Positions 1 through 64,000 of a stretch of 64,000 bases of DNA are shown here, in pieces. Each line of letters starts with the position of its first letter. The stretch's first letter is position 1. The stretch is from an uncultured Roseovarius sp. (GTDB taxonomy: Bacteria; Pseudomonadota; Alphaproteobacteria; Rhodobacterales; Rhodobacteraceae). The notes below the pieces were generated by a model that saw only the letters and a program-made list of their open reading frames with translations, made no database searches and was not told the DNA's origin. Both the position numbers and the translations under genes were made by a program. The stretch spans positions 1 to 64,000 of the forward strand of contig NZ_CAJXNN010000001.1 in the NCBI RefSeq assembly GCF_913057115.1, in the 5' to 3' direction.

Positions 1-341
<341 letters not shown>

Positions 342-600
342 AAAAGCTGTTACCAGCTTATCCTTGACGTTCGAACCTCTGCACATCTTATCGTCCCGGC
401 AGGGACGATAAATTCTCTGTTTGATGCACATCGTTTCCAAAGAAACGAAGTCCGTTCAAACAGTGAAGCTGACTATCCATCATCGGGCCGAAGCCCTAGG
501 TAGTTGATATGCAGGATTTGATCCATCGAAAGAACCAAACCGCCCACATATCTCTTCAGATACTCGCGATTTCAAAGAGCGTAGAGACAAAATCAACACG
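342..600 (-). promoter_or_regulatory. rrn leader with boxA antitermination element
   Basis: This is the transcribed leader between the rrn promoter and 16S. Read on the minus strand, GCTCTTTGAA at 571-580 matches the boxA antitermination signal of rRNA operons. Nearer to 16S, a strong hairpin (TTATCGTCCC / GGGACGATAA at about 389-412) probably belongs to the processing stem. The listed ORF at 282-503 crosses into 16S and is not a gene. Confidence 0.75.
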
Positions 601-731
601 AAGCGCCTAAATCTTTTTGGCGCAACCTGCGTCAGTTACCTCAGTGTTTGTTGCCTCGCTTCCCTCTGGAGCGTCGCTCCGTCGTTCCGTCTGGCGTTCC
701 GTTGTGCGCCTCAGCGCCGCCGGTGAGGGGG

Positions 732-760
732 TATTTACGGATTACCGCCTGACCCCGCAA
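732..760 (-). promoter_or_regulatory. rrn operon promoter
   Basis: On the minus strand TTGCGG (755-760) and TAAATA (732-737) are separated by exactly 17 nt, a good sigma-70-type promoter for leftward transcription into the 16S leader. Immediately upstream (about 765-830) are A and T tracts that could act as an UP element. Position and strand fit the rrn operon; nothing else reads that way. Confidence 0.6.
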
Positions 761-907
761 CCCCTTTTTTCGAGAAACGTCATCTTTTTTTTAAAAAACC
801 GATTTTCCTTGGAAAAACATAGGGTTGGATAGGTGAAATTTCGCAAACCCACCGCGTGACGCAATTTTATTGCCGCGCCGCAGCGGGGCCATTCTCTATA
901 TATATGG

Positions 908-928
908 TTATCCACAGGCTTATCCCCA
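908..928 (+). promoter_or_regulatory. Two DnaA-box-like sites
   Basis: TTATCCACA (908-916) is a perfect consensus DnaA box. It is followed 12 bp later (start to start) by TTATCCCCA (920-928), one mismatch away. They lie in non-coding DNA between the AT-rich upstream part of the rrn promoter and the GANTC cluster. The match is seen directly; binding by DnaA is inferred. Confidence 0.55.
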
Positions 929-929
929 A

Positions 930-1132
930 GACTCGGGCCAAACTTTCCGAGTCATCGCCAGAATCTGGGCGACTCGAGGGGTGAATCGCGCGTTCGGGCG
1001 ATTCATTTTTCGGATTCGAGGGCGATTTTTCTGAATCGGGGTGCGATTCACCCGGTGATTTTTCGTGAATCGGGGTGAATCGCGGATTTGGCCGATTCAT
1101 TTTTTGCCTGAATCGGCATCAGGCGATGAATC
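930..1132. repeat. Dense cluster of 14 GANTC (CcrM) sites
   Basis: Fourteen GANTC sites (starts at 930, 949, 961, 971, 983, 1000, 1013, 1033, 1045, 1067, 1077, 1094, 1110 and 1128) occur in about 200 bp, where roughly one would be expected by chance. Many are embedded in variants of TGAATCGGGGTG and GGGCGATTCAT in both orientations. GANTC is the target of the cell-cycle methyltransferase CcrM in alphaproteobacteria. The minus-strand ORF 867-1100 over this block is low-complexity and not credible as a gene. Confidence 0.8.
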
Positions 1133-1733
1133 AGGCCGCCTGTTTCCTACGCTGCGGGCGAATCCGAAGGGCCAGAAGCCCGAAAATCACCGCCAGATAG
1201 ATGAGCGGCTCCAATTGAAAGCCTTTGGACAGCCAAATGAAGTGAACAACCCCCAGAATCGCGATCACATAAGTGAGCTTATGAAGCTGCCGCCATTTCG
1301 GCCCCAACTTGCGGACCGAATAGTTATTCGAGGTCACGGCCAGCGGAATCATCACAAGGAATGCCGCCATCCCGATCGTCACATAGGGACGCTTTACAAT
1401 GTCGGCCCAAATCTGCGCCACGATCTGCACATCCAGAAGCAACCAGACCGCGAGATGGAGCGACACGTAGAAGAAGGCCATAAGGCCAAGCGCGCGACGG
1501 AACTTCAAAAGGTTGAGGCCCAGAAAGCGTCGTAGCGGCGTGATCGCCAATCCGGCGACCACCAGCTGTAGCGCGATCTCGCCCAGTTCACGCTCTAGCG
1601 CCTTGATCGGCTCCGCCCCCAAGCCACCTGTGACCCCCAGATAAAAGAGCCACGGCGCCGGAACGGCACACAGTATATATATGGCCGCTGTGGGGACGCC
1701 CCGGACAAGGGTATTGAAGCGGTCGACCAACAT
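1131..1733 (-). CDS. msrQ: Heme-binding membrane subunit MsrQ
   Basis: This 200-residue polytopic protein is the quinol-oxidising heme b subunit that passes electrons to MsrP for repair of methionine sulfoxide in periplasmic proteins. Hydrophobic segments span most of the chain, and conserved histidines lie in helices ('YVSLHLAVW', 'LHKLTYV', 'GVVHFIW'), as expected for heme ligands in the YedZ family. Length is usual. Its start overlaps the msrP stop in TGATG, so the two are translationally coupled. The downstream side is the GANTC cluster. Confidence 0.95.
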   Translation of the reverse strand: MLVDRFNTLVRGVPTAAIYILCAVPAPWLFYLGVTGGLGAEPIKALERELGEIALQLVVAGLAITPLRRFLGLNLLKFRRALGLMAFFYVSLHLAVWLLLDVQIVAQIWADIVKRPYVTIGMAAFLVMIPLAVTSNNYSVRKLGPKWRQLHKLTYVIAILGVVHFIWLSKGFQLEPLIYLAVIFGLLALRIRPQRRKQAA

Positions 1734-2641
1734 CAGAAGTTCTTGGTCAGGTCCATGCCGTCATAAAGGCTGGCGACCTCGGCCTCGTAGCCGTTGAACA
1801 TCTGGGTGGGGATGCGCGGGGCAAACAGCCCGCCGCCGATTTGCCGTTCGGTCGCCTGAGACCAACGCGGGTGATCCACGGTAGGGTTCACATTACTATA
1901 GAAGCCATATTCGCGCGGGTTGGCCTTGTTCCAGCTTGTCGGGGGTTCTTCATCCGTCAGGGTGATCCGCACGATCGACTTGATGGATTTGAAACCATAC
2001 TTCCACGGCACCACCAAACGCAGGGGTGCGCCGTTCTGGTTGGGAATGTCGCGACCATAGATTCCGGTGGCCATTATAGTGAGGGGATGCATCGCCTCGT
2101 CCAGCCGCAGGCCCTCGACATAGGGCCAGTCCAGAACCGGGAATTGCACGCCCGGCATTTCATCGGGGCGCAGGGCGGTTTCAAAGGCAACGTATTTCGC
2201 GCCCGATTGAACGCCCGCCATATTCAGCAGGTCGGCCAGTTCAAAGCCGTTCCACGGCACCACCATCGACCATGCCTCGACACAGCGGAAACGGTACAGG
2301 CGTTCCTCGATGGTCATCTTCGCCATGATGTCCTCAAAGGCGAAATCGGCGGGGCGGTCCACCATCCCGTCGATTGTCACCGTCCAGGGCTGGGTGGTCA
2401 GGCGGTCGGCATAGCGGGCCGGGTCATCCTTGCCGGTGCCAAACTCATAATAGTTGTTGTAGCTGGTGATATCGTCCCAGTCGTTCGGCTCAAGCGCATC
2501 ACCTTCCGCGCGGGCAGCACCACCCATGCCGGCAAGGCCAAGCCCGGCGGCGGCCCCGGCGATCCATTGGCGGCGGTTCATATAGATATGTTCCGGCGTG
2601 ACCGCCATCTCACTCAGGTCGTTCTTCCACCGATTTGCCAT
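1733..2641 (-). CDS. msrP: Protein-methionine-sulfoxide reductase catalytic subunit MsrP
   Basis: MsrP (YedY) is the molybdenum-cofactor enzyme of the periplasmic MsrPQ repair system. A twin-arginine signal (NRRQWIAG, then a hydrophobic stretch ending GGAARA) lies 20-45 residues from the start. The molybdopterin-ligating cysteine is in '[10 protein letters not shown]', within the oxidoreductase molybdopterin-binding domain. The listed ORF begins 57 bases further upstream; I chose the ATG at 2641 (MANRWKND) because it gives the family's usual N-terminus. It is followed directly by msrQ. Confidence 0.95.
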
Positions 2642-2719
2642 GTCATTTTCCCGTCTGTTGCACACAGTATATATAGGGGGCTCTACGCGCCCCTCCATAA
2701 TCGGGCAAATGAACCCTCC

Positions 2720-4213
2720 TCACATCTCGGTGGGGGCGTTGTAACTTGGCCGGATTTTGTTGAAGGGAATCGAGGTGCCATCGGCCTGTACGATGCGCAC
2801 ATGCCGCCGCCGCATCAGGCGCGGTTCGGCCACGCCGACGGAGTGGGCGATTGTCTCAACCTCCTTGATGACCGACTTGGCGTAGTTGGCCACTTTCTCG
2901 AACTTATCCTCCACCACAAGGCCTGCCTGAAGATGAGGCGCATGGGTGGTGATCCCGGTGGGGCATGTGTTGCGATTGCATTTGAGTGCTTGGATACAGC
3001 CAAGGCTAAACATGAAGCCCCGCGCCGAGGTGACGAAATCGGCGCCCGCACACAGGGCCCAGGCCACATCCGAAGGGTTCACAAGTTTGCCGCTGGCGAT
3101 AATACGAATGCGTTCTTTCAAACCATACCGGTCGCGCATGTCGACCATCCGTGGCAGGGCCTCACGGATGGGCATGCCCACAAGATCAATCAGTGGCATG
3201 GGCGCGGCCCCGGTGCCCCCCTCGCCGCCGTCGATGGTGATGAAGTCGGGCGCACAATCGGCCCCGCGCTCATTGATCAACTCGAAGAACTCGGCCCATG
3301 CATCCGACGAACCGACCACCGTTTTGAACCCGCAGGGCTTGCCCGTGACTTCCCGAATGTGGGCGACCATATCCAGAAGCTCACTATAACTGTCGATCTC
3401 GCGGTGACGGTTGGGCGAGATACTGTCCTGGCCTTCCGGCACGCCGCGGATCGCGGCGATCTCGGCGTTGATCTTTTCACCGGGCAGGATGCCGCCCTTG
3501 CCGGGCTTGGCCCCCTGCGCCAGCTTCAGCTCGAACATCTTGACGTGGGGATTGCTGCCCATTTCGCGCAGCTTGATGTCGTCAAGGTTACCGTTTTCAT
3601 CGCGCACACCATATTTCGCGGTGCCGATTTGATAGACGATGTCGCAACCGCCCTTGAGGTGATAGGGCGATAGCCCCCCTTCCCCGGTATTGAGCCAGAT
3701 ACCCGCCTTCGCCGCACCACGGCTGAGGGCCTCGACGGCAGGGCGGGAAATGGCACCGTAACTCATCCCGGAAATATTGTAGATCGACTTAGCCCGGTAA
3801 GGCACCGCCGCTGTCGGCCCGATCTCCATCGGCGCGGTCGCGGCGAATTCATCGTCCAGCGGCGGAAAGCAGGCGTTGACGAAAATCGGCGTGCCGGCAA
3901 TCGACAAGCTGCGGGTCGAGCCAAAGGCCACCGTGTTCCCCTTGCCTTTCCCCGCATGGTAAACCCAATCGCGCTGCGCGCGGTTAAACGGCATTTCCTC
4001 ACGATCCATGGCGAAGAAATACTGCCGAAAGAACTCGCCCAGTTTGGTGAAGAGCCCGCGAAAACGCCCTATGACCGGGTAGTTGCGGCGGATGGCGTCG
4101 CCCGTTTGGGTTTTGTCGAGGATAAAGAGGACTAGAACGGCCAGTGTGAGAAGGCCAAGGGCGATCACGAAGATCAAGGCAAGAAGTTCAAGCGCGTTCA
4201 CGGCGTAGGTCAT
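2720..4213 (-). CDS. FMN-binding glutamate synthase family protein
   Basis: About 497 residues. An N-terminal transmembrane segment (residues 5-33) is followed by a GltS-type FMN-binding TIM barrel ('TIDGGEGGTGAAP') and a cysteine cluster 'CIQALKCNRNTCPTG' like the 3Fe-4S site of glutamate synthase. Amidotransferase and other GOGAT domains are absent, so this is a stand-alone membrane-anchored member whose substrate is not known. The ORF is open further upstream to 4486, but that extension lies antisense to the DUF302 gene; the ATG at 4213 gives a clean N-terminus with the membrane anchor. Confidence 0.85.
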   Translation of the reverse strand: MTYAVNALELLALIFVIALGLLTLAVLVLFILDKTQTGDAIRRNYPVIGRFRGLFTKLGEFFRQYFFAMDREEMPFNRAQRDWVYHAGKGKGNTVAFGSTRSLSIAGTPIFVNACFPPLDDEFAATAPMEIGPTAAVPYRAKSIYNISGMSYGAISRPAVEALSRGAAKAGIWLNTGEGGLSPYHLKGGCDIVYQIGTAKYGVRDENGNLDDIKLREMGSNPHVKMFELKLAQGAKPGKGGILPGEKINAEIAAIRGVPEGQDSISPNRHREIDSYSELLDMVAHIREVTGKPCGFKTVVGSSDAWAEFFELINERGADCAPDFITIDGGEGGTGAAPMPLIDLVGMPIREALPRMVDMRDRYGLKERIRIIASGKLVNPSDVAWALCAGADFVTSARGFMFSLGCIQALKCNRNTCPTGITTHAPHLQAGLVVEDKFEKVANYAKSVIKEVETIAHSVGVAEPRLMRRRHVRIVQADGTSIPFNKIRPSYNAPTEM

Positions 4214-4324
4214 TGGGGGTCTCGGGTGTTGATGTGTATCAAAGGTAAAGGCATGGTTGGCCTGTAGACTGCGCCTTTGAATACCCGGCGACAACCGGAA
4301 ACCAGAGCTTAGGGAGAACTTGCC

Positions 4325-4768
4325 ATGAAAACCTGGATACTGGCCGCCGCACTGGGATTGGCCGCCCAGACCGCAACCGCGCAGGAGATGGTAACCTATA
4401 CCACAGACCAAAATTTCGGCGATGTGGCCTTTGGATTGGAAAGTGCCATTCTGGACAGGGGTCTGGTCATTGACAGTGTCAGTCACGTAGGCGAGATGCT
4501 GGAGCGCACCCGCGCCGATGTCGGATCGGACGTCAAGCTGTTCAAAGAAGCCGACGCCTACAGCTTTTGCTCGGCCACCTTGTCACGCGAGGTGATGGAA
4601 GCGGACCCGATGAACATCGCCTATTGTCCTTATGATATCTTCATCGCCGAACGGGCCGATGCCGAGGGCGAGGTGATCATCGGGTACCGTAGTTTCCCCG
4701 AGGGCGAGATGCAGAAGATTCAGGACCTTCTGGACGGGATCGTGCGCGCGGCGATCGGGATGGAGTGA
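4325..4768 (+). CDS. Secreted DUF302 family protein
   Basis: A 147-residue protein with a clear Sec signal peptide (MKTWILAAALGLAAQTATAQ) and a DUF302-type body ('TTDQNFGDVAFGLESAIL...', 'FCSATLSREVMEAD'). DUF302 proteins are small exported proteins without a settled function; some associate with redox or metal stress genes. The ribosome-binding site AGGGAG precedes the ATG. It is divergent from the GltS-like gene and ends just before the CGTACGA hairpin element, which probably includes its terminator. Confidence 0.85.
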   Translation: MKTWILAAALGLAAQTATAQEMVTYTTDQNFGDVAFGLESAILDRGLVIDSVSHVGEMLERTRADVGSDVKLFKEADAYSFCSATLSREVMEADPMNIAYCPYDIFIAERADAEGEVIIGYRSFPEGEMQKIQDLLDGIVRAAIGME

Positions 4769-4790
4769 CCCCTGCACCCACGGCAAACGA

Positions 4791-4871
4791 ACGTACGACT
4801 TGTACGTTTCACCCCCGGTTTTCGTACGAAATTCGGGGGTTTCTTATTGGCCTTCGTACGAGTCGTACGAA
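4791..4871. repeat. CGTACGA triple-hairpin element, copy 1
   Basis: Three consecutive inverted repeats occur here: ACGTAC-GACTT-GTACGT (4791-4807); a 7-bp GC stem ACCCCCG/CGGGGGT (4811-4840) enclosing TTTTCGTACGAAAT and followed by T-rich sequence, plausibly the terminator of the DUF302 gene; and the perfect 19-bp palindrome TTCGTACGAGTCGTACGAA (4853-4871). The same order recurs after hemE at 40752. Confidence 0.8.
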
Positions 4872-4920
4872 ACGCGACGCCCCCACAGCTTGAGTTGTCA
4901 GGATCTGCGCACGGCGGCGC

Positions 4921-4965
4921 CGAAATCTTGCAAAGATTTCGGACCGATTTCTTTTCAAGAAATCG
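4921..4965. repeat. Tandem double stem-loop repeat, copy A
   Basis: Two perfect stem-loops lie 3 nt apart: CGAAATCTT/AAGATTTCG with loop GCA (4921-4941) and CGATTTCTT/AAGAAATCG with loop TTC (4945-4965). Copies with the same architecture are at 45701 and 60774. The rest of 4872-5176 shows no gene; the ORFs 4800-5048 and 4990-5298 look spurious. Confidence 0.8.
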
Positions 4966-5176
4966 TCTTGGCACTCCGGATCCGATCACGTGGCGGTGAG
5001 CGCAGATCACAAGAGTTTGACTGGAAATCTTTTTGCCCGGTGGCTTAGGCCAAGCGGCACATCGGTCAAGTGGCATCGGCGGAAACCCCCGGTGAACCGT
5101 CGCGGGCCCAATCGCGTAGGTCTGTTCGATGCCAATGACGGCATTGAATTCTTCAGCAACCGAAGGAGACCAAATC

Positions 5177-5662
5177 ATGTTTCGCCGTACTTATCTTGCA
5201 CTGACCGCTGCCGCCGCTCTGATGGCTGGCCCCGCCCTTGCCGATGGACATGGAAAAATGGACATCGTGGATACCGCCGTGGATGCGGGCAGCTTTGAAA
5301 CGCTGGTCGCGGCCGTGCAAGCCGCCGGCTTGGTGGACACCCTGAAGGGCGAAGGCCCGTTCACTGTTTTCGCACCGACCGATGAGGCTTTTGCTGCCCT
5401 GCCTGAAGGCACCGTGGAAAGCCTGCTGGAGCCTGAGAACAAGGACAAGCTGACGTCGATCCTGACTTACCACGTGGTGCCGGGCAAAGTGATGTCGGGC
5501 GACCTGTCGAACAACATGATGGCCGGGACCGTCGAGGGCAGCGAAGTGACCATCATGACCGAAGGTGGTGTCACTGTTGACGGCGCCAACGTCGTCACTG
5601 CCGATATCGAGGCGAGCAATGGTGTCATTCACGTCATCGACGGTGTGATCATGCCGAAGTAA
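5177..5662 (+). CDS. Secreted fasciclin (FAS1) domain protein
   Basis: A 161-residue exported protein: signal peptide ending ALMAGPALA, then one FAS1 domain with the typical motifs '[17 protein letters not shown]' and '[10 protein letters not shown]' and a C-terminal '[11 protein letters not shown]'-like end ('[15 protein letters not shown]'). Single-FAS1 proteins are common in marine alphaproteobacteria and are thought to act in adhesion or the cell envelope. The listed ORF starts earlier, but GGAG sits just upstream of the ATG at 5177. It is followed by a strong terminator. Confidence 0.92.
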
Positions 5663-5696
5663 GGCCACGCGCCTTACGCCACTCACGGGCAGGATT

Positions 5697-5723
5697 GGCC
5701 CCGGCGCTTTGCCGGGGCCTTTT
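5697..5723 (+). terminator. Rho-independent terminator of the fasciclin gene
   Basis: GGCCCCGGC and its complement GCCGGGGCC form a 9-bp stem with loop GCTTT, followed by TTTT. It lies 35 nt after the fasciclin stop codon. Confidence 0.85.
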
Positions 5724-5845
5724 CGTTTGGGGTGGTGTTTTTGGATGTGAGCCCGGCAAGGTCACCGGGTTTCCCATATGAAGTTGGGCGGCTTCGGCCG
5801 CCCTTCCCATTTCTGAAACCAAGGCTCTGTCAAAGCCCAGTAGCC

Positions 5846-5980
5846 GCGCGAACGCCAGACCGCGGGGTGGCGACCGAACGTTTGAGCCCCTCGATTTATC
5901 CTAGCCACTATCGGAGACCCTCAACACGGGGCGAATACGCGAACCAATCGCCAGCCCCGGGGGCGGTCTGGCGATCGCGC
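5846..5980. repeat. Long-range inverted repeat in a convergent intergenic region
   Basis: GCGCGAACGCCAGACCGC (5846-5863) and GCGGTCTGGCGATCGCGC (5963-5980) are an 18-bp inverted repeat with one mismatch. The right arm can also pair locally with ATCGCCAG at 5947-5954. The region 5724-6034 lies between two 3' ends and also holds a UUCG-type hairpin (GGGCGGC-TTCG-GCCGCCC near 5785-5802). I see no coding region in it. Confidence 0.6.
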
Positions 5981-6034
5981 GGCGGCGCTACGCGCCTTGA
6001 TTCCGCGCGGAGGCATCTGCCCCACCCTTTGCCA

Positions 6035-8284
6035 CTAATGCTGTGTTTCGCCCTTTTCGACGGTGAAGAAGAAATCCTCTTCCGGGTCGCGGGCCAGCAC
6101 CTCGTCGGGCACACATTCGGGGCCGGACAAAAAGACGTTGGAGCCGAAATGCACATGCATATGCGCCAGCTTGCGCATCCGCTGCCCATTCAGCTCGGCA
6201 AAGAAGTTCGAATAGTTCTCGGTCGCGCGTAGCTCATCAATCTTGGCGCGGTGCATTTTCACGCAGTGGGCGTGCATCGCGGCAATTTCGGGGTCGGCCA
6301 TGAATTTGGCCAGCTCTTCTTCGACCCGAGGGATCATCCGTTGGATCGAGGTGTCTTCCTCGGCGTTGTTGTTCATGCGGAACCAGTAGGCGAGGCCTTG
6401 GTCGCGGTCGACGTGGTTCACCCGGCCCCGGTCGCGTTTCACAAGGAAACTTTCGGCAGAGCGCACGGCGTAATGGTTCAGCTGCACCAAGTCATAACCG
6501 TAGGTCGTGACCGTTGAACGCCAGCCGTTGCGATACATGGATTCCGGCAGCGGGATGCCCGAGCCGTTGACCCACATGATTTCATCCACCAGTTGCGGGT
6601 TGAGGCCCTTGGGCCGGTGCACCCCCAGTTTCTTGAAGATGCCGATGTTCTGAAACAGGGTCTTGAATCCCCAAGCCTGATGCGGCTTGCGGGCATATTC
6701 GGGCGCGCAGCGGGTGAATTGCCGGATGATCAGGTCATCGTGGAAATCGGCGATATCGGCATTGCCGAAAAGCCGCCAAGTCATGGCGATCATGTTGGCA
6801 TCGGGGACGGCCTCGAAGAGATCATCGAGCGTGCCATCGCCCACTTTGATGTTGATGAACTCGTCCACGTCGATGCAGGTGGCCCATTTGGCATCCTTGA
6901 TCAACGGCTCATCGCCCGCGGCGGCAAGGGCGGCGTGCTGCGGTTTGAGGTTCATTTCGCGAAACGGGTTGTCGCGGTGTTGGATGTATCCCTTGGCCTG
7001 CAAGAGATCGAACATATCGTCGGTGCCGTCGCTACAATCGTTGGTGTAGATCAGGAAATCGTCAAATCCGATGGCGCGGTGATAGGCCAGCCATTCAAGG
7101 ATGAAGGGACCTTCGTTTTTCATCGTGGTAACGATGGCGCGGCGGCCCCGGCCCTTGTGCACCTTTTTGGGCGCGACATCGGGCACGCGGACGGGTTTGT
7201 GGCCGAAAGTCTTTTTTGACAGCTTCAGCAGGCGGTCATCTTCGATCAGCGCGGTTTTCGGCACGATGAGCGAGACCGCATCGGCCGGGTGGCGCAGATT
7301 CATGAAGCGGTAAGAGCGGCCCGGTTTGGTCAGGTCAGGTTCGGCGTTGCCGATACGGGTCAGCCGCCAGATGGCTTTTTCAGGCGCCTTGGCCGGGGCG
7401 ATGCACCAACGGGTCTTGGGTTTGCCCGCGTCGAATTGCACGCAGATATGATCGGCGAATTGAATCGGGTCATTGTTGCGGACGCGCCATGGGTAACAGG
7501 TTTGCCCCAGAAGCTGGATCACCCCGCCATTGGCGGCAACGGCACGGTCAAAGATCGTATCGTCGCCATCATCGATGATCAGGTCGTGAACCTCGATATT
7601 GGCCACGGCGCGCGCCTCGGCCAAGAACCGGTCGCGCATGACCTCATAGCAATGCAGCGCGCCGATGGGCGAGGACCATGGTGCCGGCGGTGGAACTTCC
7701 ATGCGATCCTTGCCCGGGGCGGCGGGAGCGCAGAAGGGGTGCGCCTCGGCGGGAAGGTCCTGTTTGCCCAAGGGGTGGTGAGACCGCAGGACGGTAACCT
7801 GCATGGGCCGCTCCATGGCCACGACGCCTTGGGTCAGGGCCGCGTCAAAGTCGGGGCGCTCGCCGGGGCGGGCCCGGTCGAGGATGACGGCGGCGTTCAT
7901 GCCGTGGTGGTCTGCGTTGAAGGCCAGCCATTGCAGGATGGTGTCGGCGTCCTCGCCATTGGAAAGGGCGGCGGCGGCATCGAGCCCCTCGAAGTCATGC
8001 AATTCGGGGGCCGAGGGCGTCACCTCGACCTTGGCACCGTCGAAGGAGAGGGCGAAAGCCCCCTTGCGTGTCAATGAAAGGCGCACCACCGGCGCACCGC
8101 CGATGGTGAAGATTGACAGGACTTCGGCCCGTTTCGGGAAGCCTATCTGCTTGGGGTCGGTGCCGGGTTGGAAATAGAGGGTGGCCACCTGCCCGCCTTC
8201 GGCGTCATGCGCCACGGCCTCCAACAGGGTGATGCCATTGGCCGTGGCCCCGGCCATTTCGCGAAAGTGTACCTGCCCTGCCAT
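6035..8284 (-). CDS. Two-part GT2-like glycosyltransferase with unknown N-terminal region
   Basis: 749 residues. From about residue 383 it carries a glycosyltransferase domain of the Glyco_tranf_2_4 type ('VTTMKNEGPFILEWLAYH', acidic motif 'CIDVDEF', later 'GVHRPKG' and 'LNHYAVRS'), shared with the two upstream neighbours. The first ~370 residues do not resemble a family I know and may be a second, degenerate carbohydrate-related domain. It starts 8 nt after its upstream neighbour stops, so they are one transcription unit. Probably makes or decorates a surface glycan; donor and acceptor unknown. Confidence 0.75.
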   Translation of the reverse strand: MAGQVHFREMAGATANGITLLEAVAHDAEGGQVATLYFQPGTDPKQIGFPKRAEVLSIFTIGGAPVVRLSLTRKGAFALSFDGAKVEVTPSAPELHDFEGLDAAAALSNGEDADTILQWLAFNADHHGMNAAVILDRARPGERPDFDAALTQGVVAMERPMQVTVLRSHHPLGKQDLPAEAHPFCAPAAPGKDRMEVPPPAPWSSPIGALHCYEVMRDRFLAEARAVANIEVHDLIIDDGDDTIFDRAVAANGGVIQLLGQTCYPWRVRNNDPIQFADHICVQFDAGKPKTRWCIAPAKAPEKAIWRLTRIGNAEPDLTKPGRSYRFMNLRHPADAVSLIVPKTALIEDDRLLKLSKKTFGHKPVRVPDVAPKKVHKGRGRRAIVTTMKNEGPFILEWLAYHRAIGFDDFLIYTNDCSDGTDDMFDLLQAKGYIQHRDNPFREMNLKPQHAALAAAGDEPLIKDAKWATCIDVDEFINIKVGDGTLDDLFEAVPDANMIAMTWRLFGNADIADFHDDLIIRQFTRCAPEYARKPHQAWGFKTLFQNIGIFKKLGVHRPKGLNPQLVDEIMWVNGSGIPLPESMYRNGWRSTVTTYGYDLVQLNHYAVRSAESFLVKRDRGRVNHVDRDQGLAYWFRMNNNAEEDTSIQRMIPRVEEELAKFMADPEIAAMHAHCVKMHRAKIDELRATENYSNFFAELNGQRMRKLAHMHVHFGSNVFLSGPECVPDEVLARDPEEDFFFTVEKGETQH

Positions 8285-8292
8285 CTGCCCGG

Positions 8293-9342
8293 TCAGCCCT
8301 TGTTGCCCCGTGCCGCCGCCATGCTGCGCAGGTAACTGCGCAGCGCCTCCGGGCTGGGTGGGGTGCTGTTGATTGTCAGGCCCAATTGCCAGTGAAAGCG
8401 GGTTTCTTCAACATCCTGCATGATGTCGGCCAAGCGGCGTTGATGCGCGGCCACGGTGGCCTCGTGGCAGGCGCGGACATCCGGCAGGGTCATCAGGTCT
8501 TCCAGCATGGCACGGGTGGCGGGCAGCATGGCGTCGATGCGGGTTTCCTCGACCGTGTTCCAGTTCCTTTCCACCCAGTAGCCCACGTCGATGGGTTTTT
8601 GCATGTGATTGGGCAGGCCGCGGTGGCGCTTGACCATGAATTCATCGCGCGAGCGCAGGGAATAATGGTTCAACTCGGCCAAAGGGGCATGGGCCTTCGC
8701 GTGGTTGTAAAGCGTGATCATCTCGTCGTTTTGTACGAAGCTGTCGGGCAGGCGCTCGCCCCAGGCACTGAGCCAGACCGCATCGCGGCGCGGTTTGCGG
8801 CGGGGCCGGTGGACCCCGAGTTTCTGGAAGGCCTTGGGGCGCATCAGCGATTTGAAAAGATGCGCCATGGGAAATTGCAAATCGCGGGGGGCGGCGCGGC
8901 GGAACCGTTCAGGCGTGAGGGCCGGATCATAGCCTGCCTGCCCGTCCGAGCCGAAAAGCCGCCACGGGATGGCCACGGCATCGGCCTTGCCGCCCTGCCC
9001 TTGCACTTGCTCCATGACCCCCGGAAGGTCGCCAAAGGCGGGATCGAGTGACAGGAATTCATCACAGTCGAAGACCATGACCCAATCGGCCCCGGCCACG
9101 AGCGGATGATCGCCCGCCAGCCTGAGCGCCTGCCATTGCACGGATTTGCGCCCCTTCGGCGCAAAGCGCAGATGGGTCACACGCCCCGAGGCCTGCAAGG
9201 CATCCAAAAGCGCATCGCTGCCATCGGTGCAATCGTGGGTGAGCACGAGAATATGATCCAACCCCGCCGCCAGATGATGCGCCACCCATTCCACCGCATA
9301 GGGGCCGTCATCGCGTAAACATGTGACACCCAGAACTGTCAT
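8293..9342 (-). CDS. GT2-like glycosyltransferase (Glyco_tranf_2_4 type)
   Basis: 349 residues. The N-terminal start 'VTCLRDDGPYAVEWVAHH' is the hallmark of this family, followed by 'LVLTHDCTDGSDALLDAL', the nucleotide-sugar and metal binding motif 'FDCDEF' near residue 92, and the conserved 'GVHRPR' and 'LNHYSLRSRDEF'. No signal peptide or membrane segment, so a cytoplasmic transferase. It is the first gene of a two-gene unit with the 749-residue transferase. Confidence 0.85.
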   Translation of the reverse strand: MTVLGVTCLRDDGPYAVEWVAHHLAAGLDHILVLTHDCTDGSDALLDALQASGRVTHLRFAPKGRKSVQWQALRLAGDHPLVAGADWVMVFDCDEFLSLDPAFGDLPGVMEQVQGQGGKADAVAIPWRLFGSDGQAGYDPALTPERFRRAAPRDLQFPMAHLFKSLMRPKAFQKLGVHRPRRKPRRDAVWLSAWGERLPDSFVQNDEMITLYNHAKAHAPLAELNHYSLRSRDEFMVKRHRGLPNHMQKPIDVGYWVERNWNTVEETRIDAMLPATRAMLEDLMTLPDVRACHEATVAAHQRRLADIMQDVEETRFHWQLGLTINSTPPSPEALRSYLRSMAAARGNKG

Positions 9343-9698
9343 ACCCTGCCCGATACCGCCTTTTGATTATGCCCGGATTACCATGACTATCATGCCCTGG
9401 CCATCTTCACGCAAGAGCCGGTCACTGACACGGGGGCAACATAACCCGCCGCTGTTGCACGAAGTCAGGCACCACACTGGGCGGCGTGCATGTCATGAGC
9501 TTGCAAAGAAGGCAATCGGGCAGCCAAAACAGGGCAGATCACCATGAAGAAAGCAATCGCCTTGCAAGCCGCCCCAGGGCGGAACAGGTGTGGCTTACCG
9601 GCTGACCGGGGGCCGCAAACTGATATCCGCAAAAGGCTTTGCACACCCGTTGATCGTAACAGTATGGCACCAAGGCTTTTTCAGGTCGCTTTGACCGA
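9343..9698. other. Intergenic region, no gene seen
   Basis: About 356 bp between two minus-strand glycosyltransferase genes. The short ORFs across it (9323-9547, 9544-9834, 9539-9760) lack family resemblance and a convincing ribosome-binding site. It presumably holds the promoter of the 8293-9342 gene, but I cannot point to clear -35 and -10 boxes. Confidence 0.5.
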
Positions 9699-10706
9699 TT
9701 ACGCCGATTTCGCCAGTTGCACGGCCGGAACGCCCTGTTCGAGGCTGGCGCGCAGGGCATTTGTCAGTTCGTCGAGTTCGGGGTCCATCAGGATCGACGC
9801 GGCCTTGCGCTGGTGCCATTCGACGGCCCTCTGATGCAACTCGCCAAGCACCGGGTCGGATTTCAGGTCAGCGGCGAGTTTTTCGCTGGCGCTTTGGTAA
9901 CGTTCGATGGAGGTGTCTTTTTCATCGTTCAAATTGAACCTGTCCCAATAGTCCATGCCCAGCACATGGTGGGAATGGTTGGCCCGGCCACGGGCGCGTT
10001 TGACAAGGTAGCTTTCCATCGAGCGCAGCGCATAGTGGTTGACCTGTGCGCCAGTGAAAAGCGGAGGGTTGTCGGTGCGTTCACCGTTTACGATATAGTC
10101 ATCGCCGCCCGGCAGGACGCGTTTTGTGGTTTCGATATGGTCCTCGAGGGACACCGGCGCATGCAATCCCATGCGCTGGAACTTGTGTTGATTGGTATAA
10201 AGGGATTTTACGAATTTGCCGGTCTTGGGGCGCTCCTCGGCGTCCCATTCAAATTCTCCCATGGTGAATTGTCGGGTCACTGGCGTATCGGTGAATTTCT
10301 CGATTCCGTCAGGGCCGAAAATGCGCCACGGCACCGAGATCACATCGGCATCCGCACCGGAGCCTTCGACAAGCGCCTGAACCGATCCGTCACCCATATG
10401 GATGTTGAGGTATTCGTCCACATCACAGACAAAGACCCATTTCGCGTCCATCACGATGTCATAGCGCCGGGAGGCCTGTCTCAGGGCAGAGCGGTGAATG
10501 CCGCCCCCACGGACAATCGTATTGTGCTGAGTGACAAGCCCCAATTCCTGCAATCTCAGAAGGATTTCGACCGTGGGATCGGTGCAGTCGTTGGTGCAGA
10601 CCAGAATATGGTCGAACCCAAGGGTTTTATAATGAGCCACCCAATCAATGATATAGGGGCCTTCGTTCTTCATCGTTGATACAACGGTATAGGTCTCTTT
10701 ATCCAT
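9699..10706 (-). CDS. GT2-like glycosyltransferase (Glyco_tranf_2_4 type)
   Basis: 335 residues, clearly paralogous to the two transferases downstream: N-terminal 'VVSTMKNEGPYIIDWVAHYK', then 'LVCTNDCTDPT', the acidic motif 'CDVDEYLNIHMGDG' near residue 93, 'GLHAPVS' and 'VNHYALRSMESYLVKRARGR'. A cytoplasmic enzyme predicted to add a sugar to a surface glycan or lipid carrier. 114 bp separate it from the upstream fusion gene, on the same strand. Confidence 0.87.
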   Translation of the reverse strand: MDKETYTVVSTMKNEGPYIIDWVAHYKTLGFDHILVCTNDCTDPTVEILLRLQELGLVTQHNTIVRGGGIHRSALRQASRRYDIVMDAKWVFVCDVDEYLNIHMGDGSVQALVEGSGADADVISVPWRIFGPDGIEKFTDTPVTRQFTMGEFEWDAEERPKTGKFVKSLYTNQHKFQRMGLHAPVSLEDHIETTKRVLPGGDDYIVNGERTDNPPLFTGAQVNHYALRSMESYLVKRARGRANHSHHVLGMDYWDRFNLNDEKDTSIERYQSASEKLAADLKSDPVLGELHQRAVEWHQRKAASILMDPELDELTNALRASLEQGVPAVQLAKSA

Positions 10707-10820
10707 TTGTGTGCCCTAGGTTTGGCGGCATCTTCGGCCGGTGTTTCTCATTTTGACAACGGCATGGTTGTCGAGGTTTTGCCAAGACTTGACTTCATTC
10801 GTGCCCGGCGTGGCGGTGAT

Positions 10821-13034
10821 CTACTTGTTTTGCAAGGCTTGCAGACCAAGGCGGACCTTGCGGTTGTCATTATGGGCGAGGATGTATTCGCCCAGACGTT
10901 TGGCGAGTTGGGTATGATCCTTGTCCACGGCACGCGAAAAAAGCTCGCGTTGGTACCGCGGGAAGGTCTTACGGGTGCGCAGCATCTGGTAGTAGTCCTG
11001 CGAGGTCAGTGTGCCTGACAGCGCCCCAAGGATGATGGGAGTAAGGATTCCCATCTGGTTGAGAGAAGAGCCAAGCCGATGCCCCAGAAGCGGTGCGCGC
11101 AGGCGTTCGACATTGTCATGCTCGAACCGCGCGACATGGCCGGAATCCAACGGCTCGTAGGGATCATAGAGGATGTAGACCTTGTTGGCGGCAGCGGAGG
11201 CTTGCGCGGCATCGCCATAGGGGCCGGTAAAGTCGCGATCCCATGCCACCTTGTAGCGGGTCTCCCAAGGCACGATGGATTTATCCAGCGTGGTTTGCGG
11301 ACTGATGGCCACCACATCCGCCCCCGGCGCGGCGGCGGAAAAGGCGCAGGCCGCATAGCCGCCCATGGACGCGCCGTAAAACACCACCCGTTTGAAGCGG
11401 TTGAAAAAGCCGCTGTCGCGTAACTCATCAAATTGTTCGGAGACCCAAGGATTGCGATACCACGTCCAGCCGCCGGCCAGCACGCCCAGCATCGACCACC
11501 CCTGTTCCTTGATAAAAGAATAGCCCCAGGGCCGCCTGTCATCGCGTTTGTTCATGGTGATATCGAGGTTATCGAAAGTCACCACAAGCGTGTCGTCGCT
11601 ACGCGGCATGAACAGGAAAGAATGGCCTTCGGGACCGGGGCGATAGAACCCGTCGTCGCCCGCAAGCCGAGTGGCGATGTCATCCCACGCGGCATCATCG
11701 CCGCCTTCGGGCGGTTTGGGGGTGACCATGACACGGATGACGGGTTTGCCGTCTTCTTCGCGCGTCGAAAGCTGTTCGTTGGTCCCGTAGTTCTTCAGGA
11801 GGGGAAAACCGCCCGAGCCTTTCTTGATGTCCATGAACACCCGGCTGTCGGAATGCAGGCAGCGGTCGTAAATCCTGTTCAACCGGCGGATGCGATAGTT
11901 GCAGCCAAACCCATCGAGATTGCACAGCACATCCACCGGGCGCAGGTCTTTTTCGTTTCGGATCACGCGAATGCGGTCGGACTCAACCCCGTTGCTTTGA
12001 AGAAAGGCACAGTAATCGGCGATCCAAGGCTGCGGGTCGTTGCCGAATTCGCCGGACCTGTCCACGTCAAACAGTTGAACGTCACAGTCGTGTTGGTGGT
12101 GCAGGGACAGAATGAAACTGCCCGCCGCCCCGGTCATGTCGGCGACGGTGGTCACTTCATCCAGATCAAGGTGATCGACCAGCGCACCATCGAACGTCGC
12201 ATTGCCACGGCCCTTGATCGGCGCAAGCGCGGGTTCGATGCCGTGCTCTTGCACCAGCTTGTCAAGGTACGACCCTTGCGGCGCCAACCCGTGATGCTTG
12301 TTTCCAAGCTGCTTCTTGTTCGAGGCCCAAAGGTGCAGGGCGGTGGTTTCATCGGTGATCAGCCCCTCGGCGATCGACGCACGGCGCAGGAATTTCGTTC
12401 GATCCCGGAAGGTGATGGGATAGAAGGCATCAAGCGGCTGCACCTTATCCTCAAGCCCCAGCGCATGGGCATAGTGGGTCACCATCATCGGCCCCCAGAC
12501 GCCCCAAGGCTGCCCGGTGATATGGACGGGCTTGCCGGCCTTGGCCTTTCTCTCGAATTCCTTTTGCTTCGATTTCGGCAGGAAGGGCGCGATGGAGTAG
12601 CGATCGGAGGTGAAATCCAGCATTTGCGAGAGCATCTCGCTGTCATGTGGCAGGCCGAGCACGGCGTTGTTGACGCGATGTTCGCCCGGCAGTTCGTAGC
12701 CCATGACATAGTCGCTGTCATAGTCCATGGGCCGGTGGCAATAGACATCGGTATCGATCCAGATCATGCCGGGGCATTGGTGGATCATGTGCAGGCGGAA
12801 CCAATCGGCAAAGAGCGCGAAACTGTTCTTTTGCTCGTACTTGATGAAATCGTCGGTATCTATGATCTCGCGCCCGTCGCGGCGGATCACGCCTTCGGGG
12901 ACATTGGGGATGTCCTCATAGCTGAACAGGGTGATCTTTTGGCCCTTGTCGACAAAGGATTTCAGGCAAAGCTGTTCCAGCCAACTGAGTGGACCGCCGA
13001 TCCAAAGGGTACCTACCTCACGCTCTCGCGCCAT
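10821..13034 (-). CDS. Three-domain protein: sugar transferase, Rossmann (methyltransferase-like), alpha/beta hydrolase
   Basis: 737 residues in apparently three parts. Residues 1-260 resemble DXD-containing glycosyltransferases of the Gly_transf_sug group ('IGGPLSWLEQLCLKSF', 'MIWIDTDVYCHRP'). Residues about 290-420 look like a Rossmann domain related to SAM-dependent methyltransferases ('VADMTGAAGSFILSL', 'DVQLFDVDRSGEF'). The C-terminal third has an alpha/beta-hydrolase nucleophile elbow, 'VVFYGASMGGYAACAF' (about residue 555), with a plausible acid ('YDPYEPLD') and histidine ('LLGHRLGSS'). It starts the glycan locus; substrates unknown. Domain boundaries are my estimate. Confidence 0.7.
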   Translation of the reverse strand: MAREREVGTLWIGGPLSWLEQLCLKSFVDKGQKITLFSYEDIPNVPEGVIRRDGREIIDTDDFIKYEQKNSFALFADWFRLHMIHQCPGMIWIDTDVYCHRPMDYDSDYVMGYELPGEHRVNNAVLGLPHDSEMLSQMLDFTSDRYSIAPFLPKSKQKEFERKAKAGKPVHITGQPWGVWGPMMVTHYAHALGLEDKVQPLDAFYPITFRDRTKFLRRASIAEGLITDETTALHLWASNKKQLGNKHHGLAPQGSYLDKLVQEHGIEPALAPIKGRGNATFDGALVDHLDLDEVTTVADMTGAAGSFILSLHHQHDCDVQLFDVDRSGEFGNDPQPWIADYCAFLQSNGVESDRIRVIRNEKDLRPVDVLCNLDGFGCNYRIRRLNRIYDRCLHSDSRVFMDIKKGSGGFPLLKNYGTNEQLSTREEDGKPVIRVMVTPKPPEGGDDAAWDDIATRLAGDDGFYRPGPEGHSFLFMPRSDDTLVVTFDNLDITMNKRDDRRPWGYSFIKEQGWSMLGVLAGGWTWYRNPWVSEQFDELRDSGFFNRFKRVVFYGASMGGYAACAFSAAAPGADVVAISPQTTLDKSIVPWETRYKVAWDRDFTGPYGDAAQASAAANKVYILYDPYEPLDSGHVARFEHDNVERLRAPLLGHRLGSSLNQMGILTPIILGALSGTLTSQDYYQMLRTRKTFPRYQRELFSRAVDKDHTQLAKRLGEYILAHNDNRKVRLGLQALQNK

Positions 13035-13262
13035 ACTCGATCCTCGATGCTTGCCACCTGTGCCCGCACAAGCGCGTGCAACAGGCGGTGCAAAGGATGG
13101 AATTCCCCCGACCCGAATATCTCATAGATGCCTGCCCACGTTTTGCCTGTCGGGTTCGATGACCCGTTTTGTTGTTTGTTGGCATAGTGGCAAAAACTTG
13201 CCGTTTCGTCACCATGTAATATGGCAGGCGGCGCAAAGCGTGGGTTTCAGGCCACGCGCAGG

Positions 13263-13589
13263 TTATCCCGCGCGGTTGCGCTCCAGCTCCGCGCGCAGTT
13301 GCTCGGCCTCGTGGCGGGCTTCGCGAAGGCCGTCCATGGTGGCCGAAAGCTCGGCCTCGGTCTGCGAAATCTGGTTGGTCAGCTCGGCCTCGCGCTGTTG
13401 CAGGTAGGTGATCGCCTGATCGCGGGTTTCTTCGGCCTCGTGCAGTTCCTGCGCCATTTTCTCAAGCTCTTCCACGTCGGAGCCGGATACGCGGATAAAC
13501 CGATGCACGAGCCAGTTCGCAAACCAGCCCATGCAAAAGGCCACGAACAGAACGATGGCCGTGGCGATAATAAATTCAGTTCTGTTCAT
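13263..13589 (-). CDS. Membrane-anchored coiled-coil protein
   Basis: 108 residues: one N-terminal transmembrane helix ('FIIATAIVLFVAFCMGWFANWLV') followed by a long charged heptad-rich region from residue 38 to the end, predicted coiled coil. Its first 14 nt overlap the end of the OmpA-family gene, so it is probably translated from the same transcript. I recognise no named family. It may be a structural partner of the OmpA-like protein. Confidence 0.75.
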   Translation of the reverse strand: MNRTEFIIATAIVLFVAFCMGWFANWLVHRFIRVSGSDVEELEKMAQELHEAEETRDQAITYLQQREAELTNQISQTEAELSATMDGLREARHEAEQLRAELERNRAG

Positions 13590-15492
13590 CTTCGGTGCCT
13601 TCCTGATCCCCGGCTTCGCCTGCCTCGTCTATATTTTCGATAGGTTTCTCAAGGCTTTCAAGGGTTGTTTCCTGTGGCTTGATCGGTTCGGGGCGGATCA
13701 GTTTGAATTCGATCCGGCGGTTGGCCTCACGGCCTTCCTCGGTGCCATTGTCGGCAATCGGGTCGCTTTCGCCATAGCCCTTGGCGGTAAAGGATGAGGT
13801 CAGCACACGCCGCAGGCGCAATTCATTGAGAACCGCGCGCGCCCGCGCTTGGCTCAATCGTTCGTTCATGACTTCGCGGCCCTGGCTGTCGGTGTGACCT
13901 TGGATTTCCATCCGTATCTCGCCACACTCGTTCAGGATGTCGGCGATACGGTCCATGATGGCCGCGCCATTGGCATCGATATTGGCCGAACCCGGCTCGA
14001 AATTGATCTTGTCGTCGGCCTGCACCTCGGCGATGCGCGCCTCGCATTCCTCGGGCGTCGGAATGCTGGCCACCGGATCGAGTTCTTCCTTGTAAGTCAC
14101 GTCGATCGAAAACTGGTTGCGTTCACCCAGCTTGTCCGACAGGAACCCGGCGATCTTTGCCTTGGCGTCCAACTGGCCGGTGTTGCCCGACACCGAAAGC
14201 TCCTCGGGCCGGACGATGACCGCGCCGTTCGACAGGTAAGACAAGGTCTCTAGCCCGGTCAGCACCCGCAGGGACCAGTTGTCGGGCAAGTCCTCGGCCA
14301 CGCGCGCCGTGCTGTGTACCGCGTCCGAGGTGAACCGCGCCTTGGCAAAGCTGTTGACGGTTTCGCGGGTCACTTCGCTATCCACACGACCGCGGATCTG
14401 AACCAGACCCTCGGGCGAAAGCGTCGCCACGAATTCCGGCGTCACCTGCGTGTCATCCTCGGGCTTGGGCAGGACGGCGTGCAATGCGAAGACTTCGGGC
14501 AAAGAGGTCTCAAGCTGCCCCACGATATCGTCGAAAGCCGCCTGCGGCGTGCCTTCGGCGGCGACAAGTGAAATATCCGCATCCGAAAACGTCACACTTC
14601 CGCCGCCCAATTTGCCCAGGGCGGCGATGGATTGTTCCACCGCACGCGCCCATTTGGGCGAGGGGACGCCAAGGCCGATTGTACAGGCTGTCTTTTCTGT
14701 CAGGCCCACCTCGCTCGCCGCGCGCAGAATGCGGTTGCGCGCCTCTTCGGTATCGGCCGAGCAGGCATCGAACCGAGGGGTGCCGCCCTCGATCAGGAAG
14801 CGCAGGGTAAAGGGCGTGATCACCGGACGCGGCGACGAGATATCCAGGCCAAGGCGCACATCATCCGGCACCCGGCGCGCCAGTTCGGTTTCGATACGCC
14901 GCTTGTCTTTTTCAGAATCGGCCATGGCGGTGATCATCACCCGCTCGGCATCGACGGAAATTTTCGCCCGTTGCAACTGCGCCAGGGACCGCACCGCATA
15001 ATCCAGAGCCGCTTGCCATGTTTCAGGCTGCGGGTAATCAGCGGCTTCCAACAGGTCGATCACCTCGCCTTCGTCGGTCTGCTCGGCAATCCCGGCAACA
15101 AGGTCTTCCCGGTCGGTGTTGGCCGGAACAAGACCGATAAGCGAAATGCCACTGCCGTTGCGCAGCATCTCGACGGAAAACCGTGGCGGCGCGATTTTGC
15201 TGGTATCTTCGACGAGCATTTGGTCGATCACCCGGGCCGCGTCGACGACCTTGCCCGCCACTGTCAAGGCCTTGAAACGCAGGGCTTCACTGGGCGCGGT
15301 TCCTGCAAGAAATACCTGCAAACCGTTGGCATCAACCTCGGTCCAGGTCAGGTTTTCACTATCCAACTGCTCAAGCACCGCAGTGCGCGAGCCGTCTTCT
15401 ATGGCCGTGACGGCAAAGCGCGCCGCCAACAAGCACACGACTCCGGCGAAGAAGAACACGGCGACTATGGAAAAGAGTGAAGACAGGCGCAT
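13576..15492 (-). CDS. OmpA-family peptidoglycan-binding envelope protein
   Basis: 638 residues. An N-terminal membrane anchor (residues 7-28) is followed by repeated BON-like stretches, then a C-terminal OmpA/MotB domain with 'INFEPGSANIDANGAAIMDRIADIL' and the peptidoglycan-contacting 'IQGHTDSQGREVMNERLSQARARAV'. The tail is acidic and disordered. Much larger than a simple OmpA lipoprotein, it likely bridges the inner membrane and the cell wall. It overlaps the small coiled-coil gene downstream. Confidence 0.88.
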   Translation of the reverse strand: MRLSSLFSIVAVFFFAGVVCLLAARFAVTAIEDGSRTAVLEQLDSENLTWTEVDANGLQVFLAGTAPSEALRFKALTVAGKVVDAARVIDQMLVEDTSKIAPPRFSVEMLRNGSGISLIGLVPANTDREDLVAGIAEQTDEGEVIDLLEAADYPQPETWQAALDYAVRSLAQLQRAKISVDAERVMITAMADSEKDKRRIETELARRVPDDVRLGLDISSPRPVITPFTLRFLIEGGTPRFDACSADTEEARNRILRAASEVGLTEKTACTIGLGVPSPKWARAVEQSIAALGKLGGGSVTFSDADISLVAAEGTPQAAFDDIVGQLETSLPEVFALHAVLPKPEDDTQVTPEFVATLSPEGLVQIRGRVDSEVTRETVNSFAKARFTSDAVHSTARVAEDLPDNWSLRVLTGLETLSYLSNGAVIVRPEELSVSGNTGQLDAKAKIAGFLSDKLGERNQFSIDVTYKEELDPVASIPTPEECEARIAEVQADDKINFEPGSANIDANGAAIMDRIADILNECGEIRMEIQGHTDSQGREVMNERLSQARARAVLNELRLRRVLTSSFTAKGYGESDPIADNGTEEGREANRRIEFKLIRPEPIKPQETTLESLEKPIENIDEAGEAGDQEGTEDEQN

Positions 15493-15554
15493 GAACAGAA
15501 GGCCATTTGCTAAGTGGTCGGCTCGTATCTATGCCCTGCAAGGGGCAAGTGCAA

Positions 15555-16520
15555 TCACAGCAGAAGCGCGACGGCGAAAAACGGCAAGGGCAGCAACCCG
15601 GCATCCCGGTTCGACCTGAAAAGGTGCAGCAGGCGGTCATGGTCGCCAAGGTTCAGCTTGCGCATCTGCCAGAACATGTGCCAGCCCATCGCCCATGGCC
15701 CCAGAAGCGCCACGAGAAGGGCGGGAATGCTTCCTGCGATGGCCGCGAGAATCACCGCCATGGCCATAAGGGACACCGTGATCACCAAGAACCAAGACAG
15801 CCATTTGGGCGTGGCATCGCCAAACAGGCGCGCCGTGGATTTCACGCCAATGAGAGCGTCATCTTCCTTGTCTTGGTGGGCATAGATGGTGTCGTAAAAC
15901 AGCGTCCAGGCGATGCCCGCCATGTAAAGCACCACGGCGGGCCATTCCAACCGCCCGGTATGCGCCGTCCAGGCCAGCAAAGCGCCCCAGTTGAAGGCCA
16001 ACCCAAGGAAGACCTGGGGCCACCATGTGAACCGCTTGGCAAAAGGATAGATCGCCACCGGCAAAAGCGACAGCACGCCAAGGCCGATGGCCGCGATGTT
16101 GAAGGTCAGCAGAATGGCAAAGGCCACCAGCGCCTGTGCCACCAGCCACGCCAGCGCGCCTTTCACGGTGACTTGCCCCGAAGGAATGGGCCGCGAGGCG
16201 GTGCGCGCCACGCTGCCGTCGATATGCCGGTCGGTGATGTCGTTCCACGTGCAACCCGCCCCGCGCATCAGGAAGGCCCCGATGCCACAGCCCGCGAAAA
16301 TCCAAAGGTCGTGCCATGTCGCCCGGCCATCGTGCAGCATGGCCAGCAAAAGACCCCACCAGCAGGGCAGTAGCAAAAGCCAAGTGCCAATCGGCCGGTC
16401 CGCCCGCGACAGCCGCAGATAGGGGCGCGTGGCGGCGGGGGCCAGCCTGTCCACCCAATTGCCGCGATAGGCATCGGCGACTTGGCCCTTGTCCTCTGGC
16501 GTCTCGTTTGTGCCGGTCAT
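15555..16520 (-). CDS. ubiA: 4-hydroxybenzoate polyprenyltransferase
   Basis: UbiA attaches the polyprenyl chain to 4-hydroxybenzoate in ubiquinone synthesis at the inner membrane. The first aspartate-rich motif is present as 'GCTWNDITDRHID' and the second as 'YDTIYAHQDKEDD'; the chain has eight to nine hydrophobic helices and a usual length of 321 residues. Its start codon is only 11 bp from the divergent rsmE start, so both promoters must overlap coding DNA or the 11-bp gap. Confidence 0.96.
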   Translation of the reverse strand: MTGTNETPEDKGQVADAYRGNWVDRLAPAATRPYLRLSRADRPIGTWLLLLPCWWGLLLAMLHDGRATWHDLWIFAGCGIGAFLMRGAGCTWNDITDRHIDGSVARTASRPIPSGQVTVKGALAWLVAQALVAFAILLTFNIAAIGLGVLSLLPVAIYPFAKRFTWWPQVFLGLAFNWGALLAWTAHTGRLEWPAVVLYMAGIAWTLFYDTIYAHQDKEDDALIGVKSTARLFGDATPKWLSWFLVITVSLMAMAVILAAIAGSIPALLVALLGPWAMGWHMFWQMRKLNLGDHDRLLHLFRSNRDAGLLPLPFFAVALLL

Positions 16521-16531
16521 ATGGTGCCCCC

Positions 16532-17287
16532 ATGGCAGATACGAAGATCAGGCTTTATGTAGAGCAGCCCTTGGGGGAAGGGCAAACCATTCCTCTGAGC
16601 CGCGACCAGGCGCATTACCTTTTCGGGGTGATGCGACGCGGCGTGGGCGATGCTTTGGCGGTGTTCAACGGGCGCGACGGCGAATGGCGCGCAGTCGCGC
16701 GCGAAGCAGGCAAGCGTGGCGGCACGCTGGAGGTGGTTGAGCAGACCGCGCCGCAGCGCGATCCGCCCGACCTGTGGCTACTGTTTGCGCCGATCAAGAA
16801 GGCGCGCACCGATTTCATCGTCGAAAAAGCCGCCGAGATGGGCGCGGCGCGGATCATGCCGGTGCAGACCGAGTTCACCAATTCCGAACGCATCCGGCAG
16901 GACCGCCTGCAAGCCCACGCCGTTGAGGCTGCCGAACAATGCGGCGGAACATTTGTGCCAGAAGTCAGCGATTTGCAAAAACTGGATCGCGTCTTGGCAG
17001 ATTGGCCCGAGGATCGGCAGTTGATGTTCTGCGACGAAGGATTGGCCGGCGGCTCTTCAGCCCTGACGGGCTTCATCGCCCGCGAAGAGGGCCGAAAGGC
17101 CCGGCTGAGCGAACCTTGGGCGATCCTGATCGGCCCCGAAGGCGGGTTTTCCGAGGGTGAGCGCGCCCGGCTTCACGCCCTGCCCTTTGCCCATGCGGTC
17201 AGTCTTGGCCCGCGCATCCTGCGCGCCGATACCGCCGCCGTGGCGGCGCTGACGGTCTGGCAGCAAGCGCTTGGAGATTGGGCATGA
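16532..17287 (+). CDS. rsmE: 16S rRNA (uracil-1498-N3)-methyltransferase
   Basis: RsmE methylates U1498 in 16S rRNA. The SPOUT-fold motifs are visible: 'LLFAPIKKARTDFIVEKAAEMG', 'AEQCGGTFVPEV', 'ILIGPEGGFSEGE' and the knotted C-terminal 'LGPRILRADTAAVAAL'. The listed ORF extends upstream into ubiA; I chose the ATG at 16532 (MADTKIRLYVEQPL), giving 251 residues, typical for the family. The stop overlaps the next start as ATGA. Confidence 0.96.
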   Translation: MADTKIRLYVEQPLGEGQTIPLSRDQAHYLFGVMRRGVGDALAVFNGRDGEWRAVAREAGKRGGTLEVVEQTAPQRDPPDLWLLFAPIKKARTDFIVEKAAEMGAARIMPVQTEFTNSERIRQDRLQAHAVEAAEQCGGTFVPEVSDLQKLDRVLADWPEDRQLMFCDEGLAGGSSALTGFIAREEGRKARLSEPWAILIGPEGGFSEGERARLHALPFAHAVSLGPRILRADTAAVAALTVWQQALGDWA

Positions 17288-18081
17288 CAGCGCCCCGTCT
17301 GCATGTTCTGACCGCCAAGGGCTGCGATCAGGCCGTGGTTCTCAGGCGCGGGCCGAAAGATTGGGTGGCAAGCCTGATCTGGGACCGGGCGACCGGCACG
17401 GTCGAGCTTGGCCAGTGGCTTCATGCCCGGCTGTACGAGCACCGTGCAGACCTGTCGCCGGATGGGCGGCACATGATTTATTTCGCGGCGCGGTTCGACG
17501 AGCGGACCCATGGCTGGACGGCGATCAGCCGGGCGCCTTGGCTGACCGCGCTGACCCTGCTCCCGCAAGAGGGCACGTGGTATGGCGGTGGGGCCTTCAC
17601 GCCCGAGGGCCGGGTGTTCTTCAACGGCGCGCGGCCACCTGACAACCTGCCCGACGGTCTACAGCCTGCCGAGCCCACGGCCTACCCGCATGGCACCGAT
17701 GGGTTTCACATGGGCGGGCTCTATCCGATGATGATGCAGGCGCGGGGCTGGCGCCAGACGGGCGGCGAAGGCTACGAGACGGTACTGGAAAAACCCGCCG
17801 GGCAGGGCTGGACGCTGGAGCTGGGCGTTGCGCTGCGGCGACGGAACCGGGCGTTGATCTCCAACCGCTATGCGCTGCGGAGCGCCAAGGGAGCGACCCT
17901 GGACCAGCCCGATTGGGAATGGGCCGAGCCCTGGGGCGAGGGGCTTCAGGTTGCCGCCCGGGGCGCGCTTTGGCAGGTACCTTTGACGCAGGCGGGGCCG
18001 GGCCGACCTAGCCCGATACAGGACTTCAACGACATGGAAATCGAGCTTCGCGAAGCGCCTTACGAGGGGGTTGGCACATGA
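17284..18081 (+). CDS. Conserved hypothetical protein in the rsmE operon
   Basis: 265 residues, probably cytoplasmic, with no signal peptide or membrane helix. It begins in the ATGA overlap with rsmE and ends in an ATGA overlap with the next gene, so the three are translationally coupled. The body is rich in tryptophan and aromatic residues and contains 'HRADLSPDGRHMIYFAARF', reminiscent of a beta-propeller or WD40-like blade but not enough to assign a fold. I do not recognise a function. Confidence 0.75.
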   Translation: MTAPRLHVLTAKGCDQAVVLRRGPKDWVASLIWDRATGTVELGQWLHARLYEHRADLSPDGRHMIYFAARFDERTHGWTAISRAPWLTALTLLPQEGTWYGGGAFTPEGRVFFNGARPPDNLPDGLQPAEPTAYPHGTDGFHMGGLYPMMMQARGWRQTGGEGYETVLEKPAGQGWTLELGVALRRRNRALISNRYALRSAKGATLDQPDWEWAEPWGEGLQVAARGALWQVPLTQAGPGRPSPIQDFNDMEIELREAPYEGVGT

Positions 18082-18593
18082 GCGGCTTCATTCGGCCCGA
18101 AGCCATGCAAAGCCTTGCCCGCTGGCGCGAGGTGCTGATCGGCACCGGGGCCTTGGCGCTTGGCGTGTGGTGGGTTCTGGGCACCAGTGGTTTGCTGCAT
18201 TGGATCGGCTATGTGGTGGCCGCGGCTGGCCTTGCCCTCATCGCAGCCGGGGTTCAGCGCGCCCGCTTTCGTGGGGCGCGTGGTGGTGCGGGCGTGGTAC
18301 AGGTGGACGAAGGGCAGATCGCCTATTTCGGCCCCCTGACCGGCGGCGCCGTGGCGCGCAGCGAAATGACCGCCGTTCTGATCGACCCTTCAGGACACCC
18401 GGCGCACTGGATCCTTCGTCAACCAGACCAGCCCGACCTTCATATCCCGGTCAACGCTGAAGGCGCCGATGAACTGTTCGATGCCTTCGCCGCGCTGCCC
18501 GGCCTGCGCACAGAATACATGCTGGCCCGGATGAAAGCGCCGGGCGACCAACCTACGGTCATCTGGCAAAAACGCACAATGATGCTGCATTGA
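18078..18593 (+). CDS. Conserved membrane protein, two N-terminal helices
   Basis: 171 residues. Two adjacent hydrophobic helices (about residues 20-60) precede a soluble domain ('VVQVDEGQIAYFGPLTGGAVARSEMTAVLIDP'), an arrangement like small PH-like or DUF-type membrane proteins. It is coupled to the preceding gene by ATGA and lies 63 nt upstream of gshA. Function unknown. Confidence 0.78.
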   Translation: MSGFIRPEAMQSLARWREVLIGTGALALGVWWVLGTSGLLHWIGYVVAAAGLALIAAGVQRARFRGARGGAGVVQVDEGQIAYFGPLTGGAVARSEMTAVLIDPSGHPAHWILRQPDQPDLHIPVNAEGADELFDAFAALPGLRTEYMLARMKAPGDQPTVIWQKRTMMLH

Positions 18594-18656
18594 CACCCCT
18601 GACGATTAGCGCCACTTCTGAACGTCAAAGCGCGCGGCAAGGCAGGAGAAGCGCCC

Positions 18657-20027
18657 ATGTCCATACCCCAATCCGGTGGCGGCCCGATCGAGCGGCACGA
18701 ACAACTGGCCGAATACCTGGCAGACGGCTGCAAACCGCGCGACGACTGGCGCATCGGCACCGAGCACGAGAAGTTCGGCTATTGCAAGGACACGCTCAAG
18801 CCCATCCCCTATGAAGGGGAGCGCAGCGTTCTGGCGGTACTTGAGGGCCTGCGCGACGGTCATGGCTGGGCCCCGCTGGAAGAAGGCGGCAAGCTGATTG
18901 GCTTGGAAAAGGATGGCGCGAACGTCAGCCTTGAGCCGGGTGGGCAGTTGGAACTCTCGGGCGCGCCCTTGGAAAACATCCACCAGACCTGTGACGAGGT
19001 GAATGACCATCTGGCCGACGTGAAGGACATCGCCGACAAGGTCGGCGTGGGCTTCATCGGGCTTGGAGCCGCGCCGATCTGGACGCATGAACAAATGCCG
19101 CGAATGCCCAAGGGGCGGTACAAGCTGATGACCGATTACATGGATCGCGTCGGCACCATGGGTAAATCCATGATGTACCGAACCTGCACCGTGCAGGTGA
19201 ACCTTGATTTCGGGTCCGAGGCGGACATGGTGCAAAAGCTGCGCGTGGCACTTGCCCTGCAGCCTGTGGCCACGGCACTGTTCGCCAATTCACCGTTTTT
19301 CGAAGGCAAACCCAACGGCCACAAGTCATGGCGCAGCCGTGTCTGGCGTGATCTGGATGCGGACCGGACAGGCATGTTGCCCTTCGTCTTTGACGAAGGC
19401 TTCGGCTTCGAGGCGTGGGTGCAATATGCCCTCGATGTGCCGATGTATTTCGTTTATCGCGACGGGGTCTATCACGATGCCTTGGGGCAATCGTTCCGCG
19501 ATTTTCTGAAAGGTGAATTGCCCGCCCTGCCCGGTGAAAAGCCCGCCCTTTCCGATTGGGCGGATCACCTGACCACCATTTTCCCAGAGGCACGGATCAA
19601 GAAATTCATCGAAATGCGCGGCGCCGATGGCGGCCCCTGGCGCAGGCTCTGCGCGCTGCCCGCCTTCTGGGTGGGGTTGATGTACGACCAGGCCGCCTTG
19701 GATGCGGCCTGGGATCTGGTCAAAGGCTGGGACGCGCCGACGCGCGAGGCGCTGCGCATTGCGGCCAGTGAACAGGCGCTTGATGCCCGCGTCGACGGGA
19801 TTTCCATGCATGAAATCGCGCGCGAGGCCGTGGCGATTTCCGAGGCCGGTTTGAAGGCCCGCGCGCGCCCCGGCGCGGGCGGCATGATCGCCGATGAAAC
19901 CCATTTCCTGAATGCCCTGAAGGAAAGCATCGAAAGCGGCCGGGTGCCCGCAGATGAATTGCTTGAGCACTACAATGGTGATTGGAACGGCGATCTGACC
20001 CGGATTTACGCGGAGTATTCGTATTAA
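18657..20027 (+). CDS. gshA: Glutamate--cysteine ligase
   Basis: First enzyme of glutathione synthesis, joining glutamate and cysteine with ATP. The sequence is of the plant/alphaproteobacterial GCS2-like type: 'WRIGTEHEKFGYC', 'LEPGGQLELSGAPL', 'YRTCTVQVNLDFGSE', 'FIEMRGADGGPW'. 456 residues is the usual length. An AGGAGA ribosome-binding site lies upstream of the ATG, and a strong terminator follows. Confidence 0.97.
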   Translation: MSIPQSGGGPIERHEQLAEYLADGCKPRDDWRIGTEHEKFGYCKDTLKPIPYEGERSVLAVLEGLRDGHGWAPLEEGGKLIGLEKDGANVSLEPGGQLELSGAPLENIHQTCDEVNDHLADVKDIADKVGVGFIGLGAAPIWTHEQMPRMPKGRYKLMTDYMDRVGTMGKSMMYRTCTVQVNLDFGSEADMVQKLRVALALQPVATALFANSPFFEGKPNGHKSWRSRVWRDLDADRTGMLPFVFDEGFGFEAWVQYALDVPMYFVYRDGVYHDALGQSFRDFLKGELPALPGEKPALSDWADHLTTIFPEARIKKFIEMRGADGGPWRRLCALPAFWVGLMYDQAALDAAWDLVKGWDAPTREALRIAASEQALDARVDGISMHEIAREAVAISEAGLKARARPGAGGMIADETHFLNALKESIESGRVPADELLEHYNGDWNGDLTRIYAEYSY

Positions 20028-20054
20028 AGCGAAACCGGCCCCGGGCCTCAGTTC

Positions 20055-20085
20055 AAAAAGCCCCGGCTCGAAAGCCGGGGCTTTT
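20055..20085 (+). terminator. Rho-independent terminator of gshA
   Basis: AAAAAGCCCCGGCT and AGCCGGGGCTTTTT form a stem of 14 bp or more with a short loop (CGAA/CGA), 28 nt after the gshA stop. The A and T tracts on either side make it usable in both directions, so it may also terminate the convergent 20089-20430 gene. Confidence 0.9.
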
Positions 20086-20088
20086 TCG

Positions 20089-20430
20089 TTACGCCTTAGC
20101 GATTTGATCCGGCCCGCCAACCGCGACAAGCCGCAAGGTGCCGACCGCGTGGGTAAATCCAAGGCCAAGGCAGAGCGCGGCAAGGCCAAGGGCCAGAAGC
20201 AGGGCCAGCATCGGTTCCATCTGGAACGCGCCCAGAAGCGCCACGATCAGGATGATCCCACCCACGCCGATGGCGGCAAAGCCGGTGGCGATGGTGACCG
20301 AGGCGGTTTTGATCGCCGGGCCGTTCTTTGGACAATCCGCCATCATCGCGCCGATGCGCAGGATCATGCCCGTGAGCACCGCCAGAAGGGACGCGGCACC
20401 GATGAAGTAGATGGATGCGTGAATGAGCAT
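20089..20430 (-). CDS. Small membrane protein in the MarR-type operon
   Basis: 113 residues with three to four hydrophobic segments ('IYFIGAASLLAVLTGMIL', 'ATGFAAIGVGGIILIVALLGAF', 'PMLALLLALGLAALCLGLGF'). Not a family I can name. It is the third gene of the unit regulator-membrane protein-membrane protein and is read toward the gshA terminator. Confidence 0.7.
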   Translation of the reverse strand: MLIHASIYFIGAASLLAVLTGMILRIGAMMADCPKNGPAIKTASVTIATGFAAIGVGGIILIVALLGAFQMEPMLALLLALGLAALCLGLGFTHAVGTLRLVAVGGPDQIAKA

Positions 20431-20444
20431 GGTCAGTCTCCTTT

Positions 20445-20906
20445 TTACTCAGGAATTGCATTGGGGGTGATCGGCGCGAGGAACCCGCGCCGGAATTGGG
20501 GGTAGAGCCATCCAAAGGCCAAGCCCCAGAGGAAAGCGAAGACCCCGCCGAAAGCACCGAACATGATGAGCATGTCGTTCACGTCCTGCCGCCCCGGCAG
20601 GATATCTGTCCAAAGCAGGATCGGCAGGGTGGCTGTGTTGACAGCTACAGCCAGAACGCCAATGGGGATCGGCTTGGCCTCATAGCGGCGCAAGTACCAC
20701 AGCAAGGCCGGCGTGCCGCAAATCAGGTAGGCAGGCGCGCCAAAGATCAAGGCGAAGATCGGGACAACAGCCCAGAAGGTGAATATTGTTACCACCAAAG
20801 GCGCACCCAGCAGGGCCAAAACGAAGGCCACCGGATCAATGACATGGCCGGTGCCCTTGAGTTGCGGCCAAAACGGCGATCTGATATTTCCAGTTATTTC
20901 TGTCAT
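20445..20906 (-). CDS. Membrane protein, four helices, in the MarR-type operon
   Basis: 153 residues with about four transmembrane segments ('AFVLALLGAPLVVTIFTFWAV', 'FALIFGAPAYLICGTPALLW', 'IPIGVLAVAVNTATLPILLW', 'LIMFGAFGGVFAFLWGLAFG'). Unknown family. It lies 24 bp downstream of the regulator and 14 bp upstream of the next membrane protein, so the three are likely co-transcribed. Confidence 0.75.
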   Translation of the reverse strand: MTEITGNIRSPFWPQLKGTGHVIDPVAFVLALLGAPLVVTIFTFWAVVPIFALIFGAPAYLICGTPALLWYLRRYEAKPIPIGVLAVAVNTATLPILLWTDILPGRQDVNDMLIMFGAFGGVFAFLWGLAFGWLYPQFRRGFLAPITPNAIPE

Positions 20907-20930
20907 GAGTGAAACTCCTGTCCAAAATTT

Positions 20931-21464
20931 TTACCCGTCACGCCCCTTCGGCAGGAACCGCGCGATCCGCGCGCCCAGTTTCAGAACGCTCAGTTGCACC
21001 CCACGCGGCAGGCGCGACACATCGCGATACCAATCGTCAAACATCTGCATGGTTTCCAGAGTCTCAGCAATGCGCGCCTTGATCTTGGGGGGCGTGTCAT
21101 CTTCCTCGGCCTCTTCGGCGACCCGATGCAGGGCGGACAGTGTCGGCGCGTATTCGCGTTCGCGCCGCCCTTCGACCACCGCGTTCACCAGATCGAACAT
21201 ATCGCGGATCGAGGTGAAGTGATCACGCCGGTCGCCCAACTGTCGGCTGGAACTGACCAGCTTCCAAGCCTGCAATTCCTTGAGACCGTTCGAGACATTG
21301 GAGCGCGCAAGGCCCAAGGTTTCGCTGATCTCTTCTGCGGTCAGCGGCTCTGGCGCGATGTGCAACAGCGCGTGGATCTGCGCGACCGAGCGGTTGACCC
21401 CCCATTTCGCGCCCATATCCCCCCAGTGAAGGATGAAATCCTGCATGGCTTGGGTCAGGTGCAT
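20931..21464 (-). CDS. GbsR/MarR family transcriptional regulator
   Basis: 177 residues with a winged helix-turn-helix near residues 20-75 ('RSVAQIHALLHIAPEPLTAEEISETLGLARSNVSNGLKEL'-type sequence) and an alpha-helical C-terminal region, as in GbsR-type MarR regulators. First gene of a three-gene unit with two small membrane proteins. A perfect inverted repeat lies just upstream of its start and is probably its own operator. The signal it senses cannot be read from the sequence. Confidence 0.88.
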   Translation of the reverse strand: MHLTQAMQDFILHWGDMGAKWGVNRSVAQIHALLHIAPEPLTAEEISETLGLARSNVSNGLKELQAWKLVSSSRQLGDRRDHFTSIRDMFDLVNAVVEGRREREYAPTLSALHRVAEEAEEDDTPPKIKARIAETLETMQMFDDWYRDVSRLPRGVQLSVLKLGARIARFLPKGRDG

Positions 21465-21480
21465 TCTCGTGACTCCGCTA

Positions 21481-21500
21481 ATTTCTGTATAGACAGAAAT
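21481..21500. promoter_or_regulatory. Probable operator of the MarR-type regulator
   Basis: ATTTCTGT-ATAG-ACAGAAAT is a perfect 8-bp inverted repeat with a 4-bp spacer, 17 bp upstream of the regulator's start codon. Size and symmetry suit a MarR-type dimer. It sits in the short gap between this gene and the upstream small gene. Confidence 0.6.
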
Positions 21501-21519
21501 ATCAGAAATGCGCGCAAAG

Positions 21520-21783
21520 TCAAGCCGTATCCGGAATGAACGCCAAAACGAAGGCCACCACCTTGGCCTCGGGCATCTCGCAGGGTTTCAGGCGCGCGCC
21601 TGTCTGCAAGTCATAAAGGTTCATGCTGATGTAATCTGCGCCGCCCAACTCGCGGGCGACCAACTCGTGACTGCGGCCACCCGCATAGGTTCGGCGCGTC
21701 ACCTGATAGCGCCGCCCGTGGGCCTGCCCTGTAAAGGCCCCCAAGGGCAGCGCGTGAAAGGCCTTTAGAAAGGCATCATTCAC
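21520..21783 (-). CDS. Conserved hypothetical protein downstream of plsY
   Basis: 87 residues, no membrane segment ('GAFTGQAHGRRYQVTRRTYAGGRSHELVARELGG'). It overlaps the plsY stop by four bases (ATGA), making it the last gene of the pyrB-plsY operon. I do not recognise the family. Confidence 0.7.
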   Translation of the reverse strand: MNDAFLKAFHALPLGAFTGQAHGRRYQVTRRTYAGGRSHELVARELGGADYISMNLYDLQTGARLKPCEMPEAKVVAFVLAFIPDTA

Positions 21784-22385
21784 TTTTTGCCGATCTTCGG
21801 CTCGGTCCCGGCGCGCAGGCGGGCGATGTTTTCACGGTGCCGCCAAAAGACCAGCAGGGTCAGCAAAGCACTAAGCAGGAAAATCGCCCCCGGCCCGATG
21901 AAGGCCACCCAGAAGGTCGAGGAGGCCGCCGCGACAATGGCTGAAAGCGAGGAAATTCGCGAAATCGCCGCCGTGACCAGCCATGCCAGGCAACACAGCG
22001 CGCCCACCGGAAAGGCCAGCGCCAGCATCAACCCAAGGAAGGTGGCCACGCCCTTGCCGCCCTTGAAGCCCAGCCAGACGGGGTAGCAATGCCCCAAGAA
22101 CGCCATCAGTCCCGCCAGTTGCGCGGCATCTTCCCCCGCCAAGGCCCGCGCCAAAAGCACCGCAACGGCGCCCTTACCGCCATCAAGGATCAGCGTGCCC
22201 AGCGCGGCGGCCTTGTTGCCCGTGCGCAAAACATTGGTCGCCCCGATATTGCCCGAGCCGATCTCGCGCAGGTTGCCAAGGTTCATCAGCTTGGCAAGCA
22301 CCATGCCAAAAGGGATCGACCCCATCACATAGCCGATCACGGCCCAGAGGATCAGGATGGTGGCGGTCGACTCGATCACAGGCAT
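21780..22385 (-). CDS. plsY: Glycerol-3-phosphate acyltransferase PlsY
   Basis: PlsY transfers an acyl group from acyl-phosphate to glycerol-3-phosphate, the first step of phospholipid synthesis. 201 residues with five membrane helices and the conserved motifs 'GSIPFGMVLAKL', 'GSGNIGATNVLRTGNK' and 'FKGGKGVATFLG'. Its start directly abuts the pyrC' stop codon. Co-occurrence of plsY with a dihydroorotase gene is common in this lineage. Confidence 0.96.
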   Translation of the reverse strand: MPVIESTATILILWAVIGYVMGSIPFGMVLAKLMNLGNLREIGSGNIGATNVLRTGNKAAALGTLILDGGKGAVAVLLARALAGEDAAQLAGLMAFLGHCYPVWLGFKGGKGVATFLGLMLALAFPVGALCCLAWLVTAAISRISSLSAIVAAASSTFWVAFIGPGAIFLLSALLTLLVFWRHRENIARLRAGTEPKIGKK

Positions 22386-23663
22386 TTATTCGGCCTCGTA
22401 AACTTGGGCACCGCCCACATAGGTGGCCAGCACACGGCCCTGCATGCGTTGGCCATCAAAGGGGGTATTCTTGGATTTTGAGCGTAGAGTGGCGCGATCC
22501 ATGACAAAGGGCTTGTCTGGATCAAAGAGCACCAGATCGGCAGGCGCGCCTTCGGCCAGCCGCCCACCGGGCAGCCCGAGGCGTTTGGCCGGATTCAAAG
22601 CCATCGCACGGAACAGCGTCGGCATGTCCAGATCCCCCGCATGGTAAAGCCGCATCGCCGCTGGCAACAGGGTTTCCAGCGCCACCGCGCCGCTGGCCGC
22701 TTCTTCGAACGGCAAGCGTTTGCTTTCCTCGTCCTGCGGGGTGTGCATGGAACTCAGCGTATCAATCAGCCCGGTGCGCAGCGCCTCGACCACAGCCTGC
22801 CGGTCTTCTTCGGACCGCAGCGGCGGCTTGACCTTGAAGAAGGTCCGGTAATCGGCCACGTCCAATTCGTTCAGCGTCAGGTGATGGATGCTTGTCCCGG
22901 CGGTGATGTCCAGCCCGTTGCGCTTGGCCCGTTCCAAGGCGGGCAAGGCGCGGGCGGTGGTGATCTGATCGGCGTGATAGCGCGCGCCGGTCATTTCCAG
23001 CAGGGCGATATCCCGGTCGATCCCCATCCGCTCGGCCATGGGCGACACGGCGGGAATACCGCGCAGCGAGGCAAACTTGCCACTGGTCGCGGCCGCCCCT
23101 GCAGATAGCCCCGGCTCCTGCGGGTGGGCAATGACCAAGGCCCCAAGCCCGCGCGCATAGGTCAGCGCCCGTTGAAAGACCTTGGTATTGCTGATGACGT
23201 TGTCGCAATCGGTAAAGGCCACCGCGCCTGCATCCATCAAGAAGCCGATCTCGGTCATCTCGCGCCCTTCGCGGCCCTTGGTCAGCGCCGCCATGGGCCG
23301 CACGTTCACCGGCCCGGCCGCATTGGCCCGGCGCCCCACGAATTCCAGGGTTTCAGGGCTGTCAATCGAGGGCAGGGTATCGGGCCGGGTGACCATGGTG
23401 GTCACGCCACCCGCCGCCGCCGCCAAACCCGCCGAGCGATAGCTTTCCTTGTGCCGCTCGCCCGGCTCACAAACCTTCACGCCGATATCGACGATGCCCG
23501 GCGCAAGGCATTTGCCGCCACAGTCTACCGTCGCATCGGCCTTGGGGGCCTCGCCCGCACCCGTAGCCTTGATCGCGCCCCCCTCGATCAAAAGCCAACC
23601 GGGCGCGTCGGTGCCTGCCTCGGGGTCGATCAACCGGGCATTGGTGAAAAGGGTTGTGGTCAT
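22386..23663 (-). CDS. pyrC: Dihydroorotase-like protein lacking metal ligands (PyrC')
   Basis: 425 residues with the overall class I dihydroorotase/amidohydrolase sequence, but the metal-binding signature is degenerate. The usual DxHxH appears as 'PGIVDIGVKVCEPG' (no histidines) and the usual DHAPH near the C-terminus appears as 'LSSMHTPQDE' (no aspartate). In other bacteria such inactive PyrC' proteins assemble with aspartate carbamoyltransferase, encoded here by pyrB in the same operon. The most likely role is structural, with an active dihydroorotase elsewhere in the genome. Overlaps the PH-domain gene by four bases. Confidence 0.88.
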   Translation of the reverse strand: MTTTLFTNARLIDPEAGTDAPGWLLIEGGAIKATGAGEAPKADATVDCGGKCLAPGIVDIGVKVCEPGERHKESYRSAGLAAAAGGVTTMVTRPDTLPSIDSPETLEFVGRRANAAGPVNVRPMAALTKGREGREMTEIGFLMDAGAVAFTDCDNVISNTKVFQRALTYARGLGALVIAHPQEPGLSAGAAATSGKFASLRGIPAVSPMAERMGIDRDIALLEMTGARYHADQITTARALPALERAKRNGLDITAGTSIHHLTLNELDVADYRTFFKVKPPLRSEEDRQAVVEALRTGLIDTLSSMHTPQDEESKRLPFEEAASGAVALETLLPAAMRLYHAGDLDMPTLFRAMALNPAKRLGLPGGRLAEGAPADLVLFDPDKPFVMDRATLRSKSKNTPFDGQRMQGRVLATYVGGAQVYEAE

Positions 23664-24112
23664 CCCGTCGCTCTCCCCATCTGGGCCTCGATCCGGGCCT
23701 TGGTTTGGGCCGGGTCGGATTGGAACTTCAAAAGGTGCTTGTCGCCGCCCATGGTGACGATCTGCACCGCCGAGCCCAATGTTCGGACCTTGTCGATCTC
23801 ACTCAGACGCGCGGCGCGGGTCTGCGGCCCCAAAACCCGCCGATTGGTCAAATCCCAGCGCACGTTCAACTCGTCCGAGGCGACATACCACGCGCGCAGG
23901 CCCACGGCAGCCAAACCGCCCACGCCGCCCGTCCAGACATGCGGGTTGCCGATCATCCATAGAATCGCCATGCCCGCACCCATGGCCACCACGGCCAGCC
24001 AGACATGCGCCCAAAGGTAGGCCTGCTTGTCGGGGTAGAAACTTTCGATCACCTGCTCCCCCTCACCCAAGGGCGTCGTGGGCACCAGCGAATGAACCGA
24101 CGATTCCATCAT
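23660..24112 (-). CDS. Membrane protein with bacterial PH-like domain
   Basis: 150 residues: two hydrophobic helices (about residues 30-70) followed by a bPH2-type domain ('DLTNRRVLGPQTRAARLSEIDKVRTLGSAVQIVTMGG'). It sits between pyrB and pyrC' in a chain of four-base overlaps (ATGA). Function unknown; its place inside a pyrimidine operon is probably for shared expression only. Confidence 0.82.
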   Translation of the reverse strand: MMESSVHSLVPTTPLGEGEQVIESFYPDKQAYLWAHVWLAVVAMGAGMAILWMIGNPHVWTGGVGGLAAVGLRAWYVASDELNVRWDLTNRRVLGPQTRAARLSEIDKVRTLGSAVQIVTMGGDKHLLKFQSDPAQTKARIEAQMGRATG

Positions 24113-24648
24113 GCGGCCACCCAGACAATCAGCGCCACCAGAGCGAACAAGACCAAAAGCGCAATGCTCGCCACCCGGCCTGACATTGCCGCGTCACTGG
24201 GTGGGGTTTTGCCACCTGTGGTGCCCCTGGCGCTTTCCGAGGGCAGTGGCTTGAAACTCACCGGGGCGCGTTCCTCGGTATAGGTGCCGACCCAACGCAG
24301 GGGGGGCTTCGGCGTCAGGGTCGCGGCATGCCCGCCAAAGGCACTGGAGAGCAGCACCAGAACCGTTCCGCTGAGCGCTTCAAGCCGGGCGCGATCCTCC
24401 TCGACCTCGGCCTCCGACACACCAAGACCATCGACCATATACCCGGCAAGGCCCACACCTTCGAGGGTGCTGACCGGGAAAAGCTCCACGAATTCCATGT
24501 TCAAACGGTCCACGCCCAGCGCCTCTTGCAGGGCCGAGGGCACATCCGAGTCATCCGCGAATTCATCCAGTTCAGCCTCCGGCAGGTCGACGGTGAACAG
24601 CCGCACGACCCCGTGCTCGTTCTCCTTGATCTCGAACCGCTCGCTCAT
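24109..24648 (-). CDS. Conserved hypothetical, C-terminal membrane anchor
   Basis: 179 residues, acidic N-terminal part ('[24 protein letters not shown]') and a single C-terminal transmembrane segment ('[17 protein letters not shown]'), so tail-anchored with the body in the cytoplasm. Overlaps pyrB upstream and the PH-domain gene downstream by four bases each. I know no function. Confidence 0.8.
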
Positions 24649-25595
24649 GCCAGAACCTCGCGCGGCTTGGCGCGCAGGTTGCGGGCCAGCAAATCCATCG
24701 CCGCCATGCGCACGGCCACACCCATTTCCACCTGTTCCTGAATGACGCTGCGGTTGATGTCGTCAGCGATCTCGCCATCAATCTCGACGCCCCGATTCAT
24801 CGGGCCGGGGTGCATGACGATGGCATCCTCCTTGGCGAAGGCCAGCTTTTCGGCATCCAACCCGTAGCGGAAGTAATATTCGCGTTCCGAGGGGATGAAC
24901 CCGCCGTCCATCCGCTCGCGCTGAAGCCGCAGCATCATCACCACGTCGACATCGCGCAGGCCCTCTTCCATATCATCGTAAACCTCGACGCCAAAGTCCG
25001 CGATCCCCGAGGGCATCAGGGTGGGCGGGCCAATGAGGCGGATACGGTTCTCCATCTTGCCCAGCAAAAGGATGTTCGAGCGTGCCACGCGGCTATGGGC
25101 GATATCGCCGCAAATCGCGATGTTCAGGCGATGCAGCCGCCCCTTTGCCCGCCGAATGGTCAGCGCATCCAGAAGCGCCTGCGTGGGGTGTTCATGCCGC
25201 CCGTCACCGGCGTTCAGAACCGCGCAATTCACCTTTTGCGACAGAAGGTCCACCGCGCCCGAATGCGGGTGCCGCACCACCAGCAAATCGGGGTGCATCG
25301 CATTGAGTGTCATGGCCGTATCAATCAGGGTCTCGCCCTTTTTGATGCTGCTGGCCTGCATGGCCATGTTCATCACATCCGCGCCCAGACGCTTGCCCGC
25401 GATTTCGAAACTGGCCTGCGTGCGGGTGGAGTTCTCAAAGAACATGTTGATCTGCGTGAGGCCCGCCAGCGCATCGGAATGCTTCACATCGCGGCGGTTC
25501 AGATCGACGTATTGATCGGCCAAATCCAAAATGGTGGTGATCTCGGGGGGGCTGAGGGGTTCGATCCCCAGAAGATGGGACTGTGCAAAGGTCAT
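24645..25595 (-). CDS. pyrB: Aspartate carbamoyltransferase catalytic subunit
   Basis: PyrB makes carbamoyl-aspartate, the committed step of pyrimidine synthesis. Conserved motifs: '[20 protein letters not shown]' (carbamoyl phosphate site), '[10 protein letters not shown]', '[18 protein letters not shown]' and '[11 protein letters not shown]'. The ATG at 25595 gives 316 residues and has GGAG a few bases upstream; the longer listed ORF adds an unconserved N-terminus. First gene of the operon pyrB-hyp-PH-pyrC'-plsY-hyp. No pyrI is seen. Confidence 0.97.
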
Positions 25596-25674
25596 CCGCC
25601 GCTCCGTTCCGTGATCCTTCCCGCTTATAGGAAGGGTGGCGGCGCGGGGCAAGGTGGGTGATGGCCGAAGGCAT

Positions 25675-27443
25675 TAGTTCAAAGATGGGCCAGCTTCACT
25701 GAAAACGCTTTGACGCTTTGCTCCTTTTCACTCAACTATAGGCAGCGATAGAAAAGCACACCGAGGGTTGTTTATGTCGGAACAAAAGATGTTCAGCGCA
25801 CGTGAGGAGTCAATTCATCAGATATTCAAGGAAAAGCGGTACTCAATACCTTATTATCAAAGGCCCTATTCTTGGCTTAAAGACAACGCGGAGAGCTTGT
25901 GGGACGATCTATTCTCAACATGGCAAGAAGGTGGAATGGACGGTTCTGGGTATTTTCTTGGTAGCGTAGTTTTGGTAAATAATCCGAAATCTGGTCGCGA
26001 CGAGGTGGTCGACGGTCAGCAAAGATTTATCACCCTACAACTTCTACTATGCGCACTTTCTCATAGCCTAAATAGCGCTGACAAACGCAGAAAACTAACC
26101 GGCTATTTCATTTCAGAGGAAGATGAATTTGCCGGAACCAAAGCTGAATTAGTCTTACAGCCTGGCACAAGGTATCAGTCAGCCTATGAGCGCATCCTAA
26201 ACAACCAATCGCCAGAAGAGCACGATACAATCGTCGGGAAGAGATTTCTGGAGAACTATCAGATTTTCCGAAACCATTGCGACGACCTTAATCAAGATGA
26301 AATTGCCGACTTTGGTAAGTTCATTCTACAAAAATCATTTATTGCGGTACTACGTGCCGAGGATCAGCTTCGAGCTCTGAGGATTTTCGCGATCCTAAAT
26401 GACCGAGGCATAGATCTACACCCTGTGGACATTCTCAAAGCAAACATTCTGGAAAGGACAAATCTATCCGAGGACCAGAAAAGCAAGTATGCGGAACACT
26501 GGGAAGAATACGAAGAAGATTTCGAGCGGAAACGCTTTCAAGACCTTATCGGCCACATTCGAATGACTTACATCCGCGCTCGAACCCAAAATCCCTTGCA
26601 CGATGACATTTTAGATAGGCTCAAAACGGCTAAACAATCCGAAGAATTCTTAAAAACCGAGTTGCCAAGCTTTGCCAAGGCATTCGAAGCGCTACACAAC
26701 TCAGAAGATATTGACGTCCGAAACCTTGTTGAAATCGGCAGACGTGCTGGCTTCAAGGACTGGGAAGCACCAGCACTGTTTTTGACAAGAAAAAATCAGA
26801 AGTCTCGAATTACAAACAAATCGTAAGGGAAATTACGGGCATTGTAGTCTTCCTCGCGATCACAAAAGCTCCAGACGGCCAACGTGCAGGGCGGTTTGGC
26901 AAAATGATTGGAGACCTTGAACAAATCCTTCAAAAGAAGAAAAAACTCCAAGAAGTGGACAGCCTAAAAATCAGCAAGGCTGAATGGGCGGCCTTTGAAA
27001 CCGCATTGAAAGGTAACGCATATGGAATCAGAGGCTTACGGGCTGGTCTACTCTGGTTAGAGTGCATCTCAGGCGACGATGATAGATCAGTTGAAAGCTC
27101 TGAAATTACGATTGAGCACGTTTTGCCAAGAGCTGTTGGCACGGAAGATTTCTGGCTTGATCGGTTCTCCGAGCAATTATGGAAAGAACATTCGAACCGG
27201 CTAGGAAATCTTCTACTCGTTTCAGGACGCTCTAACACGAAAATGGCGAGAAAGCCGTTCAAAGAGAAAATGAAATACGTCGAGCAAAAGGGAGGTAGCT
27301 CTTGGATATGGACCCAAGATGCTTTGCAAAGAGAAGACTGGACAATGGAAGATATTGAGGAGCGCGAGCAAGCGATGCTATCGCGCTTTAAAAAGCGCCT
27401 CAATATCACCGAAGACTAGTTCAAAAGACTGGGCAAACTGCAC
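25675..27443. mobile_element. Small AT-rich genomic island flanked by imperfect direct repeats
   Basis: The segment is much poorer in GC than its surroundings and carries one foreign-looking gene. Its edges are similar: TAGTTCAAAGATGGGC... at 25675-25699 and TAGTTCAAAAGACTGGGC... at 27417-27443, an imperfect direct repeat of about 25 bp ending in CTTCAC or CTGCAC. No integrase or transposase is present. Insertion by recombination is an inference from the composition and the repeats. Confidence 0.6.
25774..27419 (+). pseudogene. GmrSD-like type IV restriction protein (DUF262-DUF1524), frameshifted
   Basis: Two ORFs in different frames make up one gene. The first (25774-26826) has the DUF262 start 'YSIPYYQRPYSW' and 'EVVDGQQRFITLQLLL', the ParB-like NTPase-type core. 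The second (from 26904) has the DUF1524 HNH-type nuclease motif 'ITIEHVLPRAV...NRLGNLLLVSGRSNT'. Reading frame +0 back from the second ORF gives sensible sequence ('KKSEVSNYKQIVREITG') up to about 26780, so a single -1 shift near the A6 run at 26790-26795 splits the gene. Ordinarily such proteins cut modified phage DNA. AT-rich, unlike its neighbours. It could be a pseudogene, an assembly error or programmed slippage. Confidence 0.85.
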
Positions 27444-27480
27444 CGACGCGATACCGACAGAATACCGACGTTTTACCGAC
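27441..27480. repeat. Four ACCGAC iterons spaced by exactly 11 bp
   Basis: CACCGAC at 27441 and TACCGAC at 27452, 27463 and 27474 repeat with an 11-bp period, about one helical turn, so all face one side of the DNA. They overlap the end of the right island repeat and lie 66-105 bp upstream of the uracil-DNA glycosylase gene. Confidence 0.75.
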
Positions 27481-27545
27481 GTGGGTTTTTTGCGGTCTTT
27501 CAGGCCCTTTCCCCTCCCCCCTCACAGGGCTACCTTAAGGGCGAA

Positions 27546-28322
27546 ATGGAATCGGCTTTGGATTTTCACACCGCAAAGGCGCTGCTGGATTGGCAGATCG
27601 AACTCGGCGCGACCGAGGCGATTTGCGATGCCCCGGTCAACCGCTACGAGGTGCCGGAAAAACAGGCCAAACCAACCCCCGCAGCGGCCCCTGCGCCGGT
27701 GGTTGAGGAAAAAACCGATTCTGTGGCCGAGGCCAAGGCAGCGGCGAAATCCTGCAATGATCTCAATGCCTTGCGCGCGGCCATGGCCGCGTTTGAGCAC
27801 TGCGAATTGAAGCGCGGCGCGCGCAATCTGGTCTTTGCCGATGGCACCCCGCAGGCCCGCGTGATGATCATTGGCGAGGCCCCGGGCCGAGATGAGGATC
27901 GCGAGGGGCGGCCCTTTGTTGGCCGGGCCGGGCAATTGCTGGATCGGATGTTGGCGGCGATTGATCTGGGCCGCGAGGCGCAAGCCATTGAAAACGCTGT
28001 CTATATCACCAACGTCCTGCCGTGGCGACCGCCCCAGAACCGCGACCCCAAGCCCGAAGAAATCGCCATGCTGCTGCCGTTTCTACAGCGGCATGTGGAG
28101 CTGATTGATCCGCAAGTCATTGTTTTGATGGGCAATATCAGTTGTCAGGCGGGGCTTGGGCGGCGCGGCATCACCCGTCTGCGCGGCAACTGGGCCGAGG
28201 CCTATGGCCGCCCCGCCCTGCCGATGTTCCACCCCGCCTACCTTCTGCGCAACCCACACGCCAAGCGTGAGGCTTGGGCCGACCTGCTTGAACTAAAGGC
28301 GCGGCTTGGGGCAAGCCAATGA
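27546..28322 (+). CDS. Uracil-DNA glycosylase, family 4 type
   Basis: Removes uracil from DNA at the start of base excision repair. After a poorly conserved, alanine/proline-rich N-terminal 75 residues, the core shows 'IIGEAPGRDEDREGRPFVGRAGQLLDRML', 'YITNVLPWRPPQNRDP' and 'PMFHPAYLLRNPHAKRE'. The cysteine ligands of the family's 4Fe-4S cluster are plausible in 'FEHCELKRGAR' and 'NISCQAGLG'. Coupled by ATGA to the phosphoesterase gene. Confidence 0.92.
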   Translation: MESALDFHTAKALLDWQIELGATEAICDAPVNRYEVPEKQAKPTPAAAPAPVVEEKTDSVAEAKAAAKSCNDLNALRAAMAAFEHCELKRGARNLVFADGTPQARVMIIGEAPGRDEDREGRPFVGRAGQLLDRMLAAIDLGREAQAIENAVYITNVLPWRPPQNRDPKPEEIAMLLPFLQRHVELIDPQVIVLMGNISCQAGLGRRGITRLRGNWAEAYGRPALPMFHPAYLLRNPHAKREAWADLLELKARLGASQ

Positions 28323-28918
28323 AAATACTGGCGTTTTCCGATCTGCACCATTCCGCCTCTCGTGCCGAAATTCTGGTCGAGGCCGCGCAAGAGGCCGATC
28401 TTGTCATCGGCGCCGGGGATTTCTGTAACGCCCGCCGCGGCCTGCCCGAGGCTATGGCCCTGCTCGATGGCATCACCGCGCCGATGGTGGTGGTGCCGGG
28501 CAATGCCGAAAGCGATAAGGAACTTAAAAAAGCTGCGCGCAAAGGCATCCACGTCTTGCATGGTGAAGCCTGTGACATCGGTGGTCTGCGCCTTTTTGGT
28601 GTGGGATATGGCGTACCGCCGACGCCTTTTGGCGCGTGGTCGTGCGATATGTCAGAAGCAGACGCCGAGAGCCTGCTAAACCGTTGCAAGGGCGTGGATA
28701 TTCTGATCACCCATTCGCCGCCCAAGGGTGTTGCAGATGTGACATCGCAGGGGATTTCGGTCGGCTCCACCGCCATCCGCGCGGCCATCGAGACCCTGCA
28801 ACCGCAACTGGCCCTTTGTGGCCATATCCACGACAGTTGGGGCCAAACCGGCCAGATTGGCGCGACCCAAGTGGTCAACCTTGGCCCCACGCCAAATTGG
28901 TTCAAGATCGACGCATAA
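28319..28918 (+). CDS. Metallophosphoesterase family protein
   Basis: 199 residues with the calcineurin-like phosphoesterase motifs in order: 'FSDLHHSASRAE' (DxH), 'IGAGDFCNAR' (GD), 'VVPGNAESD' (GN), 'THSPPKG' and 'CGHIHDSWG' (GHxH). Cytoplasmic; substrate unknown. Overlaps the end of the glycosylase gene. Confidence 0.92.
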   Translation: MKILAFSDLHHSASRAEILVEAAQEADLVIGAGDFCNARRGLPEAMALLDGITAPMVVVPGNAESDKELKKAARKGIHVLHGEACDIGGLRLFGVGYGVPPTPFGAWSCDMSEADAESLLNRCKGVDILITHSPPKGVADVTSQGISVGSTAIRAAIETLQPQLALCGHIHDSWGQTGQIGATQVVNLGPTPNWFKIDA

Positions 28919-28933
28919 AGGATAAATTTAGGC

Positions 28934-29476
28934 ATGAGCCGTATCGACGAGAGCAAAGACTTCATCCCTGTTCGTATCGCCATCCTCACGGTCAGCGATA
29001 GCCGCGATATCTCCGAGGACCGCTCGGGCGAGGCTCTGGTCACCCGGATCGAAGCGGCGGGTCATATCCTTGCCGATCGGATGATCGTGCGCGACGAGCG
29101 CGACCAGATCGCCGATCAGTTGCGCGAATGGGTCGCTTCGGATGATGTCGATGTCGTGATCTCGACCGGCGGCACGGGCTTGACCGGGCGCGACGTGACG
29201 GTTGAGGCGCATCGTGATGTTTATGAAAAGGAAATCGACGCCTTCGGCACGATTTTCACCATGGTTTCGATGCAGAAGATCGGCACAAGCGCGGTACAAT
29301 CCCGCGCAACCGGGGGCGTTGCGGGCGGCACTTACCTGTTTGCCCTGCCCGGCAGCCCGGGGGCCTGCAAGGATGCATGGGACGAGATTCTCAAGTGGCA
29401 GTTGGACTACCGGCACCTGCCCTGCAATTTCGTGGAAATCATGCCCCGGCTGGACGAGCATCAGCGACGGAAATAG
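28934..29476 (+). CDS. moaB: Molybdenum cofactor biosynthesis protein B
   Basis: MoaB/MogA-fold protein that binds molybdopterin. The motifs 'AILTVSDSRDISEDRSGEAL', 'DVVISTGGTGLTGRDVTVEA' and 'YLFALPGSPGACKDAWDEIL' are typical, and 180 residues is the usual length. The cofactor is needed by MsrP encoded at the left end of the window. Ribosome-binding site AAAGGA upstream. Confidence 0.93.
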   Translation: MSRIDESKDFIPVRIAILTVSDSRDISEDRSGEALVTRIEAAGHILADRMIVRDERDQIADQLREWVASDDVDVVISTGGTGLTGRDVTVEAHRDVYEKEIDAFGTIFTMVSMQKIGTSAVQSRATGGVAGGTYLFALPGSPGACKDAWDEILKWQLDYRHLPCNFVEIMPRLDEHQRRK

Positions 29477-29572
29477 CGACCCGCCGCGTTGAACCTCCGG
29501 CGCTTGGCTTTTTCCGCCCGACGCTTACATTTAACCATCGGGCCCTTGGGCCAAGCAAAGGACACGGTGTGC

Positions 29573-31024
29573 ATGCGGTTTTTGCGTCAAAGCCTGACTG
29601 GCTTGTTTTTGGTTTCACTGACTTTGGCCCTGCTGGTCTATGCAGGCCAACTGGTTTTCAGTGCCTTGCAAGAGCGCATGGCCAGCGAACCACGCGTGCC
29701 AGAACGGCAGGAACGCGTTTTTGCCGTCAACCTTGTCATGGCCGAGGAACAGACCATCACACCGGTATTGACCGCATATGGCGAAATACAAAGCCTGCGG
29801 ACTTTGGAAATTCGCGCCAAGACCAGTGGAACCCTGACCGAACTATCCGAGGATTTCGAAGAAGGCGGTATGGTCGAACAAGGCCAGCTGCTGGCCCAGA
29901 TCGACCCGTCCAACGCGCAATCGGCCCTGAACCTTGCCGAAAGCGACCTACTGGATGCGCAGGCCGAGGTGCGCGATGCAGAACGTGCGCTTGAAATCGC
30001 CCAAGATGAACTGGCCGCCGCGCGCGAACAGGCCGCGCTGCGCGAGCGGGCCTATCGGCGTCAGCTTGATCTGGAAGAGCGTGGGGTGGGCACCGCTGCG
30101 GCGGTGGAAACCGCTGAACTATCTGCCGCACAGGCCCGACAGGCGGAACTAGCCAGCCGTCAGGCCCTTGCCAATGCCGAGGCTCGGGTCGATCAAGCCC
30201 GTACACGTTTGTCCCGGTCAAAGATCGCTCGCGATGACGCGCAACGGCGCCTTGAGGATACCACGATCACTGCTGAATTCGCCGGCACCCTTGACGCAGT
30301 GAACGCTGTCGCGGGTGGTTTCGTGTCACTCAATGAGCGGCTCGCCAACTTGATTGATGCCAATTCACTGGAAGTCGCTTTCCGGGTCTCGACAGCGCAG
30401 TATGTGCGTCTGCTCGACGATGAGGGGCAGCTCATTCGCGCGCCCGTTTCGGTGGCCTTGGCGACACAGGGGCTGGATCTTCGCGCCACTGGCCGGATCA
30501 TCCGTGACAGCGGCGCTGTCGAAGAGGGTCAAACCGGGCGCATGATATTTGCAAAACTCGACAAGCCCGGCGGCTTGAAGCCCGGCGACTTCGTCACTGT
30601 CGAGATCGAAGAACCACCGGTTGCCAACGCGATACGCCTACCTGCCACGGCGCTCGGCCCGGAAGGCAACGTATTGGTTCTGACCTCGGAAGACAGGCTT
30701 GAATCCATGCCGGTGAAACTTCTGCGACGGCAGGGCGATGATATCCTTGTCCGGGCCGATGGCCTTTCCGGCCGCGAAGTTGTCGCGCAACGATCTCCGC
30801 TTCTGGGAGCGGGCATCAAGGTGCGACCGCTGCGGCAGCAATCCGAGGCCGACAGCAACGATTTGATGGACCTCAGCGATGAGCGCCGCGCCCGCCTGAT
30901 CGAGTTCGTGCGCGACAGCACTGACATGGGGCGCGAGGAAAAGTCCCGCCTGCTGGCTCAGCTGGAACAGGCCAAGGTCCCTGCCGGCATGGTCACGCGG
31001 CTTGAAACCCGCATGGGGGGCTAA
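29573..31024 (+). CDS. RND efflux periplasmic adaptor (HlyD/MFP family)
   Basis: 483 residues: one N-terminal membrane segment ('LTGLFLVSLTLALLVYAGQLVF'), a lipoyl half ('TPVLTAYGEIQSLRTLEIRAKTSG'), a long alpha-helical hairpin rich in Ala, Glu and Arg (about residues 125-230), the second lipoyl half and a beta-barrel. Links the inner-membrane pump encoded next to an outer-membrane channel. The start at 29573 was preferred to the upstream 29489, which lacks a ribosome-binding site and a normal N-terminus. Confidence 0.9.
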   Translation: MRFLRQSLTGLFLVSLTLALLVYAGQLVFSALQERMASEPRVPERQERVFAVNLVMAEEQTITPVLTAYGEIQSLRTLEIRAKTSGTLTELSEDFEEGGMVEQGQLLAQIDPSNAQSALNLAESDLLDAQAEVRDAERALEIAQDELAAAREQAALRERAYRRQLDLEERGVGTAAAVETAELSAAQARQAELASRQALANAEARVDQARTRLSRSKIARDDAQRRLEDTTITAEFAGTLDAVNAVAGGFVSLNERLANLIDANSLEVAFRVSTAQYVRLLDDEGQLIRAPVSVALATQGLDLRATGRIIRDSGAVEEGQTGRMIFAKLDKPGGLKPGDFVTVEIEEPPVANAIRLPATALGPEGNVLVLTSEDRLESMPVKLLRRQGDDILVRADGLSGREVVAQRSPLLGAGIKVRPLRQQSEADSNDLMDLSDERRARLIEFVRDSTDMGREEKSRLLAQLEQAKVPAGMVTRLETRMGG

Positions 31025-31027
31025 GCC

Positions 31028-34000
31028 ATGGCACGCCAGATCCCGGCCCGCGCCGGTGGGCTATTGTCTTACTTCACGCGCCACAGGACCGTGGCAAACC
31101 TTTTGTTGGTGGTCCTGGTGGTGCTGGGCCTTGCGGCCGCCCCCAAGATGCGGGCGCAGTTTTTCCCTGACGTAATCGTTGACAGCGTGAGTGTTTCGGT
31201 CATCTGGGACGGGGCAAGCGCCGAAGATGTGGATGCTGCCATTGTGCAGGTATTGGAGCCCGCGCTTCTTGCCGTGGAAGGCGTCGAAAGCAGTAGCGCC
31301 ACCAGCCGCGAAAACCGCGCCAGCGTCGAGCTTGAATTCGAGCCCGGCTGGGACATGGGCCGCGCCGCGGACGAAGTGCAAGCAGCGGTCGATGCCATCA
31401 CCACGCTGCCCGAAGAAGCCGAAGAACCGCAGGTTCGCCGTGGGGCGTGGCGGGACAGGGTGACAGATATCGTCATTACCGGGCCAGTCGCGCCCGAGCA
31501 GCTTGGCCTTTTTGCCGATGAACTCGTCACGCGGCTTTTCAATGCAGGCGTCACACGGACAACGGTAAGAGGGGTTGCCGCACCGAAGACGATTGTTGAA
31601 GTCACCTCGACCGAACTTATGTCGCACGACGTCACCATGGCCGAGATCGCCGAAGTCATTGCCGGCGAAGTGGATGCCGACCCCGCAGGCGATGTAAAAG
31701 GCGCCAATACGCGGGTGCGAACGGGCGTCGAAAAGCGCCAACCCGATCAGATTGCGGCGATTGTCCTACGCTCGAACCCGGATGGGTCTTCGCTGACCAT
31801 TGGCGATGTGGCCGACGTGCGAGTCGAAGGGATCACACGGGACCTGAGCTATTTCGTGGGCGATGACCCCGCCATGTCGATCCGGGTAGACCGGTCGGCG
31901 CGCGGCGATGCCATCGCCATCCAGGAGGAAGTGGCCAAAATTGCCGCGGCGATGGAGCGGACCCTGCCGGAGGGGGTCAATATCGAATTGATCCGCACCC
32001 GCTCAGAGGCGATTTCCGGGCGGCTGGATACGCTCTTGGACAACGGGATCACGGGGCTGGCGCTTGTCGTGGCGCTTTTGTTCATGTTTCTCAACGCCCG
32101 AACGGCCTTTTGGGTGGCGGCGGGTATTCCGGTGGCGATGCTGGCGGCGATTGCCCTGATGTATATCGGTGGGCTGACGATCAACATGGTTTCGCTTTTT
32201 GCCCTTATCATTACCCTTGGCATCGTGGTGGATGACGCCATCGTGGTGGGCGAACATGCCGACGCGCGCTATCGAAAGTTCGGGGAAGCTCCGGTGGTTG
32301 CCGCTGAACGCGCGGCACAGCGGATGGCCCTTCCGGTGTTTTCTGCCACGCTGACAACACTGATTGCGTTTTTCGGGCTGACCGCCGTTGGTGGCCGCTT
32401 TGGCGATTTGATCATCGACATTCCGTTCACCGTGATCGCCGTTTTGACCGCATCACTGGTGGAATGCTTCCTCATCCTGCCGCATCATATGTCCCATTCC
32501 CTGAGCCATGCGCACAAGCGGCACTGGTACGACGCCCCAAGCCGCGTGGTGAACCACGGATTCGTCTGGGTCCGCGAGGCCTTGTTCCGGCCTTTCATGG
32601 CGTGGGTGATCCGCCTGCGATACCCCGTCATGGCCGGCGTGATTGCCATTCTCGCCTCGCAGGTCGCCGTTTTCGTGCAGGGCGACGTGCAATGGCGTTT
32701 CTTCAACGCACCCGAGCGCGGTAGCGTCACCGGAAATTTTGCCATGGCGCCGGGTGCCACGCGCGAAGACTCGCTTGAGATGATGCGCGAATTGCAACGC
32801 GCAACCGAGGAATTGGGCGCCGAGTACGAAGAACGCCATGGCCGCAATCCATTGGACTACGTGATGGCGCAGGTCGGCGGGAATACGGGTTATGGTCTGG
32901 CAGGTGCCGACACCAAGGAACCCGATCAACTGGGCGGCATTGCGATAGAATTGATTGATGCCGACCTGCGGCCTTATTCCAGCTTTGCCTTTGTCGGCGA
33001 GTTGCAGGAACGCGTGCAGCATCATCCGCTGGCCGAAACCGTCAGCTTCCGAGGGTGGCGCTCAGGGCCCGGGGGGGATGCCTTGGACGTGGAGTTTTAC
33101 GGGGCAAGCGCCGAGACCCTCAAGGCCGCATCCGAAGCCTTGAAAGAGGCTTTGTCGCGCTATCCGGAGGTGTCGGGCGTCCAAGACAATCTGGCCTACG
33201 ACAAACAGGAGCTTATCCTTGAGCTGACGCCACAGGGTCAAGCGCTTGGCTTTACCATAGATGGCTTGGGCCGTGTGATGCGCCACCGTCTGAACGGTAT
33301 CGAGGCGGCGACATACCCGCTTGGCCCACGCAGCGCCGAGATTCGTGTGGAATTGCCCGAAGATGAGCTCACCGCCGATTTCCTTGAACGCATGCAGTTG
33401 CGCACGCCGCAAGGCGCCTATGTGCCACTTGCCGATTTGGTAAGCGTGGAGCAGCGCACCGGGTTTTCCACCGTGCGGCGAGAAAACGGCATCCGCTTGA
33501 TCAATGTGACCGGGGACATCTCGGAAGATGATCCGGCCCGCGCGAGTGAAATCAACGAAGCCCTCGAAACCGAGATACTGCCCCGGATTGCCAGCGAACA
33601 GCAGGTCGAATGGCGGCTGTCGGGCCTGAGCGAGCAGGAGAGTGAATTTCTGGCTGATGCGCGTCTTGGCCTGATCCTGACCCTGACCGGCATTTACCTT
33701 GTTCTGGCATGGGTCTTTTCAAGCTGGACACGGCCCATTGTGGTGATGGCGATCATTCCCTTCGGCTTGGTTGGCACGATCTATGGGCATAATGCATGGG
33801 ATGTGCCGCTGAGCATGTTCACGGTTGTGGGACTGTTGGGTATGACAGGTATTATCATCAACGACTCGATCGTTCTGGTCACGACAATCGACGAACACGC
33901 CCGGGACCGTGGGCTTTTCCCCGGGATCATCGACGGGGCGGTTGACCGGCTCAGGCCCGTTTTCCTGACGACAGCGACAACTGTTCTTGGTTTGATGCCC

Positions 34001-34435
34001 TTGCTTTTCGAAGGCTCGCAACAGGCGCAGTTCCTGAAACCCACCGTGATCACATTGGTTTACGGTCTTGGGTTCGGGGTTGTCGTGGTCCTGTTGGTGG
34101 TGCCTGCCCTCATTGCGATGCAGCAGGACGTGGCACGCCAGACAAACGCCCTGAAGCGTAGTCTGCGCGCGCCGGTACCGGCGGTTCGCAGAACAGTCGC
34201 CTTGGGTGGGGTGGCGATCATGGCTTGGCTGGTCGCGACCATGGGCACCACCCTTGTGTCAGGCACCCTGCCGGCGGTCCTGACCTCGCTCGCCCCAATG
34301 CTTGAGGAATTGCCCGCGATGCCCGCCGCCTTGGCAATATTCATCACCGGTGCGGCGCTGATCGTTCTGGGGCTTTACGCGGGGCTGTCCCTGACCGGCC
34401 GGAGCCGGGCCGATCAGCGTGCCGGACAACCCTGA
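31028..34435 (+). CDS. RND-family efflux pump, inner-membrane subunit
   Basis: 1135 residues of AcrB/MexB type with two repeats of membrane helices and large periplasmic loops. The proton-relay helix 4 motif is present ('GIVVDDAIVVGEHADARYR'), and the second half repeats the architecture ('GMTGIIINDSIVLVTTIDEHARDRG'). Starts 3 nt after the adaptor gene. No TolC-like gene is adjacent. It overlaps the 3' end of the convergent DsbD-N-like gene by 22 bp. Confidence 0.94.
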   Translation: MARQIPARAGGLLSYFTRHRTVANLLLVVLVVLGLAAAPKMRAQFFPDVIVDSVSVSVIWDGASAEDVDAAIVQVLEPALLAVEGVESSSATSRENRASVELEFEPGWDMGRAADEVQAAVDAITTLPEEAEEPQVRRGAWRDRVTDIVITGPVAPEQLGLFADELVTRLFNAGVTRTTVRGVAAPKTIVEVTSTELMSHDVTMAEIAEVIAGEVDADPAGDVKGANTRVRTGVEKRQPDQIAAIVLRSNPDGSSLTIGDVADVRVEGITRDLSYFVGDDPAMSIRVDRSARGDAIAIQEEVAKIAAAMERTLPEGVNIELIRTRSEAISGRLDTLLDNGITGLALVVALLFMFLNARTAFWVAAGIPVAMLAAIALMYIGGLTINMVSLFALIITLGIVVDDAIVVGEHADARYRKFGEAPVVAAERAAQRMALPVFSATLTTLIAFFGLTAVGGRFGDLIIDIPFTVIAVLTASLVECFLILPHHMSHSLSHAHKRHWYDAPSRVVNHGFVWVREALFRPFMAWVIRLRYPVMAGVIAILASQVAVFVQGDVQWRFFNAPERGSVTGNFAMAPGATREDSLEMMRELQRATEELGAEYEERHGRNPLDYVMAQVGGNTGYGLAGADTKEPDQLGGIAIELIDADLRPYSSFAFVGELQERVQHHPLAETVSFRGWRSGPGGDALDVEFYGASAETLKAASEALKEALSRYPEVSGVQDNLAYDKQELILELTPQGQALGFTIDGLGRVMRHRLNGIEAATYPLGPRSAEIRVELPEDELTADFLERMQLRTPQGAYVPLADLVSVEQRTGFSTVRRENGIRLINVTGDISEDDPARASEINEALETEILPRIASEQQVEWRLSGLSEQESEFLADARLGLILTLTGIYLVLAWVFSSWTRPIVVMAIIPFGLVGTIYGHNAWDVPLSMFTVVGLLGMTGIIINDSIVLVTTIDEHARDRGLFPGIIDGAVDRLRPVFLTTATTVLGLMPLLFEGSQQAQFLKPTVITLVYGLGFGVVVVLLVVPALIAMQQDVARQTNALKRSLRAPVPAVRRTVALGGVAIMAWLVATMGTTLVSGTLPAVLTSLAPMLEELPAMPAALAIFITGAALIVLGLYAGLSLTGRSRADQRAGQP

Positions 34436-35223
34436 ATATCAACGGCCTGACCACCGCCAAGAACGGTTATCCGTAGACCATCCCGATTGAGTGCGAAGCT
34501 GTCGCCTTCGACGTGATAAAGTTCCGTTTCAGCCACAAGCCGCCCATTCTGCCGGGTCGTTCTGGCCTGTGCCACCCAGATTTGCGGGTTGTCCGTCTCA
34601 ATGACGGCGATCTCGTCACGGCCTTGGCGCTTGACGTCAATCTCGGCGCGCAGGCGCATCCCATCTTCTATCGGCGATACGGAACAAACAACGCGTCCAA
34701 CGCCTGCTTCCCGGGCCGAGTACGGTCGCGCCGCAAGCGCCGCCACGATGCGCGGATCACGCTTACCGCCTGCCTGAGGAAGATCTTGCGAGATGCTCAG
34801 GGTCAAAGGCAGGCACACATCTTTGCACAGCCCCAGTTCAAGCGTGCCATCCAGATTGATCGCCTGCCCTGCCTGCTTTGGCGTAAAATGTATCGGCAAC
34901 GTCAGGGAATCGGCATATCCGATAGTGCGCACCCCGTTTTGGGACAGAGTACGGGGTGTTGGCCATGTGATCGCCACATCCGACAAATTGCGCGACCCTG
35001 ACCAGTTGAAGCGCGGCGGAATGCCCGCATCGCCGGGCGCGCGCCAATAGGTTTTCCAACCGTCCTGAAGTTCCAGATGAAGGGCAGCGACATGGCGCCC
35101 ATCCGTAGCACGCCATCCTGTCAGGATACTGGCCTCAACCAGATCGGCGGCAGGATTGGCATGCACAGGGGGCGCAAAGGCACCTGCAAGAGCCACGCAA
35201 ATAGCAGAGAGTTTTCTAATCAT
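34414..35223 (-). CDS. Secreted protein with DsbD N-terminal-like domain
   Basis: About 269 residues with a signal peptide (MIRKLSAICVALAGAFAPPVHA) and an immunoglobulin-like DsbD alpha-type domain: 'DGWKTYWRAPGDAGIPPRF', 'YADSLTLPIHFTP' and the redox pair 'CKDVCLPL'. Unlike full DsbD, the membrane and thioredoxin parts are missing, so it probably works with a separate CcdA-like partner in periplasmic thiol reduction. The ATG at 35223 has GAAAGG upstream; the listed start is 24 bases earlier. Confidence 0.8.
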   Translation of the reverse strand: MIRKLSAICVALAGAFAPPVHANPAADLVEASILTGWRATDGRHVAALHLELQDGWKTYWRAPGDAGIPPRFNWSGSRNLSDVAITWPTPRTLSQNGVRTIGYADSLTLPIHFTPKQAGQAINLDGTLELGLCKDVCLPLTLSISQDLPQAGGKRDPRIVAALAARPYSAREAGVGRVVCSVSPIEDGMRLRAEIDVKRQGRDEIAVIETDNPQIWVAQARTTRQNGRLVAETELYHVEGDSFALNRDGLRITVLGGGQAVDIQGCPAR

Positions 35224-35361
35224 GCCTTTCAAATGGGGGATTCCCATTGAAATGCCAACTCACTTTCCGGCGAGAAGTCGCGAGTATGTCGCATCGCATG
35301 CTTGCACTGTAGCCACGCTACCCCCATTCTTTAGGAGGTAAGCCAGAGAACAGAGCATCCC

Positions 35362-35928
35362 GTGACTGACCAGATTGACCTGACAGGAAAGCTACTGATC
35401 GCCATGCCCGGCATGGGCGACCCGCGATTCGCCCATGCGGTGATTTACGTCTGTGCGCATTCCGAAGAAGGCGCCATGGGATTGGTCATCAACAAGCCAA
35501 CAGGCGATTTGCACCTTCGCGATTTGCTGGAGCAGTTGTCAATCAAGCCAACCCCGGACACGCGTGACATCCAAGTGCATTTCGGCGGTCCGGTCGAACA
35601 CGGCCGCGGCTTTGTCTTACATGACTATGGCTATCACTCCTCGATTTCCACACTGGACGTGAACGAAGAGTTCGCGATGACCGCCACGCTGGATATTCTT
35701 GAGGACCTCGCCGAGGGGCGTGGCCCGGGAAAGGCCATCATGGCGCTTGGCTATGCGGGTTGGGGGCCCGGACAAGTGGAAGCCGAAATCGCCCAGAACG
35801 GTTGGCTCACCTGCGAGGCCGACCATGCCTTGGTTTTTCAAACCAGTGACACCCAGAAATGGGAAGCATCGCTCAAGAAACTGGGCATTAGCGCCTTGGC
35901 GTTATCGTCGGACGCAGGACACGCCTGA
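35362..35928 (+). CDS. YqgE/AlgH family protein
   Basis: 188 residues, GTG start. Motifs of the UPF0301 family: 'GKLLIAMPGMGDPRFAHAVIYVCAHSEEGAMGLVINKP', 'HFGGPVEHGRGFVLH' and 'LGYAGWGPGQVEAEIAQNGWL'. Function unsettled; AlgH influences alginate expression in Pseudomonas. The divergent DsbD-N-like gene starts 139 bp away. Confidence 0.93.
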   Translation: MTDQIDLTGKLLIAMPGMGDPRFAHAVIYVCAHSEEGAMGLVINKPTGDLHLRDLLEQLSIKPTPDTRDIQVHFGGPVEHGRGFVLHDYGYHSSISTLDVNEEFAMTATLDILEDLAEGRGPGKAIMALGYAGWGPGQVEAEIAQNGWLTCEADHALVFQTSDTQKWEASLKKLGISALALSSDAGHA

Positions 35929-35930
35929 AC

Positions 35931-36215
35931 CTATTTCAATTCGATCTCGACAAAGGCCATGGCGGCCGTGCCTGCGTTAATGACATTGTGCTCGACGCCT
36001 TCGCTTCGACGGTAAGCGTCTCCGGCACGGACGGTCACGTCCTGCCACTCTCCTCCCGGCAACTCCAGCCGCATATGACAATCCGTGAGCGCCGTGATGA
36101 CATAATCGTATTCATGCCGGTGCCAGCCGGTCTCTTGCCCGGGCTCAAAATCGAACCGCGTTACACGTACGCGATCGTCGTCGAGCATGGCCGTCGAAGA
36201 ACACTTGTCGGACAT
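35931..36215 (-). CDS. Small cupin-domain protein
   Basis: 94 residues forming one cupin barrel with metal-type histidines in 'GQETGWHRHEYDYVITAL' and 'RRSEGVEHNVINAG'. Such single-domain cupins are often metal-binding enzymes or sensors; no specific role can be read. The ATG at 36215 is preceded by AAAGG; the longer listed ORF is not supported. Confidence 0.85.
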   Translation of the reverse strand: MSDKCSSTAMLDDDRVRVTRFDFEPGQETGWHRHEYDYVITALTDCHMRLELPGGEWQDVTVRAGDAYRRSEGVEHNVINAGTAAMAFVEIELK

Positions 36216-36442
36216 GGATAACCTTTCTTTCAAAGAATGCCCGTCCACATCATGCCGTTGCACGATTGCATTGCAAAGCTATTCCTTGTGAAAGCACACG
36301 AAATTATTGGTGCCCGTTCGCGGCTGGAGTTTTACGACAAGTCCGGACCAAAGCATTGGCTGACCCTATTGGGTTGCTGCTGTGAACGGACCTGAGCGCC
36401 CAAATATTCCTTGGGCGCTGAAACCTAGCAATCTCGGGATTT

Positions 36443-36519
36443 TGGTAGCGGAGGAGGGACTTGAACCCCCGACACGCGGATTATGATTCCGCTGCTCTAA
36501 CCACCTGAGCTACTCCGCC
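36443..36519 (-). tRNA. tRNA-Met (CAT anticodon), elongator type
   Basis: The complement folds as a full tRNA: acceptor GGCGGAG / CTCCGCT with encoded CCA, D arm 'AGCTCAGGTGGTTAGAGCA', anticodon stem GCGGA / TCCGC with loop ATCATAA (anticodon CAT), and T arm 'GGGGGTTCAAGTCCC'. The lack of initiator features points to elongator Met. A lysidine-modified tRNA-Ile with CAT cannot be excluded from sequence alone. Confidence 0.95.
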
Positions 36520-36590
36520 AAACCGTGGCGGTAGGTAAGACAGGGCGCGCGTCAGGTCAAGTGCCAAAATCGTGGTTTTCGCCAGGCGGC

Positions 36591-37139
36591 TCAGCTTCTG
36601 TTCAGCAGCGGCTCGATCGCGCGTGTAATCGCTTGGGCGCGGGGCCGAGTTGCCGACCCCCAGACATTAACGACCTTGCCATCTGGACCAATCAGAACCT
36701 TGGTGAAGTTCCAGCTTGGAGTGAACCCCTCTGCCTCTGCAAGCCACTTGTAAAACGGATGTGCTTCGGGGCCGCGTACGCGGGTAATTGTCGTCATCGG
36801 TAAGGTCAGATTGAAATTCACCTCACAAAACTCAGCGACTTGTTCATCGCTGGCAAACTCTTGCTTGAAGTCCTGTGAGGGGACAGCCAATACGACCAAC
36901 CCTTGATCGCGGTACTCGTCATAAAGAGCCTGAAGCCCATCGTATTGCTTGGTGAACCCACAACGTGAAGCCGTGTTCACGACAAGCACAGGCTGGCCAG
37001 CCCAATCGGAAAACGAAAGTACCCCGCCATCAATCGAGTCGAAGCGCCAAGATCGGTCAGCCGCTACAGCCGGTATGGTCGAGAGTCCGGCCCACAGGCA
37101 GGCGGTGCCCAGAAATCGGCGGCGAGAATGCATCGGCAT
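36591..37139 (-). CDS. Glutathione peroxidase, Tat-exported
   Basis: 182 residues. The N-terminus has a twin-arginine motif (SRRRFLG) and a hydrophobic stretch, so the enzyme acts in the periplasm. The catalytic cysteine is in 'VNTASRCGFTKQY', with the glutamine ('VPSQDFKQEF') and tryptophan ('SWNFTKVLIG') of the active site present. As in most bacterial members the residue is Cys rather than Sec, so thioredoxin-like reductants are possible. GGAG upstream supports the start at 37139. Confidence 0.93.
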   Translation of the reverse strand: MPMHSRRRFLGTACLWAGLSTIPAVAADRSWRFDSIDGGVLSFSDWAGQPVLVVNTASRCGFTKQYDGLQALYDEYRDQGLVVLAVPSQDFKQEFASDEQVAEFCEVNFNLTLPMTTITRVRGPEAHPFYKWLAEAEGFTPSWNFTKVLIGPDGKVVNVWGSATRPRAQAITRAIEPLLNRS

Positions 37140-37241
37140 GGGTCACTCCAGAATGAAATTCCGTCGCTCGATATGTAGACCGGGCAATGCCTTCGTCCAA
37201 TGCAGCTTGTGTCCTGCGCCAAGCTCAAGCATTTTCCACCT

Positions 37242-38675
37242 ATGACACATCACACAGACACGTCCAGAAACCTTGACGATCTTCGCGACATTCTTGGCCC
37301 GGACTACGTAAAGACAGGCGAAGAGGCCGCGCCATGGTCACGCGACTGGCCGGGTCACGCACATTGGACGCCGCTTGCCGTCGTAAGGCCCGCAAACACC
37401 CAAGAAGTCGCCAAAGTGGTCCAATGGGCCAATCATACCGCGACTCCCGTTGTGCCGGTTTCAGGGAATACCGGCCTTGTCGAAGGGAGCAGCGCCGAAG
37501 GGGCACTCATGCTGTCCCTGGATCGCCTGTCGGCGATTCGTGAAATCCGTCCAGAGGCGAAGGTGGCGATTGTCGAAGCGGGCGCTGTCCTGTCCAATAT
37601 CCACAGCGCAGCCGAAGAGCATGATTTGATCTTTCCCCTGACCTTTGGCGCCCGGGGCTCCGCCATGATCGGCGGAGCATTGTCGACCAATGCGGGCGGA
37701 TCGAACGTGGTGCGCTATGGCAATACGCGGCACCTCTGCCTTGGTATCGAGGCCGTCCTGCCCACCGGCGAAGTCGTGGATTTGATGAGTGAGTTGCACA
37801 AGGACAATTCCGGCTATGACCTTCGCGATCTGCTGATCGGAGCCGAGGGGACATTGGGCATCATCACGGCGGCTGTGCTCAAGCTGCACCCCAAGCCCAA
37901 AGCCTATGCCACAGCCATGGTCGCCGCCCCGTCACTCAAAGATGCGCTGACCCTGCTCAACATTTTACAACAGGAAACCGGCGGCGCGGTCGAAGCCTTT
38001 GAATTCATGCCGCAGGTTTACATGCAGGCCTATCTTGAGCGCTTCCCCGAGGCACGCGCGCCCTTCGATGAGGCGTACGACATCAACATTCTGGTTGAGG
38101 TCGGTGCCCTTTCCCCGCGCGAGGCCACCCCCGGCCCGGATGGTCAGGTGCCCGTCACCGCCCACCTCGAGGAGGTCTTGGGCCGCTTGTTCGAGCAGGG
38201 TGCCATTCTGGATGCCGCCGTCGCCCAATCAGATGCGCAACGCCAAGAAATGTGGGCGCGGCGCGAAGCCTCGGCCGAGGTGGCGCGTTTAAGGCAACCC
38301 TTGGTCGACAACGATATCGCCGTGCCACTGGACAAGATGCAGGAGCTGCTTGAGCAGATCACCGAAAACGCGCTGTCACTTGATCCTGACCTCCTTCCGA
38401 TGTGCGTGGCACACCTTGGCGACGGCAACCTGCACTTCGCCGCATGGCCCAGCACGGATGACCCTGAAACCTTAAAGAAAATCAAGGATATGGTGGATGA
38501 CACCGCGATTGCCTTGGGCGGGAGTTTCTCCGCCGAACATGGCGTTGGCTTGACCAAGAAGCCCGCCATGTCCCGGCACAAGAACCCGACGGCCCTCAAG
38601 GCGATGCGCGCGATCAAACAGGCTCTTGACCCTCAGGGCATCATGAACCCCGGGAAAGTACTGCCTGACGATTAG
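37242..38675 (+). CDS. FAD-binding 2-hydroxyacid oxidoreductase
   Basis: 477 residues of the GlcD/D-2-hydroxyglutarate dehydrogenase type. The N-terminal PCMH FAD domain shows 'VVPVSGNTGLVEGS' and 'GGALSTNAGGSNVVRYGNTR'; the C-terminal FAD-oxidase domain shows 'HLGDGNLHFAAW' and ends 'SAEHGVGLTKK...DPQGIMNPGKVLP'. Substrate could be D-2-hydroxyglutarate, D-lactate or glycolate. The start is uncertain because no strong ribosome-binding site precedes the ATG at 37242; 37200 is the alternative. It overlaps hemC at the 3' end. Confidence 0.9.
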   Translation: MTHHTDTSRNLDDLRDILGPDYVKTGEEAAPWSRDWPGHAHWTPLAVVRPANTQEVAKVVQWANHTATPVVPVSGNTGLVEGSSAEGALMLSLDRLSAIREIRPEAKVAIVEAGAVLSNIHSAAEEHDLIFPLTFGARGSAMIGGALSTNAGGSNVVRYGNTRHLCLGIEAVLPTGEVVDLMSELHKDNSGYDLRDLLIGAEGTLGIITAAVLKLHPKPKAYATAMVAAPSLKDALTLLNILQQETGGAVEAFEFMPQVYMQAYLERFPEARAPFDEAYDINILVEVGALSPREATPGPDGQVPVTAHLEEVLGRLFEQGAILDAAVAQSDAQRQEMWARREASAEVARLRQPLVDNDIAVPLDKMQELLEQITENALSLDPDLLPMCVAHLGDGNLHFAAWPSTDDPETLKKIKDMVDDTAIALGGSFSAEHGVGLTKKPAMSRHKNPTALKAMRAIKQALDPQGIMNPGKVLPDD

Positions 38676-39619
38676 TCGCGCCAGTCGAAGAATCCGGGTC
38701 CACCCTGTTCCAATAGCTTTACAGCCATCTCGCGGCCAAGGTCGGGACCATCTTCGATCGGCGCGGACTGGTCATCGGAAAGCGCTTCCGACCCGTCCGG
38801 GCGCAGCACCTCACCACGAAGGCGCAGCGTGCCACCATCCAGTTCCGCCAAGCCTGCAATGGGCGTTTCACACGACCCATCAAGTGCGGCGAGGAAGGCC
38901 CGTTCGGCGGCGAGCCGTTGGCCCGTGACCTTGTCGTGAATTGCCGCCAGCATATCGGCGGTACGGGTGTCATCCATCCGCCGTTCGATCCCGATGGCTC
39001 CTTGGGCCACGGCGGGCAGCATCACGTCAGGCTCAACCGCGGCAGTGGCCACATCGGCACGATCCAGACGATTGAGGCCGGCCATGGCAAGAAAGGTACA
39101 GGCGGCCACGCCATCATCCAATTTCTTCAATCGTGTCTGTACGTTACCGCGAAATTCAACCACATTCAAATGGGGATACTTCACCAAAACCTGCGCCTTG
39201 CGCCGTAAGGATGAGGTGCCCACCTTGGCCCCCTCCTCAAGCTCGGCCAGTGATGTGACATGCGGCGAGACAAAAGCATCGCGCACGTCTTCACGTGGCA
39301 GATAGGTATCCAGAACCAACCCCTCGGGCTGCAAGACCGGCATATCCTTCATCGAGTGAATCGCAATGTCGATATCCCCCTTGAGCATCGCATCTTCAAT
39401 CTCGCGGGTGAACAGACCCTTGCCGCCGATCTCTTTCAACGGACGGTCAATCACCTTGTCGCCCGTTGTTTTTATCACAACGATTTCAAAGGCTTCTTGA
39501 GGAAGGTCGAAAGCGGCGGACAGCCTGTCACGGGTCTCATAGGCCTGCGCAAGAGCCAGCGGAGAACCACGGGTGCCCAGCTTCATCGGGGTATCGGGGG
39601 TCGGTAAATCGCGTGTCAT
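38672..39619 (-). CDS. hemC: Porphobilinogen deaminase (hydroxymethylbilane synthase)
   Basis: Polymerises four porphobilinogens into hydroxymethylbilane in tetrapyrrole synthesis. Motifs include '[13 protein letters not shown]', '[15 protein letters not shown]', 'AIHSMKDMP' and the dipyrromethane-cofactor cysteine in '[11 protein letters not shown]'. 315 residues is standard. Divergent from hemE with a 96-bp gap that must carry both promoters. Confidence 0.97.
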
Positions 39620-39715
39620 GGCATGGGTCTAGCCATGTCCCAGCGCCCTGACAAGCGGCGGATGCTTGACATTGTGTCGCCATGGGGTGACCACCTTGCC
39701 AAACGGAGGAACACC

Positions 39716-40750
39716 ATGACCGCGCATAAGACGATCCTGAGGGCCCTCGCGGGCGAAACGCTTGAGACACCGCCCATCTGGATGATGCGGCAGGCAGGGC
39801 GGTATCTGCCCGAGTACAAGGCCACGCGCGCGGAAGCGGGCGACTTCCTTTCCTTGTGTTATAACAGTGACTTAGCCACTGAAGTCACCCTGCAACCGAT
39901 CCGCCGTTATGGATTTGACGCGGCCATTCTTTTTGCCGACATCTTGCTTGTGCCGCAGGCCTTGGGCGCGGATCTGTGGTTTGTCACCGGCGAAGGCCCA
40001 CGGCTTTCGACAATCACCAATGAGGCGGGGTTCAAGGCCCTGAAACCGGCGTCCGATATCCACGAAACCCTAAATCCGATTTACCAAACCGTGCGTAACC
40101 TTGCCGCAGCACTTCCCAAGGAAACCACGCTCATCGGATTCGCCGGCGCGCCCTGGACGGTGGCTACCTATATGATCGCCGGGCAAGGCACCCCCGATCA
40201 AGGCCCAGCCCATGCGCTGAAGGCTGAAAACAAAGACCTTTTCGAAGCGCTGCTGGAGCGTCTGACCGAAGCCACCATCGAATACCTCTCGGCCCAGATT
40301 GAGGCAGGTGCCGAATGCGTCAAGCTTTTCGACAGCTGGGCCGGGTCACTGAAAGGTGAAGATTTCGACAATTACGCGACCGCCCCGGCGAAACGCATCA
40401 TTGCCGAACTCAAGGCCCGCCACGGCGATATTCCGATCATCGCCTTCCCAAGGCAGGCCGGGGATAAGTACATAGGATTCCACGAAAAAACTGGGGCGGA
40501 CTGTGTTGCGCTGGACGATTCGGTGAGCCCCGAATGGGGGGCCGCGAATGTGCAAACCTCGGGCTGCGTACAGGGAAATCTTGCGTCAAGACATATGGTT
40601 ACGGGTGGTGACGACCTTGTGCGCGAAACCCGCCACATCGTGGACGCCTTCAAAAATGGCCCGCATATCTTCAACCTTGGCCACGGGATCACCCCCGATG
40701 CCGACCCCGACAACGTGCAACTGATGATCGACACGGTGCGCGGCGGATAA
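39716..40750 (+). CDS. hemE: Uroporphyrinogen decarboxylase
   Basis: Converts uroporphyrinogen III to coproporphyrinogen III. Family motifs are present: '[16 protein letters not shown]', '[14 protein letters not shown]', '[14 protein letters not shown]', 'FDSWAG' and 'NLGHGITP'. The ATG at 39716 has GGAGG 7 bases upstream, giving 344 residues; the longer listed ORF is not needed. The stop is followed within 2 bp by the second CGTACGA hairpin element, which likely terminates the transcript. Confidence 0.97.
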
Positions 40751-40751
40751 T

Positions 40752-40854
40752 TTCGTACGAGTCGTACGCTCAAGGGGCCATTTTCGTACGAAAACCGGCC
40801 CCTTTCCAAAATGCACCGTACGAGTCGTACGAAACAGGCCAACCGTACGGTGCA
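40752..40854. repeat. CGTACGA triple-hairpin element, copy 2
   Basis: Same design as the copy at 4791: TTCGTACGAGTCGTACG (40752-40768); a terminator-like stem AAGGGGCC/GGCCCCTT enclosing TTTTCGTACGAAAA (40772-40804); then CCGTACGAGTCGTACGAA (40817-40834) followed by ACCGTACGG. In addition TGCACCGTACG and CGTACGGTGCA (40812-40822 and 40844-40854) form an 11-bp perfect inverted repeat just upstream of the antitoxin-like gene. It probably ends hemE transcription and may hold an operator. Confidence 0.8.
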
Positions 40855-40912
40855 CATGGCCCATATTAACCTTTTCCAGACATGCTACCTCAGCACGACA
40901 AGAGGCAAAGCC

Positions 40913-41152
40913 ATGTTCATCGAAGTTCTTAGCAACGAATTCCGCACCCGGTTTCGGGCATATATGGATCACCACCTCACCACAGGCGATCGCATCCTCG
41001 TCACCCGCCACGGCGAACCTGTGGGCGCTTGGGTGAGTCACCGGGATTTCAAACGGCTGGAAGAGGCCGACAACAGCCGAGAAGAATTTCTGGAACACCA
41101 GCACCAACAGCGGATGCGCGACTATCGCATGTTACGTTATGAGCAGATGTAG
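40913..41152 (+). CDS. Orphan Phd/YefM-like antitoxin-type protein
   Basis: 79 residues resembling the N-terminal DNA-binding part of Phd/YefM antitoxins ('MFIEVLSNEFRTRFRAYMDHHLTTGDRILVTRHGEPVGAWVSHRDFKRLEE'), followed by a charged helical tail. No toxin gene follows; the next gene is clpB on the other strand. I chose the ATG at 40913 because it begins the Phd-like fold, but an in-frame ATG at 40853 is possible. The CGTACG palindromes upstream are candidates for its operator. Confidence 0.6.
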   Translation: MFIEVLSNEFRTRFRAYMDHHLTTGDRILVTRHGEPVGAWVSHRDFKRLEEADNSREEFLEHQHQQRMRDYRMLRYEQM

Positions 41153-41155
41153 ATA

Positions 41156-41255
41156 GGGGGCTTTGCCCCCGCCGCCCTTCGGGCGACTCCCCCAGGATAT
41201 TTTAGAACAGAAGAAGATTGATGCGTTCATGTCTTCTTCTGGCCCCAAATATCCC
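41156..41255. repeat. Inverted pair of REP-like hairpin elements
   Basis: GGGGG-CTTTG-CCCCC (41156-41170) and CGCCC-TTC-GGGCG (41173-41185) are followed by CCCCCAGGATATTTTAGAAC and AGAAGAAG. From 41232 the complement returns (TCTTCTTCTGG...AAATATCC), so two copies face each other around a 14-bp centre. Hairpin-plus-GGATATTTT units look like dispersed intergenic repeats of this lineage. They separate the antitoxin-like gene from clpB and may act as a two-way terminator. Confidence 0.6.
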
Positions 41256-41329
41256 CGCCGGAGGCACCCGAGGAAGAGGCCGGAGGCCGATGACGAGATA
41301 TCAAGCGCGCGCGCAGCGCGCACAATATG

Positions 41330-41353
41330 AAAACCCCCGCGCGGGGCGGGGGC
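41330..41353 (-). terminator. Rho-independent terminator of clpB
   Basis: On the minus strand CCCCCGCCCCGCGCGGGGGTTTT forms a GC-rich hairpin with a T run, about 10 nt after the clpB stop codon. Confidence 0.7.
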
Positions 41354-41361
41354 TCAAAGGT

Positions 41362-43980
<2,619 letters not shown>

Positions 43981-44061
43981 GGTAGTTCTCCTTTTTCCAA
44001 GCGTTCCCCCGGGTTGCCCACCCAGTATTAGGCATGGGACGGTCGGGGACCTCGACCATTG

Positions 44062-44090
44062 AAATGGGTAACGGGCGCGTGATCTTCAAG
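44062..44090 (-). promoter_or_regulatory. Heat-shock (RpoH-type) promoter of clpB
   Basis: On the minus strand CTTGAA (44085-44090) and CCATTT, within CCCATTT (44062-44068), are separated by 17 nt. This fits the alphaproteobacterial RpoH pattern of a CTTGAA -35 and a C-rich -10, and the gene downstream is a classic heat-shock gene. Confidence 0.65.
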
Positions 44091-44177
44091 GATTGCTTGG
44101 CCAAATCCCGCCACCGATGTGGTTTTGCGAAAACTTTTTCGTGATTCCCCCTGAAAGCCGCGCCAGGCCGCACCACC

Positions 44178-44197
44178 TATCCACAATGTTATCCACA
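44178..44197 (+). promoter_or_regulatory. Pair of DnaA-box-like sites upstream of a small gene
   Basis: CTATCCACA (44178-44186, one mismatch) and TTATCCACA (44189-44197, perfect consensus) lie in direct orientation 11 bp apart, 20 bp upstream of the 92-residue gene and divergent from clpB. Confidence 0.5.
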
Positions 44198-44216
44198 GGC
44201 CCGCGAGGACAGACCA

Positions 44217-44495
44217 ATGACCATGCCGAAAGTGATCCTGAGCCGCGTTCAATACGCTCCCGAGGTGCCCGGCTTCACCGCGCTCGTTCATGTGTGTGAC
44301 GGCGGGATGGACTATACCTACCCGGTGCAAATGGCCGCCCCGCTGACGGAGGAATTCGACACGATCAGCCGCGCCCTGACCCGGCGGGGCCTTTCCGCGC
44401 ACCAGAACGCCAAGGCGGATTGTTTGCGCATGGTGAGGCCCGATCTGACACGGCTTGATCCCGGTCTTGGTGTGAAAAACGGTGTCGCCGCCTAA
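44217..44495 (+). CDS. Conserved hypothetical protein
   Basis: 92 residues, soluble, 'MPKVILSRVQYAPEVPGFTALVHVCDGGMDYTYPVQM'. The ATG at 44217 is preceded by GAGGAC; a second ATG two codons later is possible. I do not recognise the family. Two DnaA-box-like sequences lie directly upstream. It shares its orientation with the next small gene and pyrF. Confidence 0.7.
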   Translation: MTMPKVILSRVQYAPEVPGFTALVHVCDGGMDYTYPVQMAAPLTEEFDTISRALTRRGLSAHQNAKADCLRMVRPDLTRLDPGLGVKNGVAA

Positions 44496-44623
44496 GGCCT
44501 GACATCTTTCCGGAGCGGGGAAAGCGCTTTTGGAATTCACCTCGTTTCCAAGAGCCACCGCGTTTAAGACATGCGTGTTTGTAGTGAGTGATGCGATGAC
44601 CATGCAGGTCATCAAGGGGTTAT

Positions 44624-44893
44624 ATGCACATATTGGATGTCGAGCTGGCAGCGCTTCGAAATTGCCCTGAAACCGGGCGAGTCAACGCGACCGTGACCTT
44701 GAGGACAGACGCGGGCAGTATGACCATCGAGGCCACGGCCTCGGATGATCGGGACGGCGACAGGCGCGGCTTTATCGAAACGTTGATGCAGGATGTCATG
44801 CGCCAAATCCGCTTCATGCCCGAGGTGCGAAGCGGCCAGACACGGGTCACCCTTGCACCGGATGCGCTTGACCGCGCGATGCAACAGGCTTGA
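44624..44893 (+). CDS. Conserved hypothetical protein upstream of pyrF
   Basis: 89 residues, soluble, mixed alpha/beta ('MHILDVELAALRNCPETGRVNATVTLRTDAGSMTIEATAS'). Unknown function. It lies 60 bp upstream of pyrF on the same strand and may share its transcript. Confidence 0.72.
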   Translation: MHILDVELAALRNCPETGRVNATVTLRTDAGSMTIEATASDDRDGDRRGFIETLMQDVMRQIRFMPEVRSGQTRVTLAPDALDRAMQQA

Positions 44894-44953
44894 CGCGGGC
44901 CGGGCAGGCCGCGACAAGGGCCGCGCAATCCACCCGCGAGAAGGCCCTTGCCC

Positions 44954-45655
44954 ATGTCCCATGCCCCTGACGACCGTCTGATCGTTGCCCTTGATGTGCC
45001 GAACGCCCTTGAGGGGCTGCAACTGGCCGAGAGTTTGGGCGATGCGGTGAGCTTCTACAAAATCGGCTTGGGGATGCTGACTGGTGGGGGCCTCGCGCTT
45101 GCCAATGAACTCAAGCAAGATCACGGCAAGCGCATTTTCCTCGATATGAAACTGTTCGATATCGGGGCCACTGTCGAGGCAGCAGTGCGCGGTCTGGCGC
45201 AGTTCGATCTGGATTTTCTCACGGTCCATGGCGACCCGCATGTGGTACGCGCCGCGCAGGAAGGCGCAAGCGGCAGCCAAACCAAGATTCTGGCTGTGAC
45301 CATTCTGACCTCTTTGGACCGCGGCGATCTGGATGCAGGTCTGATCAAACCCGGGGATATTCGCGATCTGGTGGCCGAACGCGCGGGCCGCGCCTTCGAG
45401 GCAGGGGCCGATGGCGTGATCGCCAGCCCGCAAGAGGCGGCGATGATCCGCGCCCTGCCCGAGGCCGATGGCCGCTTGATCGTGACCCCGGGTGTGCGCC
45501 CGGCGGGCGCGGCACTGGGCGATCAGAAGCGGGTGGCGACACCCGCGCAGGCGTTGCATGACGGGGCCGATCATATCGTCGTGGGGCGTCCGGTCTGGGC
45601 TGCACCGGACCCGGCAAAGGCAGCCCGGGATATTCTGTCGGAGATTTCGAGGTAA
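44954..45655 (+). CDS. pyrF: Orotidine-5'-phosphate decarboxylase
   Basis: Makes UMP from OMP. The catalytic lysine/aspartate motif 'FLDMKLFDIGATVEAAV' and phosphate-binding 'IVTPGVRPAG' and 'HIVVGRPVW' are present in a single TIM barrel of 233 residues. The ATG at 44954 has GAGAAGG upstream; the track's TTG start at 44948 is less likely. A double stem-loop repeat lies 46 bp downstream and may end the transcript. Confidence 0.96.
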   Translation: MSHAPDDRLIVALDVPNALEGLQLAESLGDAVSFYKIGLGMLTGGGLALANELKQDHGKRIFLDMKLFDIGATVEAAVRGLAQFDLDFLTVHGDPHVVRAAQEGASGSQTKILAVTILTSLDRGDLDAGLIKPGDIRDLVAERAGRAFEAGADGVIASPQEAAMIRALPEADGRLIVTPGVRPAGAALGDQKRVATPAQALHDGADHIVVGRPVWAAPDPAKAARDILSEISR

Positions 45656-45700
45656 GGCGCTTCGGACGGGTTTGGACACCACGACTGCCGGGGGCGCATA

Positions 45701-45746
45701 CGAAATCTTGAAAAGATTTCGATCCGTTTTCTTTGCAAGAAAACGG
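45701..45746. repeat. Tandem double stem-loop repeat, copy B
   Basis: CGAAATCTT/AAGATTTCG with loop GAA (45701-45721), then CCGTTTTCTT/AAGAAAACGG with loop TGC (45724-45746). Both stems are perfect. Located between the convergent pyrF and hydrolase-OsmC genes, where a two-way terminator would be useful. Confidence 0.8.
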
Positions 45747-45751
45747 CCCCC

Positions 45752-46963
45752 TTACCCCTCCTCGGTCACAACGGTCGAACTGCGTTCCAATGTCCGGTGC
45801 ACCGGGCACTTGTCAGCGATTTCCATCAGTTTTGCGCGTTGATCCTCGGACAGGTCGCCCTCAAGGCGCACCACGCGGGTAAACTTGTCGGCCTTGGCAT
45901 CAGAACGCGAATTCGCATCCTGAGCATGGACCTTGTCATGGCTCACATCGACGCTGACGTGGCGCAGGGGCCAGCCCTTGCGGCGGGCGTACATGCGGAT
46001 GGTCATCGAAGTGCAGGCCCCCAACCCCGCCGACAGGAAGCCGTAGGGCGACAGGCCGCGATCAGTGCCGCCATAGGCCTCGGGTTCATCAGCAAGAAGG
46101 TGATGCTCTGACCCCGCGTTGACATCTTGCAGGAAGCCCTTTGGGTCGGCCTCGGACACGCGCACGATGCCCTCGGGCGCGCCGGGGGGCGGCGCAGGCG
46201 GTGCAAGGTCGAGGTAACGCGTGGCCCATGCGGCGATGACCTCGGCGGCGTATTCGGCATCGGAAGGATCCGAGATCAGGTGGTCCGCCTCGTCCAGTGT
46301 GACAAAGCTCTTGGGGTGTTTGGCGGCCTTGAAAATCTCGGCGGCGTTCTCGATACCGACGATCTCGTCGCGCGGGGCGTGCAGCACCAGAAGCGCGCGG
46401 CGGAGGTTGGCGATGTCGTCATGCAGGGTTTCGCCCTTCACGCTTTCAACAAAGCCCTTGCCGATGGTCACGGGCCGCCCGCCAAGGTGAACTTCGGCGC
46501 GGCCCTGTTCTTCGATCTGGTCGAGGGCCTCATCGAAATTATGGGTCACATGTTCCGGGTCCGACGGCGCCCCGATGGTGACGATGGCCTTGGCGCTGTC
46601 GATGCGTTTGGCCGCCGCCAAAACGGCGGCCCCACCCAGCGAATGCCCGATCAAAAGGCTGGGGGCCATGTTGCGGTTGGCGAGGGCCGTGGCGGCGTGC
46701 TGCAAATCCTCGATATTCGAGGTGAAGGAGGTATTGGCGAACTCCCCTTCGCTATGGCCCAGCCCGGTGAAATCGAAGCGCAAAACCGCGATCCCCGCTC
46801 CCGCGAGGCGCGCCGCGATGCGGCGCACGGCGGGAATATCTTTGGAGCAGGTAAAGCAATGGGCAAACAGCGCCGTGGCAAGATGCGGGCCGTCCGGCAT
46901 GTCCAAACGTGCGGCGAGAGTATGGCCGGAATGGCCTGTGAAGGTGAAACGTTCGGTTGGCAT
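45752..46963 (-). CDS. Alpha/beta hydrolase-OsmC fusion protein
   Basis: 403 residues in two domains. Residues 1-255 are an alpha/beta hydrolase with nucleophile elbow 'LLIGHSLGGAAVLAAA', acid in 'LHAPRDEIVG' and histidine in 'EADHLISDP'. Residues about 270-403 are an OsmC/Ohr-type domain with two redox cysteines ('GLGACTSMTIRMYA' and 'KCPVHRTLER'), as in organic hydroperoxide reductases. The fusion is known in proteobacteria; it may act on lipid peroxides or peroxidic esters. The ATG at 46963 starts the hydrolase fold; the longer listed ORF is not supported. Confidence 0.9.
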   Translation of the reverse strand: MPTERFTFTGHSGHTLAARLDMPDGPHLATALFAHCFTCSKDIPAVRRIAARLAGAGIAVLRFDFTGLGHSEGEFANTSFTSNIEDLQHAATALANRNMAPSLLIGHSLGGAAVLAAAKRIDSAKAIVTIGAPSDPEHVTHNFDEALDQIEEQGRAEVHLGGRPVTIGKGFVESVKGETLHDDIANLRRALLVLHAPRDEIVGIENAAEIFKAAKHPKSFVTLDEADHLISDPSDAEYAAEVIAAWATRYLDLAPPAPPPGAPEGIVRVSEADPKGFLQDVNAGSEHHLLADEPEAYGGTDRGLSPYGFLSAGLGACTSMTIRMYARRKGWPLRHVSVDVSHDKVHAQDANSRSDAKADKFTRVVRLEGDLSEDQRAKLMEIADKCPVHRTLERSSTVVTEEG

Positions 46964-47176
46964 GGGCCCTTTCCTTGGGTCGCTTGTGCATCCAAGGGTA
47001 TGGGTTCGGACCTTTTGGTGCCAGCGATGTGTCAGTCGCGTCACGGCAAGGTGATCTCCGAGAGGGCTTGAAACCGGTGAAAACTTGAGCGGAATTGACC
47101 GCAGTTTAACCGCGTCCGGCAGGGATTTGTTAACGCAAGGGCCGGCATCCTTCTCCTCGTGGAGATTGGAGGGGCC

Positions 47177-47911
47177 ATGAAGATACGCCTCAGAACACGA
47201 AGGGATGTCACCCTTTTCGCCTTGGCGATCAGCCTGCTTGCGGTATTGGGCAGCCTTGCGCTGCGCGGCCTGTTACAGCCTGCGGATGTTTATGCGCGAA
47301 CGCTTGTGTCAGGCTCGGCCGTGGCGGCGATGCTGGCTGCGCCGATTGCCTATTACATCGGGTTGCAGATGCTGGATACGCAGCGTCTGACGCAGGCGTT
47401 GGAGCATGCCGTCAATCACGACAGCCTGACCGGCGCCTCGACCCGTGCCAGTTTCGAAGCGCAGGTGGCGCAGCTTCCGTCCGGGCCGAAGGCCATCATG
47501 GTGGTGGACATCGACCACTTCAAAACGGTGAACGACCGCTTTGGTCATCAGGCGGGCGATAGCGCCCTGTGCCAGTTTGCCCTGCGTCTCAAACGGAACT
47601 GCCGCGAGGATGATATCATCGCGCGCTTCGGCGGTGAGGAATTCGTCGTGCTGCTGCACAACGTGAGCCTTGCCGACGCCCAGGCCGCCGCCGAGCGGCT
47701 TTGCGCCAAACTGCGCGAGGCTCCGATCATCTTGAATGGTCAGGCTCATCGCCTGACGGCGAGCTTCGGGGTTGCGCCATTGGTCAATGCGCGCGAGCTA
47801 GATGACGCCTTGGCACAGGCGGATGCGGCGCTCTACCGTGCCAAGAGTGCCGGCCGCGACAGGGTGTTCACAAGCGATACCAAGGCTCCGCCATTCAGCG
47901 AAGCCTCTTGA
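47177..47911 (+). CDS. Membrane diguanylate cyclase (GGDEF)
   Basis: 244 residues: two N-terminal transmembrane helices (about 15-70), then a GGDEF domain with 'VVDIDHFKTVNDRFGHQAGD' and the active-site motif RFGGEEF. The product-inhibition I-site RxxD is intact five residues upstream ('CREDDIIARF'), so an active cyclase with feedback is expected. GGAGGGG lies just upstream of the ATG at 47177. Converges on dddP. Confidence 0.93.
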   Translation: MKIRLRTRRDVTLFALAISLLAVLGSLALRGLLQPADVYARTLVSGSAVAAMLAAPIAYYIGLQMLDTQRLTQALEHAVNHDSLTGASTRASFEAQVAQLPSGPKAIMVVDIDHFKTVNDRFGHQAGDSALCQFALRLKRNCREDDIIARFGGEEFVVLLHNVSLADAQAAAERLCAKLREAPIILNGQAHRLTASFGVAPLVNARELDDALAQADAALYRAKSAGRDRVFTSDTKAPPFSEAS

Positions 47912-47921
47912 GGCAAAGGCC

Positions 47922-49262
47922 TTATCCGCCCATGAGTTCGGGATCGAACGGGTATTTCGTGAGGTTCTCGAAGCCGTCTTCGGTGATCAGCACCTGGTCT
48001 TCCAGCTTGATCGAGAAATCACCGCCTTCTTCGCCCACCAAGGCCTCGACACAGAGGGTCATGCCCGGTTCAAGCTCATAATCGAAGGCGCCTTCGACCA
48101 TGTGGTCAGGGTAGGCCACGAGGGGCCATTCATCACACAGCCCCACGCCGTGCATCAGGCAGCCATATTTCTGGCGTTGGTACTTGGCGTCCAGAACATG
48201 GGTGTTGCGGCTGAGATCCTGAATATTCACGCCGGGTTTGAGCATTTGCATGTTGGTCTGGATATGTTCGACCGCGTGTTGCATGGCATAGATCATATCG
48301 GGGCGCGGCTTTTGATCGCCGATCCACCATGTGCGCGAGATGTCGACGCAGATGCCGTAGCTGCCGACAAGGTCGGTATCGAAGGCGATGATCTCGTTGT
48401 TCTGGGTGATGCGCCCGCCGCATTCCTGAAACCACGGGTTGGTGCGCGGCCCGGAGGTGAGCAGGCGGGTTTCGATCCATTCGCCGCCACGGCGGATGTT
48501 TTCGGCGTGCAGCACGGCCCAGATGTCATCCTCGGACGTTCCACCAAGGGGCACGTTCTCGCGGGCGAATTTCTCCATCTCATGCACCGCCACTTCGCAG
48601 GCATGCGAGGCGCAGCGCATGGCGAGGATTTCATCGGGGCCTTTGACGGAGCGGGATTTTTCGGTGACTTCCTCACCTTCCATGATCTCAAGCCCCTGCG
48701 CCTCCAGCGCGCGCAACCCGTGCAGCATGATCTTGTCCACGGCGAGGCGCTTGTTGCCCGGCGCGTGTTCTTCCAGAAGCACGCGGATTTCATTCGACAG
48801 CGTATCGGCGGCCACATCGACCTTATCGCCCCGGTCGAAATAAAACAGGTCCGCGCCCGAGCGTTGTTCGCGGACCAGCGGGTTGAATTCGGACAGGAAG
48901 GGCGAATTCTTGTAATCCCAGATCACCATGTAGCCATCGGCACAGAGCAGGACCGCGCGGAAGGGGTTATGGGTGTTCCAAAGCTGCATGTTTGTGCTGT
49001 CGGTGGCGTAGCGGATGTTGAGCGGGTCGAACATCAACAGGCCCGCATAGTCGCGGTCAACGATATGTTGGGTCAGACGTTGCCAGCGATAGCGGCGCAT
49101 TGCCTGCAAGTCGGGCAGTTGCAGGCCCGCCGACGCCCATTCCGCATAGGCCAGTTGCGTTGGCCCGATTTCCACGCGGTCAGCATCGTTGGGGGTGTTA
49201 TCGCCCAGCGTGGCACCACGGGTGGGGTCAATCTTGCGGCGATCACGGAAATGGGTGTTCAT
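47922..49262 (-). CDS. dddP: DMSP lyase DddP
   Basis: Cleaves dimethylsulfoniopropionate into dimethyl sulfide and acrylate. The sequence follows the Roseobacter DddP pattern closely from the N-terminus ('[34 protein letters not shown]') through '[15 protein letters not shown]'. The M24-fold metal ligands are present: '[20 protein letters not shown]' (three Asp), '[12 protein letters not shown]' (His), and '[11 protein letters not shown]' plus 'KLEDQVLIT' (two Glu). 446 residues. AAAGGAGG just upstream fixes the ATG at 49262; the listed ORF is longer. No dddL, dddQ or dmd genes are seen nearby. Confidence 0.93.
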
Positions 49263-49432
49263 CGGCAGCCTCCTTTCAAGAAGGCTGCACCGGGTTTTGC
49301 CGCGCCGCTTGCCGGAATGCGACGCATTTCCACGTCGCATTTTGCCTGTCACGTAAGTTTTGGAAAAGCGTCACGCGGGTTTTGGGAAGCCCTTGTTTGG
49401 TGCGCCAACACACCAACAAGAGGGATGATTCC

Positions 49433-50641
49433 ATGCGTTTCGTGACGACATCTGTATTGGCGCTTTCGGTCGTGGCCGGGGCGGCCACCGCCGAACAACT
49501 GACCTATGGGCCGCGGCCTGCCTACCTGATTGACCGTATGGCCGAGGGCGCGTTGAAAGACAGCCTGAGCGCCTGTTTGGGCCAAAGCCCCAAGCGGTCG
49601 GATTTTTCCATCGGGCACCGGGGCGCGCCCTTGATGTTCCCCGAGCATACCGTTGAATCGAACCGCGCAGCCGCCCGGATGGGCGCGGGCATTCTGGAAT
49701 GTGACGTGACCTTCACCAAGGACCACGAACTGGTCTGCCGCCATGCGCAGAACGACCTGCACACAACCACCGACATTCTGGCCAGCGATCTGGCCGAGAC
49801 CTGTGTTGTGCCCTTTACGCCTGCTTCGGGTGATGAACCGGCCAAGGCGGAGTGCCGGACATCGGAAATCACGCTGGCCGAGTTCAAGACCCTGACCGGC
49901 AAGATGGATGCCGCCGACAAGAGTGCCACCACGGTCGAAGGTTACATGGACGGCACCGCCGGCTGGCGGACCGATCTTTATTCGGTCGAGGGGGGCACCT
50001 TGATGACCCATGCGGAGTCGATCGAACTCTTCCGGGATTTGGGCGCGAAATTCACGCCTGAGCTGAAAAGCCCATCGGTCGAGATGCCGCATGATGGGTT
50101 TTCGCAGGCCGATTATGCCCAGAAGCTGATTGACGAGTACAAGGCGGCGGGCGTGCCGGCATCCGATGTCTGGGCGCAGAGCTTTAACCTTGATGATGTG
50201 CTCTATTGGATCGAGAACGAACCGGAGTTCGGCAAGCAGGCGGTTTATCTGGACGGGCGGTATAGTGTCGAAGGGTTCGATCCGATGGACCCGGCGACCT
50301 TTGAACCCAGCATGCAGGACCTTGCCGATATGGGCGTGCAATACATTGCGCCGCCGATGTGGATGCTGGTGACCACCGAAGGCGAGGAAATGGTGCCCTC
50401 GGCCTATGCCAAGGCGGCGAAAGAGGCCGGTTTGAAGCTGATCACCTGGACGCTGGAACGGTCTGGCCCGCTGACCAATGGCGGTGGGTGGTATTTCCAG
50501 TCGGTCAAGGACACCACCGATACGGACGCCGATTACTTCACCCTGCTGGATACCCTGCATAAACAGGTTGGCATCGAAGGTATCTTCAGCGATTGGCCGG
50601 CGACGGTGACCTATTACGCCAATTGCATGGGCATCGAGTAA
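49433..50641 (+). CDS. Secreted glycerophosphodiester phosphodiesterase
   Basis: 402 residues with a signal peptide ('[17 protein letters not shown]'). GDPD motifs: '[18 protein letters not shown]' (catalytic HR and E), '[19 protein letters not shown]' (metal and catalytic residues), 'FTPELKSPS'. It hydrolyses glycerophosphodiesters from phospholipids outside the cytoplasm, a way to gain phosphate and glycerol phosphate. AGAGGGA precedes the ATG. Divergent from dddP; a terminator follows. Confidence 0.94.
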
Positions 50642-50646
50642 AGTTT

Positions 50647-50714
50647 GGGGGCGCGCTCATCAGGCCTTGCGGCCTTCCTCGCGAGGAGCGCAAGCGATGA
50701 GCGCCCCCTTTTTC
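50647..50714 (+). terminator. Long rho-independent terminator after the GDPD gene
   Basis: GGGGGCGCGCTCATC pairs with GATGAGCGCCCCC (2-nt bulge), with further internal pairing around AGGCCTTGCGGCCTT and CTCGCGAG, followed by TTTTT. It also stands at the 3' end of the convergent FadR-type gene. Confidence 0.8.
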
Positions 50715-50719
50715 GCCCC

Positions 50720-51487
50720 TTAGCGTGATTGTTCGTGTTCGAACCTTTGGCGCGCGATGGCCTCGTTGCGGTCGGCCTTTTGCTGATCGGTGAGGCACGC
50801 CTCGACATAGTCAAGATGCGCGATGACAGCGGCGCGGGCAGCTTTGCCATCGCGGGCTTGAAGTGCTGCATTTATGGCGCGGTGTTGGTCCAGAAGCGCG
50901 CCGCGCGTGGTGCGCTGTTTGAACATGACTTGGCGGTTGTAGAACACGCCTTCCTGCAAAAGCTGGAACATCGAGCGCATCATGTGCAGCATGACCACGT
51001 TATGGCTGGCCTCGATGATGGCCATGTGAAACTCGGCATCCAGCTGCGCCTCGGTCTTGGGACTGCGCTTGGTGTGGGCCGCTTCCATCTTTTCGAAGAC
51101 GGTCTGCACCACGCGCAGGTCGGTGTCCGAGGCCAAGCGCGCGGCGCGCTCGGCGGCCAGCCCTTCCAGATCACGGCGGAAGGCGATGTAATCGAACACG
51201 GCCTCGTCGTGGTCGGCGAAAAGCCGGATCAGGGCGGGGGAAAAGGCGCTGCCCAGGACATCGGCCACGAAGATACCTGCACCCGCGCGGCTGGAAAGCA
51301 GGCCCTTGTCTTGCAGGTCGGCCACAGCCTCGCGCAGGGAGGGGCGGGAGACCCCCAGCTTTTCGGCCAGTTCACGTTCGGACGGCAGGCGTTCGCCGGG
51401 GCGCAGGATGCCCCGGAGGATCAGCTTTTCGATCTGGCGGGTGACAGCCGTCGAGAGTTTCTCGGGCGTGACTTTTTGAAATGGCAT
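50720..51487 (-). CDS. FadR-type GntR family transcriptional regulator
   Basis: 255 residues. N-terminal winged helix ('[33 protein letters not shown]'-type sequence, here '[20 protein letters not shown]') and a C-terminal all-helical FCD ligand-binding domain ('[19 protein letters not shown]'). It closes the run SBP56-membrane protein-Lin0512-Lin0512-regulator and is a candidate regulator of it or of dddP. Start at 51487 chosen as the first Met before the winged helix. Confidence 0.9.
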   Translation of the reverse strand: [255 protein letters not shown]

Positions 51488-51546
51488 TGGCGCGGTCCTG
51501 AACGGGGTGGCCGGGATGATAGGGGCAACTGCGACCTCGGGCAAGT

Positions 51547-51912
51547 TCAGCCGCTTTGCCGCCACTTGCCAAACTGTTCAGGCAAGAAGGCCTCAACCGC
51601 CGCCGTGGCGATCACCAAGGTTTCGCCGTTGTCGGGGTTGGTCACGTTTTGCCCGCCTTTGACCGCCGTGACCTTGGCTTGTCCGCGCGGCAGGGTTTTG
51701 GCCAGTGCCGCGCAATCCAGCGCCTCGGGGTCTTGCACGCCGATGGTCACCTGCACCTCCATTTGGCTGTGGCTGATGCCGATGGCCCCGAAGATGGGCA
51801 GGGTGGAATGGCGGATGGCATCCTGAATGGCGCGGGTGGCGGCCTTTTGGTAATCCATCCCGTGCAGGTCGTTGCCCATGCCCATTTCGATAATCACACG
51901 GCGGCGGATCAT
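51547..51912 (-). CDS. Lin0512 family protein, copy 2
   Basis: 121 residues, 'RRVIIEMGMGNDLHGMDYQKAATRAIQDAIRHSTLPIF'. Strong similarity in layout to the neighbour that overlaps it by four bases (ATGA): same 'GMG..L...DY..AA.RA.QDA..H' start and 'QDPEALDCAALA' core. The Lin0512 family has no established function. Confidence 0.82.
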   Translation of the reverse strand: MIRRRVIIEMGMGNDLHGMDYQKAATRAIQDAIRHSTLPIFGAIGISHSQMEVQVTIGVQDPEALDCAALAKTLPRGQAKVTAVKGGQNVTNPDNGETLVIATAAVEAFLPEQFGKWRQSG

Positions 51913-52262
51913 TGCAGGCGCTCCATGTCAAAGGCCACGGAAATGGCGGCATTGGCGATGACGGTGGGGTTGCCCTCACCTTCCGGGCGGGGGATGTCGA
52001 GGCCACCGTGGGTGGCGGTGACGGTGACTTGGCCATAGGGGAAGACCTCGGCCACGGCTGCACAATCCACGGCGTCGGGGTCTTGCACGGCCACTTCGAC
52101 GTCGATCAGCATGGCGGATTTATCGAAGCCGAAAAGCTCGGCAATGTTGATGGAGTTGTGCCAGAGGGCATCTTGCACGGCGCGCTTGGCGGCTTGGGTA
52201 TAGTCGCGGCGGCGCAGCGAGGTGCCCATGCCGAATTCGGTCAGGACGCGGTGTTTGGGCAT
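51909..52262 (-). CDS. Lin0512 family protein, copy 1
   Basis: 117 residues, 'HRVLTEFGMGTSLRRRDYTQAAKRAVQDALWHNSINIA', core 'VAVQDPDAVDCAAVAEVFPYGQVTV'. Paralogous and translationally coupled to the second copy, suggesting a heteromeric complex. No membrane segment or signal. Function unknown. Confidence 0.82.
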   Translation of the reverse strand: MPKHRVLTEFGMGTSLRRRDYTQAAKRAVQDALWHNSINIAELFGFDKSAMLIDVEVAVQDPDAVDCAAVAEVFPYGQVTVTATHGGLDIPRPEGEGNPTVIANAAISVAFDMERLQ

Positions 52263-52313
52263 CGTGGGGTTCCTTCGGTTTTCTGCGCAGTTTGCCGGGA
52301 TCGGCGCGCGGGT

Positions 52314-52976
52314 TCAATGCGGGATCAGCAGGGCGATGACACCGACGATGATCAGGCTCAGCGCCCAGACCACATCAAGGTTGAACCAGCTTTTCTTGAG
52401 GAACTTGAGGCCCAGCCAATAGTAGACGCCCATGGCCACCGCCCCGCCCGAGGCGGCCATGGCAAGGGTGTGCAGCAGGGCCACCATCAACGCGCGGGTT
52501 GTATCCGTCGCCATGAGGGCGGCAGCGGCGCTGTGGCCTGCGTTTTGGTCAATCGTGGCGCAGATGCCAAGGTAGATCGGCACCAGCATCAGCCCCGCCC
52601 CATGCGCCATGGCCGCAAGGAAGGACCAAAGCGCCAGCCTTGTGGGCGGCACACGGGCCAGAAACCTTGGGTGGCGGCGGTTGATCAGAAGGTAAATCCC
52701 GAGGCCAATCACCAGACAGGCAGCAGCAATGCGCAATTCACGCTGCCATTCGACCAGCGTGACCATGAGCGAGAAGGGCAAAAGCACCACCACCATGGCC
52801 AGCATGTGCCCCACCGCCAGCGCCAGAAGCGCGCGGTACAGGGCCCCTGCCCGGCTTTCCATCAGTGCCGCCGACACCGCCAGCGGCCAGCCCATGCCGG
52901 GGTTGATCCCATGGTAGATGCCTGACGCGGCCACGGCCCACCACAGGGCTGCCGTCGTCGAAATATCGCCTGTCAT
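52314..52976 (-). CDS. Polytopic membrane protein next to the SBP56 gene
   Basis: 220 residues with about six hydrophobic helices and several intramembrane histidines ('ASGIYHGINPGMGWPL', 'ALAVGHMLAMVVVLLP', 'AAMAHGAGLMLVP', 'LLHTLAMAAS'). The pattern recalls metal permeases and accessory proteins but I cannot assign it to NicO, UreH or a similar family. It lies 92 bp after the SBP56 gene and 51 bp before the Lin0512 pair. The ATG at 52976 was chosen over the longer ORF. Confidence 0.75.
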   Translation of the reverse strand: MTGDISTTAALWWAVAASGIYHGINPGMGWPLAVSAALMESRAGALYRALLALAVGHMLAMVVVLLPFSLMVTLVEWQRELRIAAACLVIGLGIYLLINRRHPRFLARVPPTRLALWSFLAAMAHGAGLMLVPIYLGICATIDQNAGHSAAAALMATDTTRALMVALLHTLAMAASGGAVAMGVYYWLGLKFLKKSWFNLDVVWALSLIIVGVIALLIPH

Positions 52977-53068
52977 ATATGTTCTGCCCGCCCGCCCCGG
53001 GCGCATCCCGGGGCCTCATGGTTGGCCGAGAAGTCCCGGGTTACGCCCGGGACGCCGTTCAGCATGGT

Positions 53069-54469
53069 TCAGACAGAGGGGTAGCAGAAGCTATCGGTGG
53101 AACAATCGCCCCCCTCAAGCCGGATTTGGTGCGCGCGGTAGCCCTTGGGGAAGTTCACGTAGAAATCCTTGTCCAAGGTCAGGCCGCCGTTTTCGCCCAC
53201 ATGGGCCATGACCATCTGCCCGCCTTCATCGTCGGGATAGAATTGATCGTCCCACGAGGAATAGAGCGAGTTGGTCCAATAGACGCGTTTACCATCGCGG
53301 CTGATTTCCACCATCTGCGGGCCATAGGCGAAATCCTGACCGTTGGGGTGTTTTTTATCGGCCACGATGCCGCCCAGTTCGACCTTACCGGCCAGCGTGG
53401 GGTTCATCGGGTCGGAGACATCGTATTGATGCATCTCACCAGTGCCCCAGCAGGCGACGTAGAGGTATTTGTCGTCAAGCGAGAGGTCGATATCGGTAAC
53501 CAGCGGCGGCACCGCCTCGAACCCTTTGAGAAGCTCGGGCAGATCATCGGCGGCGGCGGGTTGCGGCGGGATGGTGATGGTTTTCTTGGCCTCGAATGTG
53601 CCGTCATCCTTGCGCCACCATGTCCAGATGGAGCCTTCGAGGTTTGTGGTATCCACCACCACGCCGCAGAAGCCGTAATCCTTGGCCGGGTCGTGGGCGG
53701 GACGAATCTCCAACGCCATCTGGTGGTTTTCGCCCAGGTCGATGGTTTGGACGTTCTTGCGCGCGCGCAGATCCCAGAAGTGGATCGCGTGGCCATATTT
53801 GTTGGACAGAAGATCCTCAGGTACGATGCCGTTTTCAAACTGCGGCGGCAGGCCCCATTCGGAACTGACCATGTAGTTGCGCGGCAGGTTCCACCAGAAA
53901 TCATAGTGTTTGTCCTGTGCCCCACGGTCCATTTCATAGCGGCCAAGGATTTCGAAGGTTTCGCAATCCATGATGAAGATGCCCGGCGGGCCATCCATGC
54001 CATCCTCGCCGCCACCACCAAGGGTGGAGACATAGATGCCTTCGGGGCCGCAGTGGATGGTATGCGGGCGGGAATAGCCGGTTTTCTCGAACACCTCTTC
54101 AGGTTCGATAACCTTGTGAATCTTGGCCTTGAGCGGCTCTTTCACGTCGATGATGTAAATCCGGCTGGAACGGATGCCGGGAATGATCAGGTAGCGGCGT
54201 TCAAGGAAAGCATGGCCAGTCAGCGGCGAGAGCGCCGAGGAACAGGCGTTCCAGCCGAAATGGTGAAACTCATCGCCTTTATGGGGCATGATCACCTGAT
54301 GCAGGATTTCGCCAAAGGTTTTCGACTTGGGGTCAACATCGACCACGGCCAGACCGTCGGGTTGGCTGCCATCGGGGCTGAGCATCAAGGTGAAGGCCAG
54401 CGTTTCGGCGGGGGCCTCCATGGCCATTTTCGGGGTCGCGTGAAAGGTTGGGTCCGGTCTTAGATTCAT
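53069..54469 (-). CDS. Selenium-binding protein SBP56 / methanethiol oxidase-like
   Basis: 466 residues of the SBP56 family, a seven-bladed beta-propeller. Typical stretches: 'EFHHFGWNACSSALSPLTGH', 'RPHTIHCGPEGIYVSTLGG', 'HYDFWWNLPRNYMVSSEWG', and the C-terminal 'VNFPKGYRAHQIRLEGGDCS'. Some members are copper-dependent methanethiol oxidases that convert CH3SH to formaldehyde, H2S and H2O2. Unlike the periplasmic Hyphomicrobium enzyme, no signal peptide is visible here. GGAGG precedes the ATG at 54469. Heads a same-strand run with a membrane protein, two Lin0512 genes and a regulator. The enzymatic assignment is from family knowledge, not proven. Confidence 0.85.
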   Translation of the reverse strand: MNLRPDPTFHATPKMAMEAPAETLAFTLMLSPDGSQPDGLAVVDVDPKSKTFGEILHQVIMPHKGDEFHHFGWNACSSALSPLTGHAFLERRYLIIPGIRSSRIYIIDVKEPLKAKIHKVIEPEEVFEKTGYSRPHTIHCGPEGIYVSTLGGGGEDGMDGPPGIFIMDCETFEILGRYEMDRGAQDKHYDFWWNLPRNYMVSSEWGLPPQFENGIVPEDLLSNKYGHAIHFWDLRARKNVQTIDLGENHQMALEIRPAHDPAKDYGFCGVVVDTTNLEGSIWTWWRKDDGTFEAKKTITIPPQPAAADDLPELLKGFEAVPPLVTDIDLSLDDKYLYVACWGTGEMHQYDVSDPMNPTLAGKVELGGIVADKKHPNGQDFAYGPQMVEISRDGKRVYWTNSLYSSWDDQFYPDDEGGQMVMAHVGENGGLTLDKDFYVNFPKGYRAHQIRLEGGDCSTDSFCYPSV

Positions 54470-54593
54470 GTGAAATTCCTCCCTGTGCGGGTGCCTTTTT
54501 TGAAATACCGACAGCACCCTGCGGCAGAGGGTCGCACATAATCAAATGTCTGACAAATGAAATCGCTCTTAAGTTGCTGGGCCTCTTAAGGTG

Positions 54594-54625
54594 AAAAGGC
54601 CGCCACCCTTTGCGGGGTGACGGCC
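54594..54625 (-). terminator. Rho-independent terminator of the PRC-barrel gene
   Basis: On the minus strand GGCCGTCACCCC and GGGTGGCGGCC pair around a short loop and are followed by TTTT, 26 nt after the gene's stop codon. Confidence 0.8.
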
Positions 54626-54650
54626 CAAGCGTGAATGGAACGGACAGGTA

Positions 54651-55241
54651 TTAATTCCAGAACCCTTCGTCGACGCCCTTCATCTCTTCCAATTCTTCTT
54701 CATTGAACTGGGTCACGAAGGCATAGCTGACGTCGTCGACGGGGACGAGTTTTGCATCATCCACGGACAGGACAACGTGTTTGTCGGCCAGACCCAAAAA
54801 ACCACCCACTTCGGCGACGATACCTGTCATCTTGCCGTTCTTCGACAGGACCACATCTTCAATCTCACCGATTTGGTTCCAGTCTGAATTCACACCGTCA
54901 AAGTTGGCATTGTCCCAACCTTCGTCATTGGCTTCATCGGTGGTGTAGATCGCGCCGCCGGTGATATCGCGGGTGCGGATCAACTCGCCCTGCATATCGC
55001 TCATTTCGGCGGTTGAGACTGTCCAGTCACCGCTTGCTTCTTTGTCCATGCCTTTTTCGGCATTGGCTTGATCCATCTTTTTGGATTGTTCACCGTAATC
55101 GCCCGAGGCGTTCATCTCGGCGTTGGATTCGACTTGGGCCTTGTCGGATTTGTTGTGGTCTTCGCTTGTGGAATGGTTGTCGGCAAAGGCTGTGGTGGCG
55201 GCCAGCGCCATTGCAATCGCTGTCGTTCCAAAGAGTTTCAT
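54651..55241 (-). CDS. Secreted PRC-barrel domain protein
   Basis: 196 residues: a signal peptide (MKLFGTTAIAMALAATTAFA), a low-complexity acidic/Asn-Ser-rich linker (about 22-75), then a PRC-barrel ('MQGELIRTRDITGGAIYTTDE', 'QIGEIEDVVLSKNGKMTGIVAEVGGFLG'). Exported PRC-barrel proteins of this type are common in alphaproteobacteria and often stress-induced; no precise role is known. AAGGAGG upstream supports the ATG at 55241. Confidence 0.87.
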   Translation of the reverse strand: MKLFGTTAIAMALAATTAFADNHSTSEDHNKSDKAQVESNAEMNASGDYGEQSKKMDQANAEKGMDKEASGDWTVSTAEMSDMQGELIRTRDITGGAIYTTDEANDEGWDNANFDGVNSDWNQIGEIEDVVLSKNGKMTGIVAEVGGFLGLADKHVVLSVDDAKLVPVDDVSYAFVTQFNEEELEEMKGVDEGFWN

Positions 55242-55373
55242 GACATGCCTCCTTTTCGTTTGGCTTGTGCAATCAGAACGCAATCGCCCCCCGATCCTGT
55301 TCCAGACCGGAGGGCGAAAAGACTCATGATTTGCGATGGAACGAAGGCCGCCGGATTGCGTTATGCGCGCGGC

Positions 55374-55982
55374 TTAGAACTCCACCCCGATTTGCGCCTT
55401 GATGCCTGAGCGGAAGGGATGCTTCACCAGTTCCATTTCGGTTACCAAGTCGGCGATTTCGATTAGGTCATCCTTGGCGTTGCGGCCTGTCAGGACGACG
55501 TGGGTCATGTGCGGTTTTTCCTCGGCGAGGAATTGAACCACCTCGTCGATATCAAGGTAGTCGTAGCGCAGGGCGATGTTGATTTCGTCCAGCAGGACCA
55601 TCTTGTTGGCCTCATCCCGGATCAACTCCTTGGCCTTTTCCCATGCGGCTTGGGCCATTTCGGTATCGCGCTCGCGATCCTGGGTTTCCCAGGTGAAGCC
55701 CTCGCCCATGGTGTGGAACGAACAGGTGTCGGAAAACTTGGACAGGATCATGTCGCGTTCGCCCGTGCTCATCCCGCCCTTGATGAACTGCACCACGGCG
55801 CATTTCATGTCATGGGCGATGCAGCGGAAGATCATCCCGAAGGCGGCCGAGGATTTGCCCTTGCCCTTGCCGGTGTGGACGATGATCAGGCCTTTCTCAT
55901 CGGTCTTGGTGGCCATGATCTTGTCGCGGGCGGCCTTTTTCTTGGCCATTTTCATCGCGTGGCGGTCGGGGTCGTCAGACAT
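55374..55982 (-). CDS. cobO: Cob(I)yrinic acid a,c-diamide adenosyltransferase
   Basis: CobO/BtuR family: adds the adenosyl group to cobalt in cobalamin synthesis or salvage. Walker A-like 'IVHTGKGKGKSSAAFGM' at the N-terminus, then 'VVQFIKGGMSTGER', 'MVLLDEINIALRYDYL' and 'HVVLTGRNAKDDLIEIADLVTEM'. 202 residues is usual. It follows lrgB by 15 bp, so probably co-transcribed. No cobalamin riboswitch is visible upstream. Confidence 0.96.
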   Translation of the reverse strand: MSDDPDRHAMKMAKKKAARDKIMATKTDEKGLIIVHTGKGKGKSSAAFGMIFRCIAHDMKCAVVQFIKGGMSTGERDMILSKFSDTCSFHTMGEGFTWETQDRERDTEMAQAAWEKAKELIRDEANKMVLLDEINIALRYDYLDIDEVVQFLAEEKPHMTHVVLTGRNAKDDLIEIADLVTEMELVKHPFRSGIKAQIGVEF

Positions 55983-55997
55983 GAGCGCGGTTTCCTT

Positions 55998-56714
55998 TCA
56001 CTGGAATAGACCCAAAACATAAGGCGCAATCAGGGCGGTTAGCAAGGCATTGAGGCCCATGCCGATACCTGCGAAGGCACCGGCGGTTTGATTGACCTGA
56101 AAGGCGCGGGCGGTGCCGATGCCGTGGGCGGCGACCCCCACCGAAAAGCCGCGCGCGCGCCAATCGGTGATGCGCAGGGCGTTCATCAGCGGCGTGACCA
56201 CGACCGCACCGATAATCCCGGTGATGATGACAAGGGCCGCGGTGAGTGTGGGCAAACCGCCCAGTTTCTCGGCGATACCGATGGCGACGGGCGCGGTGGT
56301 GGATTTCGGCGCGAGCGAGGCCAGCGTTGCACCTTCGACGCCCAGGGCTTTGGCAATCCAGAGCGCAGACGCAACAGCAGTGACCGAGCCCACGATCAAC
56401 GCGCCCGCCATGGGAAGGAGCGTACGCCGGACGTGGTGCAGGTTGCTGTAGAGCGGACCAGCAAGCGCCACAGTGGCCGGGCCAAGCATGAAATGCACGA
56501 ACTGCGCGCCCTCGAAATAGGTGGCATAGGGGGTTCGCGTGGCCCAGAGCACCACGCCGAGGATCACCATGGCCAGCAGCACCGGGTTGACCAGTGGGTT
56601 GCGGCCCGAGGCGCGGAACAGGGCATCGCCGATGAGGTAAGCGATCAGCGTGGCCGTCAGCCACAAAAGCGGCCCTTCGCGCAGGTAGGACCAGATGTCG
56701 GGCAGGTCAGTCAT
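55998..56714 (-). CDS. lrgB: LrgB family membrane protein
   Basis: 238 residues with eight or nine hydrophobic segments and the LrgB signature ('FMLGPATVALAGPLYSNLHHVRR', 'GLPTLTAALVIITGIIGAV', 'RGFSVGVAAHGIGTARAFQVN'). LrgAB/CidAB pairs act in cell-wall turnover and in transport of small organic acids such as pyruvate or glycolate. Coupled to lrgA by an ATGA overlap. Confidence 0.94.
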   Translation of the reverse strand: MTDLPDIWSYLREGPLLWLTATLIAYLIGDALFRASGRNPLVNPVLLAMVILGVVLWATRTPYATYFEGAQFVHFMLGPATVALAGPLYSNLHHVRRTLLPMAGALIVGSVTAVASALWIAKALGVEGATLASLAPKSTTAPVAIGIAEKLGGLPTLTAALVIITGIIGAVVVTPLMNALRITDWRARGFSVGVAAHGIGTARAFQVNQTAGAFAGIGMGLNALLTALIAPYVLGLFQ

Positions 56715-57070
56715 TCCGCGCCCTCCGTACTGCCGGTCAGGCGGGCGAGGGCCACGAAAGTCAGTGCGCCTGCGACAAGCGCGATAAGAGTGCTGGCCAC
56801 CAGCGCCGCTATGAGGGCAAGGCCCGAAGTGCCCAAGACCTCGACATGGCTGATGACACCGACCCCAGCGGGCACGAAGAGCAGCGACAGATGCGCAAGG
56901 ATGCCTTGCGAGGTTGGCAGGATGCGTTCGGCAAGCGGCTTGCTTGCCAGGAAACTCACCAGCAAAAGCGCCATGCCGATCACCGGGCCGGGGATGGGCA
57001 GCGCCAGCAGGCGAGCCAGCACCTCCCCCACCAGTTGGGCAACGAGGATAATGGCGATGTTGAGGATCAT
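56711..57070 (-). CDS. lrgA: CidA/LrgA family holin-like protein
   Basis: 119 residues with four transmembrane helices ('IAIILVAQLVGEVLARLLALPIPGPVIGMALLLVSF', 'LSLLFVPAGVGVISHVEVLG'). Holin-like partner of LrgB. The ATG at 57070 is preceded by AAAGG; the listed start 36 bases earlier adds an unlikely N-terminus. First gene of lrgA-lrgB-cobO. Confidence 0.92.
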   Translation of the reverse strand: MILNIAIILVAQLVGEVLARLLALPIPGPVIGMALLLVSFLASKPLAERILPTSQGILAHLSLLFVPAGVGVISHVEVLGTSGLALIAALVASTLIALVAGALTFVALARLTGSTEGAE

Positions 57071-57160
57071 GGGATTGGCCTTTCGCGTCATGCTCTGGGT
57101 CAGCATATGGACCGCGCAGCGAAAGGAAAGACCGCGCCCGGGGGACGCGGCCCTTTGGTT

Positions 57161-58372
57161 CTAAGCGTGGGCTGTGGCGCGTGGGGCGGCAGGCCGCCCG
57201 AAATGCCGCTTGTTGAGATGCAGCATCAGCCAGATCATCGCGAATTGCGAGGCCAGCGCGATGGCGGTCAGCGCCCAGAAGGCCAGCCCGAACTTGTCGA
57301 TCACACCGGCTTCTACCAGCCCCTTGTTGACGAAGAAATGCATCATCACCGCGAAGGCCACACCGGGGCAGATCAGGGCATATGAGCCGGGCGAGGTTTT
57401 CTCACCGGTGACGAACTCGGACATGTACCCCTGACGCTTCAGGACCAGGAGGCCAAGCAGCAGGAACAGCACCTCGATGGTCAGCAGGCGGGCGAGAAAC
57501 ACCAGCGTTTCACCCGGTGTGCCGTGGGCGTCAAAGGCCACGTGCAACCCATGGTTCTGCCGCATGAAAAGAATACCCAGAACGGTGACAATCGGCACGA
57601 CGACCATCAGGGTCGGCGCGGCCTCTTTCGCGGTGCCGTGGTGGAGCATGGAGTTGAAGCCGGTGATCGCGGCGACCAGCGTGTAGATGATAGCGGTGAT
57701 CCCGAAGAAGGTGGAAAGCACAAGGCTGACCCCGACTGTAATGGTGTTGGTGCTCATGGCGGCAGGTGCGGCGAGGCCCACGCCAACCATCGAGATCGCG
57801 AAGGCGGGCAAGAGTTGGGCAAAGGAGTTATGAGCGGTGACGTCGAACACCCCGCCTTGGGTCAGAACCCGGCCAAGAAAATGGCCGATCAGGCGGAAGG
57901 CCCAGACCCCCAAACCTAAGAAGGCCACAAGCGCCAGCGGGAAGAGGTATTCGACGATTCCCCAAAGCCCCGGCACGAAGACCAGACCAAGGATGAAGCC
58001 GACGTTGATTGTCATGGCGGATGCCAAGGGCGCGGCCAGAAGGGTGGTTTCGCCATTGGTTTTTCGCAAATCGTTGTACGCTTGGGTCTTCATGAAGCGA
58101 CGCAGGGCAGCGATATTCCAGATCAATGATTTGATATTGAGAATGGCCATCGCGGCGATACCCAGCCACGCTGTGACGATGGCCGCTTGCAATGCAGGGT
58201 TTCCGCCGCTGAAGGCCGCCATCACATCCTCGAACACCGGCACGGGGCGGCCCGGATGCGGCACCCAGAACATCAGGTACATGAAGAAGGTGACCACAAG
58301 CCCCCCTGCCCCAAGCGAGGCAAGGAAGTAGAGCGGTGAATAGGTATCGGCGGGGCGGGTTTGTGCGGGCAT
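57161..58372 (-). CDS. Ten-helix membrane protein, possible TsoY-type
   Basis: 403 residues with about ten hydrophobic helices ('LYFLASLGAGGLVVTFFMYLMFWVPHPGRP', 'NTITVGVSLVLSTFFGITAIIYTL'), and a single cysteine inside a late helix ('SYALICPGVAFAVMMHFF'). It resembles a membrane protein family that I recall as TsoY (seleno)protein, where the Cys can be selenocysteine; I am not certain of the name. A strong ribosome-binding site (AAAGGAGG) follows directly on two ATTC-N8-GAAT sites typical of persulfide-sensing repressors, which suggests a role in sulfide or persulfide handling. Confidence 0.7.
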   Translation of the reverse strand: MPAQTRPADTYSPLYFLASLGAGGLVVTFFMYLMFWVPHPGRPVPVFEDVMAAFSGGNPALQAAIVTAWLGIAAMAILNIKSLIWNIAALRRFMKTQAYNDLRKTNGETTLLAAPLASAMTINVGFILGLVFVPGLWGIVEYLFPLALVAFLGLGVWAFRLIGHFLGRVLTQGGVFDVTAHNSFAQLLPAFAISMVGVGLAAPAAMSTNTITVGVSLVLSTFFGITAIIYTLVAAITGFNSMLHHGTAKEAAPTLMVVVPIVTVLGILFMRQNHGLHVAFDAHGTPGETLVFLARLLTIEVLFLLLGLLVLKRQGYMSEFVTGEKTSPGSYALICPGVAFAVMMHFFVNKGLVEAGVIDKFGLAFWALTAIALASQFAMIWLMLHLNKRHFGRPAAPRATAHA

Positions 58373-58385
58373 GGTCGCCTCCTTT

Positions 58386-58430
58386 CACATTCCAATTTCG
58401 GAATATATTACATTCTAAAATTGGAATGTG
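58386..58430. promoter_or_regulatory. Two SqrR/BigR-like operator sites
   Basis: ATTC-N8-GAAT occurs twice, at 58389-58404 and 58412-58427. Together they form a larger inverted repeat: CACATTCCAATTT (58386-58398) and AAATTGGAATGTG (58418-58430). ATTC-N8-GAAT is the site recognised by the persulfide-responsive ArsR-type repressors SqrR/BigR/YgaV, as far as I recall. The sites overlap the promoter region and leader of the ten-helix protein gene. Confidence 0.65.
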
Positions 58431-58485
58431 TATGGGGCGGAATGTCGCTGCCTGAAACTGAAGAGGGCTGGAAGGCCGTTACATG

Positions 58486-59358
58486 TCAAACCAAGACGAA
58501 GTCTTGAAGCGCATAGCCCTGCACAAAAAGCAGAGCGGTCAGATCACCGTGGTTCACCCGCACATCACATTGCGCGGCAACGCTTGGCTTGGCGTGTAGC
58601 GCCACGCCGGTTCCCGCGCGCCCCAGCATGCCAAGATCATTCGCGCCATCGCCCACGGCGATTACATCCGCCTCGGTGATACCCAACTGTTCCGTGACCT
58701 CTTCAAGTGCGGCCACCTTGGCCTCGCGACCAAGGATTGGGCGGGAAACGTCGCCAGTGAGGGTTCCGCTCTCTATCAACAGGGTATTGGCGCGATTCTC
58801 ATGAAAGCCGAGATCGGCCGCCACCTTTTCAGTAAAGGCCGTGAACCCACCCGAGACCAGCACGCAATGCCCGCCATTGGCCCGCATCGTTGCCAAAAGG
58901 GTTTTGCCACCGGGCATATAGCTGATCCGCTCGGCCAGAACTTGGTCTATCACGGCCTCATCCAACCCTTTCAAAAGCGCCACGCGTTCAAGTAATGCAC
59001 CTTCGAAATCCAACTCACCGTTCATGGCCCGCGCGGTGATCTTTTTCACGTGGTCCCCGACCCCAGCCACATCCGCCAACTCATCGATACACTCCTGCTG
59101 GATCATGGTGCTGTCCATATCGGCCAGAAGCATTCGTTTGCGCCGTCCCTCGGTGGGTTGCACGACCAGATCGACGCGCATTCCCTGAAGATCCTCCCAG
59201 ACCTGCCACAGGTTTTCAGGCAAAGCCTGCAAATGAAACTCCGCTGCCTCGTCAGGCGACAGCCAAATCGCCTGAGCCCCGCCCCAAGCATTGCGCAGGG
59301 TTTCGACAAGAGCAGGCTCAAGCGCGCCCTTCGGCGCAATCAGGGTGGCGGTGAACAT
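58486..59358 (-). CDS. serB: Phosphoserine phosphatase
   Basis: Last enzyme of serine synthesis. HAD-family motif I 'LLADMDSTMIQQECIDELA', motif II 'LVSGGFTAFTEKVA' and motif IV 'VIAVGDGANDLGMLGRAGTGVAL' are all present. 290 residues including a short N-terminal domain. Divergent from serC, whose enzyme precedes it in the same pathway. Confidence 0.97.
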   Translation of the reverse strand: MFTATLIAPKGALEPALVETLRNAWGGAQAIWLSPDEAAEFHLQALPENLWQVWEDLQGMRVDLVVQPTEGRRKRMLLADMDSTMIQQECIDELADVAGVGDHVKKITARAMNGELDFEGALLERVALLKGLDEAVIDQVLAERISYMPGGKTLLATMRANGGHCVLVSGGFTAFTEKVAADLGFHENRANTLLIESGTLTGDVSRPILGREAKVAALEEVTEQLGITEADVIAVGDGANDLGMLGRAGTGVALHAKPSVAAQCDVRVNHGDLTALLFVQGYALQDFVLV

Positions 59359-59542
59359 GAAAAACCTCGGGTTTGTAATGCACCTGCGGCATAGCGCAGG
59401 TCAGCCAAGGGTTCCAGTGGGCGGCGCGCAAACAGGGCCCACGCCGGGCCACATCTGTCCCGCAAGTTTCCGATCGTAGCCACCATGCGTCGTATTTTGC
59501 CACCGAAACGCCGCTGAATGTCATTTCTGCACTTGCGAAATT

Positions 59543-59610
59543 GCCGGACGGGCCGTATCCCATTCGGTGGGACACCCCTCCCCAACGAGGGGCGCTTATC
59601 TGGAAGGGTA
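59543..59610 (+). ncRNA. serC RNA motif-like leader
   Basis: Just upstream of serC lie two hairpins: TCCCA-TTCGG-TGGGA (59558-59572) and CCCCTC-CCCAAC-GAGGGG (59575-59592), followed by 'GCTTATCTGGAAGG'. The arrangement and position match what I recall of the serC motif, a conserved structured leader of alphaproteobacterial serC genes. Its ligand, if any, is unknown. Confidence 0.6.
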
Positions 59611-59616
59611 GCAGAA

Positions 59617-60771
59617 ATGGCTATTGAACAACCGGCAACGCGGCCGGCCAATCCGCGTTTTTCCTCTGGCCCCTGTGCCAAACCCCCCGCATTTTCGCTG
59701 GATAAACTAAGTGACGCGCCCTTGGGCCGCAGTCACCGTGCCGCCGTGGGCAAGGCCAAGCTGAAGGCCGCCATCGAAGGCACCCGCGAGGTGCTGGGCA
59801 TCCCCGCCGACTATAAAATCGGCATCGTCCCCGCCTCGGACACCGGCGCCGTGGAAATGGCGATGTGGAACCTCTTGGGCGAACGTAAGGTCGAAATGCT
59901 GGCCTGGGAAAGCTTTGGCGCGGGTTGGGTTACCGACGCGGTGAAACAGCTCAAGCTGGATGCCGAGGTCAAAGAAGCCCCCTATGGCGAGATCGTGGAC
60001 CTTTCCACGGTCGATACCGACAATGACGTGGTCTTCACCTGGAACGGCACCACCTCGGGCGCGCGTGTCCCGAACGGCGATTGGATCAAAGCCGACCGCC
60101 AAGGCCTGACCATCTGTGATGCCACCTCAGCGGCCTTTGCCCAGCGCCTGCCGTGGGACAAACTGGATGTCACCACCTTCTCTTGGCAGAAGGTTCTGGG
60201 CGGTGAGGCTGCGCATGGCATGATCATCCTCAGCCCCCGCGCCGTGGAGCGCCTGGAAAGCTACACCCCCGCCTGGCCCCTGCCCAAGATCTTTCGCCTG
60301 ACCAAAGGCGGCAAGCTGATCGACGGTATTTTCGAAGGCGCGACCATCAACACACCTTCGATGCTGGCCGTGGAGGATTACCTGCTGGCGCTTGACTGGG
60401 CGCGCTCGGTCGGGGGCCTCGAAGGGTTGCGCGAACGCGCCTATGCCAACCTTGCCGCGGTGCAAAGCTTCGTTGCCGAAAACGATTGGCTGGCCTTCTT
60501 GGTCGATGATCCGGCAATCCGCTCGAACACCTCGGTCTGCCTGAAGTTCACCGATGAGCGCATCACCGACGGCGCGGCTTTCGCCAAGGCTATCGTCAAG
60601 CGGCTGGATACCGAAGGCGTGGCTTATGACATCGGCGCTTATCGCGATGCGCCGGCGGGCCTGCGCATCTGGTGTGGCGGCACAGTCGAAGCAGCCGACG
60701 TCGCGACCCTCATGCCCTGGATCAAATGGGCCTTTGAGGCCGAGATCGACGCGCTGAGCGAAGCCGCCTGA
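59617..60771 (+). CDS. serC: Phosphoserine aminotransferase
   Basis: Second step of serine synthesis, a PLP enzyme. 384 residues: '[18 protein letters not shown]' N-terminus of the alphaproteobacterial SerC type, and the PLP-lysine motif '[18 protein letters not shown]'. The ATG at 59617 has GGAAGGG upstream and directly follows the structured leader; the listed longer ORF runs through that leader and is rejected. Followed by serA, with a double stem-loop repeat between. Confidence 0.96.
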
Positions 60772-60773
60772 TC

Positions 60774-60820
60774 CCGATTTCTTGAAAAGAAATCGGTCCG
60801 GACTTTTTTCAAAAGTCCGG
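60774..60820. repeat. Tandem double stem-loop repeat, copy C (serC-serA gap)
   Basis: CCGATTTCTT/AAGAAATCGG with loop GAA (60774-60796), then CCGGACTTTT/AAAAGTCCGG with loop TTC (60798-60820), both stems perfect. It begins 2 nt after the serC stop and lies 36 bp before the serA start, so it may set the serC to serA ratio by attenuation or RNA processing. Confidence 0.8.
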
Positions 60821-60856
60821 GCCACGCCCCAACATTTTCTCATAAGGACCAGAAAC

Positions 60857-62452
60857 ATGGCTCCCAAAGTACTCGTCTCCGACAAGCTCTCGGAAACCGC
60901 CGTTCAAATCTTCCGCGACCGAGGCATCGACGTTGATTTCATGCCCGACCTCGGCAAGGACAAGGAAAAACTGGCCGAGGTGATCGGCCAATACGATGGC
61001 CTTGCCATTCGCTCGGCCACCAAGGTCACCCCGACGATCCTTGACGCGGCCACCAATCTCAAGGTCGTGGGCCGTGCCGGGATCGGCACCGACAACGTCG
61101 ATAAAGAGGCCGCGTCGAAAAAGGGTGTGATCGTGATGAACACGCCCTTCGGCAACATGATCACCACCGCCGAACATGCCATTGCGATGATGTTCGCCGT
61201 GGCCCGTCAAATCCCCGAGGCCTCGGCCTCGACCCATGCGGGCAAATGGGAAAAATCCAAGTTCATGGGCACCGAACTGACCGGCAAGACCCTTGGCGTC
61301 ATCGGCGCGGGCAACATTGGTGGCATCGTTTGTGACCGGGCCCGTGGCCTGAAGATGAAGGTCGTGGCCTATGACCCCTTCCTGGGTCAGGAAAAGGCCG
61401 ACAAGATGGGCGTGGAAAAGGTGGAACTGGATGAGCTTCTGGCTCGCGCCGATTTCATCACCCTGCACGTGCCGCTGACCGATCAGACGCGCAACATCCT
61501 GTCCAAGGAAAACCTTGAGAAGACCAAGAAGGGCGTGCGCATCATCAACTGTGCCCGTGGTGGCCTTGTGGATGAAGAGGCTTTGGCCGACCTGCTGAAA
61601 TCCGGCCATGTTGCGGGCGCGGGTTTTGACGTTTTCGCCGAGGAACCCGCCAAGGAAAACCCGCTGTTCAACCTGCCCAACGTGGTCTGCACCCCGCACC
61701 TTGGGGCCGCCACCACCGAGGCGCAGGAAAACGTGGCGCTGCAAGTGGCTGAGCAAATGTCGGACTATCTGCTGACCGGCGCCGTGACCAACGCGCTCAA
61801 CATGCCGTCGGTGACCGCTGAAGAAGCCAAGGTCATGGGCCCGTGGATCAAACTGTCGGATCACTTGGGCAACTTCATCGGCCAGATGACCGATGAGCCG
61901 ATCAAGGCGATCAACATCCTTTACGATGGTGTGGTCTCGGAAATGAACCTTGAGGCGCTGACATGCTCGGCTGTCGCGGGTATCATGAAATCGGTGAACC
62001 CCGAGGTGAACATGGTTTCCGCTCCGGTGGTGGCCAAGGAACGCGGCGTCAAGATCTCGACCACCAAGCAGGACAAGTCGGGTGCGTTCGAGGGCTATAT
62101 CAAACTGACCGTGGTCACCGATAAGCGTGAACGCTCCATCGGCGGGACAGTGTTCTCGGATGGCAAGCCGCGTTTCATCCAGATCAAGGGCATCAACATC
62201 GACGCCGAGATCGGCGCGCATATGCTTTACACCACCAACAACGATGAGCCGGGCATCATCGGCACCTTGGGTCAGACCATGGGCGAGAACGGCGTCAACA
62301 TCGCCAACTTTACCCTTGGCCGCTCGGCGGCGGGGGGTGAGGCCATTGCCCTGCTTTACATTGATCACAAGGTTTCGCCCGAGGCGATCAAGAACCTTGA
62401 AGCGACCGGCAAGTTCCAACAGGTCCGCGCCCTGGAATTCGACGTGGCCTAG
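60857..62452 (+). CDS. serA: D-3-phosphoglycerate dehydrogenase
   Basis: First step of serine synthesis. 531 residues, the long form: substrate/NAD domains with 'GVIGAGNIGGIVCDRARGL', 'FITLHVPLTDQTRNIL', 'NCARGGLVDEEAL' and catalytic 'TPHLGAATTEAQ', then an intervening domain and a C-terminal ACT domain ('DEPGIIGTLGQTMGENGVNIANFTLGR'), which usually carries serine feedback control. AAGGAC precedes the ATG at 60857. A terminator follows. Confidence 0.97.
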   Translation: MAPKVLVSDKLSETAVQIFRDRGIDVDFMPDLGKDKEKLAEVIGQYDGLAIRSATKVTPTILDAATNLKVVGRAGIGTDNVDKEAASKKGVIVMNTPFGNMITTAEHAIAMMFAVARQIPEASASTHAGKWEKSKFMGTELTGKTLGVIGAGNIGGIVCDRARGLKMKVVAYDPFLGQEKADKMGVEKVELDELLARADFITLHVPLTDQTRNILSKENLEKTKKGVRIINCARGGLVDEEALADLLKSGHVAGAGFDVFAEEPAKENPLFNLPNVVCTPHLGAATTEAQENVALQVAEQMSDYLLTGAVTNALNMPSVTAEEAKVMGPWIKLSDHLGNFIGQMTDEPIKAINILYDGVVSEMNLEALTCSAVAGIMKSVNPEVNMVSAPVVAKERGVKISTTKQDKSGAFEGYIKLTVVTDKRERSIGGTVFSDGKPRFIQIKGINIDAEIGAHMLYTTNNDEPGIIGTLGQTMGENGVNIANFTLGRSAAGGEAIALLYIDHKVSPEAIKNLEATGKFQQVRALEFDVA

Positions 62453-62474
62453 GCCGAACCCCGCGAGAAGACCG

Positions 62475-62510
62475 AAACGCCGCTCCGCTTTGGGGCGGCG
62501 TTTTGCTTTT
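62475..62510 (+). terminator. Rho-independent terminator of serA
   Basis: AAACGCCGC and GCGGCGTTT pair with an 11-nt loop, followed by T-rich sequence, 22 nt after the serA stop. Confidence 0.85.
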
Positions 62511-62557
62511 TGGGCTTGCCCCTTTCCAATCACCCCGCGACCTGCGATCACTCCCCC

Positions 62558-63289
62558 ATGACCCAACCAATTTACGCCATTGGCGACATCCACGGCCAAA
62601 AGGCCCTGCTTGACCATGCCCTTGCCCTGATCGAGTCCGACGCCGGTCGCGAGGCGCGCGTTGTTTTTCTGGGCGACTACATTGACCGAGGCCCCGATAG
62701 CCGCGGGGTGATTGACACCTTGATCGAAGGTCAAGCGAGCGGGCGCGATTGGATTTGCCTGCGGGGCAATCACGACACCTATCTTCCGCGCTTTTTCGAT
62801 GCGGGTGAGGCCTATACCAGCAAAGGCCACCCGGACCTGCCGTGGTGGGCCGAGCGGCTTGGCGGCGATGCGACCTTGGCCAGTTACGGGATCGAGATCG
62901 AGGGCAAGACCGACACCGCGATATTGAAGGAAACCCGTGCCAAGGTTCCGCCTGCGCATCGCGACTTCCTGGCCGCATGCCCATTGTACCACCGCGAGCC
63001 GGGCTTGATTTTCGTTCATGCCGGCCTGCGCCCGGGTCTGCCACCGGAAAAGCAGTCCGAAGAAGATCTGATGTGGATACGCGAGCCCTTTCTTTCGGAC
63101 CCGCGCGATCATGGGGCGATCGTCGTTCATGGTCACACCGCGATCGACGCCCCCTGCCACCATGGCAATCGGGTCAACCTTGACGGCGGAACCGGTTGGG
63201 GCCGCCCACTCCATCCTGCTGTTATCGAAGATGGCAAATTCTGGATGCTTACCGCCGCCGGACGGCAACCACTCGATCCTGTCGGTTGA
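62558..63289 (+). CDS. PPP-family metallophosphoesterase/protein phosphatase
   Basis: 243 residues with the PPP motifs in order: 'YAIGDIHGQKALLDHAL' (GDxHG), 'VFLGDYIDRGPDSRGVIDTL' (GDxVDRG-like), 'CLRGNHDTYL' (GNHE-like) and 'VHGHTAIDAPCHHGNRVNLDGG'. Similar proteins act as serine/threonine phosphatases or dinucleoside-tetraphosphate hydrolases; I cannot choose between them. The ATG at 62558 is where the fold begins. Confidence 0.92.
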   Translation: MTQPIYAIGDIHGQKALLDHALALIESDAGREARVVFLGDYIDRGPDSRGVIDTLIEGQASGRDWICLRGNHDTYLPRFFDAGEAYTSKGHPDLPWWAERLGGDATLASYGIEIEGKTDTAILKETRAKVPPAHRDFLAACPLYHREPGLIFVHAGLRPGLPPEKQSEEDLMWIREPFLSDPRDHGAIVVHGHTAIDAPCHHGNRVNLDGGTGWGRPLHPAVIEDGKFWMLTAAGRQPLDPVG

Positions 63290-63395
63290 CCCGGGGAGAC
63301 ACGCCGGATTTCTGTGACTGACGGTGCGTTCCGTTTGCCTTCCCACGCGCCCTGCGGATAGGCTTGGCTCGAAGCTCAGCAACAGGGAATGACCC

Positions 63396-64000
63396 ATGAC
63401 CGATATCGTGATTCTGGACGGTGCGCGCACCGCAATTGGCACTTTCGGCGGTAGCCTCGCCGGGACCCCACCAAGTCAATTGGGCGCCCATGTCGCAAAG
63501 GCCGCCATGGAGCGGTCCGGGGTCGAACCGGCGCAAGTCGGCCACGTGGTCTTTGGCCATGTCATCAACACCGAACCGCGCGACATGTACCTGTCGCGGG
63601 TTTCAGCGATGGATGCGGGCATCCCCGATATGGTGCCTGCCATGAACGTCAATCGCCTCTGCGGGTCCGGCGCGCAGGCAATTGTTTCGGCAACACAATC
63701 CCTGATGCTGGGGGATGCGGATTACGCCGTGGCGGGTGGCGCCGAGTCGATGTCCCGCTCGCCCTTCATCATCCCCGATCAACGCTGGGGGGCGAAGATG
63801 GGCGATGTCAAAACGCTCGATATGATGCTGGGTGCTTTGAACTGCCCCTTTGGCACCGGCCACATGGGGGTGACTGCCGAAAACGTGGCAACAGAGCACG
63901 AGATTTCACGAGAAGCCCAGGACGCCTTTGCCGCCGAAAGCCAAGCCCGTGCGGCCAAAGCGATAGAGGCAGGCCACTTCACGGACCAGATCGCGCCGAT
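63396..64000 (+). CDS. Acetyl-CoA acyltransferase (thiolase), 5' part
   Basis: Open to the window end, 201 residues visible, not in the ORF track because it has no stop here. N-terminal thiolase domain: 'VILDGARTAIGTFGGSLAG' start, nucleophilic cysteine in 'NRLCGSGAQAIVSATQ', then 'GGAESMSRSPF'. Could be PhaA/BktB-type biosynthetic or a beta-oxidation thiolase. CAGGGA lies upstream of the ATG. Confidence 0.93.
   Translation, partial: MTDIVILDGARTAIGTFGGSLAGTPPSQLGAHVAKAAMERSGVEPAQVGHVVFGHVINTEPRDMYLSRVSAMDAGIPDMVPAMNVNRLCGSGAQAIVSATQSLMLGDADYAVAGGAESMSRSPFIIPDQRWGAKMGDVKTLDMMLGALNCPFGTGHMGVTAENVATEHEISREAQDAFAAESQARAAKAIEAGHFTDQIAP

Follow-up and report, generated by a model that had tools for sequence, protein, structure and literature searches.

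The fusion protein and its locus

The window analyzed here is a stretch of 64,000 nucleotides from an uncultured Roseovarius sp. (positions 1 to 64,000 of contig NZ_CAJXNN010000001.1). A gene in this window encodes a 737-aa protein in which a glycosyltransferase-like domain, a methyltransferase-fold domain, and an alpha/beta-hydrolase-fold domain follow one another from the N-terminus (Table 1). Three glycosyltransferase genes lie directly after the fusion gene in the same direction. The 749-aa neighbor among them has a homolog close to the fusion in 72 of the 80 loci, and its N-terminal region of about 380 residues is conserved with the locus. The idea that this region is a degenerate copy of the protein's own glycosyltransferase domain gained no support from a profile comparison. 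Just upstream of the fusion gene are a small protein with a coiled coil and what appears to be a membrane helix at its N-terminus (13263-13589, minus strand) and a protein of the OmpA family that matches BON weakly (13576-15492, minus strand). Genes for export or capsule assembly were not seen next to the fusion gene.

Table 1. Features of the fusion locus, with positions in the window
Feature	Position	Strand	Basis
Neighbor, N-terminal 380 aa without Pfam match + Glyco_tranf_2_4 (749 aa)	6035..8284	-	Pfam 1e-18
Glyco_tranf_2_4 glycosyltransferase	8293..9342	-	Pfam 2.6e-17
Glyco_tranf_2_4 glycosyltransferase	9699..10706	-	Pfam 2.6e-22
Three-domain protein (737 aa)	10821..13034	-	ORF, about 76 co-linear relatives, AlphaFold model
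GT-A glycosyltransferase domain (predicted), GT32/GT8-like, residues 1-275	12210..13034	-	Fold model, Foldseek, profile match
DxD motif DTD, residues 94-96	12747..12755	-	Both Asp in 81/81 diverse copies
Class I methyltransferase-fold domain, probably degenerate, residues 284-440	11715..12185	-	Secondary structure, Foldseek, conservation
Degraded SAM motif I, ADMTGAAG, residues 298-305	12120..12143	-	Compared with DIGCG in stand-alone homologs
Alpha/beta-hydrolase-fold domain, probable O-acyltransferase or esterase, residues 446-735	10830..11699	-	Foldseek, model
Ser556, putative nucleophile	11367..11369	-	In 81/113 diverse domains, always with His652
Asp624, putative triad acid (Asp630 equally conserved)	11163..11165	-	In 112/113 diverse domains
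His652, putative base	11079..11081	-	In 81/113; absent exactly where Ser556 is absent

A scan in which each species was represented by a single genome yielded 85 relatives, of which 80 were kept, all of the Rhodobacteraceae type. About 76 of these 80 are co-linear with the window copy along practically its full length, with 58-92% identity; among the remaining relatives, three (L042, L074, and L080) are cut by contig ends and one (L079) is divided into two genes. The existence of the co-linear relatives, together with pN/pS values of 0.08-0.51 (for each domain in each pair tested) and the pLDDT values of the AlphaFold model (mean of 83 for the entire chain), indicates that the ORF is more than a chance occurrence. 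The 737-aa fusion is a real protein, conserved in marine-type bacteria.

Pfam gave sub-threshold matches only (Gb3_synth at residues 197-242 and Esterase at residues 529-601), and no NCBIfam model matched the chain. A search of solved structures by sequence, using the family profile, found none, and no relative was found in the viral contigs searched. PADLOC gave no match, ruling out a known defence gene. The sequence-only reading had located the ORF exactly and had proposed the three domains in this order, and the predicted fold of each third agrees with it (AlphaFold, Foldseek, and profile match). The motifs on which it relied are all present (DTD, VADMTGAAGSF at residues 297-307, and Ser556/Asp624/His652), and its remark that no enzyme with such an order is known to have been described is in line with the lack of an above-cutoff Pfam match or an NCBIfam model for the chain.

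N-terminal transferase domain

AlphaFold prediction of residues 1-275 (45 copies) gave a pLDDT of 95.6 and a pTM of 0.92, and the model together with the Foldseek search revealed a GT-A fold in this region. The best Foldseek matches, with E about 1e-6, were to the glycosyltransferase domain of SetA and to glycogenin, and a sequence profile also matched SetA (E 1.1e-6). The Gb3_synth score of the window copy (17.3 bits) is below the Pfam cutoff of 22.3 bits, and that of one relative's copy (34.1 bits) is above it. By family resemblance, residues 1-275 are predicted to be a GT-A transferase of the retaining type.

Middle domain

Residues 284-440 show an alternation of strands and helices that ends in a long beta6-beta7 hairpin, mostly with pLDDT values of 86-95 in the AlphaFold model. 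This hairpin is a typical feature of class I methyltransferases. DnrK-type methyltransferases were among the top Foldseek matches of the full-length model, and they were assigned to residues 284-440 by fold logic, the Foldseek output being without the matched query residues.

The SAM-binding region is altered in the fused proteins. In all ten stand-alone homologs of the diverse set, motif I is DIGCG, and the beta4 loop is SCGFHYP or close to it. The corresponding segment of the window copy is DMTGA rather than the glycine-rich DxGxG. Among 69 fused copies, motif I takes the form D-(L/I/V)-(G/T/S)-G-(T/N/A/G), with its glycines mostly replaced (T301 in the window copy; T, N, or A at position 303), NLxGFGD stands in the place of the SCGFHYP-like loop, and the beta2 acidic residue is often Asn. 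The middle domain is also by far the least constrained part of the chain: in an alignment of 34 relatives (A1), only 7 of its 157 columns are invariant (4%), compared to 97/275 (35%) in the transferase domain and 104/290 (36%) in the hydrolase-fold domain, and its dN is 1.4-3.5 times that of the flanking domains in eight pairs. Asp299, Gly302, Gly377, and a DIRKGSG loop are nearly invariant in the fused copies, and thus the domain is not simply decaying.

The sequence-only reading had suggested that one polypeptide might transfer a sugar, methylate, and acylate or deacylate the same glycan. The methyltransferase fold predicted with high confidence and the near invariance of Asp299, Gly302, and the DIRKGSG loop agree with such a trifunctional enzyme. 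In several relatives an intact stand-alone methyltransferase copy is located in the neighborhood of the fusion, so the pathway may include methylation; an intact copy adjoins a middle-plus-hydrolase gene in L117, L118, and L120, the L118 copy being joined to the transferase in a fusion. The genome of the window contains only the fused copy, with no intact stand-alone homolog at E<=0.001. On the other hand, the replacement of the motif I glycines in most fused copies, the frequent Asn in beta2, the loss of the SCGFHYP-like loop, and a constraint weaker than in either other domain argue against a third activity, which we consider unlikely. The middle domain is probably a methyltransferase descendant that has lost SAM-dependent catalysis, and from its sequence we infer that it would not methylate. 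Both the middle and the last part are predicted to have the folds foreseen by the sequence-only reading and the putative triad is present, while the SAM motif is replaced; with the transferase and hydrolase-fold residues conserved, two of the three activities seem likely, and methylation is open to doubt.

C-terminal hydrolase-fold domain

The Foldseek matches listed for the full model include many esterases and lipases, CsaC, and chain B of Gap123. Among these, CsaC had the highest target-normalized TM-score (0.54), with many plain esterases close to it. In the model, the sequence GASMG, which conforms to the nucleophile elbow GxSxG, links strand 549-555 to helix 557-568. Asp624 comes directly after strand 618-623, and the helix that succeeds strand 642-646 starts at His652. 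The putative Ser-Asp-His triad is therefore at the canonical places in the predicted structure, and its three residues are invariant in A1.

A set of 113 diverse domains provided insight into the relation between the two residues other than Asp. Ser and His are both present in 81 domains and both absent in 32, and no domain has one alone, although the domains are related and the pairing does not represent 113 independent events; nearly all of the domains retain Asp624 and Asp630. The joint presence or absence of Ser556 and His652 in 113/113 domains supports their role as catalytic partners where they are present.

In the tree, the proteins lacking Ser form one clade of 31 rows (SH-aLRT 100), to which one long-branched row is to be added. 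The clade includes a paralog from the window's own genome with the motif GAGAAG (L082:1471-2433, contig C11). Related rows lacking Ser and His occur in L044-L076, L085, L086, and L098, and the clade keeps both Asp. These paralogs are apparent pseudoenzymes conserved in many Rhodobacteraceae. A 721-aa protein (L142:6554-8716, plus strand) has a hydrolase-like domain without Ser and His and, after it, a long tail that matches SWM_repeat weakly.

The maintenance of this large related clade after the loss of Ser and His implies that non-catalytic roles exist in the wider family, and the C-terminal domain of the fusion might likewise be mainly a glycan-binding or scaffold module in a protein that is only a glycosyltransferase. 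This seems very improbable, however, given that Ser and His are both kept in all 70 copies fused to the transferase or the middle domain.

If the domain is catalytic, it might remove acyl groups, in an editing or deacetylating role, rather than add them. Most of the structural matches are esterases and lipases, the sub-threshold Pfam match is Esterase, and the Ser-His-Asp chemistry is alike in both directions. In contrast, the best target-normalized score among the matches listed belongs to CsaC, the glycosylation-associated Gap123 chain is listed as well, and the fusion to a biosynthetic transferase, or in one relative to a sulfotransferase, fits the addition of a group better. We regard a glycosyltransferase fused to an esterase as the less probable reading, and favor an O-acyltransferase.

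Fusion, splitting, and reshuffling in relatives

The sequence-only reading had raised the question of whether the fusion is conserved or split into separate genes, and both situations occur. Conservation holds for the co-linear relatives described above; the fusion is not universal, since the transferase is a separate gene in many relatives. In Paracoccus L079, two overlapping genes encode a transferase of 346 aa and a middle-plus-hydrolase protein of 465 aa. A family survey of 249 genomes identified, among the annotated loci, about 14 single-chain fusions, 8 loci with a separate transferase, and 1 ambiguous locus (L109). Fused and split forms are mixed in one clade of the tree (SH-aLRT 95), and the starred branches force at least four changes per label, a number that contig ends and assembly errors may inflate.

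Domain combinations were described by HMMs built in this analysis and labeled GTX, ROS, HYD, GT2, and N749. In the tree, the label ROS+HYD for L074 is due solely to a contig that begins inside the gene. In L122, the transferase is fused directly to the hydrolase-fold domain without the middle domain (612 aa). Other relatives have GTX+GT2+HYD, GTX+GT2+GT2, and GTX+GTX+GT2+HYD chains of about 1046-1514 aa. Giant relatives (1055-1514 aa) are L128:3096-7637 (minus strand), L129:2835-7085 (plus), L131:3060-6260 (plus), and L138:1749-4913 (minus); they contain one or two GT32/GT8-like domains and GT2-type domains, with a hydrolase-fold domain in three of the four. On plasmid p4 of Paracoccus albus, a hydrolase-fold domain is fused to a sulfotransferase (PF13469; L145:9962-11602, plus strand), and this gene adjoins those for UDP-galactopyranose mutase and for glycosyltransferases.

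Proposed function

Plasmid relatives of the fusion are found among glycosyltransferase, methyltransferase, sugar-nucleotide, or sulfation genes. The glycosyltransferase neighbors in the window and the location of these relatives in glycan loci led us to suppose that the protein has a role in a surface glycan, to which the neighborhood points. It was not established that the Phaeobacter plasmid relatives are on the known biofilm/rhamnose plasmid. A link to the RcGTA capsule genes rcc01081-01086 was also considered, and the paper concerned gives no sequence link.

We propose, with a probability of about one half, that the protein is a bifunctional glycosyltransferase/O-acyltransferase whose two parts are linked by a pseudo-methyltransferase and which belongs to a surface-glycan locus of Rhodobacteraceae, a reading that draws on sequence and models. 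The GT32/GT8-like domain would use a nucleotide sugar as donor and transfer its sugar in a retaining, DxD- and metal-dependent reaction. The role envisaged for the C-terminal domain is O-acylation, most likely acetylation, of the same glycan by way of an acyl-Ser556 assisted by His652 and Asp624, in a manner similar to CsaC, and the middle domain would serve as a linker or recognition module. That both activities exist, that acylation prevails over deacylation, and that the substrate is shared are what we infer from conservation, the models, and analogy; action on the same glycan is plausible because of the fusion and the neighborhood. We further speculate, as a rather unlikely extension, that the middle domain has been repurposed, its NLxGFGD and DIRKGSG loops forming a new site for a nucleotide sugar, an acyl donor, or the glycan between the transferase and the acyltransferase, and that the protein belongs to a mix-and-match kit for glycan assembly, as one of the units that Rhodobacteraceae freely fuse and split.

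The relatives constitute a natural series within one bacterial family in which glycan-building domains are fused, split, and reshuffled, with two apparent losses of catalysis, in the middle domain and in the clade of hydrolase-fold proteins without Ser and His. The proposal also suggests, for a conserved protein outside the NCBIfam and above-cutoff Pfam models, a function that can be tested, namely the coupling of glycan O-acylation to sugar transfer.

Comparison with known systems

Capsule polymerases with multiple domains, for example Bcs3 of Haemophilus influenzae b, have several glycan-building activities per chain. Polymerases of the Bcs3 type carry domains other than those of the 737-aa protein, and the two are likened by description only. 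Multi-domain glycan enzymes are thus a known kind, and it is the combination of domains that appears to be new: a limited search of the open-access literature found no description of the transferase-middle-hydrolase architecture, which does not prove its absence.

The SetA glycosyltransferase domain, glycogenin, and Gb3_synth (PF04572) have the fold and the DxD motif in common with residues 1-275. Unlike in these proteins, the transferase here is the N-terminal part of a fusion, and the window copy scores below the Pfam cutoff. The middle domain is homologous to the stand-alone DIGCGY proteins and shares its fold and strand order with these and other class I SAM methyltransferases such as DnrK; it differs from them in the replaced motif I and beta4 loop and in a shorter beta2-alphaB region.

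The closest analogies for the C-terminal domain are two glycan-modifying proteins. Asp2/Gap2 of the accessory Sec system (PDB 6oyc chain B), listed by Foldseek, has a predicted Ser-Asp-His triad but belongs to an adhesin export complex, and it superposes poorly on the full model (rmsd 16.5), which means that only part of the chain can correspond. CsaC, the capsule O-acetyltransferase of Neisseria meningitidis serogroup A (PDB 6yuo), has the same alpha/beta-hydrolase fold and a Ser-His-Asp triad but is a stand-alone enzyme, similar to the C-terminal domain at the fold level only (12% identity). CsaC O-acetylates the capsule with its Ser-His-Asp triad (PMC7501274), and Asp2, with a predicted Ser-Asp-His triad, O-acetylates the glycan on GspB (PMC5578698); a triad of this type in glycan enzymes can thus bring about O-acetylation.
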